A stretch of DNA of 64,000 nucleotides. It comes from Marinomonas sp. UCMA 3892 (lineage in GTDB: Bacteria; Pseudomonadota; Gammaproteobacteria; Pseudomonadales; Marinomonadaceae). The stretch spans positions 1,283 to 65,282 of the forward strand of contig NZ_PTXN01000014.1 of NCBI RefSeq assembly GCF_012726345.1, written 5' to 3'. The position numbers and the translations under genes are program-made. Below the pieces are notes generated by a model, which worked only from the letters and a program-made list of their open reading frames with translations, did no database searches and was not told the DNA's origin. This document shows positions 1 through 64,000 of the stretch, one piece after another; position 1 is the first letter of the stretch, and each line of letters starts with the position of its first letter.

Positions 1-1142
1 CCAGCATTATCAGTCACTTTAACGGTAAGAGTGTTAGCACCTTCAGCTAATTGCCCATTAGTCGCTGTAAAACTCCAACTACCATCTGCTGCTTGTACTG
101 CGTTACCTAATTTTGTTGTGCCGCTGAATACTTCAACAAGGGTCACATCACTATCAATGTTAGAAAGAGTGAATGTGGCGGTGGTGTCATTTGTTAGATT
201 GTCGACTGAAGAATCACCAGTATCACTTGCTGAGACCAAATCAATAATTGGTGTACTAATTGCTATATCAACCGCATGAGTCGATGAGCCTGTGCTCTCA
301 ACTGTATTTCCAGAACTATTAATGGATGTTACAACTGCATCAAATTCTGTATCCGCCGCCAAATCCGAACCAGCAACCCCAACAGACCAAGTACCAGTTG
401 AGCTAACGGTGGTTGTGTAAGTTACGCCATTAATGACCAAGACAACTTGATCACCTTGAGAAATATCTCCACCAGTAGCTGTACCTGTTACAGTTATAGT
501 TCCATTCGCTTCAGCTTTATTTACAACATCATCTTCAGTGATAGAACTAACCGTGACAGTACCTGCAATTGCCGGAACATTACCTGTTACTGGAATCGTT
601 CTATTTGACGTTGAAGGTGTGGTATCTTGAGTTTGTGTAGTTGGCCCACCACCATTTCCGCTTGTATCATAGCCATATGTTGGCAAAGCACTTGATGAGT
701 CATTACCAAAAGTAGGAAGTGCAGTGTTATCATTTCGATCAATATCGACATCGACACGTTGCTGCTCACCTATAGCCTCACCTGCTGCCGGAGCTTCTTG
801 AACTAAGGTAGGGTCATCACCCGCTAAGATGGCATCTTGTAGCGCGTCTACGTCTGTGGATGAGTCTGCAACCAGATCTTCGTTATCTCCTGTGTTGTAG
901 ATTTCATCAGTTATCTCGACAATAGAGTCACCACCAATAACCACTTCGGTACCATCAACGAAGGCTATAGTCACACTACTATTGCTGCCCGTCACAACAG
1001 TCTCGCCAAAGAAAACCGCGTCACCGATTTTCACCACACGCTCTTGGCCATCAATGGATTGAATCGTCACTGAGCCGGTTAACTTAGTGATAAAGCCGAT
1101 CGCGTTGCCTAGTGTTGCAAATGGTGCTTGACTGTCGCTCAT
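1..1142 (-). CDS. Large adhesin with LapA-type retention module (N-terminal part, gene runs off the left edge)
   Basis: This open frame runs without a stop from an ATG at 1142 to the window edge, giving 380 residues of a longer protein. Residues 1-120 resemble the retention module of LapA-type adhesins: no signal peptide, a beta-rich Gly/Val segment, then a short acidic helix. Residues 118-121 read PAAG, the type of motif cut by the periplasmic protease LapG. A low-complexity Thr/Ser/Gly linker (about 150-185) leads to two Ig-like repeats (about 195-295 and 296 onward). The known family is exported by a type I system and holds cells to surfaces until c-di-GMP falls. The start is preceded by an AGGGAA ribosome site. 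The lapD/lapG partners and the secretion genes are not in the window. Confidence 0.85.
   Translation of the reverse strand, partial: MSDSQAPFATLGNAIGFITKLTGSVTIQSIDGQERVVKIGDAVFFGETVVTGSNSSVTIAFVDGTEVVIGGDSIVEITDEIYNTGDNEDLVADSSTDVDALQDAILAGDDPTLVQEAPAAGEAIGEQQRVDVDIDRNDNTALPTFGNDSSSALPTYGYDTSGNGGGPTTQTQDTTPSTSNRTIPVTGNVPAIAGTVTVSSITEDDVVNKAEANGTITVTGTATGGDISQGDQVVLVINGVTYTTTVSSTGTWSVGVAGSDLAADTEFDAVVTSINSSGNTVESTGSSTHAVDIAISTPIIDLVSASDTGDSSVDNLTNDTTATFTLSNIDSDVTLVEVFSGTTKLGNAVQAADGSWSFTATNGQLAEGANTLTVKVTDNA
780..791 (-). other. Candidate LapG cleavage site (PAAG) codons
   Basis: Four codons encode Pro-Ala-Ala-Gly at residues 118-121 of the adhesin, at the end of the retention module. In characterised LapA-type adhesins, LapG cuts between the two alanines of a T/P/A-AAG motif at about this depth. 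Location and motif fit; cleavage is inferred. Confidence 0.6.
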
Positions 1143-1606
1143 GATACGTTCCCTAAAAAGAAGACTAAAAGTAAGTCGTAATAGTTCTATAATTACTCTC
1201 AAGATAGGGCAGAAAAGGCAAGGTAGCTATTGTACCTTGGTACAGTCAGTCCACTTTTTTAACATTTTCCATCCTTTTTTGGTTCTTTTTTAGCTTCCTC
1301 CCTAAATACCGCAGCCCTTCTGCTCCATTGTCATTGCTATGCATAAATCAACTCTTTATAATTTCTGTTCTTTCGGGCACAGATCTTAAGCACGTAAGAG
1401 TCAAACGCTGCACGATACCTATTTCAGAGTCTCTAGGACTCACTCAATGAGCCTTTATGGGAGTGTTTCGCATAGCCCTAATCATGGCGCAATATTTCGA
1501 ACTCATTTTTATAAAAAACGGCTAACAAGATAAAAAGCCTATAAAGCAAACCGCCAATAAGAATTAGCGACTGCTTATTTGCTCCAATTTATTCAGAAGG
1601 TAATAC
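1143..1606. other. Divergent intergenic region between adhesin and SulP gene
   Basis: This 464-base non-coding stretch must hold the promoters for the adhesin (leftward) and the transporter (rightward). The only clear structure is a 14-base inverted repeat at 1231-1244 (TGTACC, two bases, GGTACA). I saw no small gene, RNA motif or convincing sigma-70 pair. Confidence 0.5.
1231..1244. repeat. Inverted repeat, possible operator of the adhesin
   Basis: TGTACC and GGTACA flank a TT centre about 90 bases upstream of the adhesin start. The dyad is short and the region otherwise AT-rich, so a regulator site is plausible but unproven. Confidence 0.3.
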
Positions 1607-3097
1607 ATGATCGATACGATAAAACGAGACTGGTTCTCAAACATTAAAGGCGACTCTCTCGCTGGCACCGTGGTTGCGCTTGCTTTGATCCCAGAAGCGA
1701 TTGCATTTTCCATAATCGCCGGCGTTGATCCTAAAGTAGGCTTGTATGCCTCTTTCTGTATTGCCGTGGTTATCTCATTTGTTGGCGGTCGCCCTGGAAT
1801 GATCTCCGCCGCCACGGGTGCGATGGCGCTGTTAATGGTGACCTTGGTAAAAGAGCATGGCTTAGAATATTTACTTGCCGCAACCTTGCTTACCGGCGTA
1901 TTCCAAATCATTGCGGGGTATTTAAAGCTCGGCGCATTGATGCGCTTTGTCTCGCGGTCCGTCGTAACTGGCTTTGTAAACGCCTTAGCCATTTTGATTT
2001 TCATGGCACAGTTACCTGAGCTAACCAATGTTACTTGGCACGTGTACGCCATGACAGCTGCGGGCTTGGGTATTATTTATCTATTCCCACTCCTTCCTAT
2101 CATCGGTAAAGCATTCCCTTCACCATTAGTATGTATCGTCGTACTGACTGCTTTTGCGATGGTGTACGGTTTAGACATTCGTACCGTTGGCGATATGGGC
2201 GAACTACCCGATACTCTGCCTATCTTCTTATGGCCAGACGTTCCGTTAAACCTAGAAACCCTAATGATCATTTTACCTTACTCACTTGGCCTTGCTGTGG
2301 TCGGTTTGTTGGAATCAATGATGACAGCAACCATTGTTGATGAATTCACGGATACAGGTAGTGACAAAAACCGCGAGTGTAAAGGCCAAGGTGTTGCCAA
2401 CATTGCTTCAGGCCTGTTGGGTGGCATGGCTGGTTGTGCCATGATTGGACAATCCGTTATCAACGTAAAATCTGGTGGTCGTGGTCGTCTTTCTACCTTT
2501 ATTGCTGGTTTCTTATTGTTGATCATGGTGGTTTTCTTAGACGATCTGATTAGTCAAATCCCAATGGCCGCTTTGGTTGCCGTGATGATCATGGTGTCGA
2601 TTGGTACTTTTTCTTGGGAATCCATCATCAACCTGAAAAAACACCCGTTATCGACTAATATTGTAATGTTAGCTACCGTTTCTATTGTGGTTGCCACACA
2701 CAACTTGGCAATCGGTGTATTTGTCGGTGTGCTGCTGGCATCTTTGTTCTTTGCTCACAAAATCGGCCGCTTTATGGTGGTGAAAAACGAGCAAGGCGAA
2801 CAAACAGGTCATCGTACTTATAAAGTCATCGGACAAGTGTTTTTTGCGTCGTCAGATCAATTTAATGCGTCTTTTGATTTTAAAGAAGCGGTTGAAAGAG
2901 TTACGATTGATTTAACCGATGCACACTTTTGGGACATCACAGCCGTATCCGCTTTGGATAAAGTAGTAATTAAATTCCGTCGCGAAGGTGCCGAGGTTGA
3001 ACTGGTAGGAATGAACGAAGCCAGTGCAACAGTCGTCGATAAATTTGGGGTTCACAACAATCCTGAGGAAGTCGAAAAAGTAATGGGTGGTCACTAA
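1607..3097 (+). CDS. SulP/SLC26 family anion permease with STAS domain
   Basis: The 496-residue protein has the SulP layout. About ten to twelve hydrophobic segments span residues 20-385, starting with the family's [15 protein letters not shown]-like first helix. A cytoplasmic STAS domain fills about 390-496, with the [12 protein letters not shown] core strand and helix. Members carry sulfate, bicarbonate, dicarboxylates or other anions by proton or sodium coupling; the substrate cannot be read here. A universal stress protein starts 31 bases after the stop, a pairing common in marine bacteria, so the two are probably one transcript. The ATG follows an AGAAGG site. Confidence 0.9.
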
Positions 3098-3128
3098 AAC
3101 ACCCTCGAATAATAACAAGGAGTGCAAC

Positions 3129-3980
3129 ATGACTAACATAATAGCTTGTATCGATGGTTCTTCTCTATCTGAGTGTGTCACCACCGCATCCGTGTGGGCG
3201 GCCAAGCAAATGGGCTCGCCATTAACCTTGATGCACTCCTTGGAAAAAGAAGCGGTGAGAACCGATGACGATCTTTCTGGTTCAATTGGCTTAGGCAGCC
3301 GAGAACATCTGCTAGAAGAGCTTGTTGCCCTGGATGCTAAACGCGCTAAATTAGCCTTAGAGCATGGCAAGCTGGTGCTCGAAAACGCCAAAGAATTTGC
3401 TCATAAGGCTGGCGCCAAGCAAATCGAATTGCTGCAGCGTCATGGCGATTTAGTCGACAACCTCCTCGACCTTGAGGAAGAATCTCGGCTTATCGTCTTG
3501 GGTCGTTGTGGCAGCGGTCATACGCAAAGTGCTCACACCATTGGCTCTCACATTGAGCGAGTCGCTCGCACATTGCATCGTCCAATCTTAATCAGCGTCG
3601 GCAAATTTAAAGCGCCAACAAACTTTATGATTGCTTACGATGGTCGTGAAGCTGCAGATAATGCGATCGCACGTATCGCGCAAAGCCCGTTACTGCTTGG
3701 CCTACCTTGCCATCTCGTCATGGCAGGAGAAGCGACACCTGAGCGCAGAGCAAAATTAGAAGAAGCTCATCAACGTTTGGAAGAAGAAGGTTTTGACGTC
3801 ACGGCATCTATCATTCTAGGAAAGATCTATCCAGTGCTGACTCAATACCGTGAAGAGAACCAAATCGAACTCATGGCAATGGGCGCGTATGCCCACTCTA
3901 AAGTTCGTCAATTCTTTGTTGGCAGCAACACCAGCAAGATGATAATTGAGAGCGATATTCCACTTTTGATTTTGCGTTAG
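3129..3980 (+). CDS. Tandem universal stress protein (UspA superfamily)
   Basis: The 283-residue protein contains two USP domains, about 1-145 and 150-283. The first has a GRCGSGH...GSHIERVART nucleotide-loop pattern, and the second ends with MGAYAHSKVRQFFVGSNTS, the typical G-rich ATP-binding loop of this superfamily. I chose the ATG at 3129 because an AAGGAG site lies just before it. An upstream in-frame GTG at 3087 would overlap the end of the SulP gene and lacks a good site. It probably acts with the SulP transporter as an ATP-sensing or stress partner. A hairpin terminator follows at 4026. Confidence 0.88.
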   Translation: MTNIIACIDGSSLSECVTTASVWAAKQMGSPLTLMHSLEKEAVRTDDDLSGSIGLGSREHLLEELVALDAKRAKLALEHGKLVLENAKEFAHKAGAKQIELLQRHGDLVDNLLDLEEESRLIVLGRCGSGHTQSAHTIGSHIERVARTLHRPILISVGKFKAPTNFMIAYDGREAADNAIARIAQSPLLLGLPCHLVMAGEATPERRAKLEEAHQRLEEEGFDVTASIILGKIYPVLTQYREENQIELMAMGAYAHSKVRQFFVGSNTSKMIIESDIPLLILR

Positions 3981-4025
3981 AGCATTCAATTTCTATCAAA
4001 CTATACTCATCAAGCAATATCCATC

Positions 4026-4058
4026 AAGGGCGACTTCCTCGGAACTTGCCCTTTTTAT
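4026..4058 (+). terminator. Rho-independent terminator after SulP-Usp
   Basis: AAGGGC and GCCCTT arms, with an inner TTCC/GGAA pair, are followed by a run of five T. It lies 46 bases after the USP stop and before the arsR promoter. Confidence 0.6.
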
Positions 4059-4125
4059 TGCCTTCGATTTTTCCACTTCCAGCCAAAATAATAGATGAAC
4101 TTTTTGTTAAATGTTCGAAATTTTA

Positions 4126-4145
4126 ATATATGGTTTTGCATATAT
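4126..4145. promoter_or_regulatory. Candidate ArsR operator
   Basis: A perfect 7-base inverted repeat, ATATATG and CATATAT around GTTTTG, lies 51 bases before the arsR start. It resembles the ATAT-rich dyads with a T-rich centre bound by many ArsR repressors. It probably mediates arsenite-relieved autorepression of arsR-gapdh-arsJ. Confidence 0.6.
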
Positions 4146-4195
4146 ATGTTTTTCCACATACACTTCTATCAACATTAACTGATGTGTTTTTTACA

Positions 4196-4540
4196 ATGAA
4201 GCCCGATCATTTCTACAAAGCGCTCGCCGATGACACTCGATTGCGAAGCCTATTACTCATAACTCAATATCAAGAACTGTGCGTTTGCGAACTCACCGAA
4301 GCACTAAATGAAACGCAACCTAAAATATCTCGCCACCTTGCCCAGCTACGAAAAAATGGCGTTCTAAGTGATAGAAGACAAGGACAATGGGTGTTTTATC
4401 AATTGCACCCAGAACTGCCCAATTGGGCGAAGAGTGTCTTACAAACCACACTAGACAACCAAATTTTGTGGCTAAAAGACAACATAGATCAGCTCGAAAC
4501 CATGGGTGGCAGGCCAAAACGTACTGGAACTTGCTGCTAA
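4196..4540 (+). CDS. arsR: ArsR-family arsenite-responsive repressor
   Basis: The 114-residue winged-helix protein starts with MKPDHFYKALADDTRLR, the usual ArsR opening. The ELCVCEL motif carries the Cys pair that binds As(III) in ArsR. The recognition helix is QPKISRHLAQLR. The C-terminal TCC tail adds two more cysteines. I placed the start at 4196 rather than at an in-frame GTG/ATG run near 4130, because the upstream start would overlap the operator and add an unrelated leader. It heads an operon with a GAPDH-like enzyme and ArsJ, so it most likely represses them until arsenite appears. Confidence 0.9.
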   Translation: MKPDHFYKALADDTRLRSLLLITQYQELCVCELTEALNETQPKISRHLAQLRKNGVLSDRRQGQWVFYQLHPELPNWAKSVLQTTLDNQILWLKDNIDQLETMGGRPKRTGTCC

Positions 4541-4575
4541 ACATCTAATTTTCATCATGCATTTGAGACAACACA

Positions 4576-5595
4576 ATGACTATTAAAGTAGGAATAAACG
4601 GCTTTGGTCGTATGGGACGACTTTCTTTTCGCGCAGCTTTTGACTGGAACGATATAGAGTTTGTGCAAATCAACGACCTAAAAGGTGATGCAGCCACACT
4701 CGCTCACTTGGTTAACTTCGACTCGGTTCATGGTCGCTGGCACAACGAGGCAAGCAGCGAAGGCAACAATATCATTGTGAATGGCAAAACCATCACTTGC
4801 TCACAAAATCGTACGATAGCAGAAACAGATTGGTCACAATGCGATGTAGTCATTGAAGCGACAGGCGTGATGAAGACCAAAGCAGCGTTACAAGCCTATT
4901 TAGACCAAGGCGTAAAACGCGTTGTGGTAACCGCGCCAGTCAAAGAAGATGGCGTACTGAATATCGTCATGGGTGTTAACGATAGCGACTACAATCCAAG
5001 CTTGCACCCTATCGTCACCGCAGCGTCTTGTACCACTAACTCACTCGCACCAATAGTTAAAGTCTTGCAAGATGCCATTGGCATCAAACATGGCTCTATG
5101 ACGACAATCCATAGCATCACCAACACACAAACCATCATTGATGCGCCGCACAAAGATTTACGCCGTGCTCGTTCTTGTGGCAGCAGTTTGATTCCAACCA
5201 CCACAGGCTCTGCAACCGCTATTACGCATATTTTTCCAGCACTAAAAGGCAAACTAAACGGCCACGCTGTTCGCGTGCCCTTGACCAACGCATCTTTGAC
5301 CGATTGTGTGTTTGAAATGAAACGTCCGACGTCAGAAGAAGAAATCAATCAACTACTCAAAACCGCCAGCGAAGGCGAATTAAAAAACATCCTTGGCTAC
5401 GAAGTCCGCCCATTAGTATCAATTGATTACCGTACCGATCCACGCTCTTGCATCATCGACGCACTCAGCACCATGGTGATAAACAGTACCCAAGTAAAAC
5501 TCTATGTTTGGTACGACAACGAATGGGGCTACGCTAACCGCACCGCCGAACTAATGCGGAAAGTTGGCAGATTAGACCTTAAATTTCAAAAATAA
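4576..5595 (+). CDS. ArsJ-associated glyceraldehyde-3-phosphate dehydrogenase
   Basis: The 339-residue protein has the full GAPDH fold: Rossmann motif [10 protein letters not shown] at 7-16, catalytic Cys152 in [10 protein letters not shown], general-base His179, and a C-terminal [11 protein letters not shown] block. Asp34 after the second strand favours NAD. In the known arsJ system this enzyme uses arsenate in place of phosphate and makes 1-arseno-3-phosphoglycerate, which ArsJ exports. Its position between arsR and arsJ supports that role over glycolysis. It starts 35 bases after arsR and ends 44 bases before arsJ. Confidence 0.92.
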
Positions 5596-5639
5596 CCAAC
5601 ACACCTGAAAAAATATAAAGAGCAAAGCGAAAACAACCA

Positions 5640-6866
5640 ATGCTGTCAAAATTACCAAAAAGCGTTCGCCAGTACCTTATCGTCACCGGCAATTACTGGA
5701 GTTTCACTTTGACCGACGGCGCGTTGCGCATGCTGGTCGTACTCTACTTCTACCAGCTGGGATATGGCGCATTAGACATCGCTTTGCTCTTCTTGTTTTA
5801 CGAATTCTTTGGCGTTATTACCAACCTCTTTGGTGGCTGGCTTGGGGCGAAATGGGGACTCAACCGCACCATGAACATTGGCCTCGCAATGCAAGTGGTT
5901 GCCCTGTCTATGCTCTTATTACCCACCAGCTTTTTAACCATTCCTTGGGTGATGACTGCACAAGCCTTGTCGGGTATCGCCAAAGACCTCAACAAGATGA
6001 GCGCCAAAAGTGCCATCAAAACACTTGTACCGAAGAATGCCAGCGGTACCTTGTACAAATGGGTCGCTCTACTAACCGGCTCAAAAAATGCCCTCAAGGG
6101 CGTGGGCTTTTTCCTCGGTGGTTTTTTACTCAGCGCTATTGGTTTTCATAATGCCATTTTAACCATGGCCATTGCTCTTGGCATCGTTTGGCTCGCCAGC
6201 TTATATCTACTTCGGGAGGATTTAGGCAAGGCAAAAAATAAACCGAAATTCTCGCAGATGTTTTCTAAAAGCGCTGAAATCAATATCCTATCTGCGGCTC
6301 GCCTCTTTCTGTTCGGCGCTCGGGATGTATGGTTTGTCATTGCAGTGCCAGTGTATTTGTCGAGCCAATTTGACTGGGATCACTGGCGTGTCGGCAGCTT
6401 CCTGGCCTTATGGGTCATCGGCTATGGCATAGTTCAGAGCCTCGCTCCACATATAACGGGTAAGAAAAAACAGCAAACACCCAGCGGCAAGCAAGCCAGA
6501 TTTTGGGCCATGCTGCTTAGCGCTATTCCAGCAGCCATCGCGATTGGTTTACAGAATTTTGATCACACATTATGGATTCTATTGAGCGGACTCATAATAT
6601 TCGGCGTGATGTTTGCTATCAATTCATCCTTACATAGCTATTTAATCGTTCACTATGCCAGTGAAGATGGCGTGTCATTAGATGTGGGCTTTTACTACAT
6701 GGCCAACGCCATGGGACGACTCATCGGCACAATTTTATCAGGATGGATTTACCAAGACTTTGGCTTAATCGCCTGCCTTTGGGTGTCTTGTGGGTTTCTT
6801 ATACTTACCAGTGTTATTTCATTCTGGTTGCCACAAAAAATCACCAGTGCAAAAAGCACCAATTAA
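5640..6866 (+). CDS. arsJ: ArsJ organoarsenical efflux MFS transporter
   Basis: This 408-residue major facilitator has about twelve membrane segments. Its N-terminal stretch YLIVTGNYWSFTLTDGALRM is characteristic of ArsJ. It is the third gene of the arsR-gapdh-arsJ operon. The described function is export of 1-arseno-3-phosphoglycerate, which then breaks down to arsenate outside, giving net arsenate extrusion. No arsC or arsB is present, so this operon would give arsenate rather than arsenite resistance. The last four bases overlap the convergent toxin gene. Confidence 0.92.
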   Translation: MLSKLPKSVRQYLIVTGNYWSFTLTDGALRMLVVLYFYQLGYGALDIALLFLFYEFFGVITNLFGGWLGAKWGLNRTMNIGLAMQVVALSMLLLPTSFLTIPWVMTAQALSGIAKDLNKMSAKSAIKTLVPKNASGTLYKWVALLTGSKNALKGVGFFLGGFLLSAIGFHNAILTMAIALGIVWLASLYLLREDLGKAKNKPKFSQMFSKSAEINILSAARLFLFGARDVWFVIAVPVYLSSQFDWDHWRVGSFLALWVIGYGIVQSLAPHITGKKKQQTPSGKQARFWAMLLSAIPAAIAIGLQNFDHTLWILLSGLIIFGVMFAINSSLHSYLIVHYASEDGVSLDVGFYYMANAMGRLIGTILSGWIYQDFGLIACLWVSCGFLILTSVISFWLPQKITSAKSTN

Positions 6867-7156
6867 CCTCTTTTCAACCAATAGCCCGGATTTTTACTGT
6901 TATGCATGATGGCAATCACATAAAGGTTATCTGAATGCACTTGATAAATGACAGAGAAAGGAAAACGAGATAATAAAAATCTATGATGATTTGCACCGAA
7001 CTTGGGCCAAGTTCGAGGAAGCGCCAGAATTGTTTTGAATGCAGGTTCAAGCTCTTTAATAAAATCATCACCAAGCCCTTTGGCTTGAAGTTGATACCAA
7101 TCATAGGAGGATTTAATTTCCTGACTGAGATCAGGATGAAAGGTTAAATTCAACAT
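6863..7156 (-). CDS. Type II toxin, RelE/ParE family
   Basis: The 97-residue protein has the RelE/ParE fold signature: an N-terminal FHPDLSQEIKSSYDWY helix, the central RFLLSRFPFSVIYQV strand block, and a C-terminal MHNSKNPGYWLKR tail. It starts two bases after the antitoxin stop. The family either cuts mRNA on the ribosome or poisons gyrase; which applies here is not clear. Its 3' end overlaps arsJ by four bases tail to tail. A damaged relative with the same RFPFS and YW motifs lies at 59688-59961. Confidence 0.85.
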   Translation of the reverse strand: MLNLTFHPDLSQEIKSSYDWYQLQAKGLGDDFIKELEPAFKTILALPRTWPKFGANHHRFLLSRFPFSVIYQVHSDNLYVIAIMHNSKNPGYWLKRG

Positions 7157-7157
7157 A

Positions 7158-7379
7158 TTATTTTACAACTTGAGCCTTAATTTCCTCCCAACTTACTGCC
7201 TTTACATCGCCAGACAACAAAGCATTGCTGCGATCCTCTGCTAATGCCAACCAAACCGACTCAACATCATTACTCGGCTCACCTTCAAGAGAAGACAAAA
7301 GACAATGAGCTGCCAAAGCTTTTTCACTAGGCGTTAATTGCTCCATATTATCCAGTACGGTTTTTAATGCGTCAGACAT
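7158..7379 (-). CDS. Antitoxin, addiction-module component family
   Basis: The 73-residue acidic protein begins MSDALKTVLDNMEQLTPSEK and ends with VSWEEIKAQVVK. This matches the small 'addiction module component' antitoxins that accompany ParE-like toxins. I chose the ATG at 7379, eight bases after an AGGAG site; the ATG at 7385 is too close to that site. It is the first gene of the pair and should neutralise the toxin encoded next and autoregulate the operon. Confidence 0.82.
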   Translation of the reverse strand: MSDALKTVLDNMEQLTPSEKALAAHCLLSSLEGEPSNDVESVWLALAEDRSNALLSGDVKAVSWEEIKAQVVK

Positions 7380-7452
7380 ATGCATCACTCCTATCCACGT
7401 TACAAGCAATTCTATCACTGAATGCTAGCTTTTGCCTCCCATCCAAAGCCAT

Positions 7453-7505
7453 AAAAAAACACCAAGCATGTTCGGTTCACAACCGGCATACTTGGCGTTT
7501 CTTTA
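7453..7505 (-). terminator. Terminator downstream of nfeD
   Basis: Read leftward, CCAAGTATG pairs with CATGCTTGG around a GGTT/AACC inner stem, followed by seven T. It closes the qmcA-nfeD operon. Confidence 0.75.
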
Positions 7506-7523
7506 ATTAAGAACTAAAGGCGT

Positions 7524-7985
7524 TTACTTAGAGCTAATCGCTTTGATATGCAATTTGCCTACTTCGGCCTCAGTCACTTCTACTTTCGTTCCAGCTTCAA
7601 TGGGTTCTTCACTTACCAAAGACCATTCAATACCGGAATAGTGGTACTTAGGAGACTGGGTTGGCGATACAGCTTCTTTCAAATAGAACTGATGATCGGT
7701 AAATTCGCTTTTGGCTTTTTTGGTGCTCACCTTAGATTGCATGCGCTTCAATGGCTTCCACAATACTAACGCGGCCAATACGGTCATCACACCAGTACTA
7801 AAAGAAGCACTCAGCAAACTATTCGGCAATACACCAACATAAACCAAAGCACCGGTCGTCATAGCAGCTAAACCAACAAAGAACAGCACAAAGGTAGAAA
7901 AGCCCAAAACAGCGACTTCGATGACCAATAGAATCAAACCAACAATAAACAAGCTTTGGGCAAGATTATTGGCAATGATATCCAT
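7524..7985 (-). CDS. NfeD-family membrane protein (YbbJ-like)
   Basis: The 153-residue protein has three or four hydrophobic segments in residues 10-90. A C-terminal OB-fold NfeD domain (about 100-150) contains the GTKVEVTEAEVGKLHIKA pattern. Short NfeD proteins of this type work beside SPFH/stomatin-like proteins in the inner membrane, and the gene begins three bases after the upstream SPFH gene ends. This is the same order as qmcA-ybbJ in Escherichia coli. It is probably an accessory factor of membrane microdomains or membrane-protein quality control. Confidence 0.88.
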   Translation of the reverse strand: MDIIANNLAQSLFIVGLILLVIEVAVLGFSTFVLFFVGLAAMTTGALVYVGVLPNSLLSASFSTGVMTVLAALVLWKPLKRMQSKVSTKKAKSEFTDHQFYLKEAVSPTQSPKYHYSGIEWSLVSEEPIEAGTKVEVTEAEVGKLHIKAISSK

Positions 7986-7987
7986 AG

Positions 7988-8926
7988 CTAGCTCCCTTTC
8001 GTCATTTTCTGGATAATCGTCATTGCTTGAGCGACTACAGCAGAAGCTTCCGTTGCGCCATCTGGTAACAAGACAACAGACGATTCTTTGGCAATCGCGC
8101 GTTTCGCTTCAATGGCTTTGCTTGCAAGATCAAGCTGAATGGCTTTTTGACCTTCTTCGGTCGCGGCCGCTTCACCTACTTGGCGAAGGGCTTCGGCTTG
8201 AGCGGATGCGACGGCAACGATAGCTTTCGCCTCACCTTCTGCGCGCAATACTTGCTCTTCTTTATCTGCTTCTGCCGCCAAAACCACAGACGCTTTTTGA
8301 CCTTCGGCACGGTTAATCGCAGCTTGACGATCCCCTTCCGATTCCAAAATCTGAGCACGCTTAACACGTTCCGCTTTCATTTGGGCTTCCATTGCTTCCA
8401 TCACAGATTGTGGTGGAACAATGTCTTTTATTTCATAACGCAACACCTGAATACCCCAAGGACCTGCTGCATCATTGATCGACGCCACAATATTGGTGTT
8501 GAGCACATCGCGCTCTTCAAATGTTTTATCCAATTCCATTTTACCTAACTCAGAACGCATCGTAGTTTGCGCTAACTGAGTCACTGCAAAGACATAATTC
8601 TCTACGCCATACGTTGCTTTATAAGGGTCTAATACACGGAAATACAATACGCCATCAACACGCAAAGAAATATTATCCTTGGTAATAGCACTTTGCTCAG
8701 GCACATCTACCGCCTGTTCTTTTAACGTGCGATCAGCAGAAATACGATCGATAAAAGGAAAGATGAAATTCAACCCTGCCTCTTTTGTAGATTGGTACTT
8801 ACCAAAACGCTCAATAACGTATGCCTGATTTTGCGGCACAAACTTGATCGAAGTTTTTAGTAGTACAACCACCAGTACAAGTACCAGAGTCTGAACGCTC
8901 AATATATAGCTTAATAACTCTTCCAT
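7988..8926 (-). CDS. qmcA: SPFH/band 7 protein, QmcA-like
   Basis: The 312-residue protein has one N-terminal membrane anchor (about 7-25) and an SPFH domain from FVPQNQAYVIERFGKY to about 180. A helical stretch rich in Ala, Glu and Arg follows (190-275, with AEGEAKA- and AEADKEEQ-type repeats). These oligomerising scaffold proteins form large membrane assemblies; QmcA also affects membrane proteolysis. Pairing with an NfeD gene fixes the subfamily. The start ATG follows a weak AAGGATT site. Confidence 0.9.
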   Translation of the reverse strand: MEELLSYILSVQTLVLVLVVVLLKTSIKFVPQNQAYVIERFGKYQSTKEAGLNFIFPFIDRISADRTLKEQAVDVPEQSAITKDNISLRVDGVLYFRVLDPYKATYGVENYVFAVTQLAQTTMRSELGKMELDKTFEERDVLNTNIVASINDAAGPWGIQVLRYEIKDIVPPQSVMEAMEAQMKAERVKRAQILESEGDRQAAINRAEGQKASVVLAAEADKEEQVLRAEGEAKAIVAVASAQAEALRQVGEAAATEEGQKAIQLDLASKAIEAKRAIAKESSVVLLPDGATEASAVVAQAMTIIQKMTKGS

Positions 8927-9126
8927 AACAATGAATCCTTAATTTTCAAAACACACCCAACTTATATTCTTTTGATGATGTTATGAATCACCACGTACAA
9001 GAACACAAGAGGAACGACAAACTTATCGCCATTACAGTAGGCACTGTTGAGTATCAAATGTCACCAACAATCGCTTAGTACAACTATCCCAAACACACTG
9101 TACCCAACTATAGACCTACAAATAGG

Positions 9127-10194
9127 TTATTTAGTTGCAAACTGTCTCGCACTTTTTATAAAAGCCTCGACACCTTCTTTTGGTGTTCTAAAAGATGTTA
9201 CCAGCCTGATCACACCTTCTTCCCAACGACCACCATAAAAACCAAAGCCTTCAGCTTGCAGATGGTCGATCATTGGCAAGGGCAAGGTACAGAACAGCAT
9301 GTTCGCTTGAGCTGGCGTATTAATTTTTACACCCGGAACGGTTTTCAAACCATCTTGTAACAGCGCCATCATAGCGTTGGCATGAGTCGCATTGGTACGC
9401 CACAAATCATCCGTTAAGTAAGCAATCATCTGTGAAGACAACAAACGCATTTTTGAATGCAAATGCCCACCGCGTTTACGACGATAACCCAGCTCTTTAG
9501 ACACTCTATCACTTGAAATCCCTTTCTCTTCAAGAGACTGTTTAAATACCACAATGGCTTCAGATGCCATAACGCCATTTTTCGTCGCGCCAAATGACAC
9601 TATATCCACGCCCGCTTTCCACGTCATTTCCGCTGGCGTACAACCTAAAGCAAGCAAAGCATTGGCAAAACGCGCACCATCCATATGAACAGGCAAGTTA
9701 ACCGATTTCGCCACACTCGTAATGGCGTGTATTTCATCTAACGAATACACACTACCGACTTCGGTGACTTGAGAAAGGCTAACAACAGATGGCTGACAAG
9801 AATGCACATCACCGATTTTTTGATTGACCAATTTTTGTAGCTGAACAGGATCCATCTTGGCATCAGCGCCACCAATACCAACAAAACGCGCACCACTGGT
9901 ATAAAACTCTGGTGCAGTACATTCATCATTCAACAAATGGCTTTCAGCATGACACAACACACTGCCCCAAGGCGGCGTTAGCGCACTGATACTTAATACA
10001 TTCGCTGCAGTGCCAGTAGAGACCAAAAAGACATCCACATCACACTCGAAAAGTTCCGACAACATACGCGTGACTTGCGCCGTGCCATCATCATTCCCGT
10101 ATGGCATAGCATCGCCTTGTGCAGCTTCCATCATGGCTTTAAAAACGGAATCTGACGCACCGGCAATATTGTCACTAGTAAACGCAACCTTCAT
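9127..10194 (-). CDS. Low-specificity threonine aldolase / beta-eliminating lyase family
   Basis: The 355-residue fold-type I PLP enzyme shows STGTAAN for phosphate binding (59-65), His85 stacking on the cofactor, Asp172 in HMDGARFANA, and the Schiff-base Lys205 in FGATKNG. This is the threonine aldolase family, which cleaves L-threonine or L-allo-threonine to glycine and acetaldehyde. Some members act on other beta-hydroxy amino acids, so the exact substrate is open. An AGGAG site precedes the ATG. It stands alone. Confidence 0.88.
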   Translation of the reverse strand: MKVAFTSDNIAGASDSVFKAMMEAAQGDAMPYGNDDGTAQVTRMLSELFECDVDVFLVSTGTAANVLSISALTPPWGSVLCHAESHLLNDECTAPEFYTSGARFVGIGGADAKMDPVQLQKLVNQKIGDVHSCQPSVVSLSQVTEVGSVYSLDEIHAITSVAKSVNLPVHMDGARFANALLALGCTPAEMTWKAGVDIVSFGATKNGVMASEAIVVFKQSLEEKGISSDRVSKELGYRRKRGGHLHSKMRLLSSQMIAYLTDDLWRTNATHANAMMALLQDGLKTVPGVKINTPAQANMLFCTLPLPMIDHLQAEGFGFYGGRWEEGVIRLVTSFRTPKEGVEAFIKSARQFATK

Positions 10195-10308
10195 TTAGTA
10201 CTCCTTAAATCAATTCATTCATATCTATGGTTATTATCATGACAGCCTTTAAAAACGAGCGCTTGGATTTTTGTGCAGATATAGCCAATAGACAGATATG
10301 CTTTTAAT

Positions 10309-10905
10309 CTAGTTATCTCGTTGCAACCACTCTTTTTTCAAGATGGCGTATTGAAAAGTATTCTCGTATTTAGGCGTACCATCAGGATGATTAACGAAAG
10401 TTACAAACTCTATAAAACACCCTTCTTGACGCATCCCCAGCTTCTTACATAAGGCTTGGGAGCGATCATTATCATCTTCCACGTAAGCATAAATGCGTCT
10501 AACGTCTTGCTGCATAAATAGATAATCGAGCAATGCCATCGCACTTTCATAGGCATAACCTTTACCTTCATACTTGGCATTGAAGTTCCATCCGACAGAA
10601 TACGTGTCTGCTTCTTTATGCGGACTTACTGTATTTGCTTCTGCACCCAACTCTTCTTTTTTGTGCATGTCGTCTTTATGCAGAAACAGATCCCCAATCA
10701 CTGTACCCGTTTCTTTTATGCACACAGCAAGATAAGTATCATCTTGACTACGCTTCTCTGCCTCCTTCTTAGCTTGCTCTAAATTATCGATCTTGCCATC
10801 CCAAAAACAACTTACTCGCGGTTCAGCAAGATACTCATATATATCCTCGGCATCCGTAACTAAAAATTTTCTTAAAATTAACCGAGGGGTGATGATGTTT
10901 TGCAT
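10309..10905 (-). CDS. GNAT-family N-acetyltransferase, RimJ/RimL-like
   Basis: The 198-residue protein opens with TPRLILRKFLVTDAEDIYEYL, typical of the RimJ/RimL branch. It holds the SVGWNFNAKYEGKGYAYES acetyl-CoA loop near 100-118 and a C-terminal LCKKLGMRQEG helix-strand. The target cannot be deduced; the family acetylates ribosomal protein N-termini, amino acids or antibiotics. It is a single gene with a strong inverted repeat just upstream of its start. Confidence 0.82.
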   Translation of the reverse strand: MQNIITPRLILRKFLVTDAEDIYEYLAEPRVSCFWDGKIDNLEQAKKEAEKRSQDDTYLAVCIKETGTVIGDLFLHKDDMHKKEELGAEANTVSPHKEADTYSVGWNFNAKYEGKGYAYESAMALLDYLFMQQDVRRIYAYVEDDNDRSQALCKKLGMRQEGCFIEFVTFVNHPDGTPKYENTFQYAILKKEWLQRDN

Positions 10906-10923
10906 AATATTGTCCGTACTTGA

Positions 10924-10954
10924 TTGACTTGCAATGCTATGTATTGCAAGTCAA
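10924..10954. repeat. 12-base perfect inverted repeat upstream of the GNAT gene
   Basis: TTGACTTGCAAT and ATTGCAAGTCAA flank a seven-base loop, 19 bases upstream of the GNAT start. No T-run follows on either strand. It may be an operator or an mRNA leader hairpin. Confidence 0.5.
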
Positions 10955-11050
10955 TTGTTTGTTTCGAAATCTAAGCTAAGCAGATAGTGTGCAGGAGTGT
11001 AACGTGAGGGTATACAAAAACCAATAATGAGAACCGATTACAACAATCGA

Positions 11051-12196
11051 TTAGACTTTCAATACCACCGTGGCTTGAAGACGGCTCTGTCCAAAGCGCG
11101 ACATTTTTTCAAACTCATCACGGGCAATAGGCACGTATTGGCAATCCAATGGACTTGGCGGATCGTCAGGTAATTTTTTATCGTCGTCTAAGTCTGGATC
11201 ATGCACAAGAATGCAATGCTCGTCGTAGCCAGACATCACCACCCAATGAGGTGACTTTTTCCCGTCCATACGAAAAGTGCTGATCAAGATAATCGCTAAA
11301 GCGCCATCATCAAACGCTTCGATCAATTGCGCCAATGGCATCGCACTATAATGTAAAGGCACACCAACGTCTTCGCATTGTTGAGCAAAGCTTTCATGAA
11401 CCCGAGTGATCACGTTTTTCTTCAGTTCATTACGCACGCTGTCGACAAATAACGGACCTTCTTCGCTCAACCAAACATCCGCTGACAAGCCACGCTTCTT
11501 CGCCGCCAAAGCCAACCCCATAGGGTGACAACCGCCATGACCAGAGGTCATAAAAATCGTCGTCGCTTCACGCCAAATTTCTAACTCATCGTTAGGCGTC
11601 GCTTGATAATCAGGATGCATAGAAGACAACACCATTTGCAACGACGCAGGGCCGCACGTAAATGGCGTGCCTTGTGCTAACCAAGGAATCGCGCGAGTGG
11701 TTTGTTCATCACCCGCATGACGTAAACGTTTTTGCATACGAATCGCATCGGTTTGGTCTTCGTAATAGGCATCATAATGACCAAATTCCTTGTAACCCAT
11801 TTTTTGATACAAGGCTATGGCATTATGGTTCACATCACTGACTTCCAAACGCAGCAGCATCTTGCCTTTTTTCAACGCCTTTTTCTCACAGGCTTGGATC
11901 AATAATTTTCCAATACCAAGGCCACGTGCTTCAGGCGATACTGCAAGCGAATATAACCGTGCTAAATGAGTACCTTGGCGAAGGTGCAGCAAGGCATAGC
12001 CAAGTAGCCCTCCCTCCTGCATTGCGACAAATAGCGCTGAACCAGAACTGGTAATCGCATGACGAAAACTACGACGACTTAACCGATCGCCAGTAAAGGC
12101 TTTGCCCTCCAAAACGAGCAATGCTTTTAAATCGTCTATACTCGCTAAACGAACATCAATATTTGGGGGAGAACTGGTGACCGAGCTTGTGATCAT
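11051..12196 (-). CDS. GNAT acetyltransferase fused to a C39-like cysteine peptidase domain
   Basis: The 381-residue protein has two parts. Residues about 12-160 form a RimI-like GNAT with the acetyl-CoA loop VSPEARGLGIGKLL. From about 170 there is a papain-fold, C39-like domain with Cys181 in TPFTCGPAS, His317 in KSPHWVVMSG and Asp333 in VHDPD, a plausible triad. I chose ATG 12196 (AGAGG eight bases upstream); a TTG at 12217 is the only earlier start. The gene diverges from an RLAN/RimK-type ATP-grasp ligase across a 323-base region. Acetylation, peptide cleavage and ligation thus sit together, which suggests a peptide or metabolite made or matured by this pair. The substrate is unknown. Confidence 0.85.
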   Translation of the reverse strand: MITSSVTSSPPNIDVRLASIDDLKALLVLEGKAFTGDRLSRRSFRHAITSSGSALFVAMQEGGLLGYALLHLRQGTHLARLYSLAVSPEARGLGIGKLLIQACEKKALKKGKMLLRLEVSDVNHNAIALYQKMGYKEFGHYDAYYEDQTDAIRMQKRLRHAGDEQTTRAIPWLAQGTPFTCGPASLQMVLSSMHPDYQATPNDELEIWREATTIFMTSGHGGCHPMGLALAAKKRGLSADVWLSEEGPLFVDSVRNELKKNVITRVHESFAQQCEDVGVPLHYSAMPLAQLIEAFDDGALAIILISTFRMDGKKSPHWVVMSGYDEHCILVHDPDLDDDKKLPDDPPSPLDCQYVPIARDEFEKMSRFGQSRLQATVVLKV

Positions 12197-12519
12197 TACA
12201 TCGCCTCTAAAGGGCAAAAGGTCGCTAGGATCGTCGAACCGTAATCTTTATTAATCACTATAAAAGGGAGTAAAAAAGCCACGATTTTACGATGAAAATT
12301 TTCGCGCATTCTAGAGCGAAACCTGTCTAAAAGATAGCAAAAGATAGTCTATTTTTTCATCAAAAAAACATTTTATTTTTTCATTTTAGACTATTGTTAA
12401 AACAATAAATAAAGCGCACCATCCGCACAAATTGAGGGTGTTTTTTACCCCCCATTTTTGATACAACTTTTAAACACTCAAAATGATTTTTCATTTAAGC
12501 AAAAGGAAAAGCATACCCA
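12197..12519. other. Divergent promoter region of the GNAT-C39 and RimK-type genes
   Basis: This very AT-rich stretch contains an 8-base inverted repeat, ATAGTCTA at 12344-12351 and TAGACTAT at 12387-12394. A TTGTT/AACAA dyad follows directly. Both promoters must lie here. I saw no convincing small precursor-peptide gene. Confidence 0.45.
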
Positions 12520-13998
12520 ATGTCACAGACTTACATAGTTGTTGATCAGGCCAAAGATTGGTCAGCGTTTTTACCTAGTGATCGAGTGATCACTTTTACT
12601 CAATACTTAAACTTGGCCGCGACAAAAAGCCAAGGGCGCACACGAATCATCAACCTATGTAAAAGCAGCAAATATCTGTCCGACGGTTATTACTGCTCGC
12701 TTTTGGCTGAAAGCCGTGGTCATCACGTTATGCCTTCCGTGCGCGTACTTAACGACCTAAGCAAGAAAGATCTATATGAGTTAGAGATATCTCAGTGGTT
12801 ACCATTGCTTGCAAAAAAACTCGCTAAACCAGAAGCACCGATGGAAATGAAATTCCACTGTGTATTCGGTAAAACGATTCATCCAGAAATGAAGGAATTT
12901 GCACGAAAATTATTCGAAAGCTTTCCTAGCCCTGTATTGGAAGTGACTTTGAAATTCCGCAAAGAATGGCAAGTCACCGCCCTCTTCTCTACATCACAAA
13001 GTAAACTGAACGACGCAGAAGAAACCCTATTCGCCGAATCCTTAGAAGCTTTTAGCAACAAAGTATGGAGCAAAGGCCGCATTCAACGTGCTGCAAAATT
13101 CGACATGGCAATTTTGCTTAACCCAGAAGAAGCTATGCCGCCAAGTGATGACCAAGCGATTAAAAAGTTTATCCAAGCAGGTAAGCAACTTGGTATACAC
13201 GTTGATACGATTGGTCCAAAAGACATTATGCGTCTGCCGGAATACGATGGCTTGTTTATTCGCGAAACAACCAACATTGACCACCATACCTACCGCTTTG
13301 CCAAAAAGGCAGAAGGGTTAGGCTTGGTCGTTATGGACGACCCACAATCTATCATGCGTTGTACCAACAAAGTGTACTTAGCGGACTTGTTTAACACTCA
13401 CAAAGTGCCGTGTCCTAAAACACGTATCGTACACAAGGGTGAAAGTAACGTGGAAGACGCTTTAGAAGCGGTGATCAGCTACCCAATGGTGGTAAAAATT
13501 CCAGACGGCGCGTTTTCTAAAGGCGTGATAAAGGCTGAAAACCGTGAAGCTCTGACCGAAAGTTTGAACACCTTATTTAAAAAATCGTCTTTGCTATTGG
13601 TACAAGAATACCTATACACAGAATTCGATTGGCGTATCGGTGTACTGAACAACAAACCCATCTTTGCTTGTCGCTACTACATGGTGAAAAACCACTGGCA
13701 GATTTACCAACATACAGGTAGCAAAAGCCAAAGTGGAGGATTTGATACCTTACCAACTTTCGAAGTGCCACGACGCGTGCTACAAGCCGCCATCGCGGCC
13801 ACCAAACCGATTGGTGAAGGCCTATACGGCGTAGACGTAAAAGAAATCAATGGTCGTGGTTACGTTATCGAAGTAAACGACAACCCAAGTATCGACCGCG
13901 GCGTGGAAGACAAATACCTAGGCGATGAACTTTACATGCACATCATGTCAGAGTTCTTGCGTCGCATGCAGGTGAAACGAGGTGATCATCAAGCCTAA
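12520..13998 (+). CDS. RimK-type ATP-grasp ligase with N-terminal RLAN domain
   Basis: The 492-residue protein is longer than ribosomal RimK (about 300). Residues 1-150 match the RimK-like ATP-grasp N-terminal (RLAN) type, and about 190-480 form the ATP-grasp. Visible motifs include MRCTNKVYLADLF, the PMVVKIPDGAFSKGV lysine strand, LLVQEYLYTEFDWRIGV, and the metal-binding VIEVNDNPSI at 453-458. Such enzymes join an amine to a carboxyl through an acyl phosphate. The divergent partner is a GNAT fused to a C39-like peptidase. Ribosomal S6 glutamylation seems less likely than a dedicated metabolite or peptide role. A terminator follows. Confidence 0.88.
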   Translation: MSQTYIVVDQAKDWSAFLPSDRVITFTQYLNLAATKSQGRTRIINLCKSSKYLSDGYYCSLLAESRGHHVMPSVRVLNDLSKKDLYELEISQWLPLLAKKLAKPEAPMEMKFHCVFGKTIHPEMKEFARKLFESFPSPVLEVTLKFRKEWQVTALFSTSQSKLNDAEETLFAESLEAFSNKVWSKGRIQRAAKFDMAILLNPEEAMPPSDDQAIKKFIQAGKQLGIHVDTIGPKDIMRLPEYDGLFIRETTNIDHHTYRFAKKAEGLGLVVMDDPQSIMRCTNKVYLADLFNTHKVPCPKTRIVHKGESNVEDALEAVISYPMVVKIPDGAFSKGVIKAENREALTESLNTLFKKSSLLLVQEYLYTEFDWRIGVLNNKPIFACRYYMVKNHWQIYQHTGSKSQSGGFDTLPTFEVPRRVLQAAIAATKPIGEGLYGVDVKEINGRGYVIEVNDNPSIDRGVEDKYLGDELYMHIMSEFLRRMQVKRGDHQA

Positions 13999-14042
13999 AC
14001 CACCTAACCAACCAACTTAGTAAGTTGGCAATTTAGTTCTTT

Positions 14043-14076
14043 AAAAGGCGACTAATTAGTCGCCTTTTCTGTTTTT
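14043..14076 (+). terminator. Terminator after the RimK-type gene
   Basis: AAAAGGCGACTAA and its exact complement form a 13-base palindromic hairpin ending in T-rich sequence. The remaining bases to 14300 show an AGGAGGAGG stretch near 14260 but no RNA motif that I recognise. Confidence 0.85.
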
Positions 14077-14300
14077 ACTGCCCGCTAAGACCATCAAAAA
14101 GACGCTAAAAAATACAAAAAAGATATAACAAAAACTTATTTGCCATGTCGCAAAAATCCAATACTCGATAAACCATCAGGACTAGCATGAATGTTAAGAC
14201 CAATCCTGACAACGGTTTTCATCAAGTAAGTTGTACTTATTTTTGAAATAGCTAAATCAGGAGGAGGCAAAAATAACAACTACCTTCTTGGGGCATTTTT

Positions 14301-15440
14301 ATGACTAACTCTACAAAAATCGATTTTATTTACCTTTCTGAACAAGACATGATCAAAGCTGGCGTAACCAATATGGCGGGCTGTGTTGATACCATGGAAG
14401 AGATGTTTCAACTTCTCTACAAAGGTGATTATCGCATGGCAGGTCCAAATAGCGACTCTCACGGTGCAATGATTACATTCCCTGAAGAGCCTGAATTCGA
14501 AACCATGCCAAAACACTCACCTGATCGTCGTTTAATGGCAATGCCTGCTTATCTAGGCGGCAATTTTCAAACTTGTGGTGTGAAATGGTATGGATCGAAT
14601 ATTGCCAACCGTGAAAAAGGCTTACCTCGCTCTATCTTAATGTTTACCTTGAACGATGCGGATACAGGCGCACCATTGGCACATATGTCAGCAAACTTAT
14701 TGTCTGCTTACCGTACTGGCGCTGTACCAGGCGTTGGTGCTCGCCATTTGGCTCGTAAAGATTCTAAAGTCATCGGTTTGCTTGGCCCAGGTGTAATGGG
14801 CAAAACATCCGTCGCGGCTTTTATGGCGGTATGTCCAAAACTAGACACGATCAAAATTAAAGGTCGTAGCCAAAAAAGCCTTGATAACTTCATCACTTGG
14901 TTAAAAGACACCTACCCACAAATCTCTAATATCCATGTTGTCGATACTCTTGAAGATGTGGTTCGGGGTGCAGATATCGTTACCTACTGTAACTCCGGTG
15001 AGACTGGTGATGTTTCCGCCTACCCTGAAGTTAAACGTGAATGGGTTAAACCTGGCGCGTACCTTTCAATGCCTGCTTACTGCCGACTAGATGAAGCAAT
15101 GGAAAAAACGGACGTCAGAAAAGTCGTTGATAACCCAGGCTTGTACGAAGCTTGGTTTGAGGAAGTTCCTAAACCAGCACATAAATATATCCCTGTAATC
15201 GGTGTGCGCTTCATGGACATGATCGCAGCAGGCGAAATGTCCGAAGACGAGCTTGAAGACCTTGGCAAAATTACCGCAGGTGATGCACCTGGCCGTACAA
15301 ACGAAGAAGAAATAATCATTCTTTCTGTAGGTGGCCTTCCTGTTGAAGACGTGGCTTGGGGTACACAAATTTATCGTAACGCCTTAGCAAACAACATTGG
15401 TGTGAAGCTAAATCTTTGGGAAACACCAGAATTATACTAA
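14301..15440 (+). CDS. Ornithine cyclodeaminase/mu-crystallin family protein (tyramine-oxidase subunit B-like)
   Basis: The 379-residue protein has the mu-crystallin fold: a Rossmann motif GLLGPGVMGKTSVAAF near residues 160-175 and the upstream SANLLSAYRTGAVPGVGARH block that lines the NAD site. Family members are NAD(P)-dependent imine reductases or cyclodeaminases. This long branch is, as I recall, sometimes labelled tyramine oxidase subunit B. It heads a run of RidA, FAD oxidase and amino-acid permease genes, so it probably processes an imine formed during amine oxidation. The substrate is not settled. The ATG follows GGGGC weakly. Confidence 0.78.
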   Translation: MTNSTKIDFIYLSEQDMIKAGVTNMAGCVDTMEEMFQLLYKGDYRMAGPNSDSHGAMITFPEEPEFETMPKHSPDRRLMAMPAYLGGNFQTCGVKWYGSNIANREKGLPRSILMFTLNDADTGAPLAHMSANLLSAYRTGAVPGVGARHLARKDSKVIGLLGPGVMGKTSVAAFMAVCPKLDTIKIKGRSQKSLDNFITWLKDTYPQISNIHVVDTLEDVVRGADIVTYCNSGETGDVSAYPEVKREWVKPGAYLSMPAYCRLDEAMEKTDVRKVVDNPGLYEAWFEEVPKPAHKYIPVIGVRFMDMIAAGEMSEDELEDLGKITAGDAPGRTNEEEIIILSVGGLPVEDVAWGTQIYRNALANNIGVKLNLWETPELY

Positions 15441-15499
15441 TTCTAAAGTGTCGCCTAATACTAGGTGGCACTTAGTTCAAACATAGTTGAGAGACAAAA

Positions 15500-15922
15500 A
15501 TGACAAGTTTAAAAAAAGTAAAAACCGGCTCTAAATTCGAAGAAATTGGCAGTTACTCCCGTGTTGTTGCGGTTGATAATTGGATCTATGTTTCCAACAC
15601 CGCAGGTCGCAGCCCTGAAACAAAAGAAATTCCTGAAGACATCATTGAACAGACAGCACAAGTATTTAAAAACATAGAAGCGGCTTTAGCCTCTGTTGAT
15701 TCTTGCCTAGGCGATGTGGTGATGTCTCGAGTTTTCATTCAAAACCCAGAAGACACCCATGCTGTAATGACCTATATAGGTTCCAAATTTAAAGGGATTG
15801 ATCCTGCTACAACCGTTACTTGTCCACCTTTAGGTTCAAATGTTTATAAAGTAGAAATCGAAGTAACAGCTTATCGCAATGCATCAACAATGGATGTTGA
15901 GCAGATAACCATCTCTCAATAG
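15500..15922 (+). CDS. RidA-family enamine/imine deaminase
   Basis: The 140-residue protein has the YjgF/RidA fold: an early SYSRVVAVDNWIYVSNTAGR strand pair, the central helix with VFKNIEAALAS, and the C-terminal LGSNVYKVEIEVTAYR strand. RidA proteins hydrolyse reactive enamines and imines to ketones and ammonia. Its place between the OCD-like gene and an FAD amine oxidase fits clearing imines made by that oxidase. The classical substrate-binding Arg position is not obvious, so it may belong to a non-RidA1 subgroup. A GAGAGA site precedes the start. Confidence 0.85.
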   Translation: MTSLKKVKTGSKFEEIGSYSRVVAVDNWIYVSNTAGRSPETKEIPEDIIEQTAQVFKNIEAALASVDSCLGDVVMSRVFIQNPEDTHAVMTYIGSKFKGIDPATTVTCPPLGSNVYKVEIEVTAYRNASTMDVEQITISQ

Positions 15923-15943
15923 CTTGATTACGGGAATTGCGAT

Positions 15944-17236
15944 ATGACAATTACTCTCGAAAAATTCGATACGCCAAACGATCTTCCTGCCTCAACAACC
16001 GTTGTCATCATCGGTGGTGGGATTGTTGGCGTCACAGCAGCATTGACCTTAGCTGAACGAAATGTCCCAGTCGTTCTAATAGAGAAAGGACATATTGCAG
16101 GCGAGCAATCTTCTAGAAATTTGGGTTGGATACGCAAAACCAGCCGTCATTTTGAAGATGTCCCTATGGCAATGGCGGCGGATAAATTATGGCAAGACAT
16201 GCCCAATCGAGTTGGCCATGACTTAGGCTATAAACAAGAAGGCATACTCTTTCTAGCCAGCTCTGATGAACAAATGAGTATGCATGAAAATTGGCTTAAA
16301 TCCGTCAAATCCCTAGATCTTGACTCTAGAATGCTAACGCCGAAAGAAATTGACGATAAGGTACCTGGCGGAAAAGGCAACTGGAAAGGTGGTATTTACA
16401 CACCGTCTGATGGTCGTGCAGAGCCATCAATTGCTGCTTCTACCATTGCCAAAGCCGCCATCGCTAAAGGCGCTATTATTGTCCAAGATTGCGCGGTTCG
16501 AATGCTCTCTACTTCGGGAGGCAAAGTCAGCGGAGTTGTCACTGAAAAAGGTGAAATTCGTTGCGAACAAGTACTGCTTGCGAGCGGCGCTTGGTCAAGA
16601 CGCTTTTTAGGAAACCACGGTATAACACTACCTACTCTTCCTTTAATTTGTTCTGTAATGCGTACCAAGCCAATGGAAGGACCAACGGATATTGCGGTTG
16701 GCGGCCCTGACTTTTCATTCAGAAAACATAAAGATGGCGGCTTCATTGTGACCCAACGTGGCGCCTTAGATGCACCAATTACCCTTGATCATCTCACCAT
16801 CGGTTGGCGCTATTTATCACAGCTACGTGCTCAACGAAGCTTTTTACGCATTTCATTCGGAAGCCATTTCTTTAAAGACCTTGCCATGAAACGAAAATGG
16901 CACGCTGAAAGTAAAACGCCTTTCGAAGATATCAGAACGTTAAACCCTAAACACAACCCGAGTTTAAACAACGAAGCGATGACCAACCTACGGAATGCAT
17001 GGCCAGTTTTCAATCAAGCAGAACAGGAAGAAGCATGGGCGGGTGTCATTGACATTACTCCTGACTCAAATCCTGTGATTGATCGTGTCGCCGACCTTCC
17101 TGGACTGACTATAGCCACCGGCTTTTCAGGCCATGGTTTTGGTACAGGCCCAGCAGCAGGACAGTTAGCCGCGGATATTGTTTTGAATTCAAGCCCCCTT
17201 ATCGATCCACGACCATACCGGTTCGATCGTCTTTAA
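15944..17236 (+). CDS. FAD-dependent amine/amino-acid oxidoreductase (DAO family)
   Basis: The 430-residue protein begins its FAD domain with VVIIGGGIVGVTAALTLAER (GGGIVG at 24-29) and ends with the ATGFSGHGFGTGPAAGQLAADIV block shared by D-amino-acid-oxidase-like enzymes. There is no signal peptide, so it acts in the cytoplasm. It likely oxidises a primary or secondary amine or amino acid to an imine with FAD. The next step could be RidA hydrolysis and then the aldehyde dehydrogenase of this cluster. It starts 22 bases after ridA. Confidence 0.85.
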   Translation: MTITLEKFDTPNDLPASTTVVIIGGGIVGVTAALTLAERNVPVVLIEKGHIAGEQSSRNLGWIRKTSRHFEDVPMAMAADKLWQDMPNRVGHDLGYKQEGILFLASSDEQMSMHENWLKSVKSLDLDSRMLTPKEIDDKVPGGKGNWKGGIYTPSDGRAEPSIAASTIAKAAIAKGAIIVQDCAVRMLSTSGGKVSGVVTEKGEIRCEQVLLASGAWSRRFLGNHGITLPTLPLICSVMRTKPMEGPTDIAVGGPDFSFRKHKDGGFIVTQRGALDAPITLDHLTIGWRYLSQLRAQRSFLRISFGSHFFKDLAMKRKWHAESKTPFEDIRTLNPKHNPSLNNEAMTNLRNAWPVFNQAEQEEAWAGVIDITPDSNPVIDRVADLPGLTIATGFSGHGFGTGPAAGQLAADIVLNSSPLIDPRPYRFDRL

Positions 17237-17268
17237 TAATAAAAATACACTATCGAAGGAACTTCAAA

Positions 17269-18648
17269 ATGAGCGAAAATAATAAATCAAATGAAGCTTA
17301 TCTATCCGGTACCAAAAAACTCGGCTTAATAAGTATGATGGGCATCTGCATTGGGCTAGTAATAGCTCAAGGCGGTATGATCTCTGGTTTACAGGGCATT
17401 GGTATTGGTGGAACAACTTTTGTCGCCGCATTGTTTGCAGCATTTTTGATTGCACAGTTTAACGCTATGAGCTTTGCGGAATTGTCCTTAATGTTTCCTC
17501 AAGAAGGTACCCTTGCGACCTATACCCAAAAAGCCATAGGTCACTTCCCTGCTATCGTCGCGGTGTTTTCCGGATATGTCATCGTGGCCACACTAGCTGT
17601 GCCTGTGGAGTTATTCCTCGTTGATGCCATGCTAGGACAATTATTCCCGAGTGGATACATAGAAAAATCCGCGCCTATACTCATCCTAGTGATACTGACC
17701 ATTACTAACTTGGTAGGTGCAGATGTATTCTCCCGTGTACAAAACCTACTAGCTTTCGCCCTAATCAGTGCGCTTATTATTCTTGGTCTTGCTGCCGTAA
17801 CTGGCGCAAGTGAACCGCACCCTGAACTTACTGGCGGAACAGTAGACTGGGGAATGGGCGGCGTCATGAATGGTAGCTTTATTGGACTAATCGCTCTGGC
17901 AATGTGGCTAATGGTGGGCGTTGAATTCATTTGCCCAATGGTCAATGAAGTTAAAAACCCAGAAAAAAATATTCCCCGCGCTATGCACTGGTCACTATTG
18001 TTAATTTTGGCAGTATTCTTACTGTTCATCTATGGCGCAAGTCTATACATGGACGCTGCGGCACTGACCTCTTCACCAATTCCATACCTAGACTATGCTC
18101 AAGCCGTATTTGGAAAAAGTGGATTATTGATCGCGACTATCATTGGTTTAACTGCCGCCTGTAGTTCAGTAAACACTTTGCTTGCTGCTATTCCAAGAAT
18201 GCTTCACGGTATGGCGATGCAAAAGCAGGTATTTCCACAACTGAAATCTCTTAACCGATACAACACACCTTGGGTTGGCATCATCATGCTGGCTGTATTC
18301 ATGGCGATCCCATACTTGGTATTCAGCATTGATTACCTAATCACCTTAGTGATTGCGGCAACAACAAGCTGGTTACTGGCTTACATCGTGGCGCATATTA
18401 ACGTCATGGTACTTCGACATCGTTATCCAGATTTTAAACGCCCATACAAAACACCTTTCTACCCATTGCCACAGATCATCGGCATTATCGCCATGATTTA
18501 TGTTGCTCTAAACAACTCACCTTCCCCAGAAATGACAAATACTGTCTTTTCTATTACAGGTAGCATGCTGTTAGTGGTAGGCGTCATTGCCGCCTTATGG
18601 GTAAAACTGTACATGAAACGTGGTTTGTTTACGCCAGATATGGATTAA
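17269..18648 (+). CDS. APC-family amino acid/amine permease
   Basis: The 459-residue protein has about twelve membrane segments and the APC opening LGLISMMGICIGLVIAQGGM, followed by FAELSLMFPQEG. APC carriers bring in amino acids, polyamines or amines by cation symport or exchange. It begins 33 bases after the FAD oxidase and is very probably the importer of that pathway's substrate. A GAAGGA site lies before the ATG. A hairpin without a T-run follows the stop. Confidence 0.88.
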   Translation: MSENNKSNEAYLSGTKKLGLISMMGICIGLVIAQGGMISGLQGIGIGGTTFVAALFAAFLIAQFNAMSFAELSLMFPQEGTLATYTQKAIGHFPAIVAVFSGYVIVATLAVPVELFLVDAMLGQLFPSGYIEKSAPILILVILTITNLVGADVFSRVQNLLAFALISALIILGLAAVTGASEPHPELTGGTVDWGMGGVMNGSFIGLIALAMWLMVGVEFICPMVNEVKNPEKNIPRAMHWSLLLILAVFLLFIYGASLYMDAAALTSSPIPYLDYAQAVFGKSGLLIATIIGLTAACSSVNTLLAAIPRMLHGMAMQKQVFPQLKSLNRYNTPWVGIIMLAVFMAIPYLVFSIDYLITLVIAATTSWLLAYIVAHINVMVLRHRYPDFKRPYKTPFYPLPQIIGIIAMIYVALNNSPSPEMTNTVFSITGSMLLVVGVIAALWVKLYMKRGLFTPDMD

Positions 18649-18662
18649 ACCTTTCATTTTGG

Positions 18663-18692
18663 TATTTCAGGGGCATTTTTGTCCCTGAAATA
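18663..18692 (+). repeat. Hairpin between the permease and the chemoreceptor gene
   Basis: TATTTCAGGG and CCCTGAAATA form a perfect 10-base stem with a 10-base loop, 15 bases after the permease stop. No T-run follows, so it is more likely an mRNA 3'-end stabiliser or partial terminator than a full stop. Confidence 0.5.
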
Positions 18693-18725
18693 TAGAAAGA
18701 GATTTCCCCGTTTAGCAGGTTAATT

Positions 18726-19805
18726 ATGTTGTTTAATAATAAAAAGTACATCGCAGAATTAGAAAAAGCGCTAGAAGAGTCACAAAAACAAAACAGATTT
18801 CTAGAGGAAGAAATCAATTCATTACGCATACAAAAAAGCGAGCATATTGCTCATGAAAGCATTCCTTCTGACAATACGATTACACTTATAAGTAATCAAA
18901 AATCGGTAATTGAGTCTGCGCTAACTGAAATAAACAAGATATCAGATGAATTGTTTGAGCCAATGAGCGCTTCTGAAGGAACAAATGAAAGCATCGAAAA
19001 AAATACCCTACAGATTCAAAATCTAACGGAAAAAATGACCGATACAGCCCTTCAGGCTCAGCACAGTCAAACTGAAATTAACGTACTCAAAGACATAACT
19101 GGGGAAATAAAGGGCTTCATAGAGACCATCCAAAGCATTTCAGGACAAACTAACTTGCTCGCTTTAAATGCAGCTATTGAAGCGGCAAGAGCCGGAGAGC
19201 ATGGTCGAGGATTTGCCGTTGTCGCCGATGAAGTTCGATCACTTGCCAATAAAGCTCAAAAATCCAGCGAAAACATTTCCACTTTGGTTGTTCGCATTGA
19301 TGAACGAACATCTCAAGTAAGTCAAAAAATAGAAAAACTACGCCTATCCGTAGAAGAAACACATACAAGCTTTATAGATCTAAAAACCTCCTTTTCAAAT
19401 ACCGCCATTAACACAAAAAATCTCATGACATCGGGCTATCTATCGATGGCATTTGCTCATACGTCGTCATCCATTCTTGAACTCAATCAATGGAAGTCAA
19501 ACTGTCTTATAAAAGTGTTAGAAAACGATAAAAACATCAATGATGATCATTTATCAAATACCGACTTCGCAAATTGGTATTACAAGGGCAATGATAATGA
19601 ATTTGATTTTAGGTCAAATAAAAGCTTTCTTGAAATCCATGAAAAAATTGAAATCATCAAAAAAACCATGAAAACTTTAACCGATCAAAAAACCTTATCG
19701 CTGGATAAAATTATCGAGGTAGATCAAGTAGTAACAAGAGAAATAGCAGGTATTAAAGACAGTATGGAATCGGTCCAAAGTTACCTTTTCAAAAAAATAA
19801 TGTAA
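18726..19805 (+). CDS. Soluble methyl-accepting chemotaxis protein with degenerate CZB-like C-terminus
   Basis: The 359-residue protein has no membrane segment. An N-terminal coiled coil (about 5-35) leads to a short MCP signalling region with the conserved tip [19 protein letters not shown] near residues 140-160. The last 130 residues look like a chemoreceptor zinc-binding (CZB) domain, with an NWYYKG block where Cys-x4-Trp-Tyr is expected and a following HEKIE helix. The usual Cys, the first His and the second His of the His-x3-His pair are absent. It may sense something other than zinc or only the state of its neighbours. It sits in the amine cluster, suggesting chemotaxis to that substrate. 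Confidence 0.83.
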
Positions 19806-19875
19806 ATCCGCCGATTCTTACAATACAAAACCAGCTCCATGTATTTCAATGAAAAGAAAATAATAAGGAGCTGCT

Positions 19876-20709
19876 ATGAACAGCATTCATAAAGATTTTA
19901 GTATTGCGAATATTCGATCTAAACAACCTTGGTTTGTATTTTGCTCAGCTGGAGAATACTCGGTCAAAATCTCAAGTATTCCATTTATTTCTCATTTTTA
20001 CAGCTTTGAAGCTAAAACATCTATCGACGTAATCAATGCCATTCCTGATGGTTGCATTGATATTTTATTTGATTGCGATAGTTCAAAGCCAACAGCTATT
20101 GTCTGCGGCACAACACTAGAAGCACAAAGTGTCGATTTTATTAATCAGCATCGCTACTTCGGCGTCAGAATGTCTCCAGGTTCCATCCCTAGTTTTCTTG
20201 ACATTTCTGCTTCAGAGCTAGTAAACCAAAGACCCAATTTTAATGATACTACACATAAAATAAGTGATTTATTCGAAAAAATTGTCAGTCAGAATTCCTT
20301 TACCAATCAGGTAAGCATTTTTTCAGATTTTTTAATTAAGTTTGGAATAAGAAATCATTCGTCTCTTACGCAGCAGGTAATAGCACACATTTTCCACTTA
20401 AAAGGAAATATTCAAATACAAAATCTTGAGTCGATCACTGGCTACACTAGCAGAACTATTCAACGACAATTTATCAATGACACAGGGATTACACCTAAAG
20501 CTTTTTGTCGTATTGTGCGTTGCCAATTTGCTATTTATAACATCAACCTAAACACCAAAATAAAACCATCGGATATAGCCTACAACCTAGGCTTCAATGA
20601 TCAATCTCATTTTTCTCGCGAATTTAAATCTCTTATCAGCACAACACCAAACGGTTATATCAATCATCTAAAAAACAGCACTTACTTAGAAAAAATACAT
20701 TTCCATTGA
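19876..20709 (+). CDS. AraC-family transcriptional regulator
   Basis: The 277-residue protein has a C-terminal double helix-turn-helix (about 175-265) with ITGYTSRTIQRQF and the second-helix block DIAYNLGFNDQSHFSREFK. Its N-terminal domain carries AIPDGCIDILFDC and HRYFGVRMSPG, a pattern of AraC proteins with an all-beta sensory domain. An AAGGAG site precedes the start. It likely activates the downstream aldehyde dehydrogenase and the amine cluster. A related AraC gene (22303-23127) faces it across the dehydrogenase. Confidence 0.87.
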   Translation: MNSIHKDFSIANIRSKQPWFVFCSAGEYSVKISSIPFISHFYSFEAKTSIDVINAIPDGCIDILFDCDSSKPTAIVCGTTLEAQSVDFINQHRYFGVRMSPGSIPSFLDISASELVNQRPNFNDTTHKISDLFEKIVSQNSFTNQVSIFSDFLIKFGIRNHSSLTQQVIAHIFHLKGNIQIQNLESITGYTSRTIQRQFINDTGITPKAFCRIVRCQFAIYNINLNTKIKPSDIAYNLGFNDQSHFSREFKSLISTTPNGYINHLKNSTYLEKIHFH

Positions 20710-20847
20710 CACTTAATTCACATGAAGAAACATTTATAAATGTATGATTTTTGCAATATTTAAAGACGTTCAATAATTTTAATAAAGTCATTTTCGATAT
20801 ACACATAATTTAAAAACCAATATAAAAATTACGTAATGGAGTTTAAA

Positions 20848-22257
20848 ATGAAGAATTATCATTTAATCAACAATGGCCAAGCAATGGCGACCCTTGAAAC
20901 ATTCAAGGTATATAACCCATCTACATCAGAGCTTATTGCAGAAGCCCCAAAAGCGACGTTAGAAGAATTAAACACCATTATTCAAAGTGCCCGCGATGCC
21001 TTCCCCCAATGGTCCTCTCTGGCATACTCTGAACGCCAAAACTACATTAATAAAATTGCCGATATCTTGGAGCAAAATAGTGAAGAGATCGCCACTATTA
21101 TTACCAAAGAGCAAGGCAAGCCGATCGGCGCATCGCTTGGCTCTATGTTTGAGATAGGTGGGGCAATTGCTTGGGCGCGCTACACAGCAACCCTAGAAAT
21201 GCCGGTTAAGGTTCTACAAGACGACGAAAACGGTCGTGTGGAAATGCATCGTCGTCCATTGGGTGTCGTTGCTTCAATAACCCCATGGAACTGGCCAGTC
21301 CTCATTGCAATATGGCACATTATTCCTGCGTTACTGACGGGTAATACAGTGATCTGTAAACCATCACCTTATACACCACTCTCGACTCTTCGCATGATCG
21401 AGTTGATGAACACTGTGTTACCTAAAGGTGTTATCAACAGTGTCACCGGCGGTGATGAATTGGGTGCAGCACTGTCCAATCACCCAGAAATTAATAAAAT
21501 TGTATTCACTGGATCCACTGCAACGGGCAAAAAAGTCATGTCCTCCGCTGCTAACACCCTGAAACACTTAACACTTGAACTAGGTGGCAATGATGCTGGT
21601 ATTGTATTACCAGATTGCGACCCAGAAGCCATTGCTCCTGGTTTGTTCTGGGGAGCATTCATTAACAATGGTCAAACATGTGCCGCCATGAAACGCCTAT
21701 ACGTTCATAGATCCATTTATGACCAAGTTTGCGAGTCATTAACCAACTTTGCAAAAAGCATTAAAGTGGGCGATGGTTTTGAAGAAGGCACAGAACTTGG
21801 ACCAATTCAGAACAAGATGCAATTTGATATCGTTAACCGTCTTGTTACACAGTCTGTTGAGCAAGGTGGCAAAGTGCTACTTGGTGGTCCACTAGATAAT
21901 CCGAAAGGCCTTTTCTTCCCAATCACCTTGGTTGCCATCGAAGACAACCAAAACCCATTGGTGCAAAACGAGCAATTTGGCCCAGCTTTACCAATCATTC
22001 CTTTCGATACAATTGAAGAAGCAATAGCCATGGCGAATGACAATGAAGCAGGTTTAGGTGGATCAGTCTGGTCAACAGACACAGCTAAAGCAGCAAACGT
22101 CGCCGCCAGAATGGAATGTGGTAGTGTTTGGATTAATAAACACGGTGCAGTTCAGCCTAACTCACCTTTTGGTGGTACTAAGTCATCAGGTCTTGGCGTT
22201 GAATTTGGCGAAGAAGGCTTGTTAGCAAACACAAATATCCAGTGCATACTATCATAA
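20848..22257 (+). CDS. NAD(P)-dependent aldehyde dehydrogenase
   Basis: The 469-residue protein is a standard ALDH. It has the TPWNWP nucleotide site, the FTGSTATGKKV loop, the general-base Glu in LELGGND, the catalytic Cys in NNGQTCAAMKR, and the FGPALPI end block. I placed the start at 20848, seven bases after an ATGGAG site, rather than at 20836. It would oxidise the aldehyde released after amine oxidation and RidA hydrolysis in this cluster. Similar proteins act on betaine, aminobutyr- or aryl aldehydes, so specificity is open. A terminator follows. Confidence 0.9.
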   Translation: MKNYHLINNGQAMATLETFKVYNPSTSELIAEAPKATLEELNTIIQSARDAFPQWSSLAYSERQNYINKIADILEQNSEEIATIITKEQGKPIGASLGSMFEIGGAIAWARYTATLEMPVKVLQDDENGRVEMHRRPLGVVASITPWNWPVLIAIWHIIPALLTGNTVICKPSPYTPLSTLRMIELMNTVLPKGVINSVTGGDELGAALSNHPEINKIVFTGSTATGKKVMSSAANTLKHLTLELGGNDAGIVLPDCDPEAIAPGLFWGAFINNGQTCAAMKRLYVHRSIYDQVCESLTNFAKSIKVGDGFEEGTELGPIQNKMQFDIVNRLVTQSVEQGGKVLLGGPLDNPKGLFFPITLVAIEDNQNPLVQNEQFGPALPIIPFDTIEEAIAMANDNEAGLGGSVWSTDTAKAANVAARMECGSVWINKHGAVQPNSPFGGTKSSGLGVEFGEEGLLANTNIQCILS

Positions 22258-22265
22258 GCAAACAA

Positions 22266-22300
22266 TCGGTCGTCTAACTTAGTTAGGCGACCGAACTTTT
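22266..22300 (+). terminator. Terminator after aldehyde dehydrogenase
   Basis: TCGGTCGTCTAAC and GTTAGGCGACCGA form a 13-base stem (one mismatch) with a TTA loop, followed by AACTTTTAATT. It separates convergent genes. Confidence 0.75.
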
Positions 22301-22302
22301 AA

Positions 22303-23127
22303 TTAATAAAGTGAACTGACAATAGTGTTTCTTTTAATAACTACATTTGAAGTTTCTTTAATGAACTTCTTTGGTGTCATATCAGAAAAAAACTTCACTT
22401 CTTTTGTAAAATGAGACTCATCATAATAAGAAGACAACATTAGATCATTCAATGAAGGTAAATGCTGATGATCATTAAAAACAATGAGCTCAATTAAACT
22501 TTGAAATCGAACAATTCTGCTATATTGTTTAGGAGACATCCCAACAGCATGAGTAAATTTATCTCTAATAAGACGCTCACTAGAGCCAATATATTCAGCC
22601 AGTTCAGATATTTTTAAATCTCCTCTACTTTCCTGTATTTTATTAATACTATAATCAATAAAATCCATTTTTTTGGGTTCAAAAAAACCAAAAACTGTCA
22701 ACCAATTTTGAGTCAGCAAGATACGCTCTTTGAAGCTTTTTGCCAGTGTTATCTTTTCAGTCAACTCTTTCCCAAAATAATTTAAACCAGATAATGAAAC
22801 ACCTTTATTGATAAGTTCAGAGTAACGAAAAAAAGACAACCTCCTGCTTACAGAAGTCGATAACCGAATACCAAAGTAAGTTTTCCCTGAATTAAATCTG
22901 ATCTGCTGAGGAGTCAGTACAGAACCCCAGATAGTAGACGAGGCATTATCTTTATCGCAACAAAACTGAATATCCGCACAACCATCTGCGACCACTACAG
23001 TATGATCAGAAGACGCACGAAACTGATAGTACAATATGGATATATTTTTGTAGTTAACAATACATTCTTTATAATCTTCAAAGTCAGAAGAAAAACAATA
23101 CTGAATAGGTATAGAACGATGGCTCAT
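22303..23127 (-). CDS. AraC-family transcriptional regulator, second copy
   Basis: The 274-residue protein has the same plan as the AraC protein at 19876. Its N-terminal sensor carries VVADGCADIQFCCD and TYFGIRLS, and its C-terminal HTH pair carries AEYIGSSERLIRDKF and SYYDESHFTKEVKF. The matching N-terminal motifs suggest related effectors or an old duplication. It points toward the aldehyde dehydrogenase, tail to tail. It may control that cluster or the iac genes beyond it. Base composition is AT-richer than the iac genes. Confidence 0.85.
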   Translation of the reverse strand: MSHRSIPIQYCFSSDFEDYKECIVNYKNISILYYQFRASSDHTVVVADGCADIQFCCDKDNASSTIWGSVLTPQQIRFNSGKTYFGIRLSTSVSRRLSFFRYSELINKGVSLSGLNYFGKELTEKITLAKSFKERILLTQNWLTVFGFFEPKKMDFIDYSINKIQESRGDLKISELAEYIGSSERLIRDKFTHAVGMSPKQYSRIVRFQSLIELIVFNDHQHLPSLNDLMLSSYYDESHFTKEVKFFSDMTPKKFIKETSNVVIKRNTIVSSLY

Positions 23128-23377
23128 AAAAAACCCTTTTTTTATAATTCTTTAGCCATATCCAATTGACATAAAAAATTAGAACAAAGTCTGCTATCCG
23201 AGCGTTTCTCCTAATATTCCTTTTAAGTATTAACAAGATAAAATTTTATCGACACGTTGATCTGAAAAAAGACGCCAAACAAGTATTCCATTAAAAAAAT
23301 TAGAAATAAATTCAGCGCCTTCGTTATTAAATAGCATAAATTTAGATAAACCACACTTATTATCAGAACAAGGCAAC

Positions 23378-24667
23378 TTAATTTAACAATTCTTTGAACC
23401 AACCAGCATGACGCAATAAATCATCGTCTTCACGGACCTTACCAATAAGCTGTAAGCCTAAAGGAACACCACTCGTATCTTTCATGCCCGGCACGTTAAT
23501 GACAGGAAGCCCCATAGCTTGCCAAGGACGACTCATATGAGGTGCACCTGTTGCAGCATGACCAAGCGGAGCAATATCTGGTGCGGCTGGCGCTAAGATG
23601 ACATCAGCCTCAGGTGCATAGCTCCATAACCAATCTCGACACGCTTGCGTAGCATCCAAAGAAGCCACATAAGTTGAGCGATCAATGTTCAAGCCCTGAT
23701 CCATTAACGCAGCCAAAGGATCACTTAGTTGGTTTTTTTGGAAAGACTCTATCGCTAAGTTACGACAAACTTCCCACGCCATGATATTGATATGGTGATC
23801 AACCATGTCTTTTATGCGATCGCCAGCTTCTAGCACAATCACTTTGACGTCTTGCGCCTTAAGCTTATCTACGGCCTTTTGTGTAGCACTTTCCATCGCT
23901 GGTGACGTATCACCGACCAATTCACCACGACAAACCAACACGCATTTAGGCGCAACGAGTTCACTGGTTTTAGTAGATGCAGTCTGACGCAACAAGACCG
24001 CTCGCAATAGCTGAATATCTTCAACATTACGCGCAAACAATCCTAAGGAATCAAGGGATTGTGCCAATGGCTGACCGCCACGTAATGAAAACTCACCACG
24101 ACTTCCTACATACCCAATAGCACCACAATACGCCGCAGGACGAATCACTGAAGCGGCCGTTTGTGAGCCCAGCGCCATTGGCACCATGCCATCAGCAATC
24201 GCTGCAGCTGAGCCACTTGACGAGCCACCTGGTGTACGAGTTAAGTCTGCAGGATTCTTAGTCTTACCCGGTTTGAAATAAGCAAACTCGGTCGTTACTG
24301 TTTTACCTAATACTATGCCACCAGCAGCACGAATTAACGCCACACAAGTTGCATCTTCAACCGGCTGTCGTCCTGTATGAATTGGCGACCCCATTTCCGT
24401 GGGCATTTCCTCAGTATCAATAATGTCTTTTACACCCAAGGGCAGACCTTTTAACAAACTGGCATCAAAGAAGGCTTTATTCGCTTGATAATAAGCGAGA
24501 TATTCATCACGAGATCGCTTTACTTGCCAAGCCCCTACCTCAGGTTCACGGGCCTCTATGCGCTCAAAACAAGCATTAATCAGCGCCTCGGTGGTGCACA
24601 CGCCCTCTTCTATAGCGCGTAGCATTTGGCACAAGCCCATTTCATTTAATTCAATGTTGTTACTCAT
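23378..24667 (-). CDS. iacH: Amidase-signature enzyme, IacH-like
   Basis: The 429-residue protein has the amidase signature: Lys80 in GLPLGVKDIID, the GGSSSGSAAAIADG loop near 147-160, and the likely nucleophile Ser173 in SQTAASVIRPAAY. This Ser-Ser-Lys set hydrolyses amides. In indole-3-acetate gene clusters the amidase IacH is proposed to release indole-3-acetate from an amide such as indole-3-acetamide. Usually iacH leads the operon; here it is the last gene, after an inserted alpha-hydroxyacid oxidase. The name rests on context more than on sequence. Confidence 0.78.
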   Translation of the reverse strand: MSNNIELNEMGLCQMLRAIEEGVCTTEALINACFERIEAREPEVGAWQVKRSRDEYLAYYQANKAFFDASLLKGLPLGVKDIIDTEEMPTEMGSPIHTGRQPVEDATCVALIRAAGGIVLGKTVTTEFAYFKPGKTKNPADLTRTPGGSSSGSAAAIADGMVPMALGSQTAASVIRPAAYCGAIGYVGSRGEFSLRGGQPLAQSLDSLGLFARNVEDIQLLRAVLLRQTASTKTSELVAPKCVLVCRGELVGDTSPAMESATQKAVDKLKAQDVKVIVLEAGDRIKDMVDHHINIMAWEVCRNLAIESFQKNQLSDPLAALMDQGLNIDRSTYVASLDATQACRDWLWSYAPEADVILAPAAPDIAPLGHAATGAPHMSRPWQAMGLPVINVPGMKDTSGVPLGLQLIGKVREDDDLLRHAGWFKELLN

Positions 24668-24694
24668 AAATAAACTGCCTACTCATGTTGCATT

Positions 24695-25867
24695 TTAGGA
24701 TAAATAAAGGTGTGCAGGACTCAGTTCATCTAAACGCTGAACGCCCATTAAATTGAGACTGCGAGACAACTCTTCTTGCAAAATATCCAATACTCTTGAA
24801 ACACCGATCTGACCACCAGCAGCAACACCAAACAAAGTCGCACGCCCAAGCATCACACCTTGTACACCTAGAGCTGCGGCTTTCACTACATCGCTGCCGC
24901 GACGAATGCCACTATCTAACAATATGTCTATGTCGCCACCTACGGCTTTCACAATAGCTGGCAAAGCATCGATGGAAGACAAGGCGCCATCAAGCTGTCG
25001 GCCACCATGATTACTAACCACAATGCCATCAAATCCTAGCTTCACAGCTTGTTTCGCATCATCAGGGTGCAGTACACCCTTTAGAATCAATTTGCCATGC
25101 CATTGATCTCTAATCCTCGCGACACTTTCCCAGTTAAATAAAGTGTCAAGCTGCTCTTGGATAAATTTCATCGCGCCCAATGCGCTTTGTTCATAGGTTG
25201 GTAAATAAGGGTTTAAATTACCCATGGTCGGCAATCCATAAGGAAACATGACTCGACAAACCCAGTTTGGATGCAGCATGACGTTGGCTTTATTGTGCCA
25301 AGTTAATTGACGAGGCCTGGCAAAATTACGTCGATCCCATTCGCGATTTCCCACTACAAAAGCATCAGAGGTAATGACTAAAGTACTTACGCCAACCGCT
25401 TTGGCTCGCGCCAACAAATCATCATTAAGCTGGGCATTTTTTAGACCATAAAGCTGGAACCAGAAATCAAGCTCCTGAGCCGCTTCGCGTACCTGCTCCA
25501 TGGACGCGTTCGATACAGTACTCAGACAAAAAGGAATCTTTTTCACGTTAGCGGCTTTTGCTAAAGCGACATCGGCCTGCGGCCAAAGCATGCCATTAAA
25601 CCCAGTTGGACCGATCATCATGGGCAATGCACTTGCTGAACCAACCAAAGAACGAGTTAATTCTGGAGGATAATTGGCGACTAAAGTATGAGAAGTCAGT
25701 CGAATTTTAGCGAAGTCACTCTCGTTACAGCTCAAGGTCTGTTCATTTTCAGCCCCACCAGCCAAGTACTCCCAAGCAAAATCAGGCAATCGGTAGCGAG
25801 CAAGCGCAGCCATTTCGGCTACACTTTGCACTCTAGAAATATCTGCGCCTTTATAAAACCTACGCAC
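24695..25867 (-). CDS. FMN-dependent alpha-hydroxyacid oxidase/dehydrogenase
   Basis: The 390-residue protein belongs to the lactate/mandelate/glycolate oxidase family, with the FMN and substrate site SNHGGRQLDGALSSIDALP and the GIRRGSDVVKAAALGVQGVMLGRA phosphate loop. It converts a 2-hydroxyacid to a 2-oxoacid. The start is GTG, with AAGGAG five bases upstream. It lies between iacG and iacH and shares their strand, which is not part of the core iac set as I know it. It may handle an indolic or mandelate-like hydroxyacid feeding this pathway; that is inference. Confidence 0.87.
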   Translation of the reverse strand: MRRFYKGADISRVQSVAEMAALARYRLPDFAWEYLAGGAENEQTLSCNESDFAKIRLTSHTLVANYPPELTRSLVGSASALPMMIGPTGFNGMLWPQADVALAKAANVKKIPFCLSTVSNASMEQVREAAQELDFWFQLYGLKNAQLNDDLLARAKAVGVSTLVITSDAFVVGNREWDRRNFARPRQLTWHNKANVMLHPNWVCRVMFPYGLPTMGNLNPYLPTYEQSALGAMKFIQEQLDTLFNWESVARIRDQWHGKLILKGVLHPDDAKQAVKLGFDGIVVSNHGGRQLDGALSSIDALPAIVKAVGGDIDILLDSGIRRGSDVVKAAALGVQGVMLGRATLFGVAAGGQIGVSRVLDILQEELSRSLNLMGVQRLDELSPAHLYLS

Positions 25868-25928
25868 ACTCTCTCCTTAAAAAAAGCTAAGCTTTATAAC
25901 CTATGCGATATTGATTGCCCTATCTAGA

Positions 25929-26432
25929 TTACTTAGTTTGAGCGACAGATTGCTCATTCAAGCAATGATACGCTCGGTTGAAATACACTAAGCCTTGGCC
26001 ATCTATGCCAACTTTTACGTCTTTCACACGACAATAAAATACAGTGTGAGAACCAATTTCATGGCTTTCATGGATTTCGCAGTCAAAGCTAACTAAGGCT
26101 TCATCCAATGCAGGTGCGCCAGTTTTTAGTGTTGTCCATTGGTGTTTAGCAAAACGCTCATCACTGTTTAATTCACGGTTAGCAAAATCCCAAGAAACAC
26201 CTTGGTGATGGCTTTGCAATACGTTCACACACAGCACTGCATTCTTTTTAAAGTGGGGGTTAGCGAATGAATTACGGTTCATACACACCAACAAAGTTGG
26301 TGGCTCATCGGTCACACTGGTTACCGCCGTTGCAGTAAAACCAAAGCGTCCAGCTTCACCATCGGTAGTGATTACTGACACGGCGCCACCAAGCATAGAC
26401 ATGCCATCGCGGAATAATTTTGTATCTATCAT
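25929..26432 (-). CDS. iacG: Flavin reductase, IacG-like
   Basis: The 167-residue protein is a flavin-reductase-like FMN-binding domain with the opening GMSMLGGAVSVITT, the TATAVTSVTDEPPTLLVC block and a C-terminal VYFNRAYHCL. It should give reduced flavin from NAD(P)H to the monooxygenase IacA. It lies in the iac order after iacF. An AGGAG site precedes the ATG. Confidence 0.87.
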   Translation of the reverse strand: MIDTKLFRDGMSMLGGAVSVITTDGEAGRFGFTATAVTSVTDEPPTLLVCMNRNSFANPHFKKNAVLCVNVLQSHHQGVSWDFANRELNSDERFAKHQWTTLKTGAPALDEALVSFDCEIHESHEIGSHTVFYCRVKDVKVGIDGQGLVYFNRAYHCLNEQSVAQTK

Positions 26433-26461
26433 GGTATTCTCCTACCCTTTATTAGGGAGTT

Positions 26462-27415
26462 TTAAATATCTAAGACAAGTCGTGGAGAAAGTGAACGAGA
26501 ACAACACAAAGTAATTTGGTCATTATCTTCTTTCTCTTCTTCCGTCAGATAAACATCACGGTGATCTGGTGTGCCTTCAATAACGTCACAAAGACAAGTA
26601 CCACATGTTCCCTGCTCACAAGAAACTTTCACTTTTACACCCGCAGCTTTTAAAGCATCAGCAATGCTTTCGTTTTCGCCCACTTGTACCGTAACGCCAC
26701 TTTGCTCAGCAACAACTTCAAAACTTGCACCGCCCGTTTTCACTTCAACGTTAAAAAACTCTTTGTGCACGTTGCTATCAGCCATACCGAGATTTTTCGC
26801 AGTACTGATTACCCAATCCATAAAACCATTTGGGCCACAAACATAAAGATGGGTATCAGCATCGGCGTCTTTCAAAACTGTTTCCAGATCCAAGCGCTGA
26901 TCTTCAGAATCAAAATGCAAATCAACATGGCTTGCAAATGAACTAGTCGCTAACTCATCAAGGAAACCACTTGTTTCACGAGAGCGACTGCAGTAATGCA
27001 ATTCAAACGCTTTACCTTCTGCTTCCAAGGAATACGCCATTGCAATCATCGGCGTAATCCCGATGCCACCGCCAATCAATATGGAGCGCTTAGCACTTTT
27101 CTCTAATGGAAAATGGTTACGTGGGACACCAATAGTTAGCTCGGTGCCTTCTTGTAAATTAATGTGAGCAGCAATCGATCCACCACGTGAGTTCGGATCT
27201 TTTAAAATACCTAAACGATAAGCACTGGTGTCTGCAGGGTCGCTACACAACGAATACTGACGAATCAAGTCATCACTTAAGTGCACATCAACATGCGCAC
27301 CAGCTTCAAACACTGGCAATGCCTCACCATTGAGGCTCGCAAGCTCTAAAGCCATCACACCGTCAGTGTGGTTTTCTCGTTTACGAACAACGACTTTCAA
27401 TAATGTTTCAGACAT
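26462..27415 (-). CDS. iacF: PDR/VanB-family oxidoreductase (dioxygenase reductase), IacF-like
   Basis: The 317-residue protein has an FAD domain with RQYSLCSDP (52-60), an NAD domain from IGGGIGITPM (114-123) and YVCGPNGFMD (191-200), and a C-terminal plant-type 2Fe-2S domain with Cys266, Cys271, Cys274 and Cys304. It passes electrons from NADH to the Rieske oxygenase IacC/IacD. I chose ATG 27415 because GGAGGAGA lies five bases before it; an earlier start would add a leader without a site. Confidence 0.88.
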   Translation of the reverse strand: MSETLLKVVVRKRENHTDGVMALELASLNGEALPVFEAGAHVDVHLSDDLIRQYSLCSDPADTSAYRLGILKDPNSRGGSIAAHINLQEGTELTIGVPRNHFPLEKSAKRSILIGGGIGITPMIAMAYSLEAEGKAFELHYCSRSRETSGFLDELATSSFASHVDLHFDSEDQRLDLETVLKDADADTHLYVCGPNGFMDWVISTAKNLGMADSNVHKEFFNVEVKTGGASFEVVAEQSGVTVQVGENESIADALKAAGVKVKVSCEQGTCGTCLCDVIEGTPDHRDVYLTEEEKEDNDQITLCCSRSLSPRLVLDI

Positions 27416-27501
27416 CCAACTCTCCTCCCGACCCAGGCCTAAGTCGGGACCTTGGTTCACAGACATAACTCAAATAAAACCCGATAAGCAGACAAGGCTG
27501 C

Positions 27502-28257
27502 TTATCGCATAAACAAACCGCCATTGACATCCCACGTTGTTCCGGTGGTGAAGTAGGCTTCTGGACGAGCAAATTGCACAACCATGTCACCAATAAAGTC
27601 TGCATCACCTAGTTGACCAACTGGAATAGCCCCCAACAAGGTTGGTAAGCGCTCCTCTGGCACCAAAGCGGTAACCATTGGCGAATCTATCGGGCCAGGC
27701 GCTATGGCATTAACGGTCACACCTTTGCTAGCAAGTTCTTTGGCAAAGACTTTAGTTACCGTCAAAATGCCGCCTTTAGAAGCGGCATAATGAGCCCCTG
27801 TTGAAGTGCCGCCATTTTGCCCAGCCAAAGACGACATATTGATGATTCGGCCATAGCCTTGTTCAGCCATGTATTTACCCATCACCTGACAGCCAACAAA
27901 CACACCACCAAGATTGATATTCACCACCTCATTAAACTCTTCAGGGGAAATATCCATAACCGGCGTGGCTTTTGTGACAGCGGCGTTATTGACCAATACA
28001 TGCAAGGCACCAAACTCAGCCAGAGCAAACTTCAGTGCATTTTCGAAATCGGATTTTTTGGCGATATTTAACTCACAAGCAATGGCGCTTTTCCCTTCAG
28101 GATCAAGGGAAAGCGCAGCGGATTTAGCCGCTTCAACATTAGCATCGGTCAAGACCACACGAAAACCTGCCGCATACAAACGTGATGCGATATGAAATCC
28201 AAGTCCTTGCGCGGCACCAGTTACCAGTGCCACGTTTGATTGTGTAGATTGAGACAT
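27502..28257 (-). CDS. iacE: Short-chain dehydrogenase/reductase, IacE-like
   Basis: The 251-residue protein has the SDR cofactor motif VTGAAQGLGFHIA, NNAAVTKATP, and the active Ser plus YAASKGG. Asp after strand two (VVLTDANV) favours NAD(H). IacE is placed in indole-3-acetate breakdown after ring hydroxylation. The start at 28257 follows an AGAGGA site; an earlier ATG at 28284 would overlap the end of the upstream iacD gene. Confidence 0.87.
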   Translation of the reverse strand: MSQSTQSNVALVTGAAQGLGFHIASRLYAAGFRVVLTDANVEAAKSAALSLDPEGKSAIACELNIAKKSDFENALKFALAEFGALHVLVNNAAVTKATPVMDISPEEFNEVVNINLGGVFVGCQVMGKYMAEQGYGRIINMSSLAGQNGGTSTGAHYAASKGGILTVTKVFAKELASKGVTVNAIAPGPIDSPMVTALVPEERLPTLLGAIPVGQLGDADFIGDMVVQFARPEAYFTTGTTWDVNGGLFMR

Positions 28258-28290
28258 TATTTCGTCCTCTTTTTTGGTCATCAAAGACCG

Positions 28291-28773
28291 TTAAAAGATG
28301 AAACTTACCGTGCGTAAGAAACCATCAGCATGCATCAGCTTGACCACTTTACGATCAATCACAAAACCGTCAGCCGTTGGCTTTAAGCGATACTCTAAGT
28401 CTGCTGGATACGTCACTAATTTGCCGTGACGCAATTCGTTCAATGTCATAGCACAGCGTACAACAACGTAATCGGTAGTTTCTTCTAAGATACGTACACG
28501 GGATACCATACGAACCGTGCCGTTGACCGAGCCAGCCGACACAGACTCACCACTTTCCAAGCGAGCTACTCGCATACGACGCATATCGGCATCATCTAAC
28601 GCTAGGTTCAAAGTGTTTTCATAATCTGTTTCATTGTTGTCAGTGGGCACAATGTATAAACCGCTTTTATCCCAAAGAGACAACCAGTCTTGATACTCTT
28701 TGTGATCCAACAAGTCTGCTTCGTGCCAAATAAACGCCGTTGCTTTGTTAAGCAGGTCTGTATTCATTGTCAT
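28291..28773 (-). CDS. iacD: Rieske dioxygenase beta (small) subunit, IacD-like
   Basis: The 160-residue protein has the ring-hydroxylating dioxygenase beta fold, with FIWHEADLLDHKEYQDWLSLW near the start and RVARLESGE before the centre. It would form the structural beta subunit of the IacC oxygenase. It starts one base after the iacC stop codon, so the two are translationally linked. A GGGGAG site precedes its ATG inside the end of iacC. Confidence 0.88.
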   Translation of the reverse strand: MTMNTDLLNKATAFIWHEADLLDHKEYQDWLSLWDKSGLYIVPTDNNETDYENTLNLALDDADMRRMRVARLESGESVSAGSVNGTVRMVSRVRILEETTDYVVVRCAMTLNELRHGKLVTYPADLEYRLKPTADGFVIDRKVVKLMHADGFLRTVSFIF

Positions 28774-28774
28774 C

Positions 28775-30064
28775 TTATTTCTCCCCTTCGGCGGCCATCA
28801 TTTGCTTATATTTTTGGTACGCTCCACGCATGCCGGTTTCAGAACACACGGCACCAGCCACATTACCATCTGGTGATGTATGTAAATTCTCCATACCGCG
28901 ATTAACTAGAATCCAGCCATCTTTACCCGCCATAGATCCTTTTTGAACACGCTCCCACGCTTCACCATCATCAGGTGTTCCGAAGCCCATAGGCCCTTGG
29001 AAGTGTTCGTGTAGGCGCATACGTTTGCGGTTAAATGGTGCTGGCGCACCTTCACCACCAATAGCAACGTGTTGAATCTCTGTTACCTCGGCAGTGACTG
29101 GACGCAAGACGCGGAAGAACGCCATTGAACAAGATACGTTGGGGAATAGATTCAAGTTAAAACCTGTACCATGAGCAGCACGTACAAGACGCTTAACCTG
29201 CTCCTCATCCTGACCTTCGTCACGTAATGCCTGAGCCAGTTCTTCAAAGCGCCCTGGTATCGGTTGATCCAAATCCGCTTCTAAATCCACTAAGTCAGGA
29301 ATCATCACCATGACACTGTGGCCATTACCTAAATCTTCAACAAAGCCATCACCATCTAGGAAATCAAAAATGTCCGCTGTAGCATCATCTAATGAACTGA
29401 TGAATGATTTATGGATGATTGGAAAGTGGTAAGCATCCGTGGTGTTTTCGAGCTGAATTTTCCAGTTTCCAGGAAAGTTAAAACGATGCTCGCCCAATAC
29501 TTTTAATGGGTAACCGCCGCCTTGCTTAACAAACAGATCGATCCATTTTTTTGCGCCACCCAAGAAATCGACTAGTGGCTCAATGTCATTTTTAAAAGTC
29601 GCAAAAACCAAACCTTGGTAAGACTCATGACGCAAACTTTCTAGTGGTAAATCGCTTTTATCAAGAACACCCTCGTATTCTTCTGGTTTCGGGATTGCAC
29701 GTAAGCCACCATCTAAACCATAGCCCCAACCGTGATAGGGACAAGTAAAGGCTTTAGTTTTACCTTTACGACCTTCACATACCGTTGCACCACGGTGACG
29801 ACAACGGTTCAACAACACATGCAGATTCATTTTACGGTCACGACTTAGAATCACAGGATGGCGACCCACAAAGGCTGTTTTAAAACTGCCTGCTTCTGGC
29901 ACTTCGCTTTCGTGACCGATAAAGACCCAGGTGTTTTGGAAGACTTTATCTAATTCTTCTTCAAAGATTTCTGGGTCAGAATATAACGCTTTATGAACGT
30001 GACCCTCTTCGACCATATCTGCCGCTTTTTGACTGATATTTTTCAATGCAATTAATTCACTCAT
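28775..30064 (-). CDS. iacC: Rieske non-haem iron dioxygenase alpha subunit, IacC-like
   Basis: The 429-residue protein binds a Rieske 2Fe-2S centre through Cys88, His90, Cys108 and His111 (CRH...CPYHGW). Its catalytic iron site includes His213 and His218 in TDAYHFPIIHKS. In indole-3-acetate catabolism IacC hydroxylates the oxidised indole ring downstream of IacA. The context iacA-B-I-C-D-E-F-G makes this assignment firm. The site before the start is a weak AGAGAGAAAG. Confidence 0.9.
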   Translation of the reverse strand: MSELIALKNISQKAADMVEEGHVHKALYSDPEIFEEELDKVFQNTWVFIGHESEVPEAGSFKTAFVGRHPVILSRDRKMNLHVLLNRCRHRGATVCEGRKGKTKAFTCPYHGWGYGLDGGLRAIPKPEEYEGVLDKSDLPLESLRHESYQGLVFATFKNDIEPLVDFLGGAKKWIDLFVKQGGGYPLKVLGEHRFNFPGNWKIQLENTTDAYHFPIIHKSFISSLDDATADIFDFLDGDGFVEDLGNGHSVMVMIPDLVDLEADLDQPIPGRFEELAQALRDEGQDEEQVKRLVRAAHGTGFNLNLFPNVSCSMAFFRVLRPVTAEVTEIQHVAIGGEGAPAPFNRKRMRLHEHFQGPMGFGTPDDGEAWERVQKGSMAGKDGWILVNRGMENLHTSPDGNVAGAVCSETGMRGAYQKYKQMMAAEGEK

Positions 30065-30118
30065 CTTCTTTCTCTCTTTAATCTTTTAGACATCGACCCT
30101 ATTTGTTTTCGTGTCAGC

Positions 30119-30637
30119 TTATTTAGGTACAGGCAAGGTGGCATCATCATTCCAATCCGATACCGGACGACTGAACAAATTCTCTGTTTGAAAATGCGCC
30201 ATTCGCCACACGCCGTTATCACGTTGAAACGACACACTTAAACGCGCACTGTTCAAATGTGAGCCGCCAGCGCTAAAGCTCGATACTTGAATCATGTTCC
30301 AGCTACCAAAAGCCTTATCACCATCCACACGAATCACTTCTGAAGATAGGTAATGCACATTCAACGAAAAATGCGCAGGCTCAACGGTGTATTTGGACAG
30401 CATCGCAACAATGGCATCACGGCCTTCATAACCACCAAAGCTATTTGCGTAGCGAGCCCCCTTGCCTTCCCACTTAGCGTCTTCAGTAAACAGATCACCT
30501 AATTGATCCAATGGCGTAGCAGGATTTAAGTGATCACATAGATCCATATAACGGTTGATACAAGCACGAATCGCTCGGTCACTTTCTAAAGCGTCAATTC
30601 GTGCCAATATCGCTTCTAGCTCTTTCGTGCTCTTCAT
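30119..30637 (-). CDS. iacI: SnoaL/NTF2-like protein, IacI-like
   Basis: The 172-residue protein has an NTF2-like cone fold: a helical start with IRACINRYMDLCDHLNP, then DLFTEDAKWEGKGARY and a sheet ending WRMAHFQTENLF. IacI lies between iacB and iacC in known iac operons, as here. The family includes small isomerases, hydratases and oxygenase subunits; the exact step is not settled from the sequence. Confidence 0.82.
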   Translation of the reverse strand: MKSTKELEAILARIDALESDRAIRACINRYMDLCDHLNPATPLDQLGDLFTEDAKWEGKGARYANSFGGYEGRDAIVAMLSKYTVEPAHFSLNVHYLSSEVIRVDGDKAFGSWNMIQVSSFSAGGSHLNSARLSVSFQRDNGVWRMAHFQTENLFSRPVSDWNDDATLPVPK

Positions 30638-30673
30638 ACCTATACCCGTCCTCTATATCTATATCGTTAAGTC

Positions 30674-31036
30674 TTAGGCACGTTGAACAATCAGTTCACG
30701 ACCAATACGAGATTCAATCTTCACGTAACGCCAAAGCTTGTATGGCGTATCGCCAACGGCAGTGGTACGTAGCAAGTTGCAGCAAGCAACCACAGTGTCG
30801 TAATCTTTAACATCAGCCAACAGATAGGTTGTCCACGGGTAGCCAGCAGAAGGACCAACCATACTTTGGTCATCATCCATGTTGCCGATCACTTCAACGC
30901 CATCCATGTCATGAATACCATTCCACATAGCACCAAATGCTGCCCAAACGTCTAATTGCTCTTCACGTGCAGCGTCCATAAAGTTTTGGTTAATACCCAT
31001 GCAAAAAAGTACGCGTAATGGTTTTTTATCGCTCAT
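30674..31036 (-). CDS. iacB: IacB-like protein of unknown function
   Basis: The 120-residue soluble protein has no signal peptide or known catalytic motif that I recognise. It contains CMGINQNFMDAA and many acidic residues in its centre. Its size and place directly after iacA match IacB, a conserved member of indole-3-acetate operons without an assigned reaction. I chose ATG 31036, eight bases after a GGAG site; the two earlier ATGs lie too close to or before it. Confidence 0.8.
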   Translation of the reverse strand: MSDKKPLRVLFCMGINQNFMDAAREEQLDVWAAFGAMWNGIHDMDGVEVIGNMDDDQSMVGPSAGYPWTTYLLADVKDYDTVVACCNLLRTTAVGDTPYKLWRYVKIESRIGRELIVQRA

Positions 31037-31095
31037 ATTCATTTCTCCAATAATCAAAAAGTTCGTCTAAAATCTGATAAAATCAGACTAATTTC

Positions 31096-32286
31096 TTATA
31101 AATAACCCGGTAATGGTTTTTGTCCAAAGAAGATGGCACCAGCATTTTGCCAAGTAATGTCCCCCATAAAAGCGTGCTGAGTAACAACCTGAGCGTCGTT
31201 AACAAAACGCGATAATGGGCTGGCTTTATAAACGCCCGTCATTCCAGATACCATTTGAACCTTGCGCGCCACTTCAGCAGATACGCGAGAAGCGTGCGTC
31301 GATGAAAGACGTAATAAATTAATTTGCTCTACAGACAACTCTTCATTCTTCTCTAGAGTCTGCCAAGCATCATTGATGGATTCGTAGAAGAAGCAACGCG
31401 CTGCACGTAGATCCGCATCCGCTTTCGCCACTTCCGCTTGAGTTAAAGGACGTTCGCCTATATTTGGAGCACCAGTAACAGAAGCACGGCCTGCCGCCAT
31501 AGCTTTAAGTTCATCGAGCGCTGCTCGCGCTACGCCTAAACCAACAACAGAAAGAACTTGAGTTGCAAAAGACAAAGAAGGATAGCGGAACATGATTTCA
31601 TCTAGATTCGAAGCGCCACCGCGAACAAAAGTCCAATCCTCTGCCACATCCACATTGTTGACAACTAAGTCATGGCTGCCAGTTCCAGCAAGACCAACCA
31701 CATCCCAGTTTTTCTTAACCTCCGCCTTGCTTGCTGGCATTACCGCCATACGAGGAAGACCCAGCTTATCGCCTTCTTTTGGCGCAATACCAACACCAAC
31801 TACATCCGCGCCCATACAGCCACTTGAAAAACTCCAGCGACCTTTCACGCAGAAACCGCCATCTACTTTTTCAGCAGGTTGAGGAGGGAAAATCCCCCCA
31901 GCGAACACAACATCTGGTGATTTAGCATAAACTTGTTTTAGCGTATCGATTGGCAAAGCAGATAAGTACACAACGCCCATGCCAAAGCTTGCTACCCAGC
32001 CCGCAGAACCATCCGCTTTAGAGATTTCTTCAATGACTTCACAAAATTGAGCCGCGGTAATTTCATCACCACCTAGACGCTTTGGTACTAAGGCGCGGTA
32101 AATACCTAAACTGCGTAAACGCTCAATAATGTCCTGACTAATAAACTGCTGACTATCGAACTCGTTATTACGAGCACGATTTCTAATGTCACCCATCAAT
32201 TGCTCAAATGCCTCAGTTCCCAAAGCATCAAATACAGATCCCGAGGCTTTTTCTTGGTGAGGCACGCCTACGTTATTCAGACTCAT
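31096..32286 (-). CDS. iacA: Acyl-CoA-dehydrogenase-like flavin monooxygenase, IacA-like
   Basis: The 396-residue protein has the acyl-CoA dehydrogenase fold, with an N-terminal helical domain, a GRWSFSSGCMGAD beta-domain block, and a C-terminal four-helix bundle ending with the SLSRFVNDAQVV segment. The catalytic Glu of true dehydrogenases is not evident, matching two-component monooxygenases. IacA performs the first attack on indole-3-acetate using reduced flavin from IacG. It leads the minus-strand iac operon behind a strong GAGGAG site. Confidence 0.88.
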   Translation of the reverse strand: MSLNNVGVPHQEKASGSVFDALGTEAFEQLMGDIRNRARNNEFDSQQFISQDIIERLRSLGIYRALVPKRLGGDEITAAQFCEVIEEISKADGSAGWVASFGMGVVYLSALPIDTLKQVYAKSPDVVFAGGIFPPQPAEKVDGGFCVKGRWSFSSGCMGADVVGVGIAPKEGDKLGLPRMAVMPASKAEVKKNWDVVGLAGTGSHDLVVNNVDVAEDWTFVRGGASNLDEIMFRYPSLSFATQVLSVVGLGVARAALDELKAMAAGRASVTGAPNIGERPLTQAEVAKADADLRAARCFFYESINDAWQTLEKNEELSVEQINLLRLSSTHASRVSAEVARKVQMVSGMTGVYKASPLSRFVNDAQVVTQHAFMGDITWQNAGAIFFGQKPLPGYL

Positions 32287-32924
32287 AATTATCTCCTCTA
32301 ATGCAGATTTAGTTACTGACTCTATAGAACGAGTGAACCGTTCAGTTGAAGATTCTTATTATTTTTACTGCATTAATAAAAAGATTAAGAACTTCTCTTT
32401 CTCCATCGAACAACAACCATAAAGCGCGTCATCCACCGTCCCGTTTTGCATCACTCAAAAACATTAAATTAATGTATAACGAATACTAATAAGGTCGTAC
32501 TAATTACTTTACTTGTCAACTAATTTTTCAAGTTAATTATCAATGAAATATAAGACTTAAAACTGCCCACTGAAAAAAAATTATGTCAACATAACGATCG
32601 AAAAACGAACTAAACAACTGATTTAAAACAACAAATAAGCAAATAAAACGATTTTTAATCGCAAGCAAAGAGCAAAACCAAAAGGCAATCAACTCACACC
32701 CAAAAGAATAAAACAGCAGTAAAAAGCTATTTTTCGGATATTTTTTATTTATTTTTTATGTTGTTTTTTACAAAAAACAATGGCAGGCTAACTTCGGATT
32801 AAGGTATGAATTTAATAAAAATAAATAGAAAAATAGTTACCCGCTAAAAAGACACAATGCCTGTCTTTAAGGGGCAAAAGCGCTGTAAATATCAAATAGT
32901 GTTAACTACATACAGGAAAATCTT
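32287..32924. other. Long AT-rich divergent region between the iac operon and the ABC importer operon
   Basis: These 638 bases hold the iacA promoter at the left end and the importer promoter at the right. The middle is strongly AT-rich with no open frame that I trust. No repeat longer than about a dozen bases was seen besides the dyads at 32334-32350. Confidence 0.5.
32334..32350. promoter_or_regulatory. Candidate operator in the iacA promoter
   Basis: Two short dyads touch here: TGAACCGTTCA (32334-32344) and TTCAGTTGAA (32341-32350), about 50 bases upstream of iacA. The second resembles TTCAATTGAC over the -35 box of the MarR gene at 39830. A MarR-type site is plausible. Confidence 0.4.
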
Positions 32925-34070
32925 ATGACACCTAAAAAAGTAATATCTGCTGTATTTCTAAGCTCTTCGCTACTCGCACCACTAGCAAACGCCGACATTA
33001 AAATTGGCGTAGTCAGCTCCAGCACTGGCCCAATTGCACTCGTTGGCATTCCCCAAAAAAATACCATACCACTCCTTCCCACCTCTGCTGGCGGTGAAAA
33101 AATCACCTACATCTCTTTAGATGACGGAAGCGATCCAACTGCTACAGTTAAGGCATTCAAAAAGTTAATTGACGAAGAACATGTAGACGCAATCATCGGT
33201 CCAAGTGGCTCGGGCAATGCAATGAGCGTCATCCAATTTGCAGCGGAATCAGGCACCCCAATGTTGGCTCCTGTTGGAACCGCCGCCGTTGTATTACCAA
33301 TGACAGAGCAAAAGAAATGGGTTTTTAAAACTACGCAGAATGACGACTTAATTGCCGAAGCATTAATCGAACAAATGAAAGCAACAGGCATTAAAACCAT
33401 TGGACTTATCGGGACAGCAGACCCCTATGGTGAAAACTGGGCCAAGGTAATGAAAGACCTAACCCAAAAAGCAGGCATTCAAATTGTCGCAAGTGAACAA
33501 TTTCAACGTCAGGATACATCCATGACAGGTCAGAGCTTAAAAATTCTGATGGCTAACCCAGATGCTGTGCTGATTGCCGCACCGGGCAGTTCATCAGTTA
33601 TGCCGCAAACCACCCTTAAAGACCAAGGTTACAGCGGCAAAATCTACCAAACACATGGCGCAGCTTTAGACCCTTTCCTCCGCCTTGGCGGCAAAGCAGT
33701 TGAGGGCACTATCCTAGCCGCAAGCTCCATGCTGGTTCTAGATGAAGTACCGAACAGCCCTTCCAAAGAAATAGCCACAAAATACATCACAGACTACAAA
33801 AAACTCTACGGCGAAACACCTGCCACCTTTGGCGGCAACGTGCTCGATGCAGGCCTACTTCTTGAGAACGCTATCCCAAGCGCACTTAAGTCTGGCAAAC
33901 CTGGTACAGCTGAATTCCGTAGCGCACTGCGTGATGCGCTAGAAAACACCAAAGAAATGCCTGCTACTCAGGGCGTTTATAACATGACAGCTGAAGATCA
34001 CAGTGGCTTTGACGAGCGCGGCCGAGTTCTAATCACCGTCAAAGACGGTAAATGGGCGCTACTAAAATAA
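32925..34070 (+). CDS. Branched-chain-type ABC importer, substrate-binding protein
   Basis: The 381-residue protein has a signal peptide (about 1-24, ending LANA), then the LivJ-type opening IKIGVVSSSTGPIALVG. The GPSGSGNAMSV and MLAPVG blocks and a two-lobe layout follow. Members bind branched-chain amino acids, amides, urea or aromatic acids. It leads a complete importer operon divergent from iacA, so an aromatic acid such as an indole acid is one reasonable guess. An AGGAA site precedes the ATG. Confidence 0.87.
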   Translation: MTPKKVISAVFLSSSLLAPLANADIKIGVVSSSTGPIALVGIPQKNTIPLLPTSAGGEKITYISLDDGSDPTATVKAFKKLIDEEHVDAIIGPSGSGNAMSVIQFAAESGTPMLAPVGTAAVVLPMTEQKKWVFKTTQNDDLIAEALIEQMKATGIKTIGLIGTADPYGENWAKVMKDLTQKAGIQIVASEQFQRQDTSMTGQSLKILMANPDAVLIAAPGSSSVMPQTTLKDQGYSGKIYQTHGAALDPFLRLGGKAVEGTILAASSMLVLDEVPNSPSKEIATKYITDYKKLYGETPATFGGNVLDAGLLLENAIPSALKSGKPGTAEFRSALRDALENTKEMPATQGVYNMTAEDHSGFDERGRVLITVKDGKWALLK

Positions 34071-34080
34071 TACTCTCCAG

Positions 34081-34106
34081 CTGGGGGACACACACAACTC
34101 TCCCAG
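34081..34106 (+). repeat. Hairpin between the binding-protein and permease genes
   Basis: CTGGG and CCCAG, extended by a GA/TC pair, form a stem shortly after the binding-protein stop. No T-run follows. Such hairpins often protect the abundant binding-protein message. Confidence 0.4.
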
Positions 34107-34176
34107 CGAGAATATAATTATAAATTTTGCAGCCACGTAGCCGCAAAATCGATGAGAACAAAAGGAATCACACTAA

Positions 34177-35214
34177 ATGAACTTTCAGATCGCCACACTG
34201 CTTGGACAGGATGGCCTAACCAATGGAGCCATTTATGCTTTATTGGCCCTGTCTATTTTGCTGGTTTTTACAGTCACACGAATATTACTTATTCCATTAG
34301 GCGAATTCGTAACCTTTGGCGCACTTACAATGGCCGCTATGCAGATGGGTAAAGCCCCAAAACTAGAATGGCTGCTACTCGGTCTTGTTTTGATCGATTG
34401 CGTCTTAGATTTGTACCAACAAATCAAATACCACATCGATCGAAATAAGATGAAAAAAATAGCCCTCAAACTCGGCTATGCCTTAGCAATGATAGGCTTG
34501 TTAAACAATCTGCCTTTATCAGAAATCCCAATGGCCTGCCAAGTTTTATTAACACTTTGTTTAATCGTGCCACTTGGCCCAATTATGTATCGTCTGTTTT
34601 TCCAACCTCTTGCAGATGCACCAGCACTGGTTTTATTGATTGTCTCCATTGCGCTCCATGTCGCCATGGTAGGAATCGGTCTGTTATTATTTGGACCTGA
34701 AGGCGCTCGCACTCAACCCTTCTCAGATACAGGTTTCCGCTTAGGTGCCGTAATGCTGAAAAGCCAAACACTTTGGGTCATTTTAGTCTCCATCTTCCTC
34801 ATTGTAACTTTGTTCATCGCCTTTGAACGCACCCTCTACGGCAAAGCACTTCGCGCCACAGCTGTAAACCGAATGGGAGCTCGCTTGCAAGGCATATCAC
34901 CCGTATTTGCCGGCAAAGCCACTTTCGCTCTAGCCGCTTTTATCGGCAGTGCATCGGGCATTTTAATCGCCCCAATCACCACACTTTATTATGACTCAGG
35001 TTTCATCATCAGCCTAAAAGGTTTCGTTGGCGCCATTATTGGCGGCCTTGTCAGCTACCCAATCGCAGCCATTGGTGCCATTGCTGTGGGTATGATTGAA
35101 GCTTTTTCCATGTTTTGGGCCAGTAACTACAAAGAAATCATCGTTTTCACCCTGATTATTCCATTCCTAATCTGGCGCTCGATGAACAGCCATCATGTAG
35201 AGGATGACGAATAA
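34177..35214 (+). CDS. Branched-chain-type ABC importer, LivH-like permease
   Basis: The 345-residue protein has about nine membrane segments and the LivH signature GLTNGAIYALLALS near the start, with ALAAFIGSASGILIAP and GFVGAIIGGL later. A polar, Lys-rich stretch (residues about 75-95) interrupts the membrane region, making it longer than typical LivH (about 300). It forms the channel with the next gene. It ends with its stop codon directly touching the next ATG. Confidence 0.88.
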   Translation: MNFQIATLLGQDGLTNGAIYALLALSILLVFTVTRILLIPLGEFVTFGALTMAAMQMGKAPKLEWLLLGLVLIDCVLDLYQQIKYHIDRNKMKKIALKLGYALAMIGLLNNLPLSEIPMACQVLLTLCLIVPLGPIMYRLFFQPLADAPALVLLIVSIALHVAMVGIGLLLFGPEGARTQPFSDTGFRLGAVMLKSQTLWVILVSIFLIVTLFIAFERTLYGKALRATAVNRMGARLQGISPVFAGKATFALAAFIGSASGILIAPITTLYYDSGFIISLKGFVGAIIGGLVSYPIAAIGAIAVGMIEAFSMFWASNYKEIIVFTLIIPFLIWRSMNSHHVEDDE

Positions 35215-37014
35215 ATGAAATCGCGTAATTTAATTATTTTTGGCTTAGTCGTACTTGCCATTGCACCTCAAGTGCTCCCCACTTTTCAGGTCACTCTACT
35301 TAACTATATTGGCCTATATGCTTTAGTTGTACTTGGCTTGGTTTTATTAACTGGTGTGGGCGGAATGACCAGCTTTGGTCAAGCAGCTTTTGTTGGGCTT
35401 GGTGCCTACTCCACCGCCTATCTAACCACCACAGAACAACTACCGAGTTGGCTAGCTTGGTCGGCAGGATCTCCTTGGATTGGTTTACTGATCGGTTTGA
35501 TACTAACCGCTGCGGTCGCCTTATTCCTTGGCGCACTTACCCTCAAACTATCAGGCCACTATTTACCACTAGGCACCATTGCTTGGGGTATCTCGCTGTA
35601 TTACTTGTTTGGCACCATGAGCTCTATGGGCGGACATACTGGGATTAGCGGCTTACCCTCTTTAAGTCTATTTGGCGTTCTTCTCGACAAAGGGGAAAAG
35701 ATTTATTACTTAATTTGGGCGATTCTAATGCTAGCCGTCTGGATTACCAGCAACCTACTAAATTCCCGCGAAGGTCGCGCTATTCGCGCCTTAAAAGGCG
35801 GCCAGTTAATGGCAGAATCCATGGGGGTAAATACCTTTCGCTCAAAGATGGTTATCTTCTTGATCTCCGCTCTTTTTGCTGGTATTTCCGGCTGGCTTTA
35901 CGCACACACTCAACGCTTTGTCAATCCGACCCCTTTTGGCCTTAGTATGGGTATTGATTACCTTTTTATGGCATTAGTTGGCGGTGTTGGCAGTGTCTGG
36001 GGGGCATTACTTGGCGCTGGCATTTTGACCATGCTCAAGCAGTGGCTGCAGGATTGGTTACCACTTGTCATGGGCGGCAATGGACAATACGAAGCCATTG
36101 TTTTGGGGTTGTTAATTGTTTTCATGATGCAACGCTCACCGGGCGGTATTTGGCCTCTACTAGTGAAGTTTGCACCAGCATCGTGGCGCAACCAGGATCA
36201 CATAAAAATTTCCTCTTCAGCCACCGAATTACCACGCCGTGATTTACCCAAAAAAGGCAAATTGGTATTGGAGGCTTGCAACGTAACTCGTCGCTTTGGC
36301 GGTCTGATTGCCAATAACCAAATGAATCTAAAGCTGCATGCTGGCGAAGTTCTTGCGCTAATCGGCCCCAATGGCGCAGGCAAAAGCACGATGTTTAACC
36401 AGCTCTCTGCGGTCGATACACCAAGTGATGGCGAAGTACTCTTTTTAAATCAAAGCTTAAAAGGCAAAAGCTCTCGCCAAGTCGCTCAAATGGGCATGAG
36501 CCGTACCTTTCAGCATGTAAAATTGCTAACCTCCATGACGGTATTAGAAAACGTCGCACTAGGTGCACACATGCGAGGCAACAAGGGAATTATCAGCTCC
36601 GCACTACATCTTGAACGCGAAGAAGAGCAGCGCTTACTAAAAGAAGCACAATACCAACTTGAACGAGTTGGTTTAGGTGAACACCTCTACACAGAAGCTG
36701 GTAGCCTATCTCTTGGACAGCAGCGCATTCTTGAGATTGCTCGCGCACTTTGTGCCGATCCATGCGTGCTTCTACTAGACGAACCGGCAGCAGGGCTTCG
36801 CCACAAGGAAAAACAAGCCCTTGCTGAACTACTCAAGAAACTACGACAAGAAGGTCTAGCTATTCTACTGGTTGAACATGACATGGATTTTGTGATGAAT
36901 CTTGCCGATCGAATTGTGGTAATGGAATTTGGTGAAAAGATCGCTGAAGGCTTACCAGAAGAAATTCAAACCAACCCGGCTGTTTTAGAAGCCTACTTGG
37001 GAGGTGCCGAATAA
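35215..37014 (+). CDS. Fused LivM-like permease and LivG-like ATPase
   Basis: This 599-residue protein joins two subunits that are usually separate. Residues 1-320 are a LivM permease (GGMTSFGQAAFVGLGAYS, then GVGSVWGALLGAGI). Residues about 345-599 are an ABC ATPase with Walker A GPNGAGKST, signature LSLGQQR, Walker B VLLLDEP and the switch His in VEHDMDF. The fusion is seen in some aromatic-acid importers. It overlaps the next gene by one base. Both domains look intact. Confidence 0.9.
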   Translation: MKSRNLIIFGLVVLAIAPQVLPTFQVTLLNYIGLYALVVLGLVLLTGVGGMTSFGQAAFVGLGAYSTAYLTTTEQLPSWLAWSAGSPWIGLLIGLILTAAVALFLGALTLKLSGHYLPLGTIAWGISLYYLFGTMSSMGGHTGISGLPSLSLFGVLLDKGEKIYYLIWAILMLAVWITSNLLNSREGRAIRALKGGQLMAESMGVNTFRSKMVIFLISALFAGISGWLYAHTQRFVNPTPFGLSMGIDYLFMALVGGVGSVWGALLGAGILTMLKQWLQDWLPLVMGGNGQYEAIVLGLLIVFMMQRSPGGIWPLLVKFAPASWRNQDHIKISSSATELPRRDLPKKGKLVLEACNVTRRFGGLIANNQMNLKLHAGEVLALIGPNGAGKSTMFNQLSAVDTPSDGEVLFLNQSLKGKSSRQVAQMGMSRTFQHVKLLTSMTVLENVALGAHMRGNKGIISSALHLEREEEQRLLKEAQYQLERVGLGEHLYTEAGSLSLGQQRILEIARALCADPCVLLLDEPAAGLRHKEKQALAELLKKLRQEGLAILLVEHDMDFVMNLADRIVVMEFGEKIAEGLPEEIQTNPAVLEAYLGGAE

Positions 37015-37775
37015 TGACTCACGCTACAGAAAAAAATTTACTCGACGTCAGCGGACTTCGTGTTGCTTATGGCAAAGTAGAAGCCTTAACTGGTATTGAC
37101 CTAACACTCCAAGAGGGAAAACTGGTCACCGTCATCGGCCCAAATGGCGCAGGCAAAACCACACTATTATCAGCTATTATGGGAATATTACCTTCCAAAG
37201 GCACAATTCATTTTAATGGCCAAGATTTTATCAGCCCAAATGTTGAAACACTGGTTGGACATGGTCTTGGTCTGGTTCCTGAAAAGCGCGAACTTTTCGC
37301 CACCATGACAGTTCAGGACAATTTATTGCTCGGCGCATTCCAACGCTACCGCCGTGGCGATAAAAGTTACGACCAAACCTTGAACGAAATTTATAAGATA
37401 TTCCCTCGCCTATGGGAACGCCGCCAACAGCAGGCCGGCACTTTATCCGGTGGCGAGAGACAAATGCTGGCAATTGGTCGCGCCATGATGAGCAAACCAA
37501 AACTCTTAATGCTAGATGAACCTAGCTTAGGGTTAGCACCCTTAATTACACGGGAAATTTTTCGCATTTTTGCCGACCTTCGTAGCCAAGGCGTCTCAAT
37601 CCTTCTGGTCGAACAAAACGCTCGCGCTGCGCTAAAAGTGGCTGATTACGCCTATGTACTAGAAGGAGGACAAATTGCCATGCAAGGTCCAGCAGCAGAA
37701 CTAGCCAATGACCCCAAGGTGATAGAGGCCTATCTAGGATTAGCAAGCAAGCACCAAGAGCTGCTTTCCAGCTAA
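37014..37775 (+). CDS. Branched-chain-type ABC importer, LivF-like ATPase
   Basis: The 253-residue ATPase has Walker A GPNGAGKTT, the Q-loop region GLVPEKRELF, signature LSGGERQ, Walker B LLMLDEPSLGLAP and the switch His replaced by Gln in VEQNARA, as is normal for LivF. It pairs with the ATPase half of the fused protein to power the importer. Its start codon overlaps the previous stop. Confidence 0.9.
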   Translation: MTHATEKNLLDVSGLRVAYGKVEALTGIDLTLQEGKLVTVIGPNGAGKTTLLSAIMGILPSKGTIHFNGQDFISPNVETLVGHGLGLVPEKRELFATMTVQDNLLLGAFQRYRRGDKSYDQTLNEIYKIFPRLWERRQQQAGTLSGGERQMLAIGRAMMSKPKLLMLDEPSLGLAPLITREIFRIFADLRSQGVSILLVEQNARAALKVADYAYVLEGGQIAMQGPAAELANDPKVIEAYLGLASKHQELLSS

Positions 37776-37859
37776 GAATATCCAAAAGAACTGAATTTAC
37801 CAGCAGTTGGAGAGAGCTCTCATTTTGAGACTTTCTCATTTTTTAATGGGAAAATAACT

Positions 37860-38843
37860 ATGAATATTTGTATTGCAGGCGCTGGCGCTATCGGATGCAC
37901 ACTCGCTGCTCGCCTAGCCAAATCAGGCCAAAATGTAAAAGTGCTTGCTAGAGGCGCAACTCTTGAGACTATTAAAAAGAAAGGCATTCATCTCACAGAT
38001 ATTGAAGGCGAACATAGAGTAGACATCGTAGCCTCCAACTCAGCAGAAGAATTAGGCCAGCAAGATCTTATTTTCGTCTGCTGCAAAGCACCAGCTTTAC
38101 CTACCATGTTAGAACTTATAACCCCTATGCTGCATGAAAAAACCATTGTCATTCCAGTGGTAAACGGCATTCCTTGGTGGTATTTCAAAGGCATCGAGGG
38201 ACGTTTTTCTGACGATTACATTCAAGCTATCGACCCAAAAGGCAGCGTCAGTAAATTACTTCCGCAAAATCATCTGATTGGCTGCGTGGTATTTATTACC
38301 GCGTTTAGAAACTCACCAGGCGTCGTCACTTCAACCAACCCTCATCTCATCGTATTTGGTGAAGTCGATCATCAAATGAGTGAACGACTAGAAGAAGTTC
38401 GCAAGGTAATTGAAGATGCTGGAATCGAGGCGCGCGCCACAGACAATATTCGCGACCAGATATGGACCAAAGTGGCTGCAAACATCACTTCCAACCCACT
38501 TTCTGTGGTGACCAAAGGAACACTTGAACAACTCTATGGCGACAAACGACTCAAGCCTCTGGTTCGCAAAATACTTGACGAAGTTTTACTGGTTGCCGCG
38601 GCTTATGGCGCAAGAATTCGTTTCGATCCTCACACCTTTATGGAACTAGGTGCAGGTATGGGCGCAGTTAAAACCTCCATGCTGCAAGACTACGAAGCAG
38701 GCCAGCCCCTAGAGCTTGACGCTATTGGCTACGCCGTCTTAGAGCTGGCAAACAAGGTAGGCATTCCGATGACCGCCACACAACAGCTTTTGGATTTAAC
38801 CCATTTTATTGCGTCACAACCCTACTCTCAGAAACAAGATTAA
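37860..38843 (+). CDS. Ketopantoate reductase family dehydrogenase
   Basis: The 327-residue protein has the ApbA/PanE fold: GAGAIG at 7-12, the CCKA block, and the C-terminal helical domain with DQIWTKVAANITSNPLSV carrying the catalytic Lys. True PanE makes pantoate for CoA synthesis. Here it lies in a catabolic operon between an importer and a class II aldolase, so reduction of another 2-oxoacid is more likely. No shared site with panB or panC is visible. Confidence 0.85.
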   Translation: MNICIAGAGAIGCTLAARLAKSGQNVKVLARGATLETIKKKGIHLTDIEGEHRVDIVASNSAEELGQQDLIFVCCKAPALPTMLELITPMLHEKTIVIPVVNGIPWWYFKGIEGRFSDDYIQAIDPKGSVSKLLPQNHLIGCVVFITAFRNSPGVVTSTNPHLIVFGEVDHQMSERLEEVRKVIEDAGIEARATDNIRDQIWTKVAANITSNPLSVVTKGTLEQLYGDKRLKPLVRKILDEVLLVAAAYGARIRFDPHTFMELGAGMGAVKTSMLQDYEAGQPLELDAIGYAVLELANKVGIPMTATQQLLDLTHFIASQPYSQKQD

Positions 38844-38886
38844 CAACAAAATTGCACAACTTAATAAGTACAATGAGGGACAAAAC

Positions 38887-39648
38887 ATGAGCGATTCAAC
38901 AAAACGACCTACCCACATTAGCGAAGAAGAATGGGCACTTCGCGTTAAATTAGCCCACTGCTACCACCTTATAGACTTTTTTGGCTGGACAGAGACTATT
39001 TTCAATCACATTTCCGCCCGCCTTCCCCACATCGAAGGCGAATACCTAGTTAATCCTTTTGGTTTAAATTACACAGAAATCACTCCAGAAAACCTGATAA
39101 AAGTGGATGTTAATGGCCACAAACTGGATGACTCGCCATATGATGGCAACCCCGCCGGATTTGCACTTCACGGGGCAATTCACGCTGCACGAGAAGACAT
39201 TCATTGCGTCATTCACACCCACACCAACGAAGTGTCTGCGGTCGCAATGAAAAAACAGGGCTTCAGCCATGACAGCTTTTACGGCGCACAACTTTATGGG
39301 CGTGTCGGCTATCATGCTTTTGAAGGCATCACTTTATTTGATGACGAAAAAAGCCGCATGCTAGAGAGCCTAGGACAAAAGCACATTCTTGTGTTACGAA
39401 ATCACGGCATCGCTGTTGGCGAATTCGACATAGAACGTACTTTTTTCCTTTTATGGACAGTGCAGCGCGCTGCAGAAATTCAAGTCACCTCCGGAGCTCT
39501 TGGTGGTGAGGATGTATTACTAGAACAAGGCATTCGCGAAAAGTGCGCAGATTTAACCCAAATGCTGATCAAAGATAGCGGCTTTGCAGACAAATTCTAC
39601 AACGCTATGGTTCGCAAAATGGAAGCTGAAAAAGGCCCCTGCTGGTAG
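38887..39648 (+). CDS. Class II aldolase/adducin family protein
   Basis: The 253-residue protein has a class II aldolase fold, with an N-terminal GWTETIFNHISAR, the metal-binding His pair in VIHTHTNEVSAV and a third His in LRNHGIAVG. Members cleave or decarboxylate sugar acids and related hydroxyacids with a divalent metal. I chose ATG 38887, six bases after GAGGGA; the earlier ATG overlaps the previous gene. The pairing with a ketopantoate-reductase-like enzyme suggests a short hydroxyacid route. Confidence 0.85.
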   Translation: MSDSTKRPTHISEEEWALRVKLAHCYHLIDFFGWTETIFNHISARLPHIEGEYLVNPFGLNYTEITPENLIKVDVNGHKLDDSPYDGNPAGFALHGAIHAAREDIHCVIHTHTNEVSAVAMKKQGFSHDSFYGAQLYGRVGYHAFEGITLFDDEKSRMLESLGQKHILVLRNHGIAVGEFDIERTFFLLWTVQRAAEIQVTSGALGGEDVLLEQGIREKCADLTQMLIKDSGFADKFYNAMVRKMEAEKGPCW

Positions 39649-39680
39649 TAACCCCTCCCCAAAAAAAGACAGCCAACTTT

Positions 39681-39709
39681 ATAGCCAACCAAGAGTTGGC
39701 TATTTTATT
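39681..39709 (+). terminator. Terminator after class II aldolase
   Basis: ATAGCCAAC and GTTGGCTAT flank a five-base loop, followed by TTTATT. It ends the importer operon. Confidence 0.7.
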
Positions 39710-39771
39710 AAATCCTCTTGCTTGTTGTTGCAATTGAGAATCATTATTGATATAAATACTTGATGTTTCAA

Positions 39772-39800
39772 TTGACTAAAAACGTCATGTTTTGTACATT
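39772..39800 (+). promoter_or_regulatory. Sigma-70 promoter of the MarR gene
   Basis: TTGACT and TACATT are separated by 17 bases and lie 30 bases before the gene. The dyad TTCAATTGAC (39767-39776) covers the -35 box, so autorepression is plausible. Confidence 0.55.
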
Positions 39801-39829
39801 CTATCACTTATAAGAAGCAAGGATTTTTA

Positions 39830-40312
39830 ATGACCAGCAAACCTAGAGCTCCACGAAGTCAGCGATATAACCCTGCAAGTGAAGACTTCCACAAAGAAGA
39901 ATTTCCCTTTTACTGGCTAAATCAGGTTCATGGTCGCTATAGTGTAGCTGTTGAAAAAGCACTAAAAAAAGTCAATCTTGATATTCCAAGATGGCGAATC
40001 CTGTTCACTTTAAAAGAGGAAGGCACCTGTAGCGTTTCACAAATCGCCGTACACGCCATAGCTAAACTTCCTACCGTCACAAAAATCATCCAACGCATGA
40101 AGCAAGATGGCCTTGTAGATACAAGGGTAAGAAGTGATGACGGCCGCGTAACAGAGGTCATGATTACTGAAAAAGGCATAGCGGCCGTTGCAGATATCCG
40201 CTTTACCACCAAAGATTTATTCAAGCAAAGCTTCAAAGGCATGACGGAAGCCAAAATACAAAGACTTAACAAATTACTTGAAGAACTGTTCCATAATTTA
40301 CCAGAGCACTAA
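39830..40312 (+). CDS. MarR-family regulator, possible IacR
   Basis: The 160-residue winged-helix protein contains FPFYWLNQVHGRYSVAVEKALK at its start, the recognition helix AKLPTVTKIIQRM, and the wing RSDDGRVTEVMIT. IacR, the repressor of iac operons, is a MarR protein relieved by indole-3-acetate. This is the only MarR gene in the window and shares a short dyad with the iacA promoter. It could instead control the TRAP operon that follows. The ATG follows an AAGGA site. Confidence 0.85.
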   Translation: MTSKPRAPRSQRYNPASEDFHKEEFPFYWLNQVHGRYSVAVEKALKKVNLDIPRWRILFTLKEEGTCSVSQIAVHAIAKLPTVTKIIQRMKQDGLVDTRVRSDDGRVTEVMITEKGIAAVADIRFTTKDLFKQSFKGMTEAKIQRLNKLLEELFHNLPEH

Positions 40313-40358
40313 AACGAAAAATGGAAACACTTCAGACAAACCACTCCTCCCACATTTT

Positions 40359-40413
40359 AACGCACCAAAGTTAGTTTAAACGAGATTTTTGCTCAAACTC
40401 AGTGCGTTTTTTT
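40359..40413 (+). terminator. Terminator after the MarR gene
   Basis: AACGCAC and GTGCGTT arms enclose a second AGTTT/AAACT and GAG/CTC stem, followed by seven T. Confidence 0.6.
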
Positions 40414-40612
40414 GTCTTTTAAATTGCAATCTTTTCAAAAAAATTTCTCTCAATAAATTCCCCCATTTACGCCCCTAGATTAATTAAAGAACGTAAAAAA
40501 ACTATCACAACCAATTGAAATAAAAAGATTTTATTGTTTTTTTAATGTTTTAAAGTCGTCAAATTACACTAATTAAAACTCGAAAAAAAACGTAAATTTA
40601 AAAAAAATCGGG

Positions 40613-40628
40613 TTGGCATAATACTTGA
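40613..40628 (+). promoter_or_regulatory. Possible sigma-54 promoter of the TRAP operon
   Basis: TTGGCATAATACTTGA has the -24 TTGGCA and correct spacing to TTG, but the -12 element reads TTGA instead of TTGC. dctPQM-type operons are often sigma-54 controlled. No sigma-54 activator is present nearby. Confidence 0.3.
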
Positions 40629-40644
40629 GTGCATGAAAATTTAC

Positions 40645-40656
40645 TTGAACATTCAA
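40645..40656. promoter_or_regulatory. Dyad upstream of dctP
   Basis: TTGAA and TTCAA flank CA in a perfect inverted repeat, some 140 bases before dctP. It could be a regulator site, possibly for the MarR protein encoded upstream. Confidence 0.3.
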
Positions 40657-40797
40657 TTAAAAATGTGTTTCTATAAAAATGCATTATGACTCTCTCATGA
40701 GACTCAAATTAAAGTTCAAATAAAAATTATCGCGGATCAAACCGCTAAATGCAGCTCAAACTATCTCTAGATAGTGAGCACCTACGAGGATACCCCA

Positions 40798-41832
40798 ATG
40801 CCTTATAAGCCATTAGTTACTGCGTTTTTCTCATCAATAGCCATCATTGGATCCATGGGAGCAACCGCTTCTTCGGTTCGTCTAGACATTCAAAGCGCTT
40901 GGCCACTTACACTACCTGCCAGCGGCCAAAGCGCTCAGCATCTAGCTGACAGGCTCAAAACCACCTCGGAAGATATCAAAGTAAAGCTTTACTCGGCTGG
41001 AAAATTGGTTCCACCGTTAGAAATCTTTGATGCTGTTCAGCAAGGAACGCTAGATGCAGGTTACACATCACCTTTGTACGTAGCTGGACGATTCCCTGCA
41101 CTACAGCTTTTTGGTGGTGTTCCATTTGGTCCATCAGCACTAGAATATTTAGATTGGATTTATAATGGTGGTGGCTTAGAAATTTGGCGTGATATCTATG
41201 CCAAACAAGGTGTTGTTACCGTTCCATGCGGCCTAATGGATGCGGAAGCAGGCGGCTGGTACAACTTTGAAATCAATAGTACTGATGACTTGAAAGGTAA
41301 AAAAATCCGCTTCGCAGGACTTGCTGGTGAGGTCATGAACAAAGCCGGGGCATCGGTTGTCCTTCTTGGTGGCGGCGATATTTATCCTAACCTAGAGCGT
41401 GGCGTCATAGATGGAACCGAATTCTCTATGCCTGCAATTGACGCCGCTATGGGGTTCGAAAAAGTGGCTAAATATTACTACCTACCTGGCTGGCACCAAC
41501 CCGCTGCGATCAATGAGCTAATCATCAATAAACGCAAATGGGATTCTATGAGCGCAGCACAACAAGGCCTGATAGAAGATACTTGTCGTGAAACTCAACT
41601 ATGGACAGTCTCTTCCACCACTATCGCCAATGCCGACGCTATTCAGAAATTCAAAGCCGCTGGCACTCAAATTAAATCATTTCCTCCCGCCGTTCTCGCC
41701 GCCTTCAAAAAAGGCACTGACGAAGTGTTGAATGAAGAAGCAAATAAAGATGCAGACTTCAAACGTACTTTAGATTCACTCAAGAGCTACCGCCAAAAAG
41801 TATCTATGTGGACAGAATATAAAGGCAATTAA
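40798..41832 (+). CDS. dctP: TRAP transporter solute-binding protein
   Basis: The 344-residue periplasmic protein has a signal peptide (about 1-26) and the DctP fold. The first strand is RLDIQSAWPL, and GKKIRFAGLAGEVMNKAG is the conserved hinge region that contains the carboxylate-binding Arg in this family. The substrate is unknown; LDIQ..WP resembles the branch that binds 2-oxo or hydroxy acids. I chose ATG 40798 with the CGAGGA site, which places the signal peptide at the very start. A hairpin terminator separates it from the membrane subunits, which should raise its yield. Confidence 0.88.
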   Translation: MPYKPLVTAFFSSIAIIGSMGATASSVRLDIQSAWPLTLPASGQSAQHLADRLKTTSEDIKVKLYSAGKLVPPLEIFDAVQQGTLDAGYTSPLYVAGRFPALQLFGGVPFGPSALEYLDWIYNGGGLEIWRDIYAKQGVVTVPCGLMDAEAGGWYNFEINSTDDLKGKKIRFAGLAGEVMNKAGASVVLLGGGDIYPNLERGVIDGTEFSMPAIDAAMGFEKVAKYYYLPGWHQPAAINELIINKRKWDSMSAAQQGLIEDTCRETQLWTVSSTTIANADAIQKFKAAGTQIKSFPPAVLAAFKKGTDEVLNEEANKDADFKRTLDSLKSYRQKVSMWTEYKGN

Positions 41833-41840
41833 GATTTGAT

Positions 41841-41880
41841 AAAACCGAGAAATACATGACGTTTTTCTCGGTTTTATTCT
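41841..41880 (+). terminator. Intra-operon terminator/attenuator after dctP
   Basis: AAAACCGAGAAA and TTTCTCGGTTTT form a perfect 12-base stem ending in TTTT. Lying between dctP and dctQ, it probably stops most transcripts and makes binding protein outnumber the membrane subunits. Confidence 0.75.
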
Positions 41881-41922
41881 TTCACGTCTACTACACAGTC
41901 TTACACAATCGGAGCTATTTTG

Positions 41923-42480
41923 ATGTACACCATAAACTCCATTGCTGACAAAATCGGAGCGTTTTCCGTTGCTGTCGGCAAAGCTGGCTCACTTATTCTG
42001 CCCGTTTTAATAATCACCATCTTGGTAAACGTAATATTACGCTATGCTTTCAATATCGGCTTGGTAGAACTAGAAGAAGTTCAATGGCATCTAAACGCCA
42101 TCGTTGTCATGTCCTGCTTAGCCTATACCTACCAAGTGGATGAACACATTCGTGTCGATATTTTTCATAATAGATTTAGCCCTAAACGTCGCGCATGGGT
42201 CGAGATTCTTGGTATTTTATTTTTGTTTTTCCCTTATACCATTCTCGTTTCATGGCATGCATGGGATATCACCTCTTATTCTTGGTCATTACGAGAAGGC
42301 TCTCCAATGCCTTCTGGATTGCCTGCTCGCTATATTATCAAAGGTGTAATGGCTCTCGGCTTGAGTCTTTTAGTACTGCAAGGCGCTGCAATTCTTCTCC
42401 GCAACGTTGCTTTTTTGATCCAACCCAACGCCGTATCCGCCCCATCTGTACCTGCGAAAAAGGGCTCTCACCATGAATGA
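41923..42480 (+). CDS. dctQ: TRAP transporter small membrane subunit
   Basis: The 185-residue protein has four membrane segments and the DctQ block VELEEVQWHLNAIVVMSCLAYT. The ATG at 41923 follows GGAG by eight bases; a TTG one codon earlier is less likely. It stabilises the large subunit. Its end overlaps dctM by eight bases. Confidence 0.88.
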   Translation: MYTINSIADKIGAFSVAVGKAGSLILPVLIITILVNVILRYAFNIGLVELEEVQWHLNAIVVMSCLAYTYQVDEHIRVDIFHNRFSPKRRAWVEILGILFLFFPYTILVSWHAWDITSYSWSLREGSPMPSGLPARYIIKGVMALGLSLLVLQGAAILLRNVAFLIQPNAVSAPSVPAKKGSHHE

Positions 42481-43810
42481 GTTATTTGTTTTTCTACTGT
42501 TTTCAGCCTTTATGCTTATTCTGTTTTCAGGCTTTCCTGTTGCCTTTGTCTTAGGTGGCGTCGGCGTATTATTTGCCACGTTGGGCAGTATCCTTGTGTC
42601 ATTTGATATCTATGATGTAGCAGAGCTGCGCACCATAGGTTTTGTCGCCAATAGGACGTTTTCAACCATTTCCAGCTACTCACTAATCCCTATGTCGATG
42701 TTTATTTTTATGGGATACATGCTTGATCGCTCTGGTATTGCCGAACGTTTAATTGAAGCAATGCGTCGCGTTTTAGGTAAAACACCAGGTGGATTGGCTA
42801 TCGCTGTAGTTCTGATCGGTGTTGTGCTTGCAGCATCTACTGGCATAATTGGCGCATCAGTCGTTCTGCTTTCCACTATTGCCCTACCAACTATGTTTAA
42901 AGCAGGTTACGCGAAATGGATCAGCGCAGGCACAGTTGGAGCAACTGGCTGTCTTGGCATTCTTGTTCCACCCTCTATCATGCTGGTTGTGATGGGCGAT
43001 CAATTACGTATTCCTGTAGGCGACCTTTTTATGGGCGCAATCATACCTGGATTATTACTAGCCACCAGCTTCGTACTTTTTATCTTTATTTATGCCCTAA
43101 TCAAACCTTCCACTATGCCAAAAGTCGCCTTCGCTGAAGAAAGCGGCGTCAGCAAATTCGACATTATTCGAGACATTTCTAAAGCGCTGTTCGCACCATT
43201 AGTCTTGGTTTTAGCCGTATTGGGTTCCATCATTGCGGGCATCGCTTCACCTACGGAAGCTTCTGGGATTGGCGCGGCTGGTGCCACCTTTTTAGCTTGG
43301 AGTTCTGGTCGACTAAAATGGCAGGATTTACGTATCGTCTGTTATCAAACAGGTCGATCTGTCGCCTTCTTATATGCACTTATTTTTGGTGCGTCCTGTT
43401 TCTCGGTAGTCTTACGTGGTTACGGCGGCGATGAGGTTATTGAAAGTGCCCTGCATGCTTTACCACTCAGCCCAGAAGGCGTGTTGTTCTGTGTTATTTT
43501 AATCATCTTTTTATTAGGCTTTTTCCTAGACTGGATGGAAATCGTCTTAATCGTCGCACCTCTGGTGATGCCAATTTTAGTGAATTTTGGCTTCGATCCT
43601 GTTTGGGTCGCGATTCTTATGGCCTTGTGTTTACAGACTTCTTTTTTGACACCGCCCGTTGGCATGGCGTTGTTCTATATAAGAAGCGCAGCAAGTGGCA
43701 TCAGCATGGCAGAGATATATAAGGGCGCGATTCCCTTCGTACTGCTGCAATTACTGACGCTTGCCATCGTTGCCCTTTACCCGTCCTTGGTTACTTGGCT
43801 ACCGAACTAA
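42473..43810 (+). CDS. dctM: TRAP transporter large membrane subunit
   Basis: The 445-residue protein has about twelve membrane segments and conserved DctM motifs: SYSLIPMSMFIFMGYML, TGCLGILVPPSIMLVVMG and TSFLTPPVGMALFYI. It carries the sodium-coupled transport path. The start lies inside the dctQ end, indicating coupled translation. A strong terminator follows. Confidence 0.9.
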   Translation: MNELFVFLLFSAFMLILFSGFPVAFVLGGVGVLFATLGSILVSFDIYDVAELRTIGFVANRTFSTISSYSLIPMSMFIFMGYMLDRSGIAERLIEAMRRVLGKTPGGLAIAVVLIGVVLAASTGIIGASVVLLSTIALPTMFKAGYAKWISAGTVGATGCLGILVPPSIMLVVMGDQLRIPVGDLFMGAIIPGLLLATSFVLFIFIYALIKPSTMPKVAFAEESGVSKFDIIRDISKALFAPLVLVLAVLGSIIAGIASPTEASGIGAAGATFLAWSSGRLKWQDLRIVCYQTGRSVAFLYALIFGASCFSVVLRGYGGDEVIESALHALPLSPEGVLFCVILIIFLLGFFLDWMEIVLIVAPLVMPILVNFGFDPVWVAILMALCLQTSFLTPPVGMALFYIRSAASGISMAEIYKGAIPFVLLQLLTLAIVALYPSLVTWLPN

Positions 43811-43816
43811 GCACTC

Positions 43817-43853
43817 ACAACCTTCCTCCGTCACGAGGAAGGTTGTCTCTTTT
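43817..43853 (+). terminator. Terminator after dctM
   Basis: ACAACCTTCCTC and GAGGAAGGTTGT form a perfect 12-base stem with a six-base loop, followed by CTCTTTT. Confidence 0.8.
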
Positions 43854-43855
43854 GA

Positions 43856-44197
43856 TCAGTCAGCTAAGAACTCATCCACTGCTGCCAATGCTTGTGTACC
43901 GTAAATAACGGCCGGACCACCGCCCATCATGAGTGCAACGTTAATGGTTTCAATCAGCTCTTCTCGAGTAGCGCCCGCGCGAAGTGCCGCTTTGGCATGA
44001 GAAGCAATACAACCGTCACAACGTGAAGCAATGCCGATGCTTAGTGCCATCATTTCTTTTACCTTGACTGCCAATGCGCCCTCTTCCATGGCGGCTTTGT
44101 GCATAGCCATAAATCCATCTAGTATCTCGGGAGAGGATTTACGGTATTCACGGGCAAAGGCATTTTGGTCTTTATTGATTTCTTTATAGCTTTTCAT
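43856..44197 (-). CDS. Carboxymuconolactone decarboxylase (AhpD-like) family protein
   Basis: The 113-residue all-helical protein has the CMD fold with the redox motif RCDGCIASHAKAAL, where Cys-x2-Cys and His follow AhpD. This points to a disulfide reductase or peroxidase role rather than decarboxylation. It is a lone gene, convergent with dctM. The ATG is followed by KSYKEIN. Confidence 0.85.
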   Translation of the reverse strand: MKSYKEINKDQNAFAREYRKSSPEILDGFMAMHKAAMEEGALAVKVKEMMALSIGIASRCDGCIASHAKAALRAGATREELIETINVALMMGGGPAVIYGTQALAAVDEFLAD

Positions 44198-44321
44198 GGT
44201 TCACCTTAATTAGACTTAACATTAGATAAACCTAATTTAAAGTGAAATATAAATAGAAGATAGCATCGGTTAATAAAAGACTGATCTACCGCAAGATAAA
44301 AAAACACCGACTCTATCGTGA

Positions 44322-44720
44322 TTAAGCCGTCCACTCGCGGTTTTGCAATACCACTCGATAACCGTCTAGGTCTTCAAAGGTTTTGCCGACGTCGTCCCAA
44401 TAATCATTGTAGGATGGCACATGCACAAAGCCTGCTGTTTGCATCTGTTCACAACATTCTTCCCATACTTGCGCATCGGTAAAATAAAAGATGAGTAAAT
44501 TGTCTTGCGTAGGCGCTTTACCGACAGTCGTGCCTTTGTGGTGGGTGAATTCTAAGTGGTAGTTATGCTGTTCATGACCGACGATAGAGCCATCGAAGCC
44601 ATTATGACCTTCGAAGCTACCGAGCAGCTTGAAACCCAGGCCATTAACATACATGTCGGTGATTTTAGCTAGGTTGTCAGTTGGTCTTGCGACACGCATT
44701 TTTGCGGTCTTCGGGATCAT
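44322..44720 (-). CDS. VOC-family (glyoxalase/dioxygenase-like) protein
   Basis: The 132-residue protein has two beta-alpha-beta3 repeats typical of the vicinal-oxygen-chelate fold, with ARPTDNLAKITDMYVNGLGF at the start and DLDGYRVVLQNREW at the end. Candidate metal ligands are His in EFTHHKG and Glu in TFEDLDGYRV. I chose ATG 44720, six bases after GGAG. A TTG-start extension would add 14 residues. No partner genes are present. Confidence 0.8.
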   Translation of the reverse strand: MIPKTAKMRVARPTDNLAKITDMYVNGLGFKLLGSFEGHNGFDGSIVGHEQHNYHLEFTHHKGTTVGKAPTQDNLLIFYFTDAQVWEECCEQMQTAGFVHVPSYNDYWDDVGKTFEDLDGYRVVLQNREWTA

Positions 44721-44889
44721 AAAATGCTCCATATTCTTGGTTGATTTAAAGTTTAGCGCCAAGAAATTCAGGAGAAATCGGATTCACCACGCAACACATC
44801 TTCCTTGACTAGCCAAGAAGCCTACTACAAGACTTTTATGAGAATCCATAATCGTCACGCTATATTCGGTATATGAATCAATTCGCTGA

Positions 44890-45120
44890 TTAGAACCAGC
44901 TTTGTATTTTTTTCTTATCAGGAATCGAGCCGTAATGTACGACAACTTCGTCAATCACTACCGCTGGTGTGCTCATTACGCCATAACTCATAATGACTTC
45001 GGCGCTGGTTTCTTTCTCTACATTCACTGGCACTTCGTTTTCCGCGGCGATAGCTTTAATAAGCTCAGCCGTTTTCACACATTTACTGCAACCACTGCCC
45101 AGTACTTTGACTTGTTTCAT
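44890..45120 (-). CDS. Small thioredoxin-fold redox protein (CSKC)
   Basis: The 76-residue protein has a glutaredoxin-like fold with Cys-Ser-Lys-Cys at 11-14 and the cis-proline block VMSTPAVVID. Such redox-active disulfide proteins travel with ArsP/DUF318-type permeases. It starts 28 bases after the permease stop and belongs to the same transcript. It may reduce or hand over a thiol-bound metalloid or substrate. Confidence 0.88.
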   Translation of the reverse strand: MKQVKVLGSGCSKCVKTAELIKAIAAENEVPVNVEKETSAEVIMSYGVMSTPAVVIDEVVVHYGSIPDKKKIQSWF

Positions 45121-45147
45121 TTGATTGTTCCTTTTTTAATTAGCGTT

Positions 45148-46134
45148 TCAGTTAACAAGATTCAAAATCCAACCCACTAAAGTGAAGGACAAAAGTAGCA
45201 TCGCAAAAATGATAGTGAGCAATTTCCATGTCATCACTTGTTTAAGCAGGATAAATTCTGGAAAGCTGGCCGCGACAGCGCTCATGCAAAACGCCATAGT
45301 GGTACCGATTGGCAGACCTTTGGTAATCAAGCTTTCCATGATGGGAATCACGCCTGTGGCATTTGAATAAAGCGGAATACCAAGCAACACCGCCAAAGGC
45401 ACAGACCACCATTGGCCATCGCCAAGATTGCCTTCTAGCCAAGACACTGGCACATAACCATGCAAGGCTGCACCAAGACCAACACCAATAAAAACCCATT
45501 TCCACACTCGCGAGAAAATATTCCACAGCTCATTCTTAGCAAAGTCATGTCGCTCACGAAAAGACAGCGTTGGTTTTGCGACAGAATCACCATCTAAGTC
45601 AGCGACAGGGGTTGCCGATTGATAGGCTTTTAAAGCAAAAGGCTGCAACATTTTTTCAGCTCGAATGAGGTCAAGAAATACGCCACCCAAGATACCAACC
45701 GCCATACCAACCAAAACGTACATAAAGGTGATTTGCCAGCCAACCAAACTGAGCAGTAACAAGACAGCGACTTCGTTAATCAACGGTGAGGTCAATAGAA
45801 ACGACATGGTAATGCCGACAGGAATGCCCGCCGAGGTAAAACCGAGAAAAACAGGAATGCTTGAACAAGAGCAAAATGGCGTGATGGCGCCGAAGATAGA
45901 TCCTGTTAAATAGCCAATAAAACGATTTTTGCTAGCGAGATAATCTCGCACTCGTTCAATATTGAGCGACGCACGTAACAGCGCAATAAAATAGATCATG
46001 ATAACCAAGAGGAAAAAAATCTTGGTGGTATCTTCGATGAAGAAATGTACCGCATCACCAAGTTTCGAATTCGGTGACAAGCCAAATAATATGAAGGTGA
46101 GCCAATCTGCTAAATCAGTAAAAATAGCCAGCAT
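45148..46134 (-). CDS. ArsP/DUF318-type permease
   Basis: The 328-residue membrane protein has about eight to ten segments and the motif AITPFCSCSSIPVFLGFTSAG, which gives this family its paired cysteines. ArsP members export trivalent organoarsenicals; related DUF318 permeases have no assigned substrate. The partner is a small CSKC thioredoxin-like protein. No arsR-type gene sits here, but a palindrome lies upstream (46165-46187). Confidence 0.85.
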   Translation of the reverse strand: MLAIFTDLADWLTFILFGLSPNSKLGDAVHFFIEDTTKIFFLLVIMIYFIALLRASLNIERVRDYLASKNRFIGYLTGSIFGAITPFCSCSSIPVFLGFTSAGIPVGITMSFLLTSPLINEVAVLLLLSLVGWQITFMYVLVGMAVGILGGVFLDLIRAEKMLQPFALKAYQSATPVADLDGDSVAKPTLSFRERHDFAKNELWNIFSRVWKWVFIGVGLGAALHGYVPVSWLEGNLGDGQWWSVPLAVLLGIPLYSNATGVIPIMESLITKGLPIGTTMAFCMSAVAASFPEFILLKQVMTWKLLTIIFAMLLLSFTLVGWILNLVN

Positions 46135-46164
46135 CGTATTTCTCTTATTTGACGTTACCTTATA

Positions 46165-46187
46165 GTGAATTCACAAAGGTTACCTTT
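46165..46187. promoter_or_regulatory. Palindromic operator candidate upstream of the permease
   Basis: GTGAATTCAC (46165-46174) is a perfect 10-base palindrome directly followed by AAAGGT-T-ACCTTT (46175-46187). The two dyads lie about 30-50 bases before the permease start, where a repressor or MerR-like activator would sit. Confidence 0.45.
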
Positions 46188-46250
46188 CACCCTACTCCGA
46201 TGCTCGTAACAAGACTATGAATGCTTTGCTATTAACTGACCGAGATCAAA

Positions 46251-46276
46251 TAAAAAAAGCAACCATGAGGTCGCTT
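46251..46276 (-). terminator. Terminator after the truncated haemoglobin gene
   Basis: Read leftward, AAGCGACC and GGTTGCTT flank TCAT and are followed by seven T. It closes the three-gene envelope operon. Confidence 0.65.
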
Positions 46277-46315
46277 TCGAATAGGTGGTTTTAAAATCGA
46301 CTCTCATGAGGCTAT

Positions 46316-46747
46316 TTATTTGTAAAGCATCTCCCCACGCATCGGCGCGAGCACTTTTAGCACCTGATTCTGCTGTGGATAGGTTAGACCTGCTTTTTTC
46401 ATAGCGTTAACCAATAAATCGACAGTGGTGTTAAAGTCGGTTTCATTGATTTTTTGACCTTGATGTACTTTCAGCATAGTGTCGCCAGTGTAAGTACATG
46501 GGCCACCGGTATTCACACAAAGATGCTCGATGAACTTTTCACGGAAGCGAGTGATATTGGTTTTTTCAAAATAACGATAGATGTCTTTATTAAAGCTAAT
46601 TTCGTCAATAAAGTTATCGGTAATAGCTTCGACAGTTGGCTTGCCACCAATTTCATCATATAAGCTTTGAGGTGCTTTACTTGGCGCAGCGCAGGCAACC
46701 AAAAATACGCTAAATGCAATGAGCGATGCTTTTACTAGGTTTACCAT
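46316..46747 (-). CDS. Group I truncated haemoglobin with lipoprotein signal
   Basis: The 143-residue protein has an N-terminal lipobox (FLVACAAP, Cys at about 19) and then the truncated globin fold: SLYDEIGGKPTVEAITDNF, FIEHLCVNTGGPCTYTG, and the haem-binding His in MLKVHQGQKI. Most truncated globins are cytoplasmic; here the signal predicts anchoring in the envelope. It may bind O2, NO or pass electrons. The start overlaps the end of the DUF3034 gene by seven bases, so the two are translationally coupled. Confidence 0.87.
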   Translation of the reverse strand: MVNLVKASLIAFSVFLVACAAPSKAPQSLYDEIGGKPTVEAITDNFIDEISFNKDIYRYFEKTNITRFREKFIEHLCVNTGGPCTYTGDTMLKVHQGQKINETDFNTTVDLLVNAMKKAGLTYPQQNQVLKVLAPMRGEMLYK

Positions 46748-47607
46748 AAGTACCCCGTCATGGATAAATAAATACCTGTTTGATCTTTCTTGGTGGCAAC
46801 TGTACCTAAGTCGACATAAGCCGCAGTGAAATTAACATTCTTGTTCGGCATATAACTGACAAAAACATCTTTCCAATCATCTTCTTCTACACTAGACAGA
46901 TTGCTTGGCTTCTGACGATACTCCATACCCACTACCCAGTTAGGCGATAGCAGCAAACCAACACTGCCTTCCATCATCACTTGGTAATCCTTGTTGTCTG
47001 GCCCGCCGTAGCCTAACAAGCCCATTTCATTGGCTTTGGTCGCGCGAGCGGTAAGATTCCACACTAGGTTGTAACCGCCAACTGCACCTAAATGCACTTT
47101 GGTCGCCGCCACATAAAAATCCGTACCGCTGTCGTTTTTTGCCCCAAGATACGAAGCAACAACATCACTGTCTAATTGCTTATGCTGTAAACCAACGCTT
47201 ACTTGAGGATAGGCGGAATACAAGACGTCGCCATACAAACGCACTTTAACGCCAAAGATGTCTTGTTTTATGTCACCAACGCTTAACGCTTTTACCAGAT
47301 CAACAGGCAAATCAAACGTCTGCTGAGCGTAACTTAGCTCGACTCTGTCATAGAAGCTGGTCGAGGCACCAATGGAGGACAAGCGATAATCACTGACATT
47401 TACATCTGTCATAAAAAACGATGCAGCCGTTTCGTCGCGACTGTCGTAACCTGCCAAAGTCGCCCATGGAACCAGCCCACCACCGCCACTGCCTTCTACT
47501 TGTGAAAGCCCCGCTGTCGCCAGAATTTTGCCATCGGCTGCCATAACAAACGAAGCTGATAACACAAAGCTGCTGACAGCTAATATTTTGATCATGTTTT
47601 TATTCAT
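46741..47607 (-). CDS. DUF3034 family, predicted outer-membrane beta-barrel-like protein
   Basis: The 288-residue protein has a signal peptide (about 1-22, ending VMAAD). Alternating polar and aromatic beta strands follow, and it ends with a Trp, typical for outer membrane barrels. No enzyme motif is seen. It lies between the cupredoxin-like gene and the haemoglobin gene, and AGGA precedes the ATG at 47607. It may form a porin-like channel for the operon's substrate. Confidence 0.82.
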   Translation of the reverse strand: MNKNMIKILAVSSFVLSASFVMAADGKILATAGLSQVEGSGGGGLVPWATLAGYDSRDETAASFFMTDVNVSDYRLSSIGASTSFYDRVELSYAQQTFDLPVDLVKALSVGDIKQDIFGVKVRLYGDVLYSAYPQVSVGLQHKQLDSDVVASYLGAKNDSGTDFYVAATKVHLGAVGGYNLVWNLTARATKANEMGLLGYGGPDNKDYQVMMEGSVGLLLSPNWVVGMEYRQKPSNLSSVEEDDWKDVFVSYMPNKNVNFTAAYVDLGTVATKKDQTGIYLSMTGYLW

Positions 47608-47635
47608 TAAATTCCTGCCACGCATTTAATCTGGA

Positions 47636-48268
47636 TCACTTTGACCATTTCTTTTTACCGAATCCCTTATTCATATTACTGTGATCCATCATCCCAATAG
47701 GAGGCAAAAGCTCCAACGAGATACTTTGCTCTACATTACTTGTGATAGCGACTTTCTTTACAGCACTCACACCCTCAATAAATCGTTCACTCCACAAAGA
47801 TACGATATCGCCACTTTTGGCTGGTATCCGCACTTTACCGTTTTGGTCTGTTTTCAGCGCAAAGGAGTTATCAACAACGACAATATAACCAATCATATCG
47901 TCATGTATGTTACAGCCAAGAACAACAAGTCCGGCCTTATCAAACAAGATCGGGGCAACTTCTGTGCCTTTATAAAGTTTAATCTCGAACGTTTTGGGCT
48001 GAGAAAAGCTGTAAACGTGATGTCGAATATCATCACTATTAGGAAAGCTAACGTATTGACCTTTCTGCACGACTAATACCCGCGGCACAAAAGACTCGTC
48101 AATCTGATCCATTACAGCCACAGCTCTTGGCGTACTTACCGCATTATTAGATACAATAACCACAGCATCAGATACAGGAAGGTTATCTTGGTCCAACACG
48201 GTCAACGTCATTTCAGCCCATGCATTTGACAAGGAAAATAAAAACACCAGAGCAAATAAATGACGCAT
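47636..48268 (-). CDS. Cupredoxin-like periplasmic protein (methylamine-utilisation type)
   Basis: The 210-residue protein has a signal peptide (about 1-18, ending AWAE) and a beta-sandwich. His-His in SDDIRHHVYSF and the later GCNIHDDMIGY, with Cys, His and Met in the C-x2-H-x2-M pattern, look like type-1 copper ligands. Similar proteins are labelled methylamine utilisation protein, but no methylamine dehydrogenase genes are present. It is first of a three-gene envelope operon and probably an electron carrier for the haemoglobin. Confidence 0.8.
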   Translation of the reverse strand: MRHLFALVFLFSLSNAWAEMTLTVLDQDNLPVSDAVVIVSNNAVSTPRAVAVMDQIDESFVPRVLVVQKGQYVSFPNSDDIRHHVYSFSQPKTFEIKLYKGTEVAPILFDKAGLVVLGCNIHDDMIGYIVVVDNSFALKTDQNGKVRIPAKSGDIVSLWSERFIEGVSAVKKVAITSNVEQSISLELLPPIGMMDHSNMNKGFGKKKWSK

Positions 48269-48336
48269 TTTTTATCCTTTTAATTAATTGGCTTTTAACC
48301 TGTACACTTACTTTTAAATATACTGACAGAGAATAT

Positions 48337-48349
48337 AATTACAGTAATT
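48337..48349. promoter_or_regulatory. Dyad in the divergent region before the AraC gene
   Basis: AATTAC and GTAATT flank one base, and TTACAG recurs as CTGTAA about 30 bases on. It lies between the envelope operon and the AraC gene, so it could be the AraC operator. Confidence 0.35.
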
Positions 48350-48417
48350 CGCAGAGAGGTCATTATACTTTCTGTAACTCACTTAAAGGTAAGAGTAGGA
48401 AATAAGGATAGAAAACC

Positions 48418-49149
48418 ATGCGAGATCTCATAGAAGTCATTTCCTATAAAGATACGGCCAACGCCCACTCACATGCCCATACTCAAATTGTACTACCGCT
48501 TTCCGGTCACCTAATACTAGACGTAGAAAATCGTCAGCAGGCAGTTCAGTTTGGACAAGCTTGTATGATTTCCTCAAATCAAACCCATACTCATTTGGCA
48601 AGAGAGAATAACCACTGCCTGATCCTCAACTCTCTTCCCGTTTGGGACAGCCAGATCGAAAGCAAAAACAACTTTGTTGAGCTTAATGCACAAACTAAGG
48701 CGTATTTGCCATTCCTATCTAGCTTAATTGGTGAATGTCATAATCCACTTAAAACTCAGCAAGCTTTAAATTTACTAGAACATTTACTCCCTATCCCACA
48801 AAGCAAAATACTGCAAAGCGACTCTCGTCTAGCCAAAGCCAAACATCGACTGGACCATAATTTTCAGGAGCATTGGAGCTTGGCTGAGCTAGCTTGCGAT
48901 GTGCATTTAAGTCCAAGCCAACTAACGGTTTTATTTAAACGTCATTTAGGGATGACGCCAAAACAATATTTACAGCAACGTCGTTTAACAGAAGCAAAAA
49001 TGTGGTTAACGTCAAGCAATAAAAGCTTAGAGTATATCGCCAATAAAGTGGGAATAAGTGATGCAAGCACCCTTGTTCGCTTATTTTCTAAGCACTATCT
49101 CATGACACCAGGCAACTATAGAACTAATCACACTTCTAGAAAAACATAA
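48418..49149 (+). CDS. AraC-family regulator with cupin sensor
   Basis: The 243-residue protein has an N-terminal cupin block, HSHAHTQIVLPLSGHLILDV, and a C-terminal HTH pair (about 145-240) with LSPSQLTVLFKRHLGMTPK and IANKVGISDASTLVRLF. It diverges from the cupredoxin/DUF3034/haemoglobin operon and is probably its activator. The His-rich N-terminus may bind a metal or small ligand. AAGGA lies before the start. Confidence 0.87.
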   Translation: MRDLIEVISYKDTANAHSHAHTQIVLPLSGHLILDVENRQQAVQFGQACMISSNQTHTHLARENNHCLILNSLPVWDSQIESKNNFVELNAQTKAYLPFLSSLIGECHNPLKTQQALNLLEHLLPIPQSKILQSDSRLAKAKHRLDHNFQEHWSLAELACDVHLSPSQLTVLFKRHLGMTPKQYLQQRRLTEAKMWLTSSNKSLEYIANKVGISDASTLVRLFSKHYLMTPGNYRTNHTSRKT

Positions 49150-49378
49150 CTTAATCTACACGAAAAAGGCCATACAAGAACAATTTTAAGCCCTCGTTAC
49201 CACATCTAGAACACCTTACATTACTAAATTTCATATCTAGAAAAAAATATGAAAAAAAAGTAAAAAAAGACAAAACAAAAGTGAAATAGCTCTTTTACAC
49301 CGTCAAAAAAGTGAAAAATATATAAAAAACTCTAATATCCCTCTTAAGGTTTCCTATCCTATTTAAGGGGGTTATTTA

Positions 49379-49975
49379 ATGTCATCAAATATCAGCGAAC
49401 TCTCAGCAAAAGATACTAAAGTGTTTCTAAAAAAACAGGATCTTATCGGCCAAGGAAATGAAAGATCTTGCTTCACCAACCCTTTAAATAAAAACACTTG
49501 TGTCAAAGTCATCAGAACAAAGCATCGCAGTCAAAACAAGATTGAGAAGTACTATTACACCAAGCTAAAAAAACGAAACAATTTGTCACCTTACATTTCG
49601 GAGTATTATGGGGAAATAAACACGAATCTAGGAAAGGGGTTAGTGTTCGAAAGAATTTTAGACAGTAATGGATGCTCTAGTGAGTCCCTTTACACATTAA
49701 TGAAAAATAATGCTATTTCATTAAATGAGGCGAAAAAAATCTTAAAAACAGTTTTTGAAGACCTATACCTGAACGCCATTGTAATCGGTGATGCAACAAA
49801 AGATCAGATTCTTTTAAAGAAAACAGACAGTGGCTATACACCTAAGATAATTGATGGCTTAGGCACAAGACGTTACGGAATAAAGCTGTTCTTAATGAGT
49901 AATATAAAATCATTCGCGCGTAGAAAACTCAAAAAAAGTTGGAAAACATTAGAAGTAGATTTAGAACTAGCGTGA
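49379..49975 (+). CDS. YrbL-like kinase-fold protein
   Basis: The 198-residue protein belongs to the YrbL family, a trimmed protein-kinase-like fold. Visible are the glycine loop LIGQGNERSCF, the strand-three Lys in CVKVIRTK, the loop GDATKDQILLKK in place of the HxDxxxxN loop, and IIDGLGTR in place of DFG. Enterobacterial yrbL is under PhoP control, but I saw no clear PhoP box here. The AT-rich sequence and lone position suggest horizontal origin. Function is unknown. AAGGGGG precedes the start. Confidence 0.8.
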   Translation: MSSNISELSAKDTKVFLKKQDLIGQGNERSCFTNPLNKNTCVKVIRTKHRSQNKIEKYYYTKLKKRNNLSPYISEYYGEINTNLGKGLVFERILDSNGCSSESLYTLMKNNAISLNEAKKILKTVFEDLYLNAIVIGDATKDQILLKKTDSGYTPKIIDGLGTRRYGIKLFLMSNIKSFARRKLKKSWKTLEVDLELA

Positions 49976-50000
49976 AGGTGTCAATCCCCCCCTGCTGACT

Positions 50001-50039
50001 GGCGTTAGAAATTAGTCTTCTTCGCTAATTTCTAACGCC
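50001..50039. repeat. 15-base perfect inverted repeat over the stop codon of the binding-protein gene
   Basis: GGCGTTAGAAATTAG and CTAATTTCTAACGCC flank nine bases and span the last codons and stop at 50012. No T-run follows; a C-run lies beside it. It may protect the mRNA 3' end or signal factor-dependent termination. Confidence 0.55.
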
Positions 50040-51076
50040 ATTTCCCAGTTACGAATAAAACGCTTTTGCTTAGCATAATCACGTCCTACCAATAATTGCT
50101 GATCTAATTCGATGATGCCAGTTGGTCCAGGCGCATTGACAACATAAGGATCATTTGGATTGTTCATATCAGGTTGAATTGGGAATAATAAACCTTGGGT
50201 TTGCATCATTTTTTGTGCCTGATCTGATAGCAAAAAATCTAGAAATATTCCAGCATCTTCTTCGTTTGGCGCACCTTTAGGAATTAAAGCTGCACGCATT
50301 AACATGAGCGTATAATCTTTCGGCAAGATCATTTTCAATCTATCATCTTCTTGGGCTCTTTGTGATGCATAAGAACCCAGCAAGTTATAACCTAGCACCA
50401 ACTTACCGGAAGCGACATCATCAATAATGTCATGAGTACAACAATAAGTTTGCACATCATGACTGCCAAAGGCTTCCAACAAACGCCCCCATGTCACATC
50501 GGCTTGGCGCGCATCCTGGCTTGCCAATAAATAACCAACGCCACTTTGACGAATATCATAAGTACCAATCCGTTTGGTCATCGCTTTTTCATTTTGACGA
50601 ATGGTTTGCAACAATGACTGACGATCTTCGGGTAAAACACCAGGAAAGGCTTTTTTATTCACCAGCATAACAATCGGTTCAAGGGAAAACGCAAACAGCT
50701 GATTTCGCCATTTGAAGTTACTAGGCAAACGATCAGTAAAACTCGACTGATAGGTTTGCGCATAACCATCGTTTACTAATTTAAGATGTAAATCCATGGC
50801 GCTGCTTATGACCAAACTGGCCTCTGGCTTTTTTTGATCCTTGATAGTGAGATAATACAATTCAAGTGTATTCACATCGCGATAGGCCACACGAACATCA
50901 GGATGTAACTCAACAAATTTTTTTAAAATAGGTTCAAACGACGCCAAATCCATAGCAGAATTAATTCTTAAAATACGTTGCGCATTTTCATTACCAAACC
51001 AGACAGGCTCGGTCGCCCACAGCTTTGTCGCATTCAAACTAACCACAACTGCTAGCCAGAAAAAAAACTGTTTCAT
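50012..51076 (-). CDS. Periplasmic solute-binding protein linked to a two-component system
   Basis: The 354-residue protein has a signal peptide (about 1-22) and a type 2 periplasmic binding fold. It shows RILRINSAMDLASFEPILKKF, LYYLTIKDQKKPEASLVISSAMDL, and later blocks of the iron/sulfate-type class. No ABC permease is nearby. It starts with a four-base overlap (ATGA) of the histidine kinase stop. This order suggests an auxiliary sensor that presents its ligand to the kinase, likely a carboxylate for the Tct carrier. The 3' end lies inside a 15-base inverted repeat. Confidence 0.85.
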   Translation of the reverse strand: MKQFFFWLAVVVSLNATKLWATEPVWFGNENAQRILRINSAMDLASFEPILKKFVELHPDVRVAYRDVNTLELYYLTIKDQKKPEASLVISSAMDLHLKLVNDGYAQTYQSSFTDRLPSNFKWRNQLFAFSLEPIVMLVNKKAFPGVLPEDRQSLLQTIRQNEKAMTKRIGTYDIRQSGVGYLLASQDARQADVTWGRLLEAFGSHDVQTYCCTHDIIDDVASGKLVLGYNLLGSYASQRAQEDDRLKMILPKDYTLMLMRAALIPKGAPNEEDAGIFLDFLLSDQAQKMMQTQGLLFPIQPDMNNPNDPYVVNAPGPTGIIELDQQLLVGRDYAKQKRFIRNWEMALEISEED

Positions 51077-52536
51077 ACCGTATCCTCATTAAATCTAAGC
51101 TTGGCAAAATCCACTTGAAAAGTTGTACCTTTTGGCTCTGTATCCAATATTTGGATTCTTGCCGAATGGTGATCCACAATATCTTTCACCATAGCAAGAC
51201 CAACACCACTACCTGCAATGTCATAACGACCACGATAGAAACGTTCGAACACGCGCTCTTTTTCTATATCTGGAATACCAACGCCATAATCAATCACCTT
51301 AATACGATAGAAGCGTTCAAACTCACTTACCTGAACGATAATTTCTGTCCCTCGCTCTACATCTTCTCGGCTATAACGAACCGCGTTTTCAATGAGATTT
51401 TGCATCATTTGTTGAATCGAAAAAGCATCACCTAAAATAAGCGTTTCTTTTAAATCACAATCAAGAGAAAGCAAAACTCCTTGATGAAGTGCTGCAACGG
51501 CCTGCTCCCGACAAGACGCGGTAATTGGCGCTAATAAATCAATCGGCTCTAATCGGTGTGTCTGTAAGCGATGAGAAACGACCGCTTGATTAAGTAATAA
51601 GGTGACTGTTTGGCTTAAGGCATCACATTGTTTAACGATGTTTTCCAAGGCCTGATGCTGCCTTTCTGGTGATGTGTTATCTCGTGCATTTTCTGCCAAG
51701 GCTCTTAAGCTGGCCAAAGGCGTACGCAATTGATGAGCCGCATCAGCGGTATAATTTTCCAGCTGCTCAAGGTTGCTCTGTAATCGCTCCATAAAATGGT
51801 TGATGGCAACTTTTAGATGGTGAGTTTCCTTTGGTGTATTGATATCAATTGGTGTGAGGTCACCCATGGCGCGCTCTTCTAACGCTCGCTCAATCCGATG
51901 CAAAGGCCTTAAGACAAGATGACTACCAATGATGATCAAGGTGATAGCAACCAAGGCAATAAACACCACCACTTCGACCGCTTTTTGCGTCACCGCGGAT
52001 GCCATTTGCTCTCTTGATAATCTAGTCTGACCTAAAATAATACGAACAGTTTGTGCAGTTTCTGGATCGGTAATATGGCGCTGTACCCAGGCAAAACGCA
52101 CCATTTCACCAGAGTACTCTTGGTTATAAAATTGTATTTGATCTAAAACAGGAGGTTGAGGCGGCTGACTGTCTAAATCTTGATAGCCGGTAATAAAACC
52201 TTGTTCCAAGCTCTCGACTTTATAAAAAACACGGTCTTCTTCCGCCTGCGCCAAAGTAGCAAACGCAGACCATGGAATATCTATACTGACTTCATTGCGC
52301 ATCAAGCCGACGTTTTCGTCCATTTGCAATAAAGCACTACGCAATAGACGGTCGTAGGATAAATCGGCGAGTTTCTGACTGTAATCAAAAATCAGATTAA
52401 TCGCCAAACCAGCAATAATCCCGATAACCAAAACACCTGCGAGAATAAAGCGAAAACGTAACGAGGGTGCGTTTTCTAAGGCTTTCTTTTCCTCGTCTTC
52501 ACTGAGAGCTCGATGGTTTGGCGATTTCTGCCACAT
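51073..52536 (-). CDS. Membrane sensor histidine kinase, TctE-like
   Basis: The 487-residue kinase has two membrane segments (about 27-50 and 195-215) around a periplasmic domain, a HAMP region, the phospho-acceptor His in DAAHQLRTPLASLRAL, N-box MMQNLIENAVRYS, G1 DYGVGIP, and G2 GSGVGLAMVKDIV. It follows the response regulator with a 38-base overlap and lies next to the tctCBA genes, as tctDE does for tricarboxylates. The first ATG has a Trp at position two and no strong site of its own. Confidence 0.9.
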   Translation of the reverse strand: MWQKSPNHRALSEDEEKKALENAPSLRFRFILAGVLVIGIIAGLAINLIFDYSQKLADLSYDRLLRSALLQMDENVGLMRNEVSIDIPWSAFATLAQAEEDRVFYKVESLEQGFITGYQDLDSQPPQPPVLDQIQFYNQEYSGEMVRFAWVQRHITDPETAQTVRIILGQTRLSREQMASAVTQKAVEVVVFIALVAITLIIIGSHLVLRPLHRIERALEERAMGDLTPIDINTPKETHHLKVAINHFMERLQSNLEQLENYTADAAHQLRTPLASLRALAENARDNTSPERQHQALENIVKQCDALSQTVTLLLNQAVVSHRLQTHRLEPIDLLAPITASCREQAVAALHQGVLLSLDCDLKETLILGDAFSIQQMMQNLIENAVRYSREDVERGTEIIVQVSEFERFYRIKVIDYGVGIPDIEKERVFERFYRGRYDIAGSGVGLAMVKDIVDHHSARIQILDTEPKGTTFQVDFAKLRFNEDTV

Positions 52537-53182
52537 AACCGATTCCTCTTAGGGTACTAATGACTAAATCACCTTGCCCCATTTTCTTCCTTAAACGCCC
52601 TACATACAGCTCAATCGCGTTAGGACCTGGTGTTTCATTGAAGTTAAATAAATGGTCGGTAATTTCGTCTTTGCTTAATACGCGGCCTAAATGGCCAAGG
52701 AATATTTCCAGCAAGCGAAACTCTCGATTGGTGATAACAGTGAGTTCGCCATCAATAAATACCTGACGACTGTCTCGGTTTACCACTATATTACCGTGCT
52801 CTGTGATATTGGTCGCGTAGCCCTGTTTGCGGCGTAATAAAGCCCTACAGCGAGCTTCTAGCTCACCAAAATCAAATGGTTTCGTTAAATAATCATCGGC
52901 TCCGGCATCGAGCAATCGTATACGATCTTCTATCTGATCCCGAGCAGTTAAAATTAACACTGGCGTGTCATCATCGCGCTGGCGCAGTTTCTGCAGCAAT
53001 TGTAATCCAGATAAACCAGGCAAATTAAGATCTAGCAGTATCAAATCTACAGACTGATACTTCAATAACTCATCCGCACGTTTACCATCCCCGATTAAAT
53101 CAACGCCATGTCCTAGGCTTGTTAATCGTTCACAGATCGCTTGTCCTAAGACCTGAGTATCCTCTACCACCAGAATTCGCAT
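52499..53182 (-). CDS. OmpR/PhoB-type response regulator, TctD-like
   Basis: The 227-residue regulator has a receiver domain (1-115) with the acidic pair in VVEDTQ, phospho-acceptor Asp51 in LLDLNLPG, the signalling Thr in ILTARD, and Lys in LTKPFDFGE. A winged-helix domain (about 130-220) ends with NAIELYVGRLRKKMG. Together with the kinase and the solute-binding protein it likely controls the tctCBA operon just upstream on the same strand. Confidence 0.92.
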   Translation of the reverse strand: MRILVVEDTQVLGQAICERLTSLGHGVDLIGDGKRADELLKYQSVDLILLDLNLPGLSGLQLLQKLRQRDDDTPVLILTARDQIEDRIRLLDAGADDYLTKPFDFGELEARCRALLRRKQGYATNITEHGNIVVNRDSRQVFIDGELTVITNREFRLLEIFLGHLGRVLSKDEITDHLFNFNETPGPNAIELYVGRLRKKMGQGDLVISTLRGIGYVAEIAKPSSSQ

Positions 53183-53227
53183 AACCTTTAGCCATCATGT
53201 TTTTTTATTTTTCGATCTAAAAACAAG

Positions 53228-53262
53228 AAAAATCGAGCAACCTAAGTTGCTCGATTTTTTTG
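53228..53262 (-). terminator. Terminator between tctA and the response regulator
   Basis: ATCGAGCAAC and GTTGCTCGAT flank four bases; T-runs lie on both sides, so it can work in either direction. It closes tctCBA. Confidence 0.85.
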
Positions 53263-53288
53263 TCACAATGCCTCTAGTATTACAGGGC

Positions 53289-54809
53289 TTAAACGTCTTT
53301 AACAGCTTCTTTTGATTTAGACATTTTAGCGCGGACAATAGGGCCTACTATCATAGGTAGAATTAAACCTAGTATCGCAACAGTCCACAAACCAATACTC
53401 AAACCGCTATTGAAGAGCACCGTCCAATCACCATCAGATAGTACTAATGCATGACGAAGACTTTTCTCCATTTCTGGCCCAAGCAGCATACCCAAAATAA
53501 TCGGTACTAATGGAATATCAATCTTACGGAAGATATAACCCAATACACCAAAGCCAATCATGAAGTACAAATCTAAAGCGCTATGGCTAACAGAATAAAT
53601 ACCTACAGACGCTATCAAGGTAACAATCGGCATTAAGTATTTAGGCGGAATGCTCAACAACTTAACAAAGATGCCTACCATTGGAATGTTTAGCAGTAAC
53701 AAGACTAAGTTACCAACAAACATTGCTGCAATAACACCCCAAACCAAATCCGCATTTTGTTGGAACAACATTGGACCAGGAGAGATATTTAAAGAGATCA
53801 ACATCGCTAGTAGAACTGCTGTTGTTCCACTACCAGGAACCCCAAGAGTCAACATAGGTACCAGTGCACCAGACGCCGCACCGTTATTACCGGCTTCAGG
53901 AGCAGCAACACCGCGTGGATCACCCTTACCAAATTCGCCTTTATCAGATACGCGTTTTTCCAAGGTATAACTAATAAAGCTACCTAAAGAAGCGCCTGCA
54001 CCCGGCAATACACCCGCAACAAAACCAAGTACCGCACCACGGAAGGAAGCAGGAAGCACTTTAATGATGTCTTTTGCAGATAATTTCAGCTTGTTAATCG
54101 CAACTTGTTTTAAGCCATCACCAGCATGACGCTCTAAGAAGAACAACAATTCACTGATCGCAAATAAACCAACAATTGCGATAATGAAATCAACACCTTC
54201 GAACAATTCAAGGGTATTAAAAGTAAAACGCTGTACGCCCGTAGAAATATCGATACCAACTGTAGCGATCATTAGGCCAATAGCGGCAGCCATCAAGGTT
54301 TTAAATTGGTTTTTACCCGTAATACCACCCAGAGTTGCAAAGGCTAATGCAAACAAAGCAAAGTATTCAGATGGACCAAATCTCAAAGCAAATTTCGCTA
54401 AAATTGGCGCAAGAATAACCAGTCCGATTGTTGCAATAAAACTACCGATGAAAGAGGCAATTGCAGAGATAGCCAAAGCTTCAGCAGCTTTGCCTTTTAG
54501 TGCCATTGGATAACCATCTAAACAGGTCATCATCGCTGGCTCGTCACCTGGGATGTTCAACAAGATAGAAGAAATACGACCACCGTACATGGCACCCGCA
54601 TAAACAGATGTTAACAAGATAAGAGAAGAAGTTGGCGACAAACCTAAGCTAAACGCCAATGGAATCAAAATAGCAACACCGTTTGCAGGGCCAAGACCTG
54701 GCAATGCGCCAATTAACGTACCTAAAATGGCACCGATAACCGCAAACATAATACTTTCCGGCGTTAACGCAACCGCAAAGCCTTGCATTAATAAGCTCAT
54801 AGTATCCAT
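53289..54809 (-). CDS. tctA: Tripartite tricarboxylate transporter large subunit
   Basis: The 506-residue membrane protein has the TctA layout, with GALPGLGPANGVAILIPLAF near the start, GRISSILLNIPGDEPAMMTCLDG, and GVLPGAGASLGSFISYTLEK in the second half. It forms the transport path of a secondary carrier for citrate or related acids. The Shine-Dalgarno GGAG lies in the last codons of tctB. A bidirectional terminator follows. Confidence 0.92.
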   Translation of the reverse strand: MDTMSLLMQGFAVALTPESIMFAVIGAILGTLIGALPGLGPANGVAILIPLAFSLGLSPTSSLILLTSVYAGAMYGGRISSILLNIPGDEPAMMTCLDGYPMALKGKAAEALAISAIASFIGSFIATIGLVILAPILAKFALRFGPSEYFALFALAFATLGGITGKNQFKTLMAAAIGLMIATVGIDISTGVQRFTFNTLELFEGVDFIIAIVGLFAISELLFFLERHAGDGLKQVAINKLKLSAKDIIKVLPASFRGAVLGFVAGVLPGAGASLGSFISYTLEKRVSDKGEFGKGDPRGVAAPEAGNNGAASGALVPMLTLGVPGSGTTAVLLAMLISLNISPGPMLFQQNADLVWGVIAAMFVGNLVLLLLNIPMVGIFVKLLSIPPKYLMPIVTLIASVGIYSVSHSALDLYFMIGFGVLGYIFRKIDIPLVPIILGMLLGPEMEKSLRHALVLSDGDWTVLFNSGLSIGLWTVAILGLILPMIVGPIVRAKMSKSKEAVKDV

Positions 54810-54810
54810 A

Positions 54811-55251
54811 TTAAAACTCCAATAGACCTAGAGGCAGTGCTAATTCAAGCACATTATTGAAAAGGAAAAAGATAACTACAGAGCTAGCCACACCAGTGAT
54901 AAGACTCTTAGTAATACTTGCTCCCATTCGCCAACTTAAAAAGCTCACAACTAAAGCCGCTGCAGGCATGAATCCGATTGGCTCAATTGCCCAAGCAAAA
55001 GCAAGCATAGAAAGAACCACAACACTAAGTTCGATCAACATGGCCACAGGTGCCCACTTCTCGTCTGGATCTGGACGAACAATCATATAAATAGAACTAA
55101 TACCTAAAATGATAGATAGCATAATAGGAAAAGTTTCAGGTCCAACACTTTCCTGTCCACCAAAAGGAATGGGGAATTGCGTTGCTTCCCAGCCGTAAGC
55201 TACAGCAAGAATCAGCATCAGCATGCCAAACACACGATCGTTAATACGCAT
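54811..55251 (-). CDS. tctB: Tripartite tricarboxylate transporter small subunit
   Basis: The 146-residue protein has four membrane segments and the TctB opening GMLMLILAVAYGWEATQFP with a GPETFPIMLSIIL block. It stabilises TctA. The stop lies one base from the tctA start, so the genes are coupled. Confidence 0.88.
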   Translation of the reverse strand: MRINDRVFGMLMLILAVAYGWEATQFPIPFGGQESVGPETFPIMLSIILGISSIYMIVRPDPDEKWAPVAMLIELSVVVLSMLAFAWAIEPIGFMPAAALVVSFLSWRMGASITKSLITGVASSVVIFFLFNNVLELALPLGLLEF

Positions 55252-55350
55252 GTCTCTGCTCCATGTTAATAAATCAAAGGGTGAAAAATAGTCGAAAACA
55301 GGAGAAGCAAATGTGTCAGAACAGATGCTTCCCCCAATAGCGGCCTGAGG

Positions 55351-56343
55351 TTATTTAATTAGACCGATATCTTGCGATAGGATTTTGATATCCAAAGTTT
55401 GGTTTTTTACAAATTGAGTGAATTCTTCACCAGACTTATGGAATGGCATCAAACCATTTTTAGTCATGATGTCTTTCCATTCTTGAGTTGTGTACAACTC
55501 ATTCATGGTTTTTACCCACCAATCGTAAGAATCTTTGCTCGCATTACCTGGAACGTAGAATCCACGCCAGTTTGGAGCAACAGAGTCGATACCTTGTTCC
55601 ATTGCAGTAGGAATAGAGTCATAAGGTGCTGGCAAACGTTCCTCAGAAAGCACCGCTAGAACGCGTAAGTCACCAGAGTCCATGAAGCCTTTTACTTCAG
55701 AGATGTCACCAGTAAATGCATCTACGTGACCACCAACAACTTGAACCAAGGCTTCAGAACCACCGCTGTATGCTAGGTAACGAACTTTTGGCAAGTTTTC
55801 AACATGCGCTTTTTGAGCCGTCATCAATACTTTCAAATGGTCCCAACCACCTGACGCACTACCACCAGCAAATTTAACTGCGCTTGGGTCTTTTTTAAGA
55901 GCATCAAGAACTTGTTTAAGAGAAGTGTATTTTGAATCTTTACCTACAGCGATAATGCCGTAGTCAGCACCCAGAGTACCAACCCAACGTACTTGGTCAG
56001 CATTCATACCTGGGAATTGGCCTTGAGCAAGGCGAGTTGTTGTTGCCGTACTTGCTGCAACGATAAGGTTTTCATCTTTGTCACGTTTACTGACCGTATG
56101 AGCAAATGCCACACCGCCACCAGCACCCGTCATGTTAACTGTCTGAACGTTACCTTTGAAGTAACCTTCATCCACTAATACTTTTCCAACGCTACGACAA
56201 GTAAAGTCCCATCCACCACCTGGGTTCGCTGGGGCAATACATTCACCACTGCGAGCTGGTTCGAAGGCGTAAGCCTGTCCAGCCATAGTTAGTGCTACAG
56301 CACCAGAAATTAGAACAGACTTCAAAGAAATGGTTTTAAGCAT
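55351..56343 (-). CDS. tctC: Tripartite tricarboxylate transporter binding protein
   Basis: The 330-residue protein has a signal peptide (about 1-26, ending AYA) and the TctC block GGGWDFTCRSVGKVL, which contacts the carboxylate. VRYLAYSGGSEALVQVVGGHVD follows near the centre. It captures the substrate in the periplasm for TctA/B. The ligand could be any di- or tricarboxylate. AGGAG precedes the ATG. Confidence 0.9.
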   Translation of the reverse strand: MLKTISLKSVLISGAVALTMAGQAYAFEPARSGECIAPANPGGGWDFTCRSVGKVLVDEGYFKGNVQTVNMTGAGGGVAFAHTVSKRDKDENLIVAASTATTTRLAQGQFPGMNADQVRWVGTLGADYGIIAVGKDSKYTSLKQVLDALKKDPSAVKFAGGSASGGWDHLKVLMTAQKAHVENLPKVRYLAYSGGSEALVQVVGGHVDAFTGDISEVKGFMDSGDLRVLAVLSEERLPAPYDSIPTAMEQGIDSVAPNWRGFYVPGNASKDSYDWWVKTMNELYTTQEWKDIMTKNGLMPFHKSGEEFTQFVKNQTLDIKILSQDIGLIK

Positions 56344-56598
56344 GGTTATCTCCTGCTTGTTATTTTTTTTGTTGTTAGCTGATCAAGCTCTTAAAATCGA
56401 TGTTTCAAATAACTTGAGTAAGCAAACAGTACCCCTTAAACCTGTCACCACCCTGTCATTGATCAATATTTCTTACTTAATTACGATAAAAAACGTATTT
56501 TCGACAAGGTAAGTCACGCATTTTTGACAATGTTATTAACCCTTAACCAAGATAACATCTGCTTAATCAGACTAGATCAGGATTCAGGAAACAACAAG

Positions 56599-57531
56599 AT
56601 GACAACACATTCTCCACAAGCCACACTCATTGGAAGTATCGCTATTCTGCTCTGGAGTAGCCTTGCGCTTTTTACCACTCAAGCCAACTTAGTCCCACCC
56701 TTATTGTTGCTATCCCTAACTTTTGGTGTAGCTAGCTTATTATTTTTTATCGTTTACTTAATTAAGGGCGAGCTAAAATCTTCTTGGTCGAAAACACCAA
56801 TAAGTGCCATTGTCATGGGTGGATTAGGATTTTATTTTTACCACTTCTGCTACTTTTACGCGTTTCAACATGCACCACCAGTAGAGGCAGGACTCATAGC
56901 CTATCTGTGGCCTTTGCTCATTGTATTAATGGCAGGAATGACCAAAGGAAACTCTCTATCATGGACACATTTAGTCGGTGCCGTCATTGCTTTTATTGGC
57001 ACAGGCATCATGCTGCAATCGCGGGCATCAATCAGCACGATAGAAGTAAACACAACATATGATTGGACAGGATACGCCGCGGCATTTGCCTGCGCGTTTA
57101 TTTGGTCAAGTTATTCCGTTGCTAATCGACGTTTCCAAAGCGTCCCATCAAGCGCCGTACTTTGGTACTGCCTTGTTACCACCGTACTGGCCGCACTATC
57201 CCATTGGATGATTGAAGCCCAAAATACAGCAACATCGCTGGATTACCCTGCTAGCACTTGGATTGCCATTTTAGGACTTGGATTTGGGCCTGTTGGCATT
57301 GCCTTTTTCTGTTGGGACTTTGGTGTGAAAAAAGGCAATTTATCATTGCTTGGCGTGTTGTCTTACACCGCACCAGCACTCTCAACGGCCTGGTTAGGGC
57401 TATTTACTGAAGCTCAATTAACCACAGGACAAATCATTGCTTGCCTACTCATTACCGCTGGTGCGCTATTCGCCAGCTTAATGCCCAATAAAAAAATGCC
57501 TTCTACTTACAAGAAAGCAGAAGGCATTTAA
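56599..57531 (+). CDS. DMT-superfamily (EamA) exporter
   Basis: The 310-residue protein has ten membrane segments in two EamA repeats, with the LLWSSLALFTTQAN start and GLGFGPVGIAFFCWDFGVKKG in the second repeat. Members export amino acids or other small metabolites. I chose ATG 56599, nine bases after AGGA; an earlier in-frame ATG would add a charged 25-residue leader. The last codons carry the transcription terminator of the convergent aminotransferase gene. Confidence 0.87.
   Translation: MTTHSPQATLIGSIAILLWSSLALFTTQANLVPPLLLLSLTFGVASLLFFIVYLIKGELKSSWSKTPISAIVMGGLGFYFYHFCYFYAFQHAPPVEAGLIAYLWPLLIVLMAGMTKGNSLSWTHLVGAVIAFIGTGIMLQSRASISTIEVNTTYDWTGYAAAFACAFIWSSYSVANRRFQSVPSSAVLWYCLVTTVLAALSHWMIEAQNTATSLDYPASTWIAILGLGFGPVGIAFFCWDFGVKKGNLSLLGVLSYTAPALSTAWLGLFTEAQLTTGQIIACLLITAGALFASLMPNKKMPSTYKKAEGI
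57489..57529 (-). terminator. Terminator of the aminotransferase gene, embedded in the exporter's coding end
   Basis: Read leftward, AAATGCCTTCT and AGAAGGCATTT form an 11-base stem followed by seven T. It lies within the last 15 codons of the convergent DMT gene, so coding and termination share the same bases. Confidence 0.75.
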
Positions 57532-57548
57532 TCGAATTTTCAATACTA

Positions 57549-57571
57549 GCAAGGCATCTTCCATGCCTTGC
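57549..57571. repeat. Hairpin between convergent genes
   Basis: GCAAGGCAT and ATGCCTTGC flank five bases, 18 bases after the exporter stop and followed by ATTGTTT. It may be a weak terminator for the exporter. Confidence 0.45.
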
Positions 57572-57587
57572 ATTGTTTCATGGGCGA

Positions 57588-58820
57588 TTAAGCCACTTGA
57601 TAAAGCGTACGTGGCACACTTTGCAAATAGGCTTCCATTTCCGCCATGCCATTTGGCTGATCTACCTTGACGCCTAAATCTCGCATAGTGCTACCAAGCG
57701 CATGCAAGGTACGGAACAAGTTATGCTCACGGCACTGCTCACCCATTTGACCAATACGAACGATTGGCTGACCGAATGAACCTGCAATCTCTACTCGATA
57801 CATTTCGGAAATATGTCGACAGATCTGTCCAGCTGTTAAGCCTTCAGGAATATTAATCCCCACAACAGAATTTAAACGAGAAGCAGGAGGAATAAACAAC
57901 TCCAGTCCCATTCCTTCAATGCCCGCTTGCAAAGCTTTAGAACAACGCAAATGACGTGCAAAACGGTTCTCTAAAGTTTCATCACATACCAGTTTCAGAG
58001 CTTCATGCAATGCCATAATGCCAGACACTGGCGCGGTATAATGATAACCATCGTTATGCCAAAAGTTTTCCGCAAGCTGAGCATCAAAACACCATTGTGC
58101 CGTTGGCTTGGTGCGACTTTTTACTGCGGCCCATGCTTCGTTTGAAAACACAAGAAGCGACACGCCAGGGATAGATGACAACCCCTTTTGCCCCCCCGTA
58201 ATCACCACATCTACTTGCCATGCATCCATTTTCAACGGCATGGTACTCAAGGTACAAACTGCATCTACAACCACCAAACAACCATAAGATTTAGCAATCT
58301 TGGTGATTTCTTCTAACGAATGGTTAAACACAGTATTCGATGTTTCACCTTGCACCAGCGTTAATACTTTTGGACGCGTTTCTTCAATGGCTTTACGAAC
58401 TCGCTCTGGATCTGCCGCTTCATGAACACCAACATGAAACTCATGAACATCAGCACCAATACGCGTTGCCATTTCCGCCATACGATGACTAAAGAAGCCA
58501 TTGTTAATACATAAAATACGCTCGCCCGGTTGCAACAAATTGGCAACCGCCATTTCCATCGCCGCTGAAGCTGGCCCTGCTACGCCAAGTACCCATTTAG
58601 ACTCTGTTTGAAACACATAACGCGCCATTGTTTTCACTTGCCCAATTACCTGTGCCATGACACTACCAAGGTGGTTAATCACCACAGAATTGGCCTTGGC
58701 GACACGCTCAGGAATAGGTACAGGGCCTGCGCCCATCATTAACAAAGGTTCGTGAGGAAGGATTTCGTCTAAAGATTTCACCTGGGGGCGAGGAATACCC
58801 ATTGGCGATGAAGCAGTCAT
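57588..58820 (-). CDS. Class V PLP aminotransferase (alanine-glyoxylate type)
   Basis: The 410-residue fold-type I enzyme has LMMGAGPVPIPERV, GVAGPASAAMEMAVAN, VQGETSNTVFNHS, VDAVCTL and the PLP Lys in ITGGQKGLSSIPGV. Family members transfer amino groups from alanine, serine or pyridoxamine to glyoxylate or pyruvate. It lies alone, convergent with an exporter. Substrate is not clear. Its terminator is inside the exporter gene. Confidence 0.85.
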   Translation of the reverse strand: MTASSPMGIPRPQVKSLDEILPHEPLLMMGAGPVPIPERVAKANSVVINHLGSVMAQVIGQVKTMARYVFQTESKWVLGVAGPASAAMEMAVANLLQPGERILCINNGFFSHRMAEMATRIGADVHEFHVGVHEAADPERVRKAIEETRPKVLTLVQGETSNTVFNHSLEEITKIAKSYGCLVVVDAVCTLSTMPLKMDAWQVDVVITGGQKGLSSIPGVSLLVFSNEAWAAVKSRTKPTAQWCFDAQLAENFWHNDGYHYTAPVSGIMALHEALKLVCDETLENRFARHLRCSKALQAGIEGMGLELFIPPASRLNSVVGINIPEGLTAGQICRHISEMYRVEIAGSFGQPIVRIGQMGEQCREHNLFRTLHALGSTMRDLGVKVDQPNGMAEMEAYLQSVPRTLYQVA

Positions 58821-59159
58821 TTTATGCAGCCCTATGCTAGTTAAAATTAAAAAAAACCGGTCAATATTAAAAAAATATTTCTAGAGTAAAACGCAAATAT
58901 TTACACTTTTACAGTAGAAAATATCGTGTTTTGCATTTTAACAAAATAATATTTTGCAATAGTACAATATCCCTACGAATAATAAGAGACAGTAAACTGA
59001 AAAGAGTTTAATAAACCACAAGCTTTCACTTTCGCCTTAGATCTGACTGGTTTCTATTTCAACAAGCAGTATTTTTTACTCTGCAAAATAGCGGTTAACT
59101 GTGCGAGAGAGGAATAAAATATGCCATAATGCGCGAAATCTCTTATTCAGGACCTTGTT
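58821..59159. other. AT-rich divergent region between aminotransferase and DUF3010 genes
   Basis: These 339 bases hold the promoters of two divergent genes. Several TTTTGCA and AATATT repeats occur, but no clear dyad, promoter pair or small gene could be picked out. Confidence 0.4.
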
Positions 59160-59597
59160 ATGATCACTTGTGGTATTGAAATCAAAGGCAGCGAAGTCAT
59201 CCTATGCCTTATGTCTAAACAGGACGGACTATTTCAAATTCCGGATTGTCGCCAAACTAGACATACATTGAACAACCCAAACGACAGTGAAAACGTACGT
59301 AAATTTCAATTTACGATGAAGAAGCTCTTTGAAGACTACAAAGTGAAACGAGTCGTTATTCGTGAGCGCCCCACCAAAGGTAAATTCGCAGGTGGCGCAG
59401 TAGGCTTTAAAATTGAAGCGGCACTACAATTGATTGATACCGTTCAGGTTGATTTATTCAGTGGCGCAAAAGTAAAAGACATCATTCAGCACAACCCAAT
59501 GCCGATTCCATTCAAAGCAACTGGCTTACGCGCCTTCCAAGAAAGTGCGTTTACCGTGGCGTACGCTGCGCTTTCTGAATACATTCCTGAAGCGTAA
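59160..59597 (+). CDS. DUF3010 family protein
   Basis: The 145-residue protein begins MITCGIEIKGSEVILCLM and contains KRVVIRERPTKGKFAGGAVGFKIEAALQ. It belongs to a conserved gammaproteobacterial family of unknown function. The strand pattern and Asp/Glu placement hint at an RNase H-like fold, which is only a suggestion. It is a lone gene; the region to its right changes to short cassette-like genes. Confidence 0.75.
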   Translation: MITCGIEIKGSEVILCLMSKQDGLFQIPDCRQTRHTLNNPNDSENVRKFQFTMKKLFEDYKVKRVVIRERPTKGKFAGGAVGFKIEAALQLIDTVQVDLFSGAKVKDIIQHNPMPIPFKATGLRAFQESAFTVAYAALSEYIPEA

Positions 59598-59637
59598 ACT
59601 TAATCCTACCGGATAGACGATTGCGCTACTGTTTATC

Positions 59638-59670
59638 AGTCGTCACTTTACTGAACCGAGAGTGACGACT
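59638..59670. repeat. Inverted repeat after the DUF3010 gene
   Basis: AGTCGTCACT and AGTGACGACT flank 13 bases without a T-run. It may end the DUF3010 message or mark the edge of the cassette-like region. Confidence 0.45.
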
Positions 59671-59687
59671 AATTCTGAGATAACAGC

Positions 59688-59961
59688 TTAAATACGCGAC
59701 GTCCAATATTCAGGAAGTCGGGAATGATGAGCAACCGCGATAATAACAATACCTTGATTATCTTGGCGATACACAATAGAAAAGGGAAATCGATTTACAA
59801 ATACTCGCTTAGTACTTTTTGAGGCGGATGACCCAGAATCAGGAAAAGCTAGAGCTCTAGCTACAGCATCTTCAACTTATTTGAGCAAAAGCCACACCAA
59901 GACCAGCCTCTGGACTCAGGCTTAATGCCTACTCTTCGATTTGTTTAAGTGAATTATTCAT
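59688..59961 (-). pseudogene. Broken RelE/ParE-type toxin
   Basis: Reading leftward from an ATG with an AAGGGG site, the frame stops after ten codons (TAG), continues as EAGLGVAFAQ, then shifts frame before VEDAVARALAFPDSGS and runs to KRVFVNRFPFSIVYRQ and PEYWTSRI. These motifs match RelE/ParE toxins and the intact toxin at 6863-7156. The length, 274 bases, is not a multiple of three. The cognate antitoxin is not visible. With the other gaps this fills the stretch 59598-60073. Confidence 0.72.
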
Positions 59962-60073
59962 AATCCCCTTCTTTGCTTCCCTCAAAGTCTACACTCCATA
60001 TTGATCCATGTGGAATGTTAAAAATACAATAAAAAAGAACACGACTAAAGTGTCCATTTTTTGTCTACCTATT

Positions 60074-60313
60074 TCACTTTCCGGCGCCCTTAGTGAAAAG
60101 CGCTTTAAACAACGCCTCTGATTTCGCTAGCCCCTCCTCGGTTAATGTCACCGATTTCGACTTACCAACTGGATTATGAATATAACCTTTCTCATGCAAT
60201 CTATTAGTTATGCTCCAATCAACCTGCTTCCAAGCATGCCCCAAATCATCATGCAAAGTGAGGTAAAAAAGAGCGAGGGCGGCATCATCGATTTTGTCTT
60301 CATCTATGTTCAC
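60074..60313 (-). CDS. Small conserved protein, DUF6429-like
   Basis: The 79-residue protein reads VNIDEDKIDDAALALFYLTLHD, then WSITNRLHEKGYIHNPVGKSKSVTLTEEGL, resembling a small winged-helix family. I chose the GTG at 60313 because AAGGAG lies six bases before it; the longer ATG frame has no such site. Its function is unknown. It is in the cassette-like right end. Confidence 0.72.
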   Translation of the reverse strand: MNIDEDKIDDAALALFYLTLHDDLGHAWKQVDWSITNRLHEKGYIHNPVGKSKSVTLTEEGLAKSEALFKALFTKGAGK

Positions 60314-60430
60314 ACTAGTCTCCTTATTAAATAGAGTGCTACACGCTATAGGCTGCTCTGCCAACGAGCTAAAATAGAAAACGCATTGCGAATTCCCCCA
60401 AGTCTGATTACTGTCACTGGCTATATGTTT

Positions 60431-60868
60431 TTACAAAGCGGACCATTTTGAAACTACAGCAATTAAGTGAAATAAACCAATAACCAAACAAATAGCTGAA
60501 CTCCAAATCCAAAAAGCTGTGCTATTTTGCTTTATTTGTGGGTGATTCGTTACAAATGGAGCAATTAACCCGCCTACGCCACGGAACAAGTAACTAGCCG
60601 TAATTAATGACAAAGCAAGCTTAATAAAAGGCATGCTTGGAAAAAAGCCAGCACCAGACCATGCATAGCAACCCCAAACAAATAAAATTGCAGCAATACT
60701 AAGCGTTATGATTGTTGGTTTCACAGAACGCTGTTCAGCCATTAGTGCCATTGATTCCCCTGCGCCGAAAAAACGATACCAGTTTGGACCACCAATAACG
60801 ACTCCCACATGCAAGGCTGCAGCTAAAAAGCTAAATGAGCCAGCAATTACCAAAAGTTCAAAATCCAT
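60431..60868 (-). CDS. Small four-helix membrane protein
   Basis: The 145-residue protein has four hydrophobic segments (about 5-25, 50-70, 75-100, 115-140). It includes GPNWYRFFGAGESM, AEQRSVKPT and SASYLFRGVGGLI-like blocks. I recognise it as a family of unassigned membrane proteins of a kind often found in mobile cassettes. It has its own ATG but no strong ribosome site. An attC-like structure lies just upstream (60893-60973). Confidence 0.7.
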   Translation of the reverse strand: MDFELLVIAGSFSFLAAALHVGVVIGGPNWYRFFGAGESMALMAEQRSVKPTIITLSIAAILFVWGCYAWSGAGFFPSMPFIKLALSLITASYLFRGVGGLIAPFVTNHPQIKQNSTAFWIWSSAICLVIGLFHLIAVVSKWSAL

Positions 60869-60892
60869 GAAGAATGTTCCTATTTTTCATAT

Positions 60893-60973
60893 ACATAACC
60901 CCCATATAAAAGGCGAGCGTTAGCGAGTCCAGCTCACGCTTTTTGTGGGCGTTTTTTCATCTACTTGTTATGT
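60893..60973 (-). other. attC-like site 3
   Basis: ACATAAC (minus strand, overlapping the TAA stop of the gene at 60968) and GTTATGT form the outer arms, extended to a perfect 9-base match (ATACATAAC/GTTATGTAT). Inner GCGTGAGC and GCTAACGC arms lie within. The layout is that of a recombination site in an integron cassette. Confidence 0.45.
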
Positions 60974-61264
60974 ATTTTCATCTGGCTTATAAAAATGTGG
61001 TTCGTATATTTGAGGATTTACCTCGTATAATCCACCCATTTCTTTTGGCCTAAGCTCAGGATAACGCTCCCATAGAGGCTGTAGCATCTCTAAGAAAATC
61101 TCTCCCATAACTTTCCCTGCATTTGACCTATAAGATTCAAAATTATCTTTGGCATCCTTATCCATAACGAAACGCACGCTTTGGTCGAGCTTTCCTGAAA
61201 CTTGCATTAATAGAACACTTAGTTCTTCGGCTTCCTTCTTATTCACTTCGATCTCCGTATACAT
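60968..61264 (-). CDS. Hypothetical cassette protein
   Basis: The 98-residue acidic protein reads EVNKKEAEELSVLLMQVSGK and VMGEIFLEMLQPLWERYPEL. I see no known motif, signal or membrane segment. Its stop codon lies in the outer arm of an attC-like site, typical for a cassette gene. No strong ribosome site precedes the ATG. Confidence 0.65.
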   Translation of the reverse strand: MYTEIEVNKKEAEELSVLLMQVSGKLDQSVRFVMDKDAKDNFESYRSNAGKVMGEIFLEMLQPLWERYPELRPKEMGGLYEVNPQIYEPHFYKPDENT

Positions 61265-61360
61265 AGCGCCACATTCAGCGCTTGTGTAAGGTGGTGGCTT
61301 TTGTACGTCTTTTTTAATTCACGTCTCCAGAAGTAGCCGCGGATGCAGCTTTCGAAGTCA

Positions 61361-61945
61361 TTACAAACCGTCCAAACAAGCGCTGGCACTTTCCCGCTCA
61401 CGTTTTTCCATAAACATTTGCTTGTAAGATTGGGTTTGCAAAGCGGATGAGGTTAAGCCAAAGCGTTGAGCTAATTCTTCAAGCTCCACTTTGTAGGTAG
61501 ATAACATTGACTCGTCATCCGTCATAATGGCGAACTCGGCAAAGTCACCAATCCCTTCCAAAGTATCGACTGTGATATGAAATTTATCGATAAAATAAAT
61601 GCTACGGACTTTTTTCGTTTTCAGCACAACCTCGTAGCCCATCGTTTTCAACATACTCATGGCGTTGGCTGCATTGGTGATGTTGGTTGCTTCGCACCGA
61701 TCAGGCTCTGGACCTTTAACAATCCATAACTTAATGCCTGATGGCTCCATGATGCGAATAGAAACACTTTTGCTTTGTGCTGCCAGCTCGCCATCTGAGG
61801 TATCAAAATGCCAGTCCGATTCTATATTGTCTTGCAGCATTATTTCGTGGGGGATACGACTTAATGTCTGCATGAAATCGGCTTTAGATTGAAGTCGATA
61901 TTTAAGTTCCACTTCAAACCGTCCTTGAAAATGCTCTTGGCTCAT
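61361..61945 (-). CDS. CYTH-domain protein
   Basis: The 194-residue protein starts with the CYTH ExExK motif in FEVELKYRL (about 11-19). SVSIRIMEPSGIKLWIVKGP, KKVRSIYFI, and the VTVDTLEGIGDFAEFAI block follow. CYTH enzymes bind triphosphates: class IV adenylate cyclases and thiamine triphosphatases. This one is short and similar to CyaB-type proteins, but its substrate is unknown. GAAGGAG precedes the ATG. Confidence 0.85.
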   Translation of the reverse strand: MSQEHFQGRFEVELKYRLQSKADFMQTLSRIPHEIMLQDNIESDWHFDTSDGELAAQSKSVSIRIMEPSGIKLWIVKGPEPDRCEATNITNAANAMSMLKTMGYEVVLKTKKVRSIYFIDKFHITVDTLEGIGDFAEFAIMTDDESMLSTYKVELEELAQRFGLTSSALQTQSYKQMFMEKRERESASACLDGL

Positions 61946-61982
61946 ACACTACTCCTTCGTACAAGGGCAAATAAATCTCAAT

Positions 61983-62016
61983 GCACAATCCGTTTTATAA
62001 ACGGATCTCACCGTGC
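61983..62016. repeat. Nested inverted repeat between CYTH gene and toxin gene
   Basis: ATCCGTTT and AAACGGAT flank a three-base loop inside GCAC and GTGC arms. It lies in the gap where an attC site would be expected but does not show attC core boxes. No T-run follows. Confidence 0.45.
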
Positions 62017-62027
62017 GCTAACGCTAA

Positions 62028-62330
62028 TTACTTTAAGTTCAACAGGAACTTACGAAAGTCTCTCTCTGCACGCATAACAAACAGAATGAACACTTTGTCA
62101 CCGTCTTGTTTATAGAAAACACGACATGGATTAACAACAACTTCGCGATAACTTAAATGTTCTAGTTCAGGTGGAATTCGACCCGATGCAGGGAAGGTTT
62201 CTAGACGTTCAACTTTAGAGAAGATCGTTTGAACCAATTGTTTTGCAGCTTCGACATTTTCAAACGCGATGTATTCAGCGATATCATTAAGATCAGATAG
62301 CGCTGGCTCAGTCCAGACTATTTCAGCCAT
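62028..62330 (-). CDS. Type II toxin, RelE/ParE family
   Basis: The 100-residue protein has the ParE-like plan: VWTEPALSDLNDIAEYIA, KQLVQTIFSKVERLETFP, SGRIPPELEHLSYREVVV, CRVFYKQDGDKVFILFVM, and RAERDFRKFLLNL. It overlaps the antitoxin by 13 bases. ParE/RelE toxins block gyrase or cut ribosomal mRNA. Toxin-antitoxin pairs with their own promoter are typical stabilisers of large cassette arrays. Confidence 0.88.
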   Translation of the reverse strand: MAEIVWTEPALSDLNDIAEYIAFENVEAAKQLVQTIFSKVERLETFPASGRIPPELEHLSYREVVVNPCRVFYKQDGDKVFILFVMRAERDFRKFLLNLK

Positions 62331-62575
62331 TTTGACATTTTGTCCTTGGCTTCAGCGTGACTCTCCACTTTACCATCAACTAATGCACGTTCGCCTCGCG
62401 CAATACCCTCTAAAATCGCCAAACGATTTTGCATAAACTCATAATCATCGACATCAACCAGGTAGGCCGAAGGTTTACCATGCTCGGTAATCAACACAGG
62501 CTCTTTAGTGTCGTGAAGATCTGCAAGGATCTTGGTTGCTTGACGTTTGAGTGAGGTAACCAGTTCTACTTTCAT
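62318..62575 (-). CDS. Antitoxin, Phd/YefM family
   Basis: The 85-residue protein has the Phd/YefM N-terminal domain: LVTSLKRQATKILADLHDTKEPVLITEHGKPSAYLVD-type order, with DNA-binding residues at 5-40, then a helical tail that masks the toxin. GGAG sits before the ATG. Direct repeats of TTACTTTAG/TTACTTTGG type at about 62590-62610 could be its operator. It should autorepress the pair. Confidence 0.87.
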   Translation of the reverse strand: MKVELVTSLKRQATKILADLHDTKEPVLITEHGKPSAYLVDVDDYEFMQNRLAILEGIARGERALVDGKVESHAEAKDKMSKWLK

Positions 62576-62745
62576 GAGAGCTGCTCCAAAGTAATACTAA
62601 AGTAACACTACTCTATCACTTTCGTACTGCAAGCTCCATGACAGCTAAGACTGCGGTTAAATGATTAGCAGTGGATGCAAAACAATAATTGATTTAACTC
62701 GTTTCAGGCATAAGTGGCTTGGTAAGATGGTGACAAATGATCCCG

Positions 62746-63201
62746 CTATTTTTTAGGGAAATATTCAAGTATCTCATCGTCCGCATCATCAAATAGGCCA
62801 GTGGAACGCCAGCCTAAGTGTCGATAAAAGCCATATGACCGAGCTTTCGGATCGGATGAGCATCCAAGAAAAAGCCTTTCAAACCCTAAAGAGCTGAAAG
62901 ACTCAACCATCTGATTTAATAGAGCTTTTCCAACACCTTTATTTTCATATTCTGGCAACAGCGCCAAAACAACAATTTCCCCAGTTTCGCTATCACCGAG
63001 GCAATAGCCAATAATCTTTTCTTCACTAACGCCGACGAAACCTGGTAAGGAGCCATTGCTGATTCCTGCCTGCCAACTCTCTAAAGTAATACCGAGTTCT
63101 TTAAGTTGTTCAATAGAGAAAGCGTTTTCTCTCGTCTTTCCTCTTAGTGCGATGCATTCAGCCGTATCGTCAGGCGTTGCTATCCTGTATGCAACTTTCA
63201 T
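62746..63201 (-). CDS. GNAT-family N-acetyltransferase (cassette gene)
   Basis: The 151-residue protein has the GNAT fold: MKVAYRIATPDDTAECIALR, ISEEKIIGYCLGD-like strands, and the acetyl-CoA loop LLPEYENKGVGKALLNQM. I chose ATG 63201, six bases after GGAG; an upstream in-frame GTG would run back into the attC site. An attC site lies between it and the next gene upstream. Antibiotic or amino-acid acetylation is possible but not shown. Confidence 0.85.
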   Translation of the reverse strand: MKVAYRIATPDDTAECIALRGKTRENAFSIEQLKELGITLESWQAGISNGSLPGFVGVSEEKIIGYCLGDSETGEIVVLALLPEYENKGVGKALLNQMVESFSSLGFERLFLGCSSDPKARSYGFYRHLGWRSTGLFDDADDEILEYFPKK

Positions 63202-63234
63202 CAGAGTCTCCACATTTATCTCTTGATGGTAAAT

Positions 63235-63344
63235 CTCACGCCGCGCTAAATAGTGAGTAACGCCAACCACCTAACCCAAACCAAAACACAACTTTAAATA
63301 CAAGCGCCAAGCGTTGGAAATCTGCCTTAAACGCCTTGTTAGCC
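63235..63344 (-). other. attC-like site 2
   Basis: Leftward from GGCTAAC, which holds the TAA stop of the ATPase gene, the sequence runs AAGGCGTTTAAGG, CCAACGCTTGGCG, and GGTTGGCGTTACTC, ending with TTTAGCGCGGCG. These blocks are those of Vibrio-type attC repeats. The last box is mutated (GTGAG for GTTAG). Confidence 0.6.
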
Positions 63345-63887
63345 ATCGCTCATTTTACTAACGATGAACTGCACTCTTTCTTTAACTGAAACCTTAGGAA
63401 CTTCAATTAAGTCATAGCCAAATTTAATATATGCACTCACCATTTCATGAAATGTCGCTATTGCTTCAGTAAAGTCTTGTTTTCGCTCCGCGTCATTTTC
63501 ATAGATTTCTTCCCAAGGCGGAAAAATGAAAACTTTACGGCAATAAGTCAGTTCACCACATTTCGCTAACAAAAGATCCGATATAGGTATACGCTCAAGC
63601 TTACTGTACCCATACGAGTCGATAATACTTCGGTCGTAGAACGTTATTTCAGTGCCACCAAAGTTTTCGTAATTATAGATTTCTTCAAGGACCATTTCAT
63701 CGCGGAATGCGGCCTTGTCCAACCATGGTAAAGCTGTACCTTGCAATTCCACTTGAGCTTGGATAACTTTTCGCCCAACTTCAGGTGCACTTGGGTACCC
63801 CATCTGACGCAGAAACTCGAGAACTGAAGTCTTCCCAGAACCTGGGCCACCTGTAAAAACTACTCTATTATTCAAACAAAACTCCAT
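63339..63887 (-). CDS. AAA-family nucleotide-binding protein (cassette gene)
   Basis: The 182-residue protein begins with a P-loop, VFTGGPGSGKTSVLEFL (about 10-26). FYDRSIIDSYGYSKL-type strand and helix follow, then a C-terminal KVSVKERVQFIVSK helix. It resembles small AAA_28/NadR-like kinases of unknown substrate. Its stop codon lies in an attC-like box, and an attC lies upstream of its start too, so it is a complete cassette. Confidence 0.85.
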   Translation of the reverse strand: MEFCLNNRVVFTGGPGSGKTSVLEFLRQMGYPSAPEVGRKVIQAQVELQGTALPWLDKAAFRDEMVLEEIYNYENFGGTEITFYDRSIIDSYGYSKLERIPISDLLLAKCGELTYCRKVFIFPPWEEIYENDAERKQDFTEAIATFHEMVSAYIKFGYDLIEVPKVSVKERVQFIVSKMSDG

Positions 63888-63891
63888 AGAC

Positions 63892-63978
63892 GGCTAACGC
63901 CAACCATGAAGGGCGTATTGGCAGCGGAGCCCGCAGGGCCTAGCGGAGAATGCGTCCCTCTCCATGGTTTTGTTAGAC
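63892..63978 (-). other. attC-like site 1
   Basis: The minus strand starts with GTCTAAC, an exact RYYYAAC core, and ends with GCGTTAGCC. The arms AACAAAACCATGGAGAGGG and GCCCTTCATGGTTGGCGTT pair with few mismatches around a GC-rich centre. A stop codon (63979-63981) of a gene that runs off the edge sits directly beside GTCTAAC. Confidence 0.65.
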
Positions 63979-64000
63979 CTAAGCGCCTAGCTCCGACGTT

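Follow-up and report, generated by a model that had tools for sequence, protein, structure and literature searches.

In Marinomonas sp. UCMA 3892, an acetyltransferase of the GNAT type is fused to a papain-like (C39-like) DUF3335 domain and encoded opposite an ATP-grasp ligase that carries an RLAN domain. Comparison of many such loci reveals that the core of the module is the acetyltransferase together with the ligase, and that the peptidase is optional. The association of the GNAT-DUF3335 and ligase genes is non-random, far beyond chance. Since the pair stands side by side in many bacteria, both enzymes very likely act on one common peptide. By analogy with known systems, the two genes may form one conjugation module making an N-capped peptide conjugate, with the C39 domain as an optional trimmer or recycler, a reading that we put forward tentatively. 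RLAN ligases are common: confirmed stretches in the species collection number at least 584. In the open-licence literature searched, no product or phenotype of these ligases was found in print, nor any experimental work on the pair.

Architecture of the locus

The window, a stretch of 64,000 nucleotides, holds the following features around the pair.

11051..12196, minus strand: GNAT-DUF3335 (C39-like) fusion gene, 381 aa from ATG, the start from which residues are numbered
TTG at 12217, minus strand: alternative start of the same gene, 388 aa, with the ATG in frame at 12196
11711..12163, minus strand: GNAT domain, RimI/Ard1 type, residues 12-162
11057..11689, minus strand: DUF3335 papain-like (C39-like) domain, residues 170-380, PF11814
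11654..11656, minus strand: Cys181 codon, presumed nucleophile, invariant in 29/29 and 45/45 sequences
11246..11248, minus strand: His317 codon, invariant in 29/29 and 45/45
11198..11200, minus strand: Asp333 codon, D in 25/29 and E in 4/29, D in 45/45 of the second set
12197..12519, no strand: putative shared divergent control region between the GNAT-DUF3335 and ligase genes
12303-12314, no strand: block looking conserved among Marinomonas relatives in a 16-sequence alignment, CGCGCATTCTAG
12384-12402, no strand: block looking conserved in the same alignment, TTTTAGACTATTGTTAAAA
12520..13998, plus strand: RLAN and RimK-type ATP-grasp ligase gene, 492 aa
12598..13038, plus strand: RLAN domain, residues 27-173, PF14401 (E 1.6e-46)
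13099..13974, plus strand: RimK-like pre-grasp and ATP-grasp domains, residues 194-485
14043..14068, plus strand: terminator-like hairpin 3' of the ligase gene, from a pattern scan

Open reading frames and Pfam matches agree with the preliminary description, which had proposed an acetyltransferase fused to a C39-like peptidase opposite a 492-residue RLAN ligase. In the fusion protein, whose ATG is preceded by an AGAGG-like site recognized by eye, Pfam finds DUF3335 (7.9e-83, 277.4 bits against a cut-off of 25), Acetyltransf_1 (7.6e-19) and Peptidase_C39_2 (3.8e-08). The residues E118, N123 and Y130 of the GNAT domain are conserved, and its sequence-profile matches are N-alpha-acetyltransferases. 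Structure searches were run with whole models, Foldseek listing 50 rows for each, and ATP-grasp and GNAT matches took up the closer comparisons; for the GNAT domain, RimI (2cnm, Z 22.9) and Ard1 (Z 22.7) were tied as best among the matches listed. The domain falls under the NCBIfam cut-off for RimI (TIGR01575, 75.8 of 86.4 bits). The AlphaFold model of the fusion protein has a mean pLDDT of 90.7.

The Cys181/His317/Asp333 triad suggested earlier is retained in both DUF3335 alignments (A2, 29 sequences, and a second set of 45, the window sequence being in both), with Cys and His invariant and position 333 occupied by Asp or Glu; loss of this set in close relatives was looked for and did not occur. 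Gln175, likewise invariant in both sets, is a likely oxyanion residue. 'C39' is a label of fold only for DUF3335. The leader peptidase family C39 is PF03412, according to the part of PMC10318531 available. That family is absent from the Pfam matches of the fusion protein down to E 0.001, and maturation of a ribosomal precursor is thus not implied; nor did the Pfam search find an exporter domain on this polypeptide. As its domains are read, the fusion protein is a predicted peptide-capping enzyme that probably cuts peptides too.

In the ligase, the RLAN domain scores far over the Pfam cut-off (158.1 bits against 25), and N45, G56, Y57, Y58 and S60 within it are invariant in alignment A1 (33/33), as are K284, K326, R372, D439, E451 and N453 of the ATP-grasp part. 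It is this ATP-grasp part that resembles RimK/LysX/ArgX: the Pfam RimK domain is matched at E 1.6e-11 (44.6 bits against a cut-off of 21), and the AlphaFold model (mean pLDDT 86.8) superposes on RimK 7qys with Z 28.2 and rmsd 2.5 over 275 aligned residues. The protein lies under the NCBIfam RimK cut-off (TIGR00768, 77.9 of 143.4 bits). Active-site residues of both the ligase and the fusion protein look intact.

The two genes diverge with about 0.3 kb between them. The conserved-looking blocks in this interval were judged by appearance, in an alignment several of whose 16 sequences are partial and poorly aligned. Terminator-like sites in 10880-14320 number 10, against a mean of 4.3 in shuffles, and a promoter scan gave 2 sites, below the shuffle mean of 6.4. 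The window yielded no Rfam match at gathering score and no tRNA, and neither open reading frames nor Pfam domains place an amidotransferase next to the pair.

Co-occurrence of the two genes

Among 48 Marinomonas genomes, both genes are present in the same 38 and neither in the other 10, and the pair is divergent in all 38 that have it. Two of these 38 show damage to, or a misreading of, the DUF3335 match: one internal TAA in G031 and a split over two matches in G018. In a sample of 398 genomes from the phylum, RLAN is present in 72; both families occur in 57, RLAN only in 15 and DUF3335 only in 1, so that 57 of the 58 DUF3335 genomes also hold RLAN (30/31 by genus). The neighbourhood survey proposed in the preliminary description therefore speaks against random association, in the phylum (57/58) as in the genus (38/38). 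In 14 well-known control genomes, E. coli among them, RLAN has no match, and Methanosarcina acetivorans alone has DUF3335.

DUF3335 lies within 10 kb of RLAN in 55 of the 75 RLAN places of the 398 genomes, and gene order varies: on the same strand, C39 is upstream in 28/75 and downstream in 5/75; on opposite strands, the genes are divergent in 19/75 and convergent in 3/75. The remaining 20/75 places have no C39 within 10 kb. In the DNA of one further locus, L195, GNAT-C39 adjoins the ligase.

A core of acetyltransferase and ligase

Of 56 RLAN loci inspected in the phylum sample, 55 have a RimI-like GNAT no more than 1.4 kb from the ligase, and in 19 of these it carries no peptidase domain. In a set of 80 named loci, such a GNAT lies within 1.7 kb of the ligase in 72, and in 28 of these it is without C39. 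With lone GNATs in 19/56 and 28/80 loci, the peptidase is not required as a third step. Wherever C39 is present in the inspected loci, it is on the GNAT polypeptide; L056 has a lone GNAT and a GNAT-C39 together, and in L095 and L100 the GNAT is fused to RLAN-RimK. No GNAT was found near the ligase in L069, L116, L168, L172 and L182. Hence, of the earlier suggestion that acetylation, peptide cleavage and amide ligation share one locus, the conservation of all the active-site residues is upheld, but cleavage drops out as a constant member.

Other candidates for a fixed partner were considered. A RimB retropepsin substituting for C39 in C39-less loci was ruled out, the recurring gene there being the lone GNAT. 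DUF2817, which we take to be M14-peptidase-like, lies within 5 kb in 21 of 141 loci and DUF155 in 11 of 141; C39 is present in all of these loci but L117, where the contig breaks off 0.8 kb upstream of the ligase. Neither is core, because DUF2817 has no match in the UCMA 3892 genome and is also present in genomes without RLAN. Families of at least 70 aa other than the ligase, GNAT-C39 and lone GNAT each occur in at most 8 of 61 loci, and for frames of this length the earlier remark that no precursor gene is visible is borne out; a shorter or unlinked precursor may exist. None of the recurring frames of this length would fit as the linked precursor of a graspetide RiPP system.

On the ligase tree, at least 9 changes between lone GNAT and GNAT-C39 were counted, over rows with a GNAT state and leaving aside four contig-edge loci, and a single clade for lone-GNAT ligases was rejected (p-AU 1.4e-6). 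On the GNAT tree, from which L092, L093 and L094 were excluded, the lone and fused kinds are mostly apart, with 3 changes in 130 rows; a GNAT tree of 45 rows gave 4 changes, and one clade had p-AU 0.059. The trees of 136 and 132 rows were built by fasttree and carry a long-branch warning, and the topology tests used 45 rows chosen to span both kinds. Given 9 changes on the ligase tree versus 3-4 on the GNAT tree, the lone GNATs are as likely to stem from an exchange of partners, or from two ancestral GNATs of which one was lost, as from mere loss of C39.

A separate idea, envelope-stress control, came from a Pseudomonas aeruginosa plasmid copy of the ligase (L194), and was weak and not used. 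This copy has no RimI-like GNAT within 8 kb and follows pagP and a gene for a reductase, presumably the PA1343-PA1345 order. In the part of PMC12802237 available, a CpxR site at PA1345 is predicted by motif, not by DAP-seq.

Proposed mechanism and alternatives

In the mechanism that we tentatively prefer, the RLAN-RimK ligase would spend ATP on coupling an amino acid to a carboxylate, that of a peptide or of an amino acid, and the RimI-like GNAT would acetylate the same molecule at its free alpha-amine. This would yield a peptide conjugate capped at its N-terminus and most likely small, following a two-enzyme logic as in the synthesis of N-acetylglutaminylglutamine (NAGGN). The C39-like domain on the GNAT would be a dispensable hydrolase for trimming or recycling this product, the role that RimB has for RimK. 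What the data show are the domains, the conserved active-site residues, the predicted folds of the GNAT and ATP-grasp parts, the co-occurrence and adjacency of the genes, the near-constant GNAT and ligase, and the dispensable peptidase domain. We infer the enzyme activities, the order of steps, the alpha-amine as site of acetylation, hydrolysis by C39 rather than acyl transfer, and a small product rather than a protein tail.

It is possible, if rather doubtful, that the pair edits protein tails reversibly in a RimK/RimI/RimB-like manner, the ligase extending the C-terminus of a cell protein, the GNAT capping an N-terminus of that target and C39 removing the tail, so that a housekeeping protein would be controlled. 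Structurally, the GNAT and ATP-grasp domains are closest to enzymes that act on proteins, which favours a protein tail; the targets of the nearest relatives of both domains are ribosomal or carrier proteins, RimI acting on S18, RimK on S6 and LysX/ArgX on a carrier protein. Moreover, no substrate gene is constantly linked to the loci, and glutamates added by RimK are removed by RimB, as stated in the available part of PMC11957791. However, the UCMA 3892 genome contains a separate, strong match to the RimK domain (226 bits) and one of the RimB type to Zn_protease, which makes it probable that the classic system is in place, and the NCBIfam cut-offs for RimI and RimK are missed. The GNAT-ligase fusions and the patchiness within the genus (38/48) would also suit a metabolite better.

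Papain-like domains also include acyltransferases and transpeptidases, and this domain could itself build the product while the GNAT modifies a side group. DUF3335 is close kin of Guanylate_cyc_2 in the available section of PMC10318531, where BtrH, an acyltransferase, and phytochelatin synthase are discussed as well, and C39 shares the GNAT polypeptide in every inspected C39-bearing RLAN locus. Many modules, however, keep ligase and GNAT without C39, so that C39 is unlikely to be a needed synthetic step, and we regard this reading as improbable. Detoxification or resistance, in which the GNAT inactivates an amine toxin, the ligase or peptidase acts on related compounds and proximity reflects shared regulation only, is very improbable: the GNAT is weakly similar to aminoglycoside and streptothricin acetyltransferase profiles, but far under their cut-offs, and N-terminal acetyltransferases are its best structural rows among the matches listed.

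If the conjugation module is real, enzymes of the ribosome-modification type would be linked to small-molecule conjugation. A broader and more speculative proposal, which we consider rather unlikely as a whole, is a new and widespread class of N-acetylated peptide conjugates (osmolyte, storage or signalling) made by a RimI-like/RimK-like pair, with RLAN holding the acceptor and the peptidase as an 'eraser' repeatedly gained and lost. The conserved acetyltransferase and ligase are the two genes for experimenters to target first, and the mass shift would be expected to be an acetyl group (+42) plus an amino-acid residue.

Comparison with known systems

Modules of this kind were reportedly predicted by Iyer et al. 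2009, the work in which the RLAN domain is said to have been named. In the part of PMC10318531 available, the sentence on DUF3335-GNAT fusions cites that work.

The rlo operon of Pseudomonas aeruginosa consists of the retropepsin RloA, the inactive transglutaminase RloB and the ATP-grasp protein RloC. As here, an ATP-grasp protein compared with RimK has a protease as partner; unlike here, rlo has a secreted aspartic protease and a membrane protein, and no GNAT is named in the available part of its description (PMC12239564). RimK and RimB are a published ligase-protease pair (PMC11957791, in the part available). The present ligase is likewise paired with a protease, with folds close to RimK (Z 28.2) and RimI (Z 22.9), but it has the extra RLAN domain, and its protease is papain-like whereas RimB is a retropepsin. 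No RimB-type protease lies beside the ligase, the genome's single PF05618 match being on contig C10 and the window on C33.

The NAGGN system comprises AsnO, Ngg and an M42 peptidase (TIGR03104/03103/03106; PA3459-PA3461). The ATP-grasp part of Ngg belongs to the cyanophycin-synthetase type and has only weak RimK likeness, unlike the ligase here, and the present pair lacks an amidotransferase and has a papain-like rather than an M42 peptidase. With TIGR03103 (Ngg), the GNAT part scores 30.2 of 569 bits and the ligase is unmatched to E 0.001; the UCMA 3892 genome gave no Ngg match at E 1e-30, with scores taken for 3 of 22 candidates. Conversely, by two GNAT profiles, the GNATs of the 56 inspected loci exceed 100 bits with one or the other, and the NAGGN enzyme's own GNAT reaches 32-51 bits. 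Both systems occur in 9 genomes, close together in G053 only, and in L083 a GNAT-C39 gene is directly behind a complete NAGGN trio. The module as a replacement for NAGGN was rejected, there being no significant correlation in either direction between Ngg and RLAN presence (p 0.26). NAGGN is a dipeptide made without a ribosomal precursor (PMC8070244, in the part available), a GNAT, an ATP-grasp ligase and a peptidase stand in a single locus in both systems, and the fused proteins of L095 and L100 have, as Ngg does, the GNAT N-terminal to the ATP-grasp.

The gene pair and its surroundings

The pair consists of two divergent open reading frames, and because a terminator-like hairpin lies behind the ligase gene, the tyramine-oxidase-B-like gene downstream of it is probably a separate unit.

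11051-12217, (-) strand: GNAT-DUF3335 fusion, GNAT first, then DUF3335
12520-13998, (+) strand: RLAN-ATP-grasp ligase, RLAN first, then the RimK-type ATP-grasp domain
14043-14068: terminator-like hairpin downstream of the ligase gene

DUF3335 (hereafter C39) is a papain-like domain with the Pfam description 'Peptidase_C39 like family', and its members are often fused to GNAT, according to parts of one source (PMC10318531). The fusion protein may start at TTG 12217 (388 aa) or at ATG 12196 (381 aa), the latter being preceded by an AGAGG-like site recognized by eye, and the residue numbering of the preliminary description is that of the 381-aa form. The ligase shares 98% identity with that of Marinomonas rhodophyticola; judged by sequence, the host genome is Marinomonas or one very near it.

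A 17-pair inverted repeat, terminator-like on the + strand, is located at 10921-10957 between a neighbouring GNAT gene and the GNAT-C39 gene, and in the divergent control region two blocks, 12303-12314 and 12384-12402, look conserved among Marinomonas relatives. Genes for tyramine oxidase subunit B-like (NF004848, 720.9 bits), Rid-family and DAO-type oxidoreductase proteins stand in a row at 14301-17236, perhaps an amine-utilisation cluster adjoining the pair.

Association of the ligase with GNAT-C39

Among 48 genomes of the genus, RLAN is present in 38, DUF3335 in the same 38, and neither in 10. The two are divergent neighbours in all 38, their matched domains 742-1051 bp apart, and the DUF3335 match is damaged or split in two of them (internal stop or split; G031, G018). 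In a phylum sample of 398 genomes, drawn evenly, RLAN was found in 72 genomes (75 places) and DUF3335 in 58 (61 places). The random association across genomes that the preliminary description had named as its refutation was not borne out: 57 of the 58 DUF3335 genomes carry RLAN (Fisher p 1e-53, treating genomes as independent), as do 30 of 31 DUF3335 genera (p 9e-27, treating genera as independent). DUF3335 lies within 10 kb of RLAN at 55 of the 75 RLAN places, in four gene orders: same strand with C39 upstream (28), divergent (19), same strand with C39 downstream (5) and convergent (3). Four arrangements imply that the two genes stayed together, or came together again, while the region was rearranged, an outcome not easily explained by common descent by itself.

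An optional peptidase and a near-constant acetyltransferase

The peptidase domain is optional, and the acetyltransferase nearly always stays with the ligase. With HMMs built from the proteins of these loci, 56 of the 75 RLAN places (55 fetched plus the window, the 19 others all having DUF3335 within 10 kb) were assigned to GNAT-C39 (36), the same kind of GNAT alone (19) or neither (L069, whose genome carries GNAT-C39 on another contig, L070). In all 55 loci that have a GNAT, its frame is no more than 1.4 kb from that of the ligase, and in all except L044 no more than 0.3 kb. Thus, of the three-activity module proposed earlier, the linkage of ligase and GNAT stands, while an obligatory C39 peptidase does not. 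Of 80 named loci from a species collection, the top-ranking members of a set of at least 584, 44 have GNAT-C39, 28 lone GNAT and 8 none. Among these last, L114, L117, L139 and L157 have a contig end nearby on the upstream side, in L116 the contig stops shortly downstream of the ligase gene, and the flanks are complete in L168, L172 and L182. Two loci hold a single open frame of ~660 aa comprising GNAT, RLAN and RimK, adjoined by a gene for a second GNAT fused to C39.

L095:9065-11065: natural GNAT-RLAN-RimK frame
L100:9401-11380: natural GNAT-RLAN-RimK frame

In a tree of 136 ligases, at least nine changes between GNAT-C39 and lone GNAT are required, and a single clade of lone-GNAT ligases was rejected (p-AU 1.4e-6, 45-row subset). 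GNAT-C39 and lone GNAT largely separate from each other in the GNAT tree, with three changes (one-clade test, p-AU 0.059). Given nine changes against three, ligases either traded one GNAT for another or lost one of a pair present in the ancestor; in both cases a RimI-like GNAT is usually retained.

Both RLAN and DUF3335 have a Pfam family name, Iyer et al. in 2009 reportedly predicted modules that combine amidoligases with acetyltransferases and peptidases, and no paper on this pair was found among open-licence papers; the present analysis redefines the core of the module.

An RLAN ligase on P. aeruginosa plasmid pZYPA1927 (L194:7911-9500) has no neighbouring GNAT of this kind, and its surroundings (ggt, glutamate ABC transporter, pagP) look chromosomal. 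DUF3335 proteins away from RLAN (L092:9926-10630; L093:5133-6194 and 14189-15397; L094:9974-11191), one a 235-aa protein with no partner domain and the others with an N-terminal part lacking a Pfam GNAT match, apparently form a separate branch of the family. Of 141 loci, 21 have DUF2817, presumably an M14-like metallopeptidase family, within 5 kb and 11 have DUF155, and C39 is present in all of these except L117; next to the pair of the window neither is among the Pfam matches, and the genome as a whole lacks a DUF2817 match.

Conserved residues and predicted folds

In two alignments of fusion proteins, both including that of the window, Q175, C181 and H317 are invariant (29/29 and 45/45). Position 333 holds Asp in 25 and Glu in 4 sequences of the first set and Asp throughout the second, which agrees with the apparent Cys181/His317/Asp333 triad described previously. 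E118 and N123 of the GNAT domain are invariant in both sets, and at position 130 Tyr stands in 27 of the 29 sequences, Phe in the other 2, and Tyr in all 45; we take these three to fall at the positions of RimI E103, N108 and Y115. Ligase residues K284, K326, R372, D439, E451 and N453 are invariant in 33/33 sequences, as are N45, G56, Y57, Y58 and S60 of RLAN, the conservation of which suggests a ligand-holding domain rather than a spacer.

Both AlphaFold models are of good quality (mean pLDDT 86.8 for the ligase, 90.7 for the fusion). Structure comparison groups the ATP-grasp part with RimK (7qys, Z 28.2, rmsd 2.5, 275 aligned), the top nine matches all being RimK, LysX and ArgX chains, and the GNAT part with RimI and Ard1 (2cnm, Z 22.9, rmsd 2.0, 147 aligned; next matches tied); sequence profiles agree on both. 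Against solved chains, RLAN was covered in the best stretch of none of 29 ligase matches, and DUF3335 by none of 60 listed out of 148 fusion matches.

Proposed reaction and substrate

RimK-type ligases convert a carboxylate to an acyl phosphate and then add an amino acid, as established for ATP-grasp ligases. The RLAN-RimK ligase would likewise add an amino acid to an activated carboxylate, and the RimI-type GNAT would act on the free alpha-amine of a peptide-like substrate, the product of the two carrying a cap at one end and an extension at the opposite end. As the papain-like hydrolase comes and goes with GNAT, it is best read, by analogy, as trimming or recycling the product.

A small metabolite is put ahead of a protein tail as the product, because GNAT-ligase fusions exist, presence is patchy within one genus, no third gene is constant, and a profile search found RimK and RimB-type matches separate from the pair in the same genome. 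A protein tail stays a close rival to the small metabolite, since the nearest relatives of both the GNAT and the ATP-grasp domains act on proteins.

Comparison with known systems

At locus L083 a complete trio for N-acetylglutaminylglutamine (NAGGN) synthesis (TIGR03104, TIGR03103, TIGR03106, all above cut-off) precedes, and shares its strand with, genes for an unknown 249-aa protein, GNAT-C39, DUF2817 and DUF155 (L083:1749-12762). Ngg, the NAGGN synthetase, and RLAN are both present in nine genomes, one of which (that of L083) has the trio beside GNAT-C39, and the presence of Ngg and that of RLAN show no overall correlation (p 0.26). In the Ngg reaction, as outlined in sections of one report (PMC8070244), one glutamine is acetylated and a second joined, so that one end is capped and the other extended, the same logic as proposed for the pair. 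The suggested role of C39 may in turn be likened to that of RimB, which, as an extract of another report has it, removes the glutamates that RimK added (PMC11957791).
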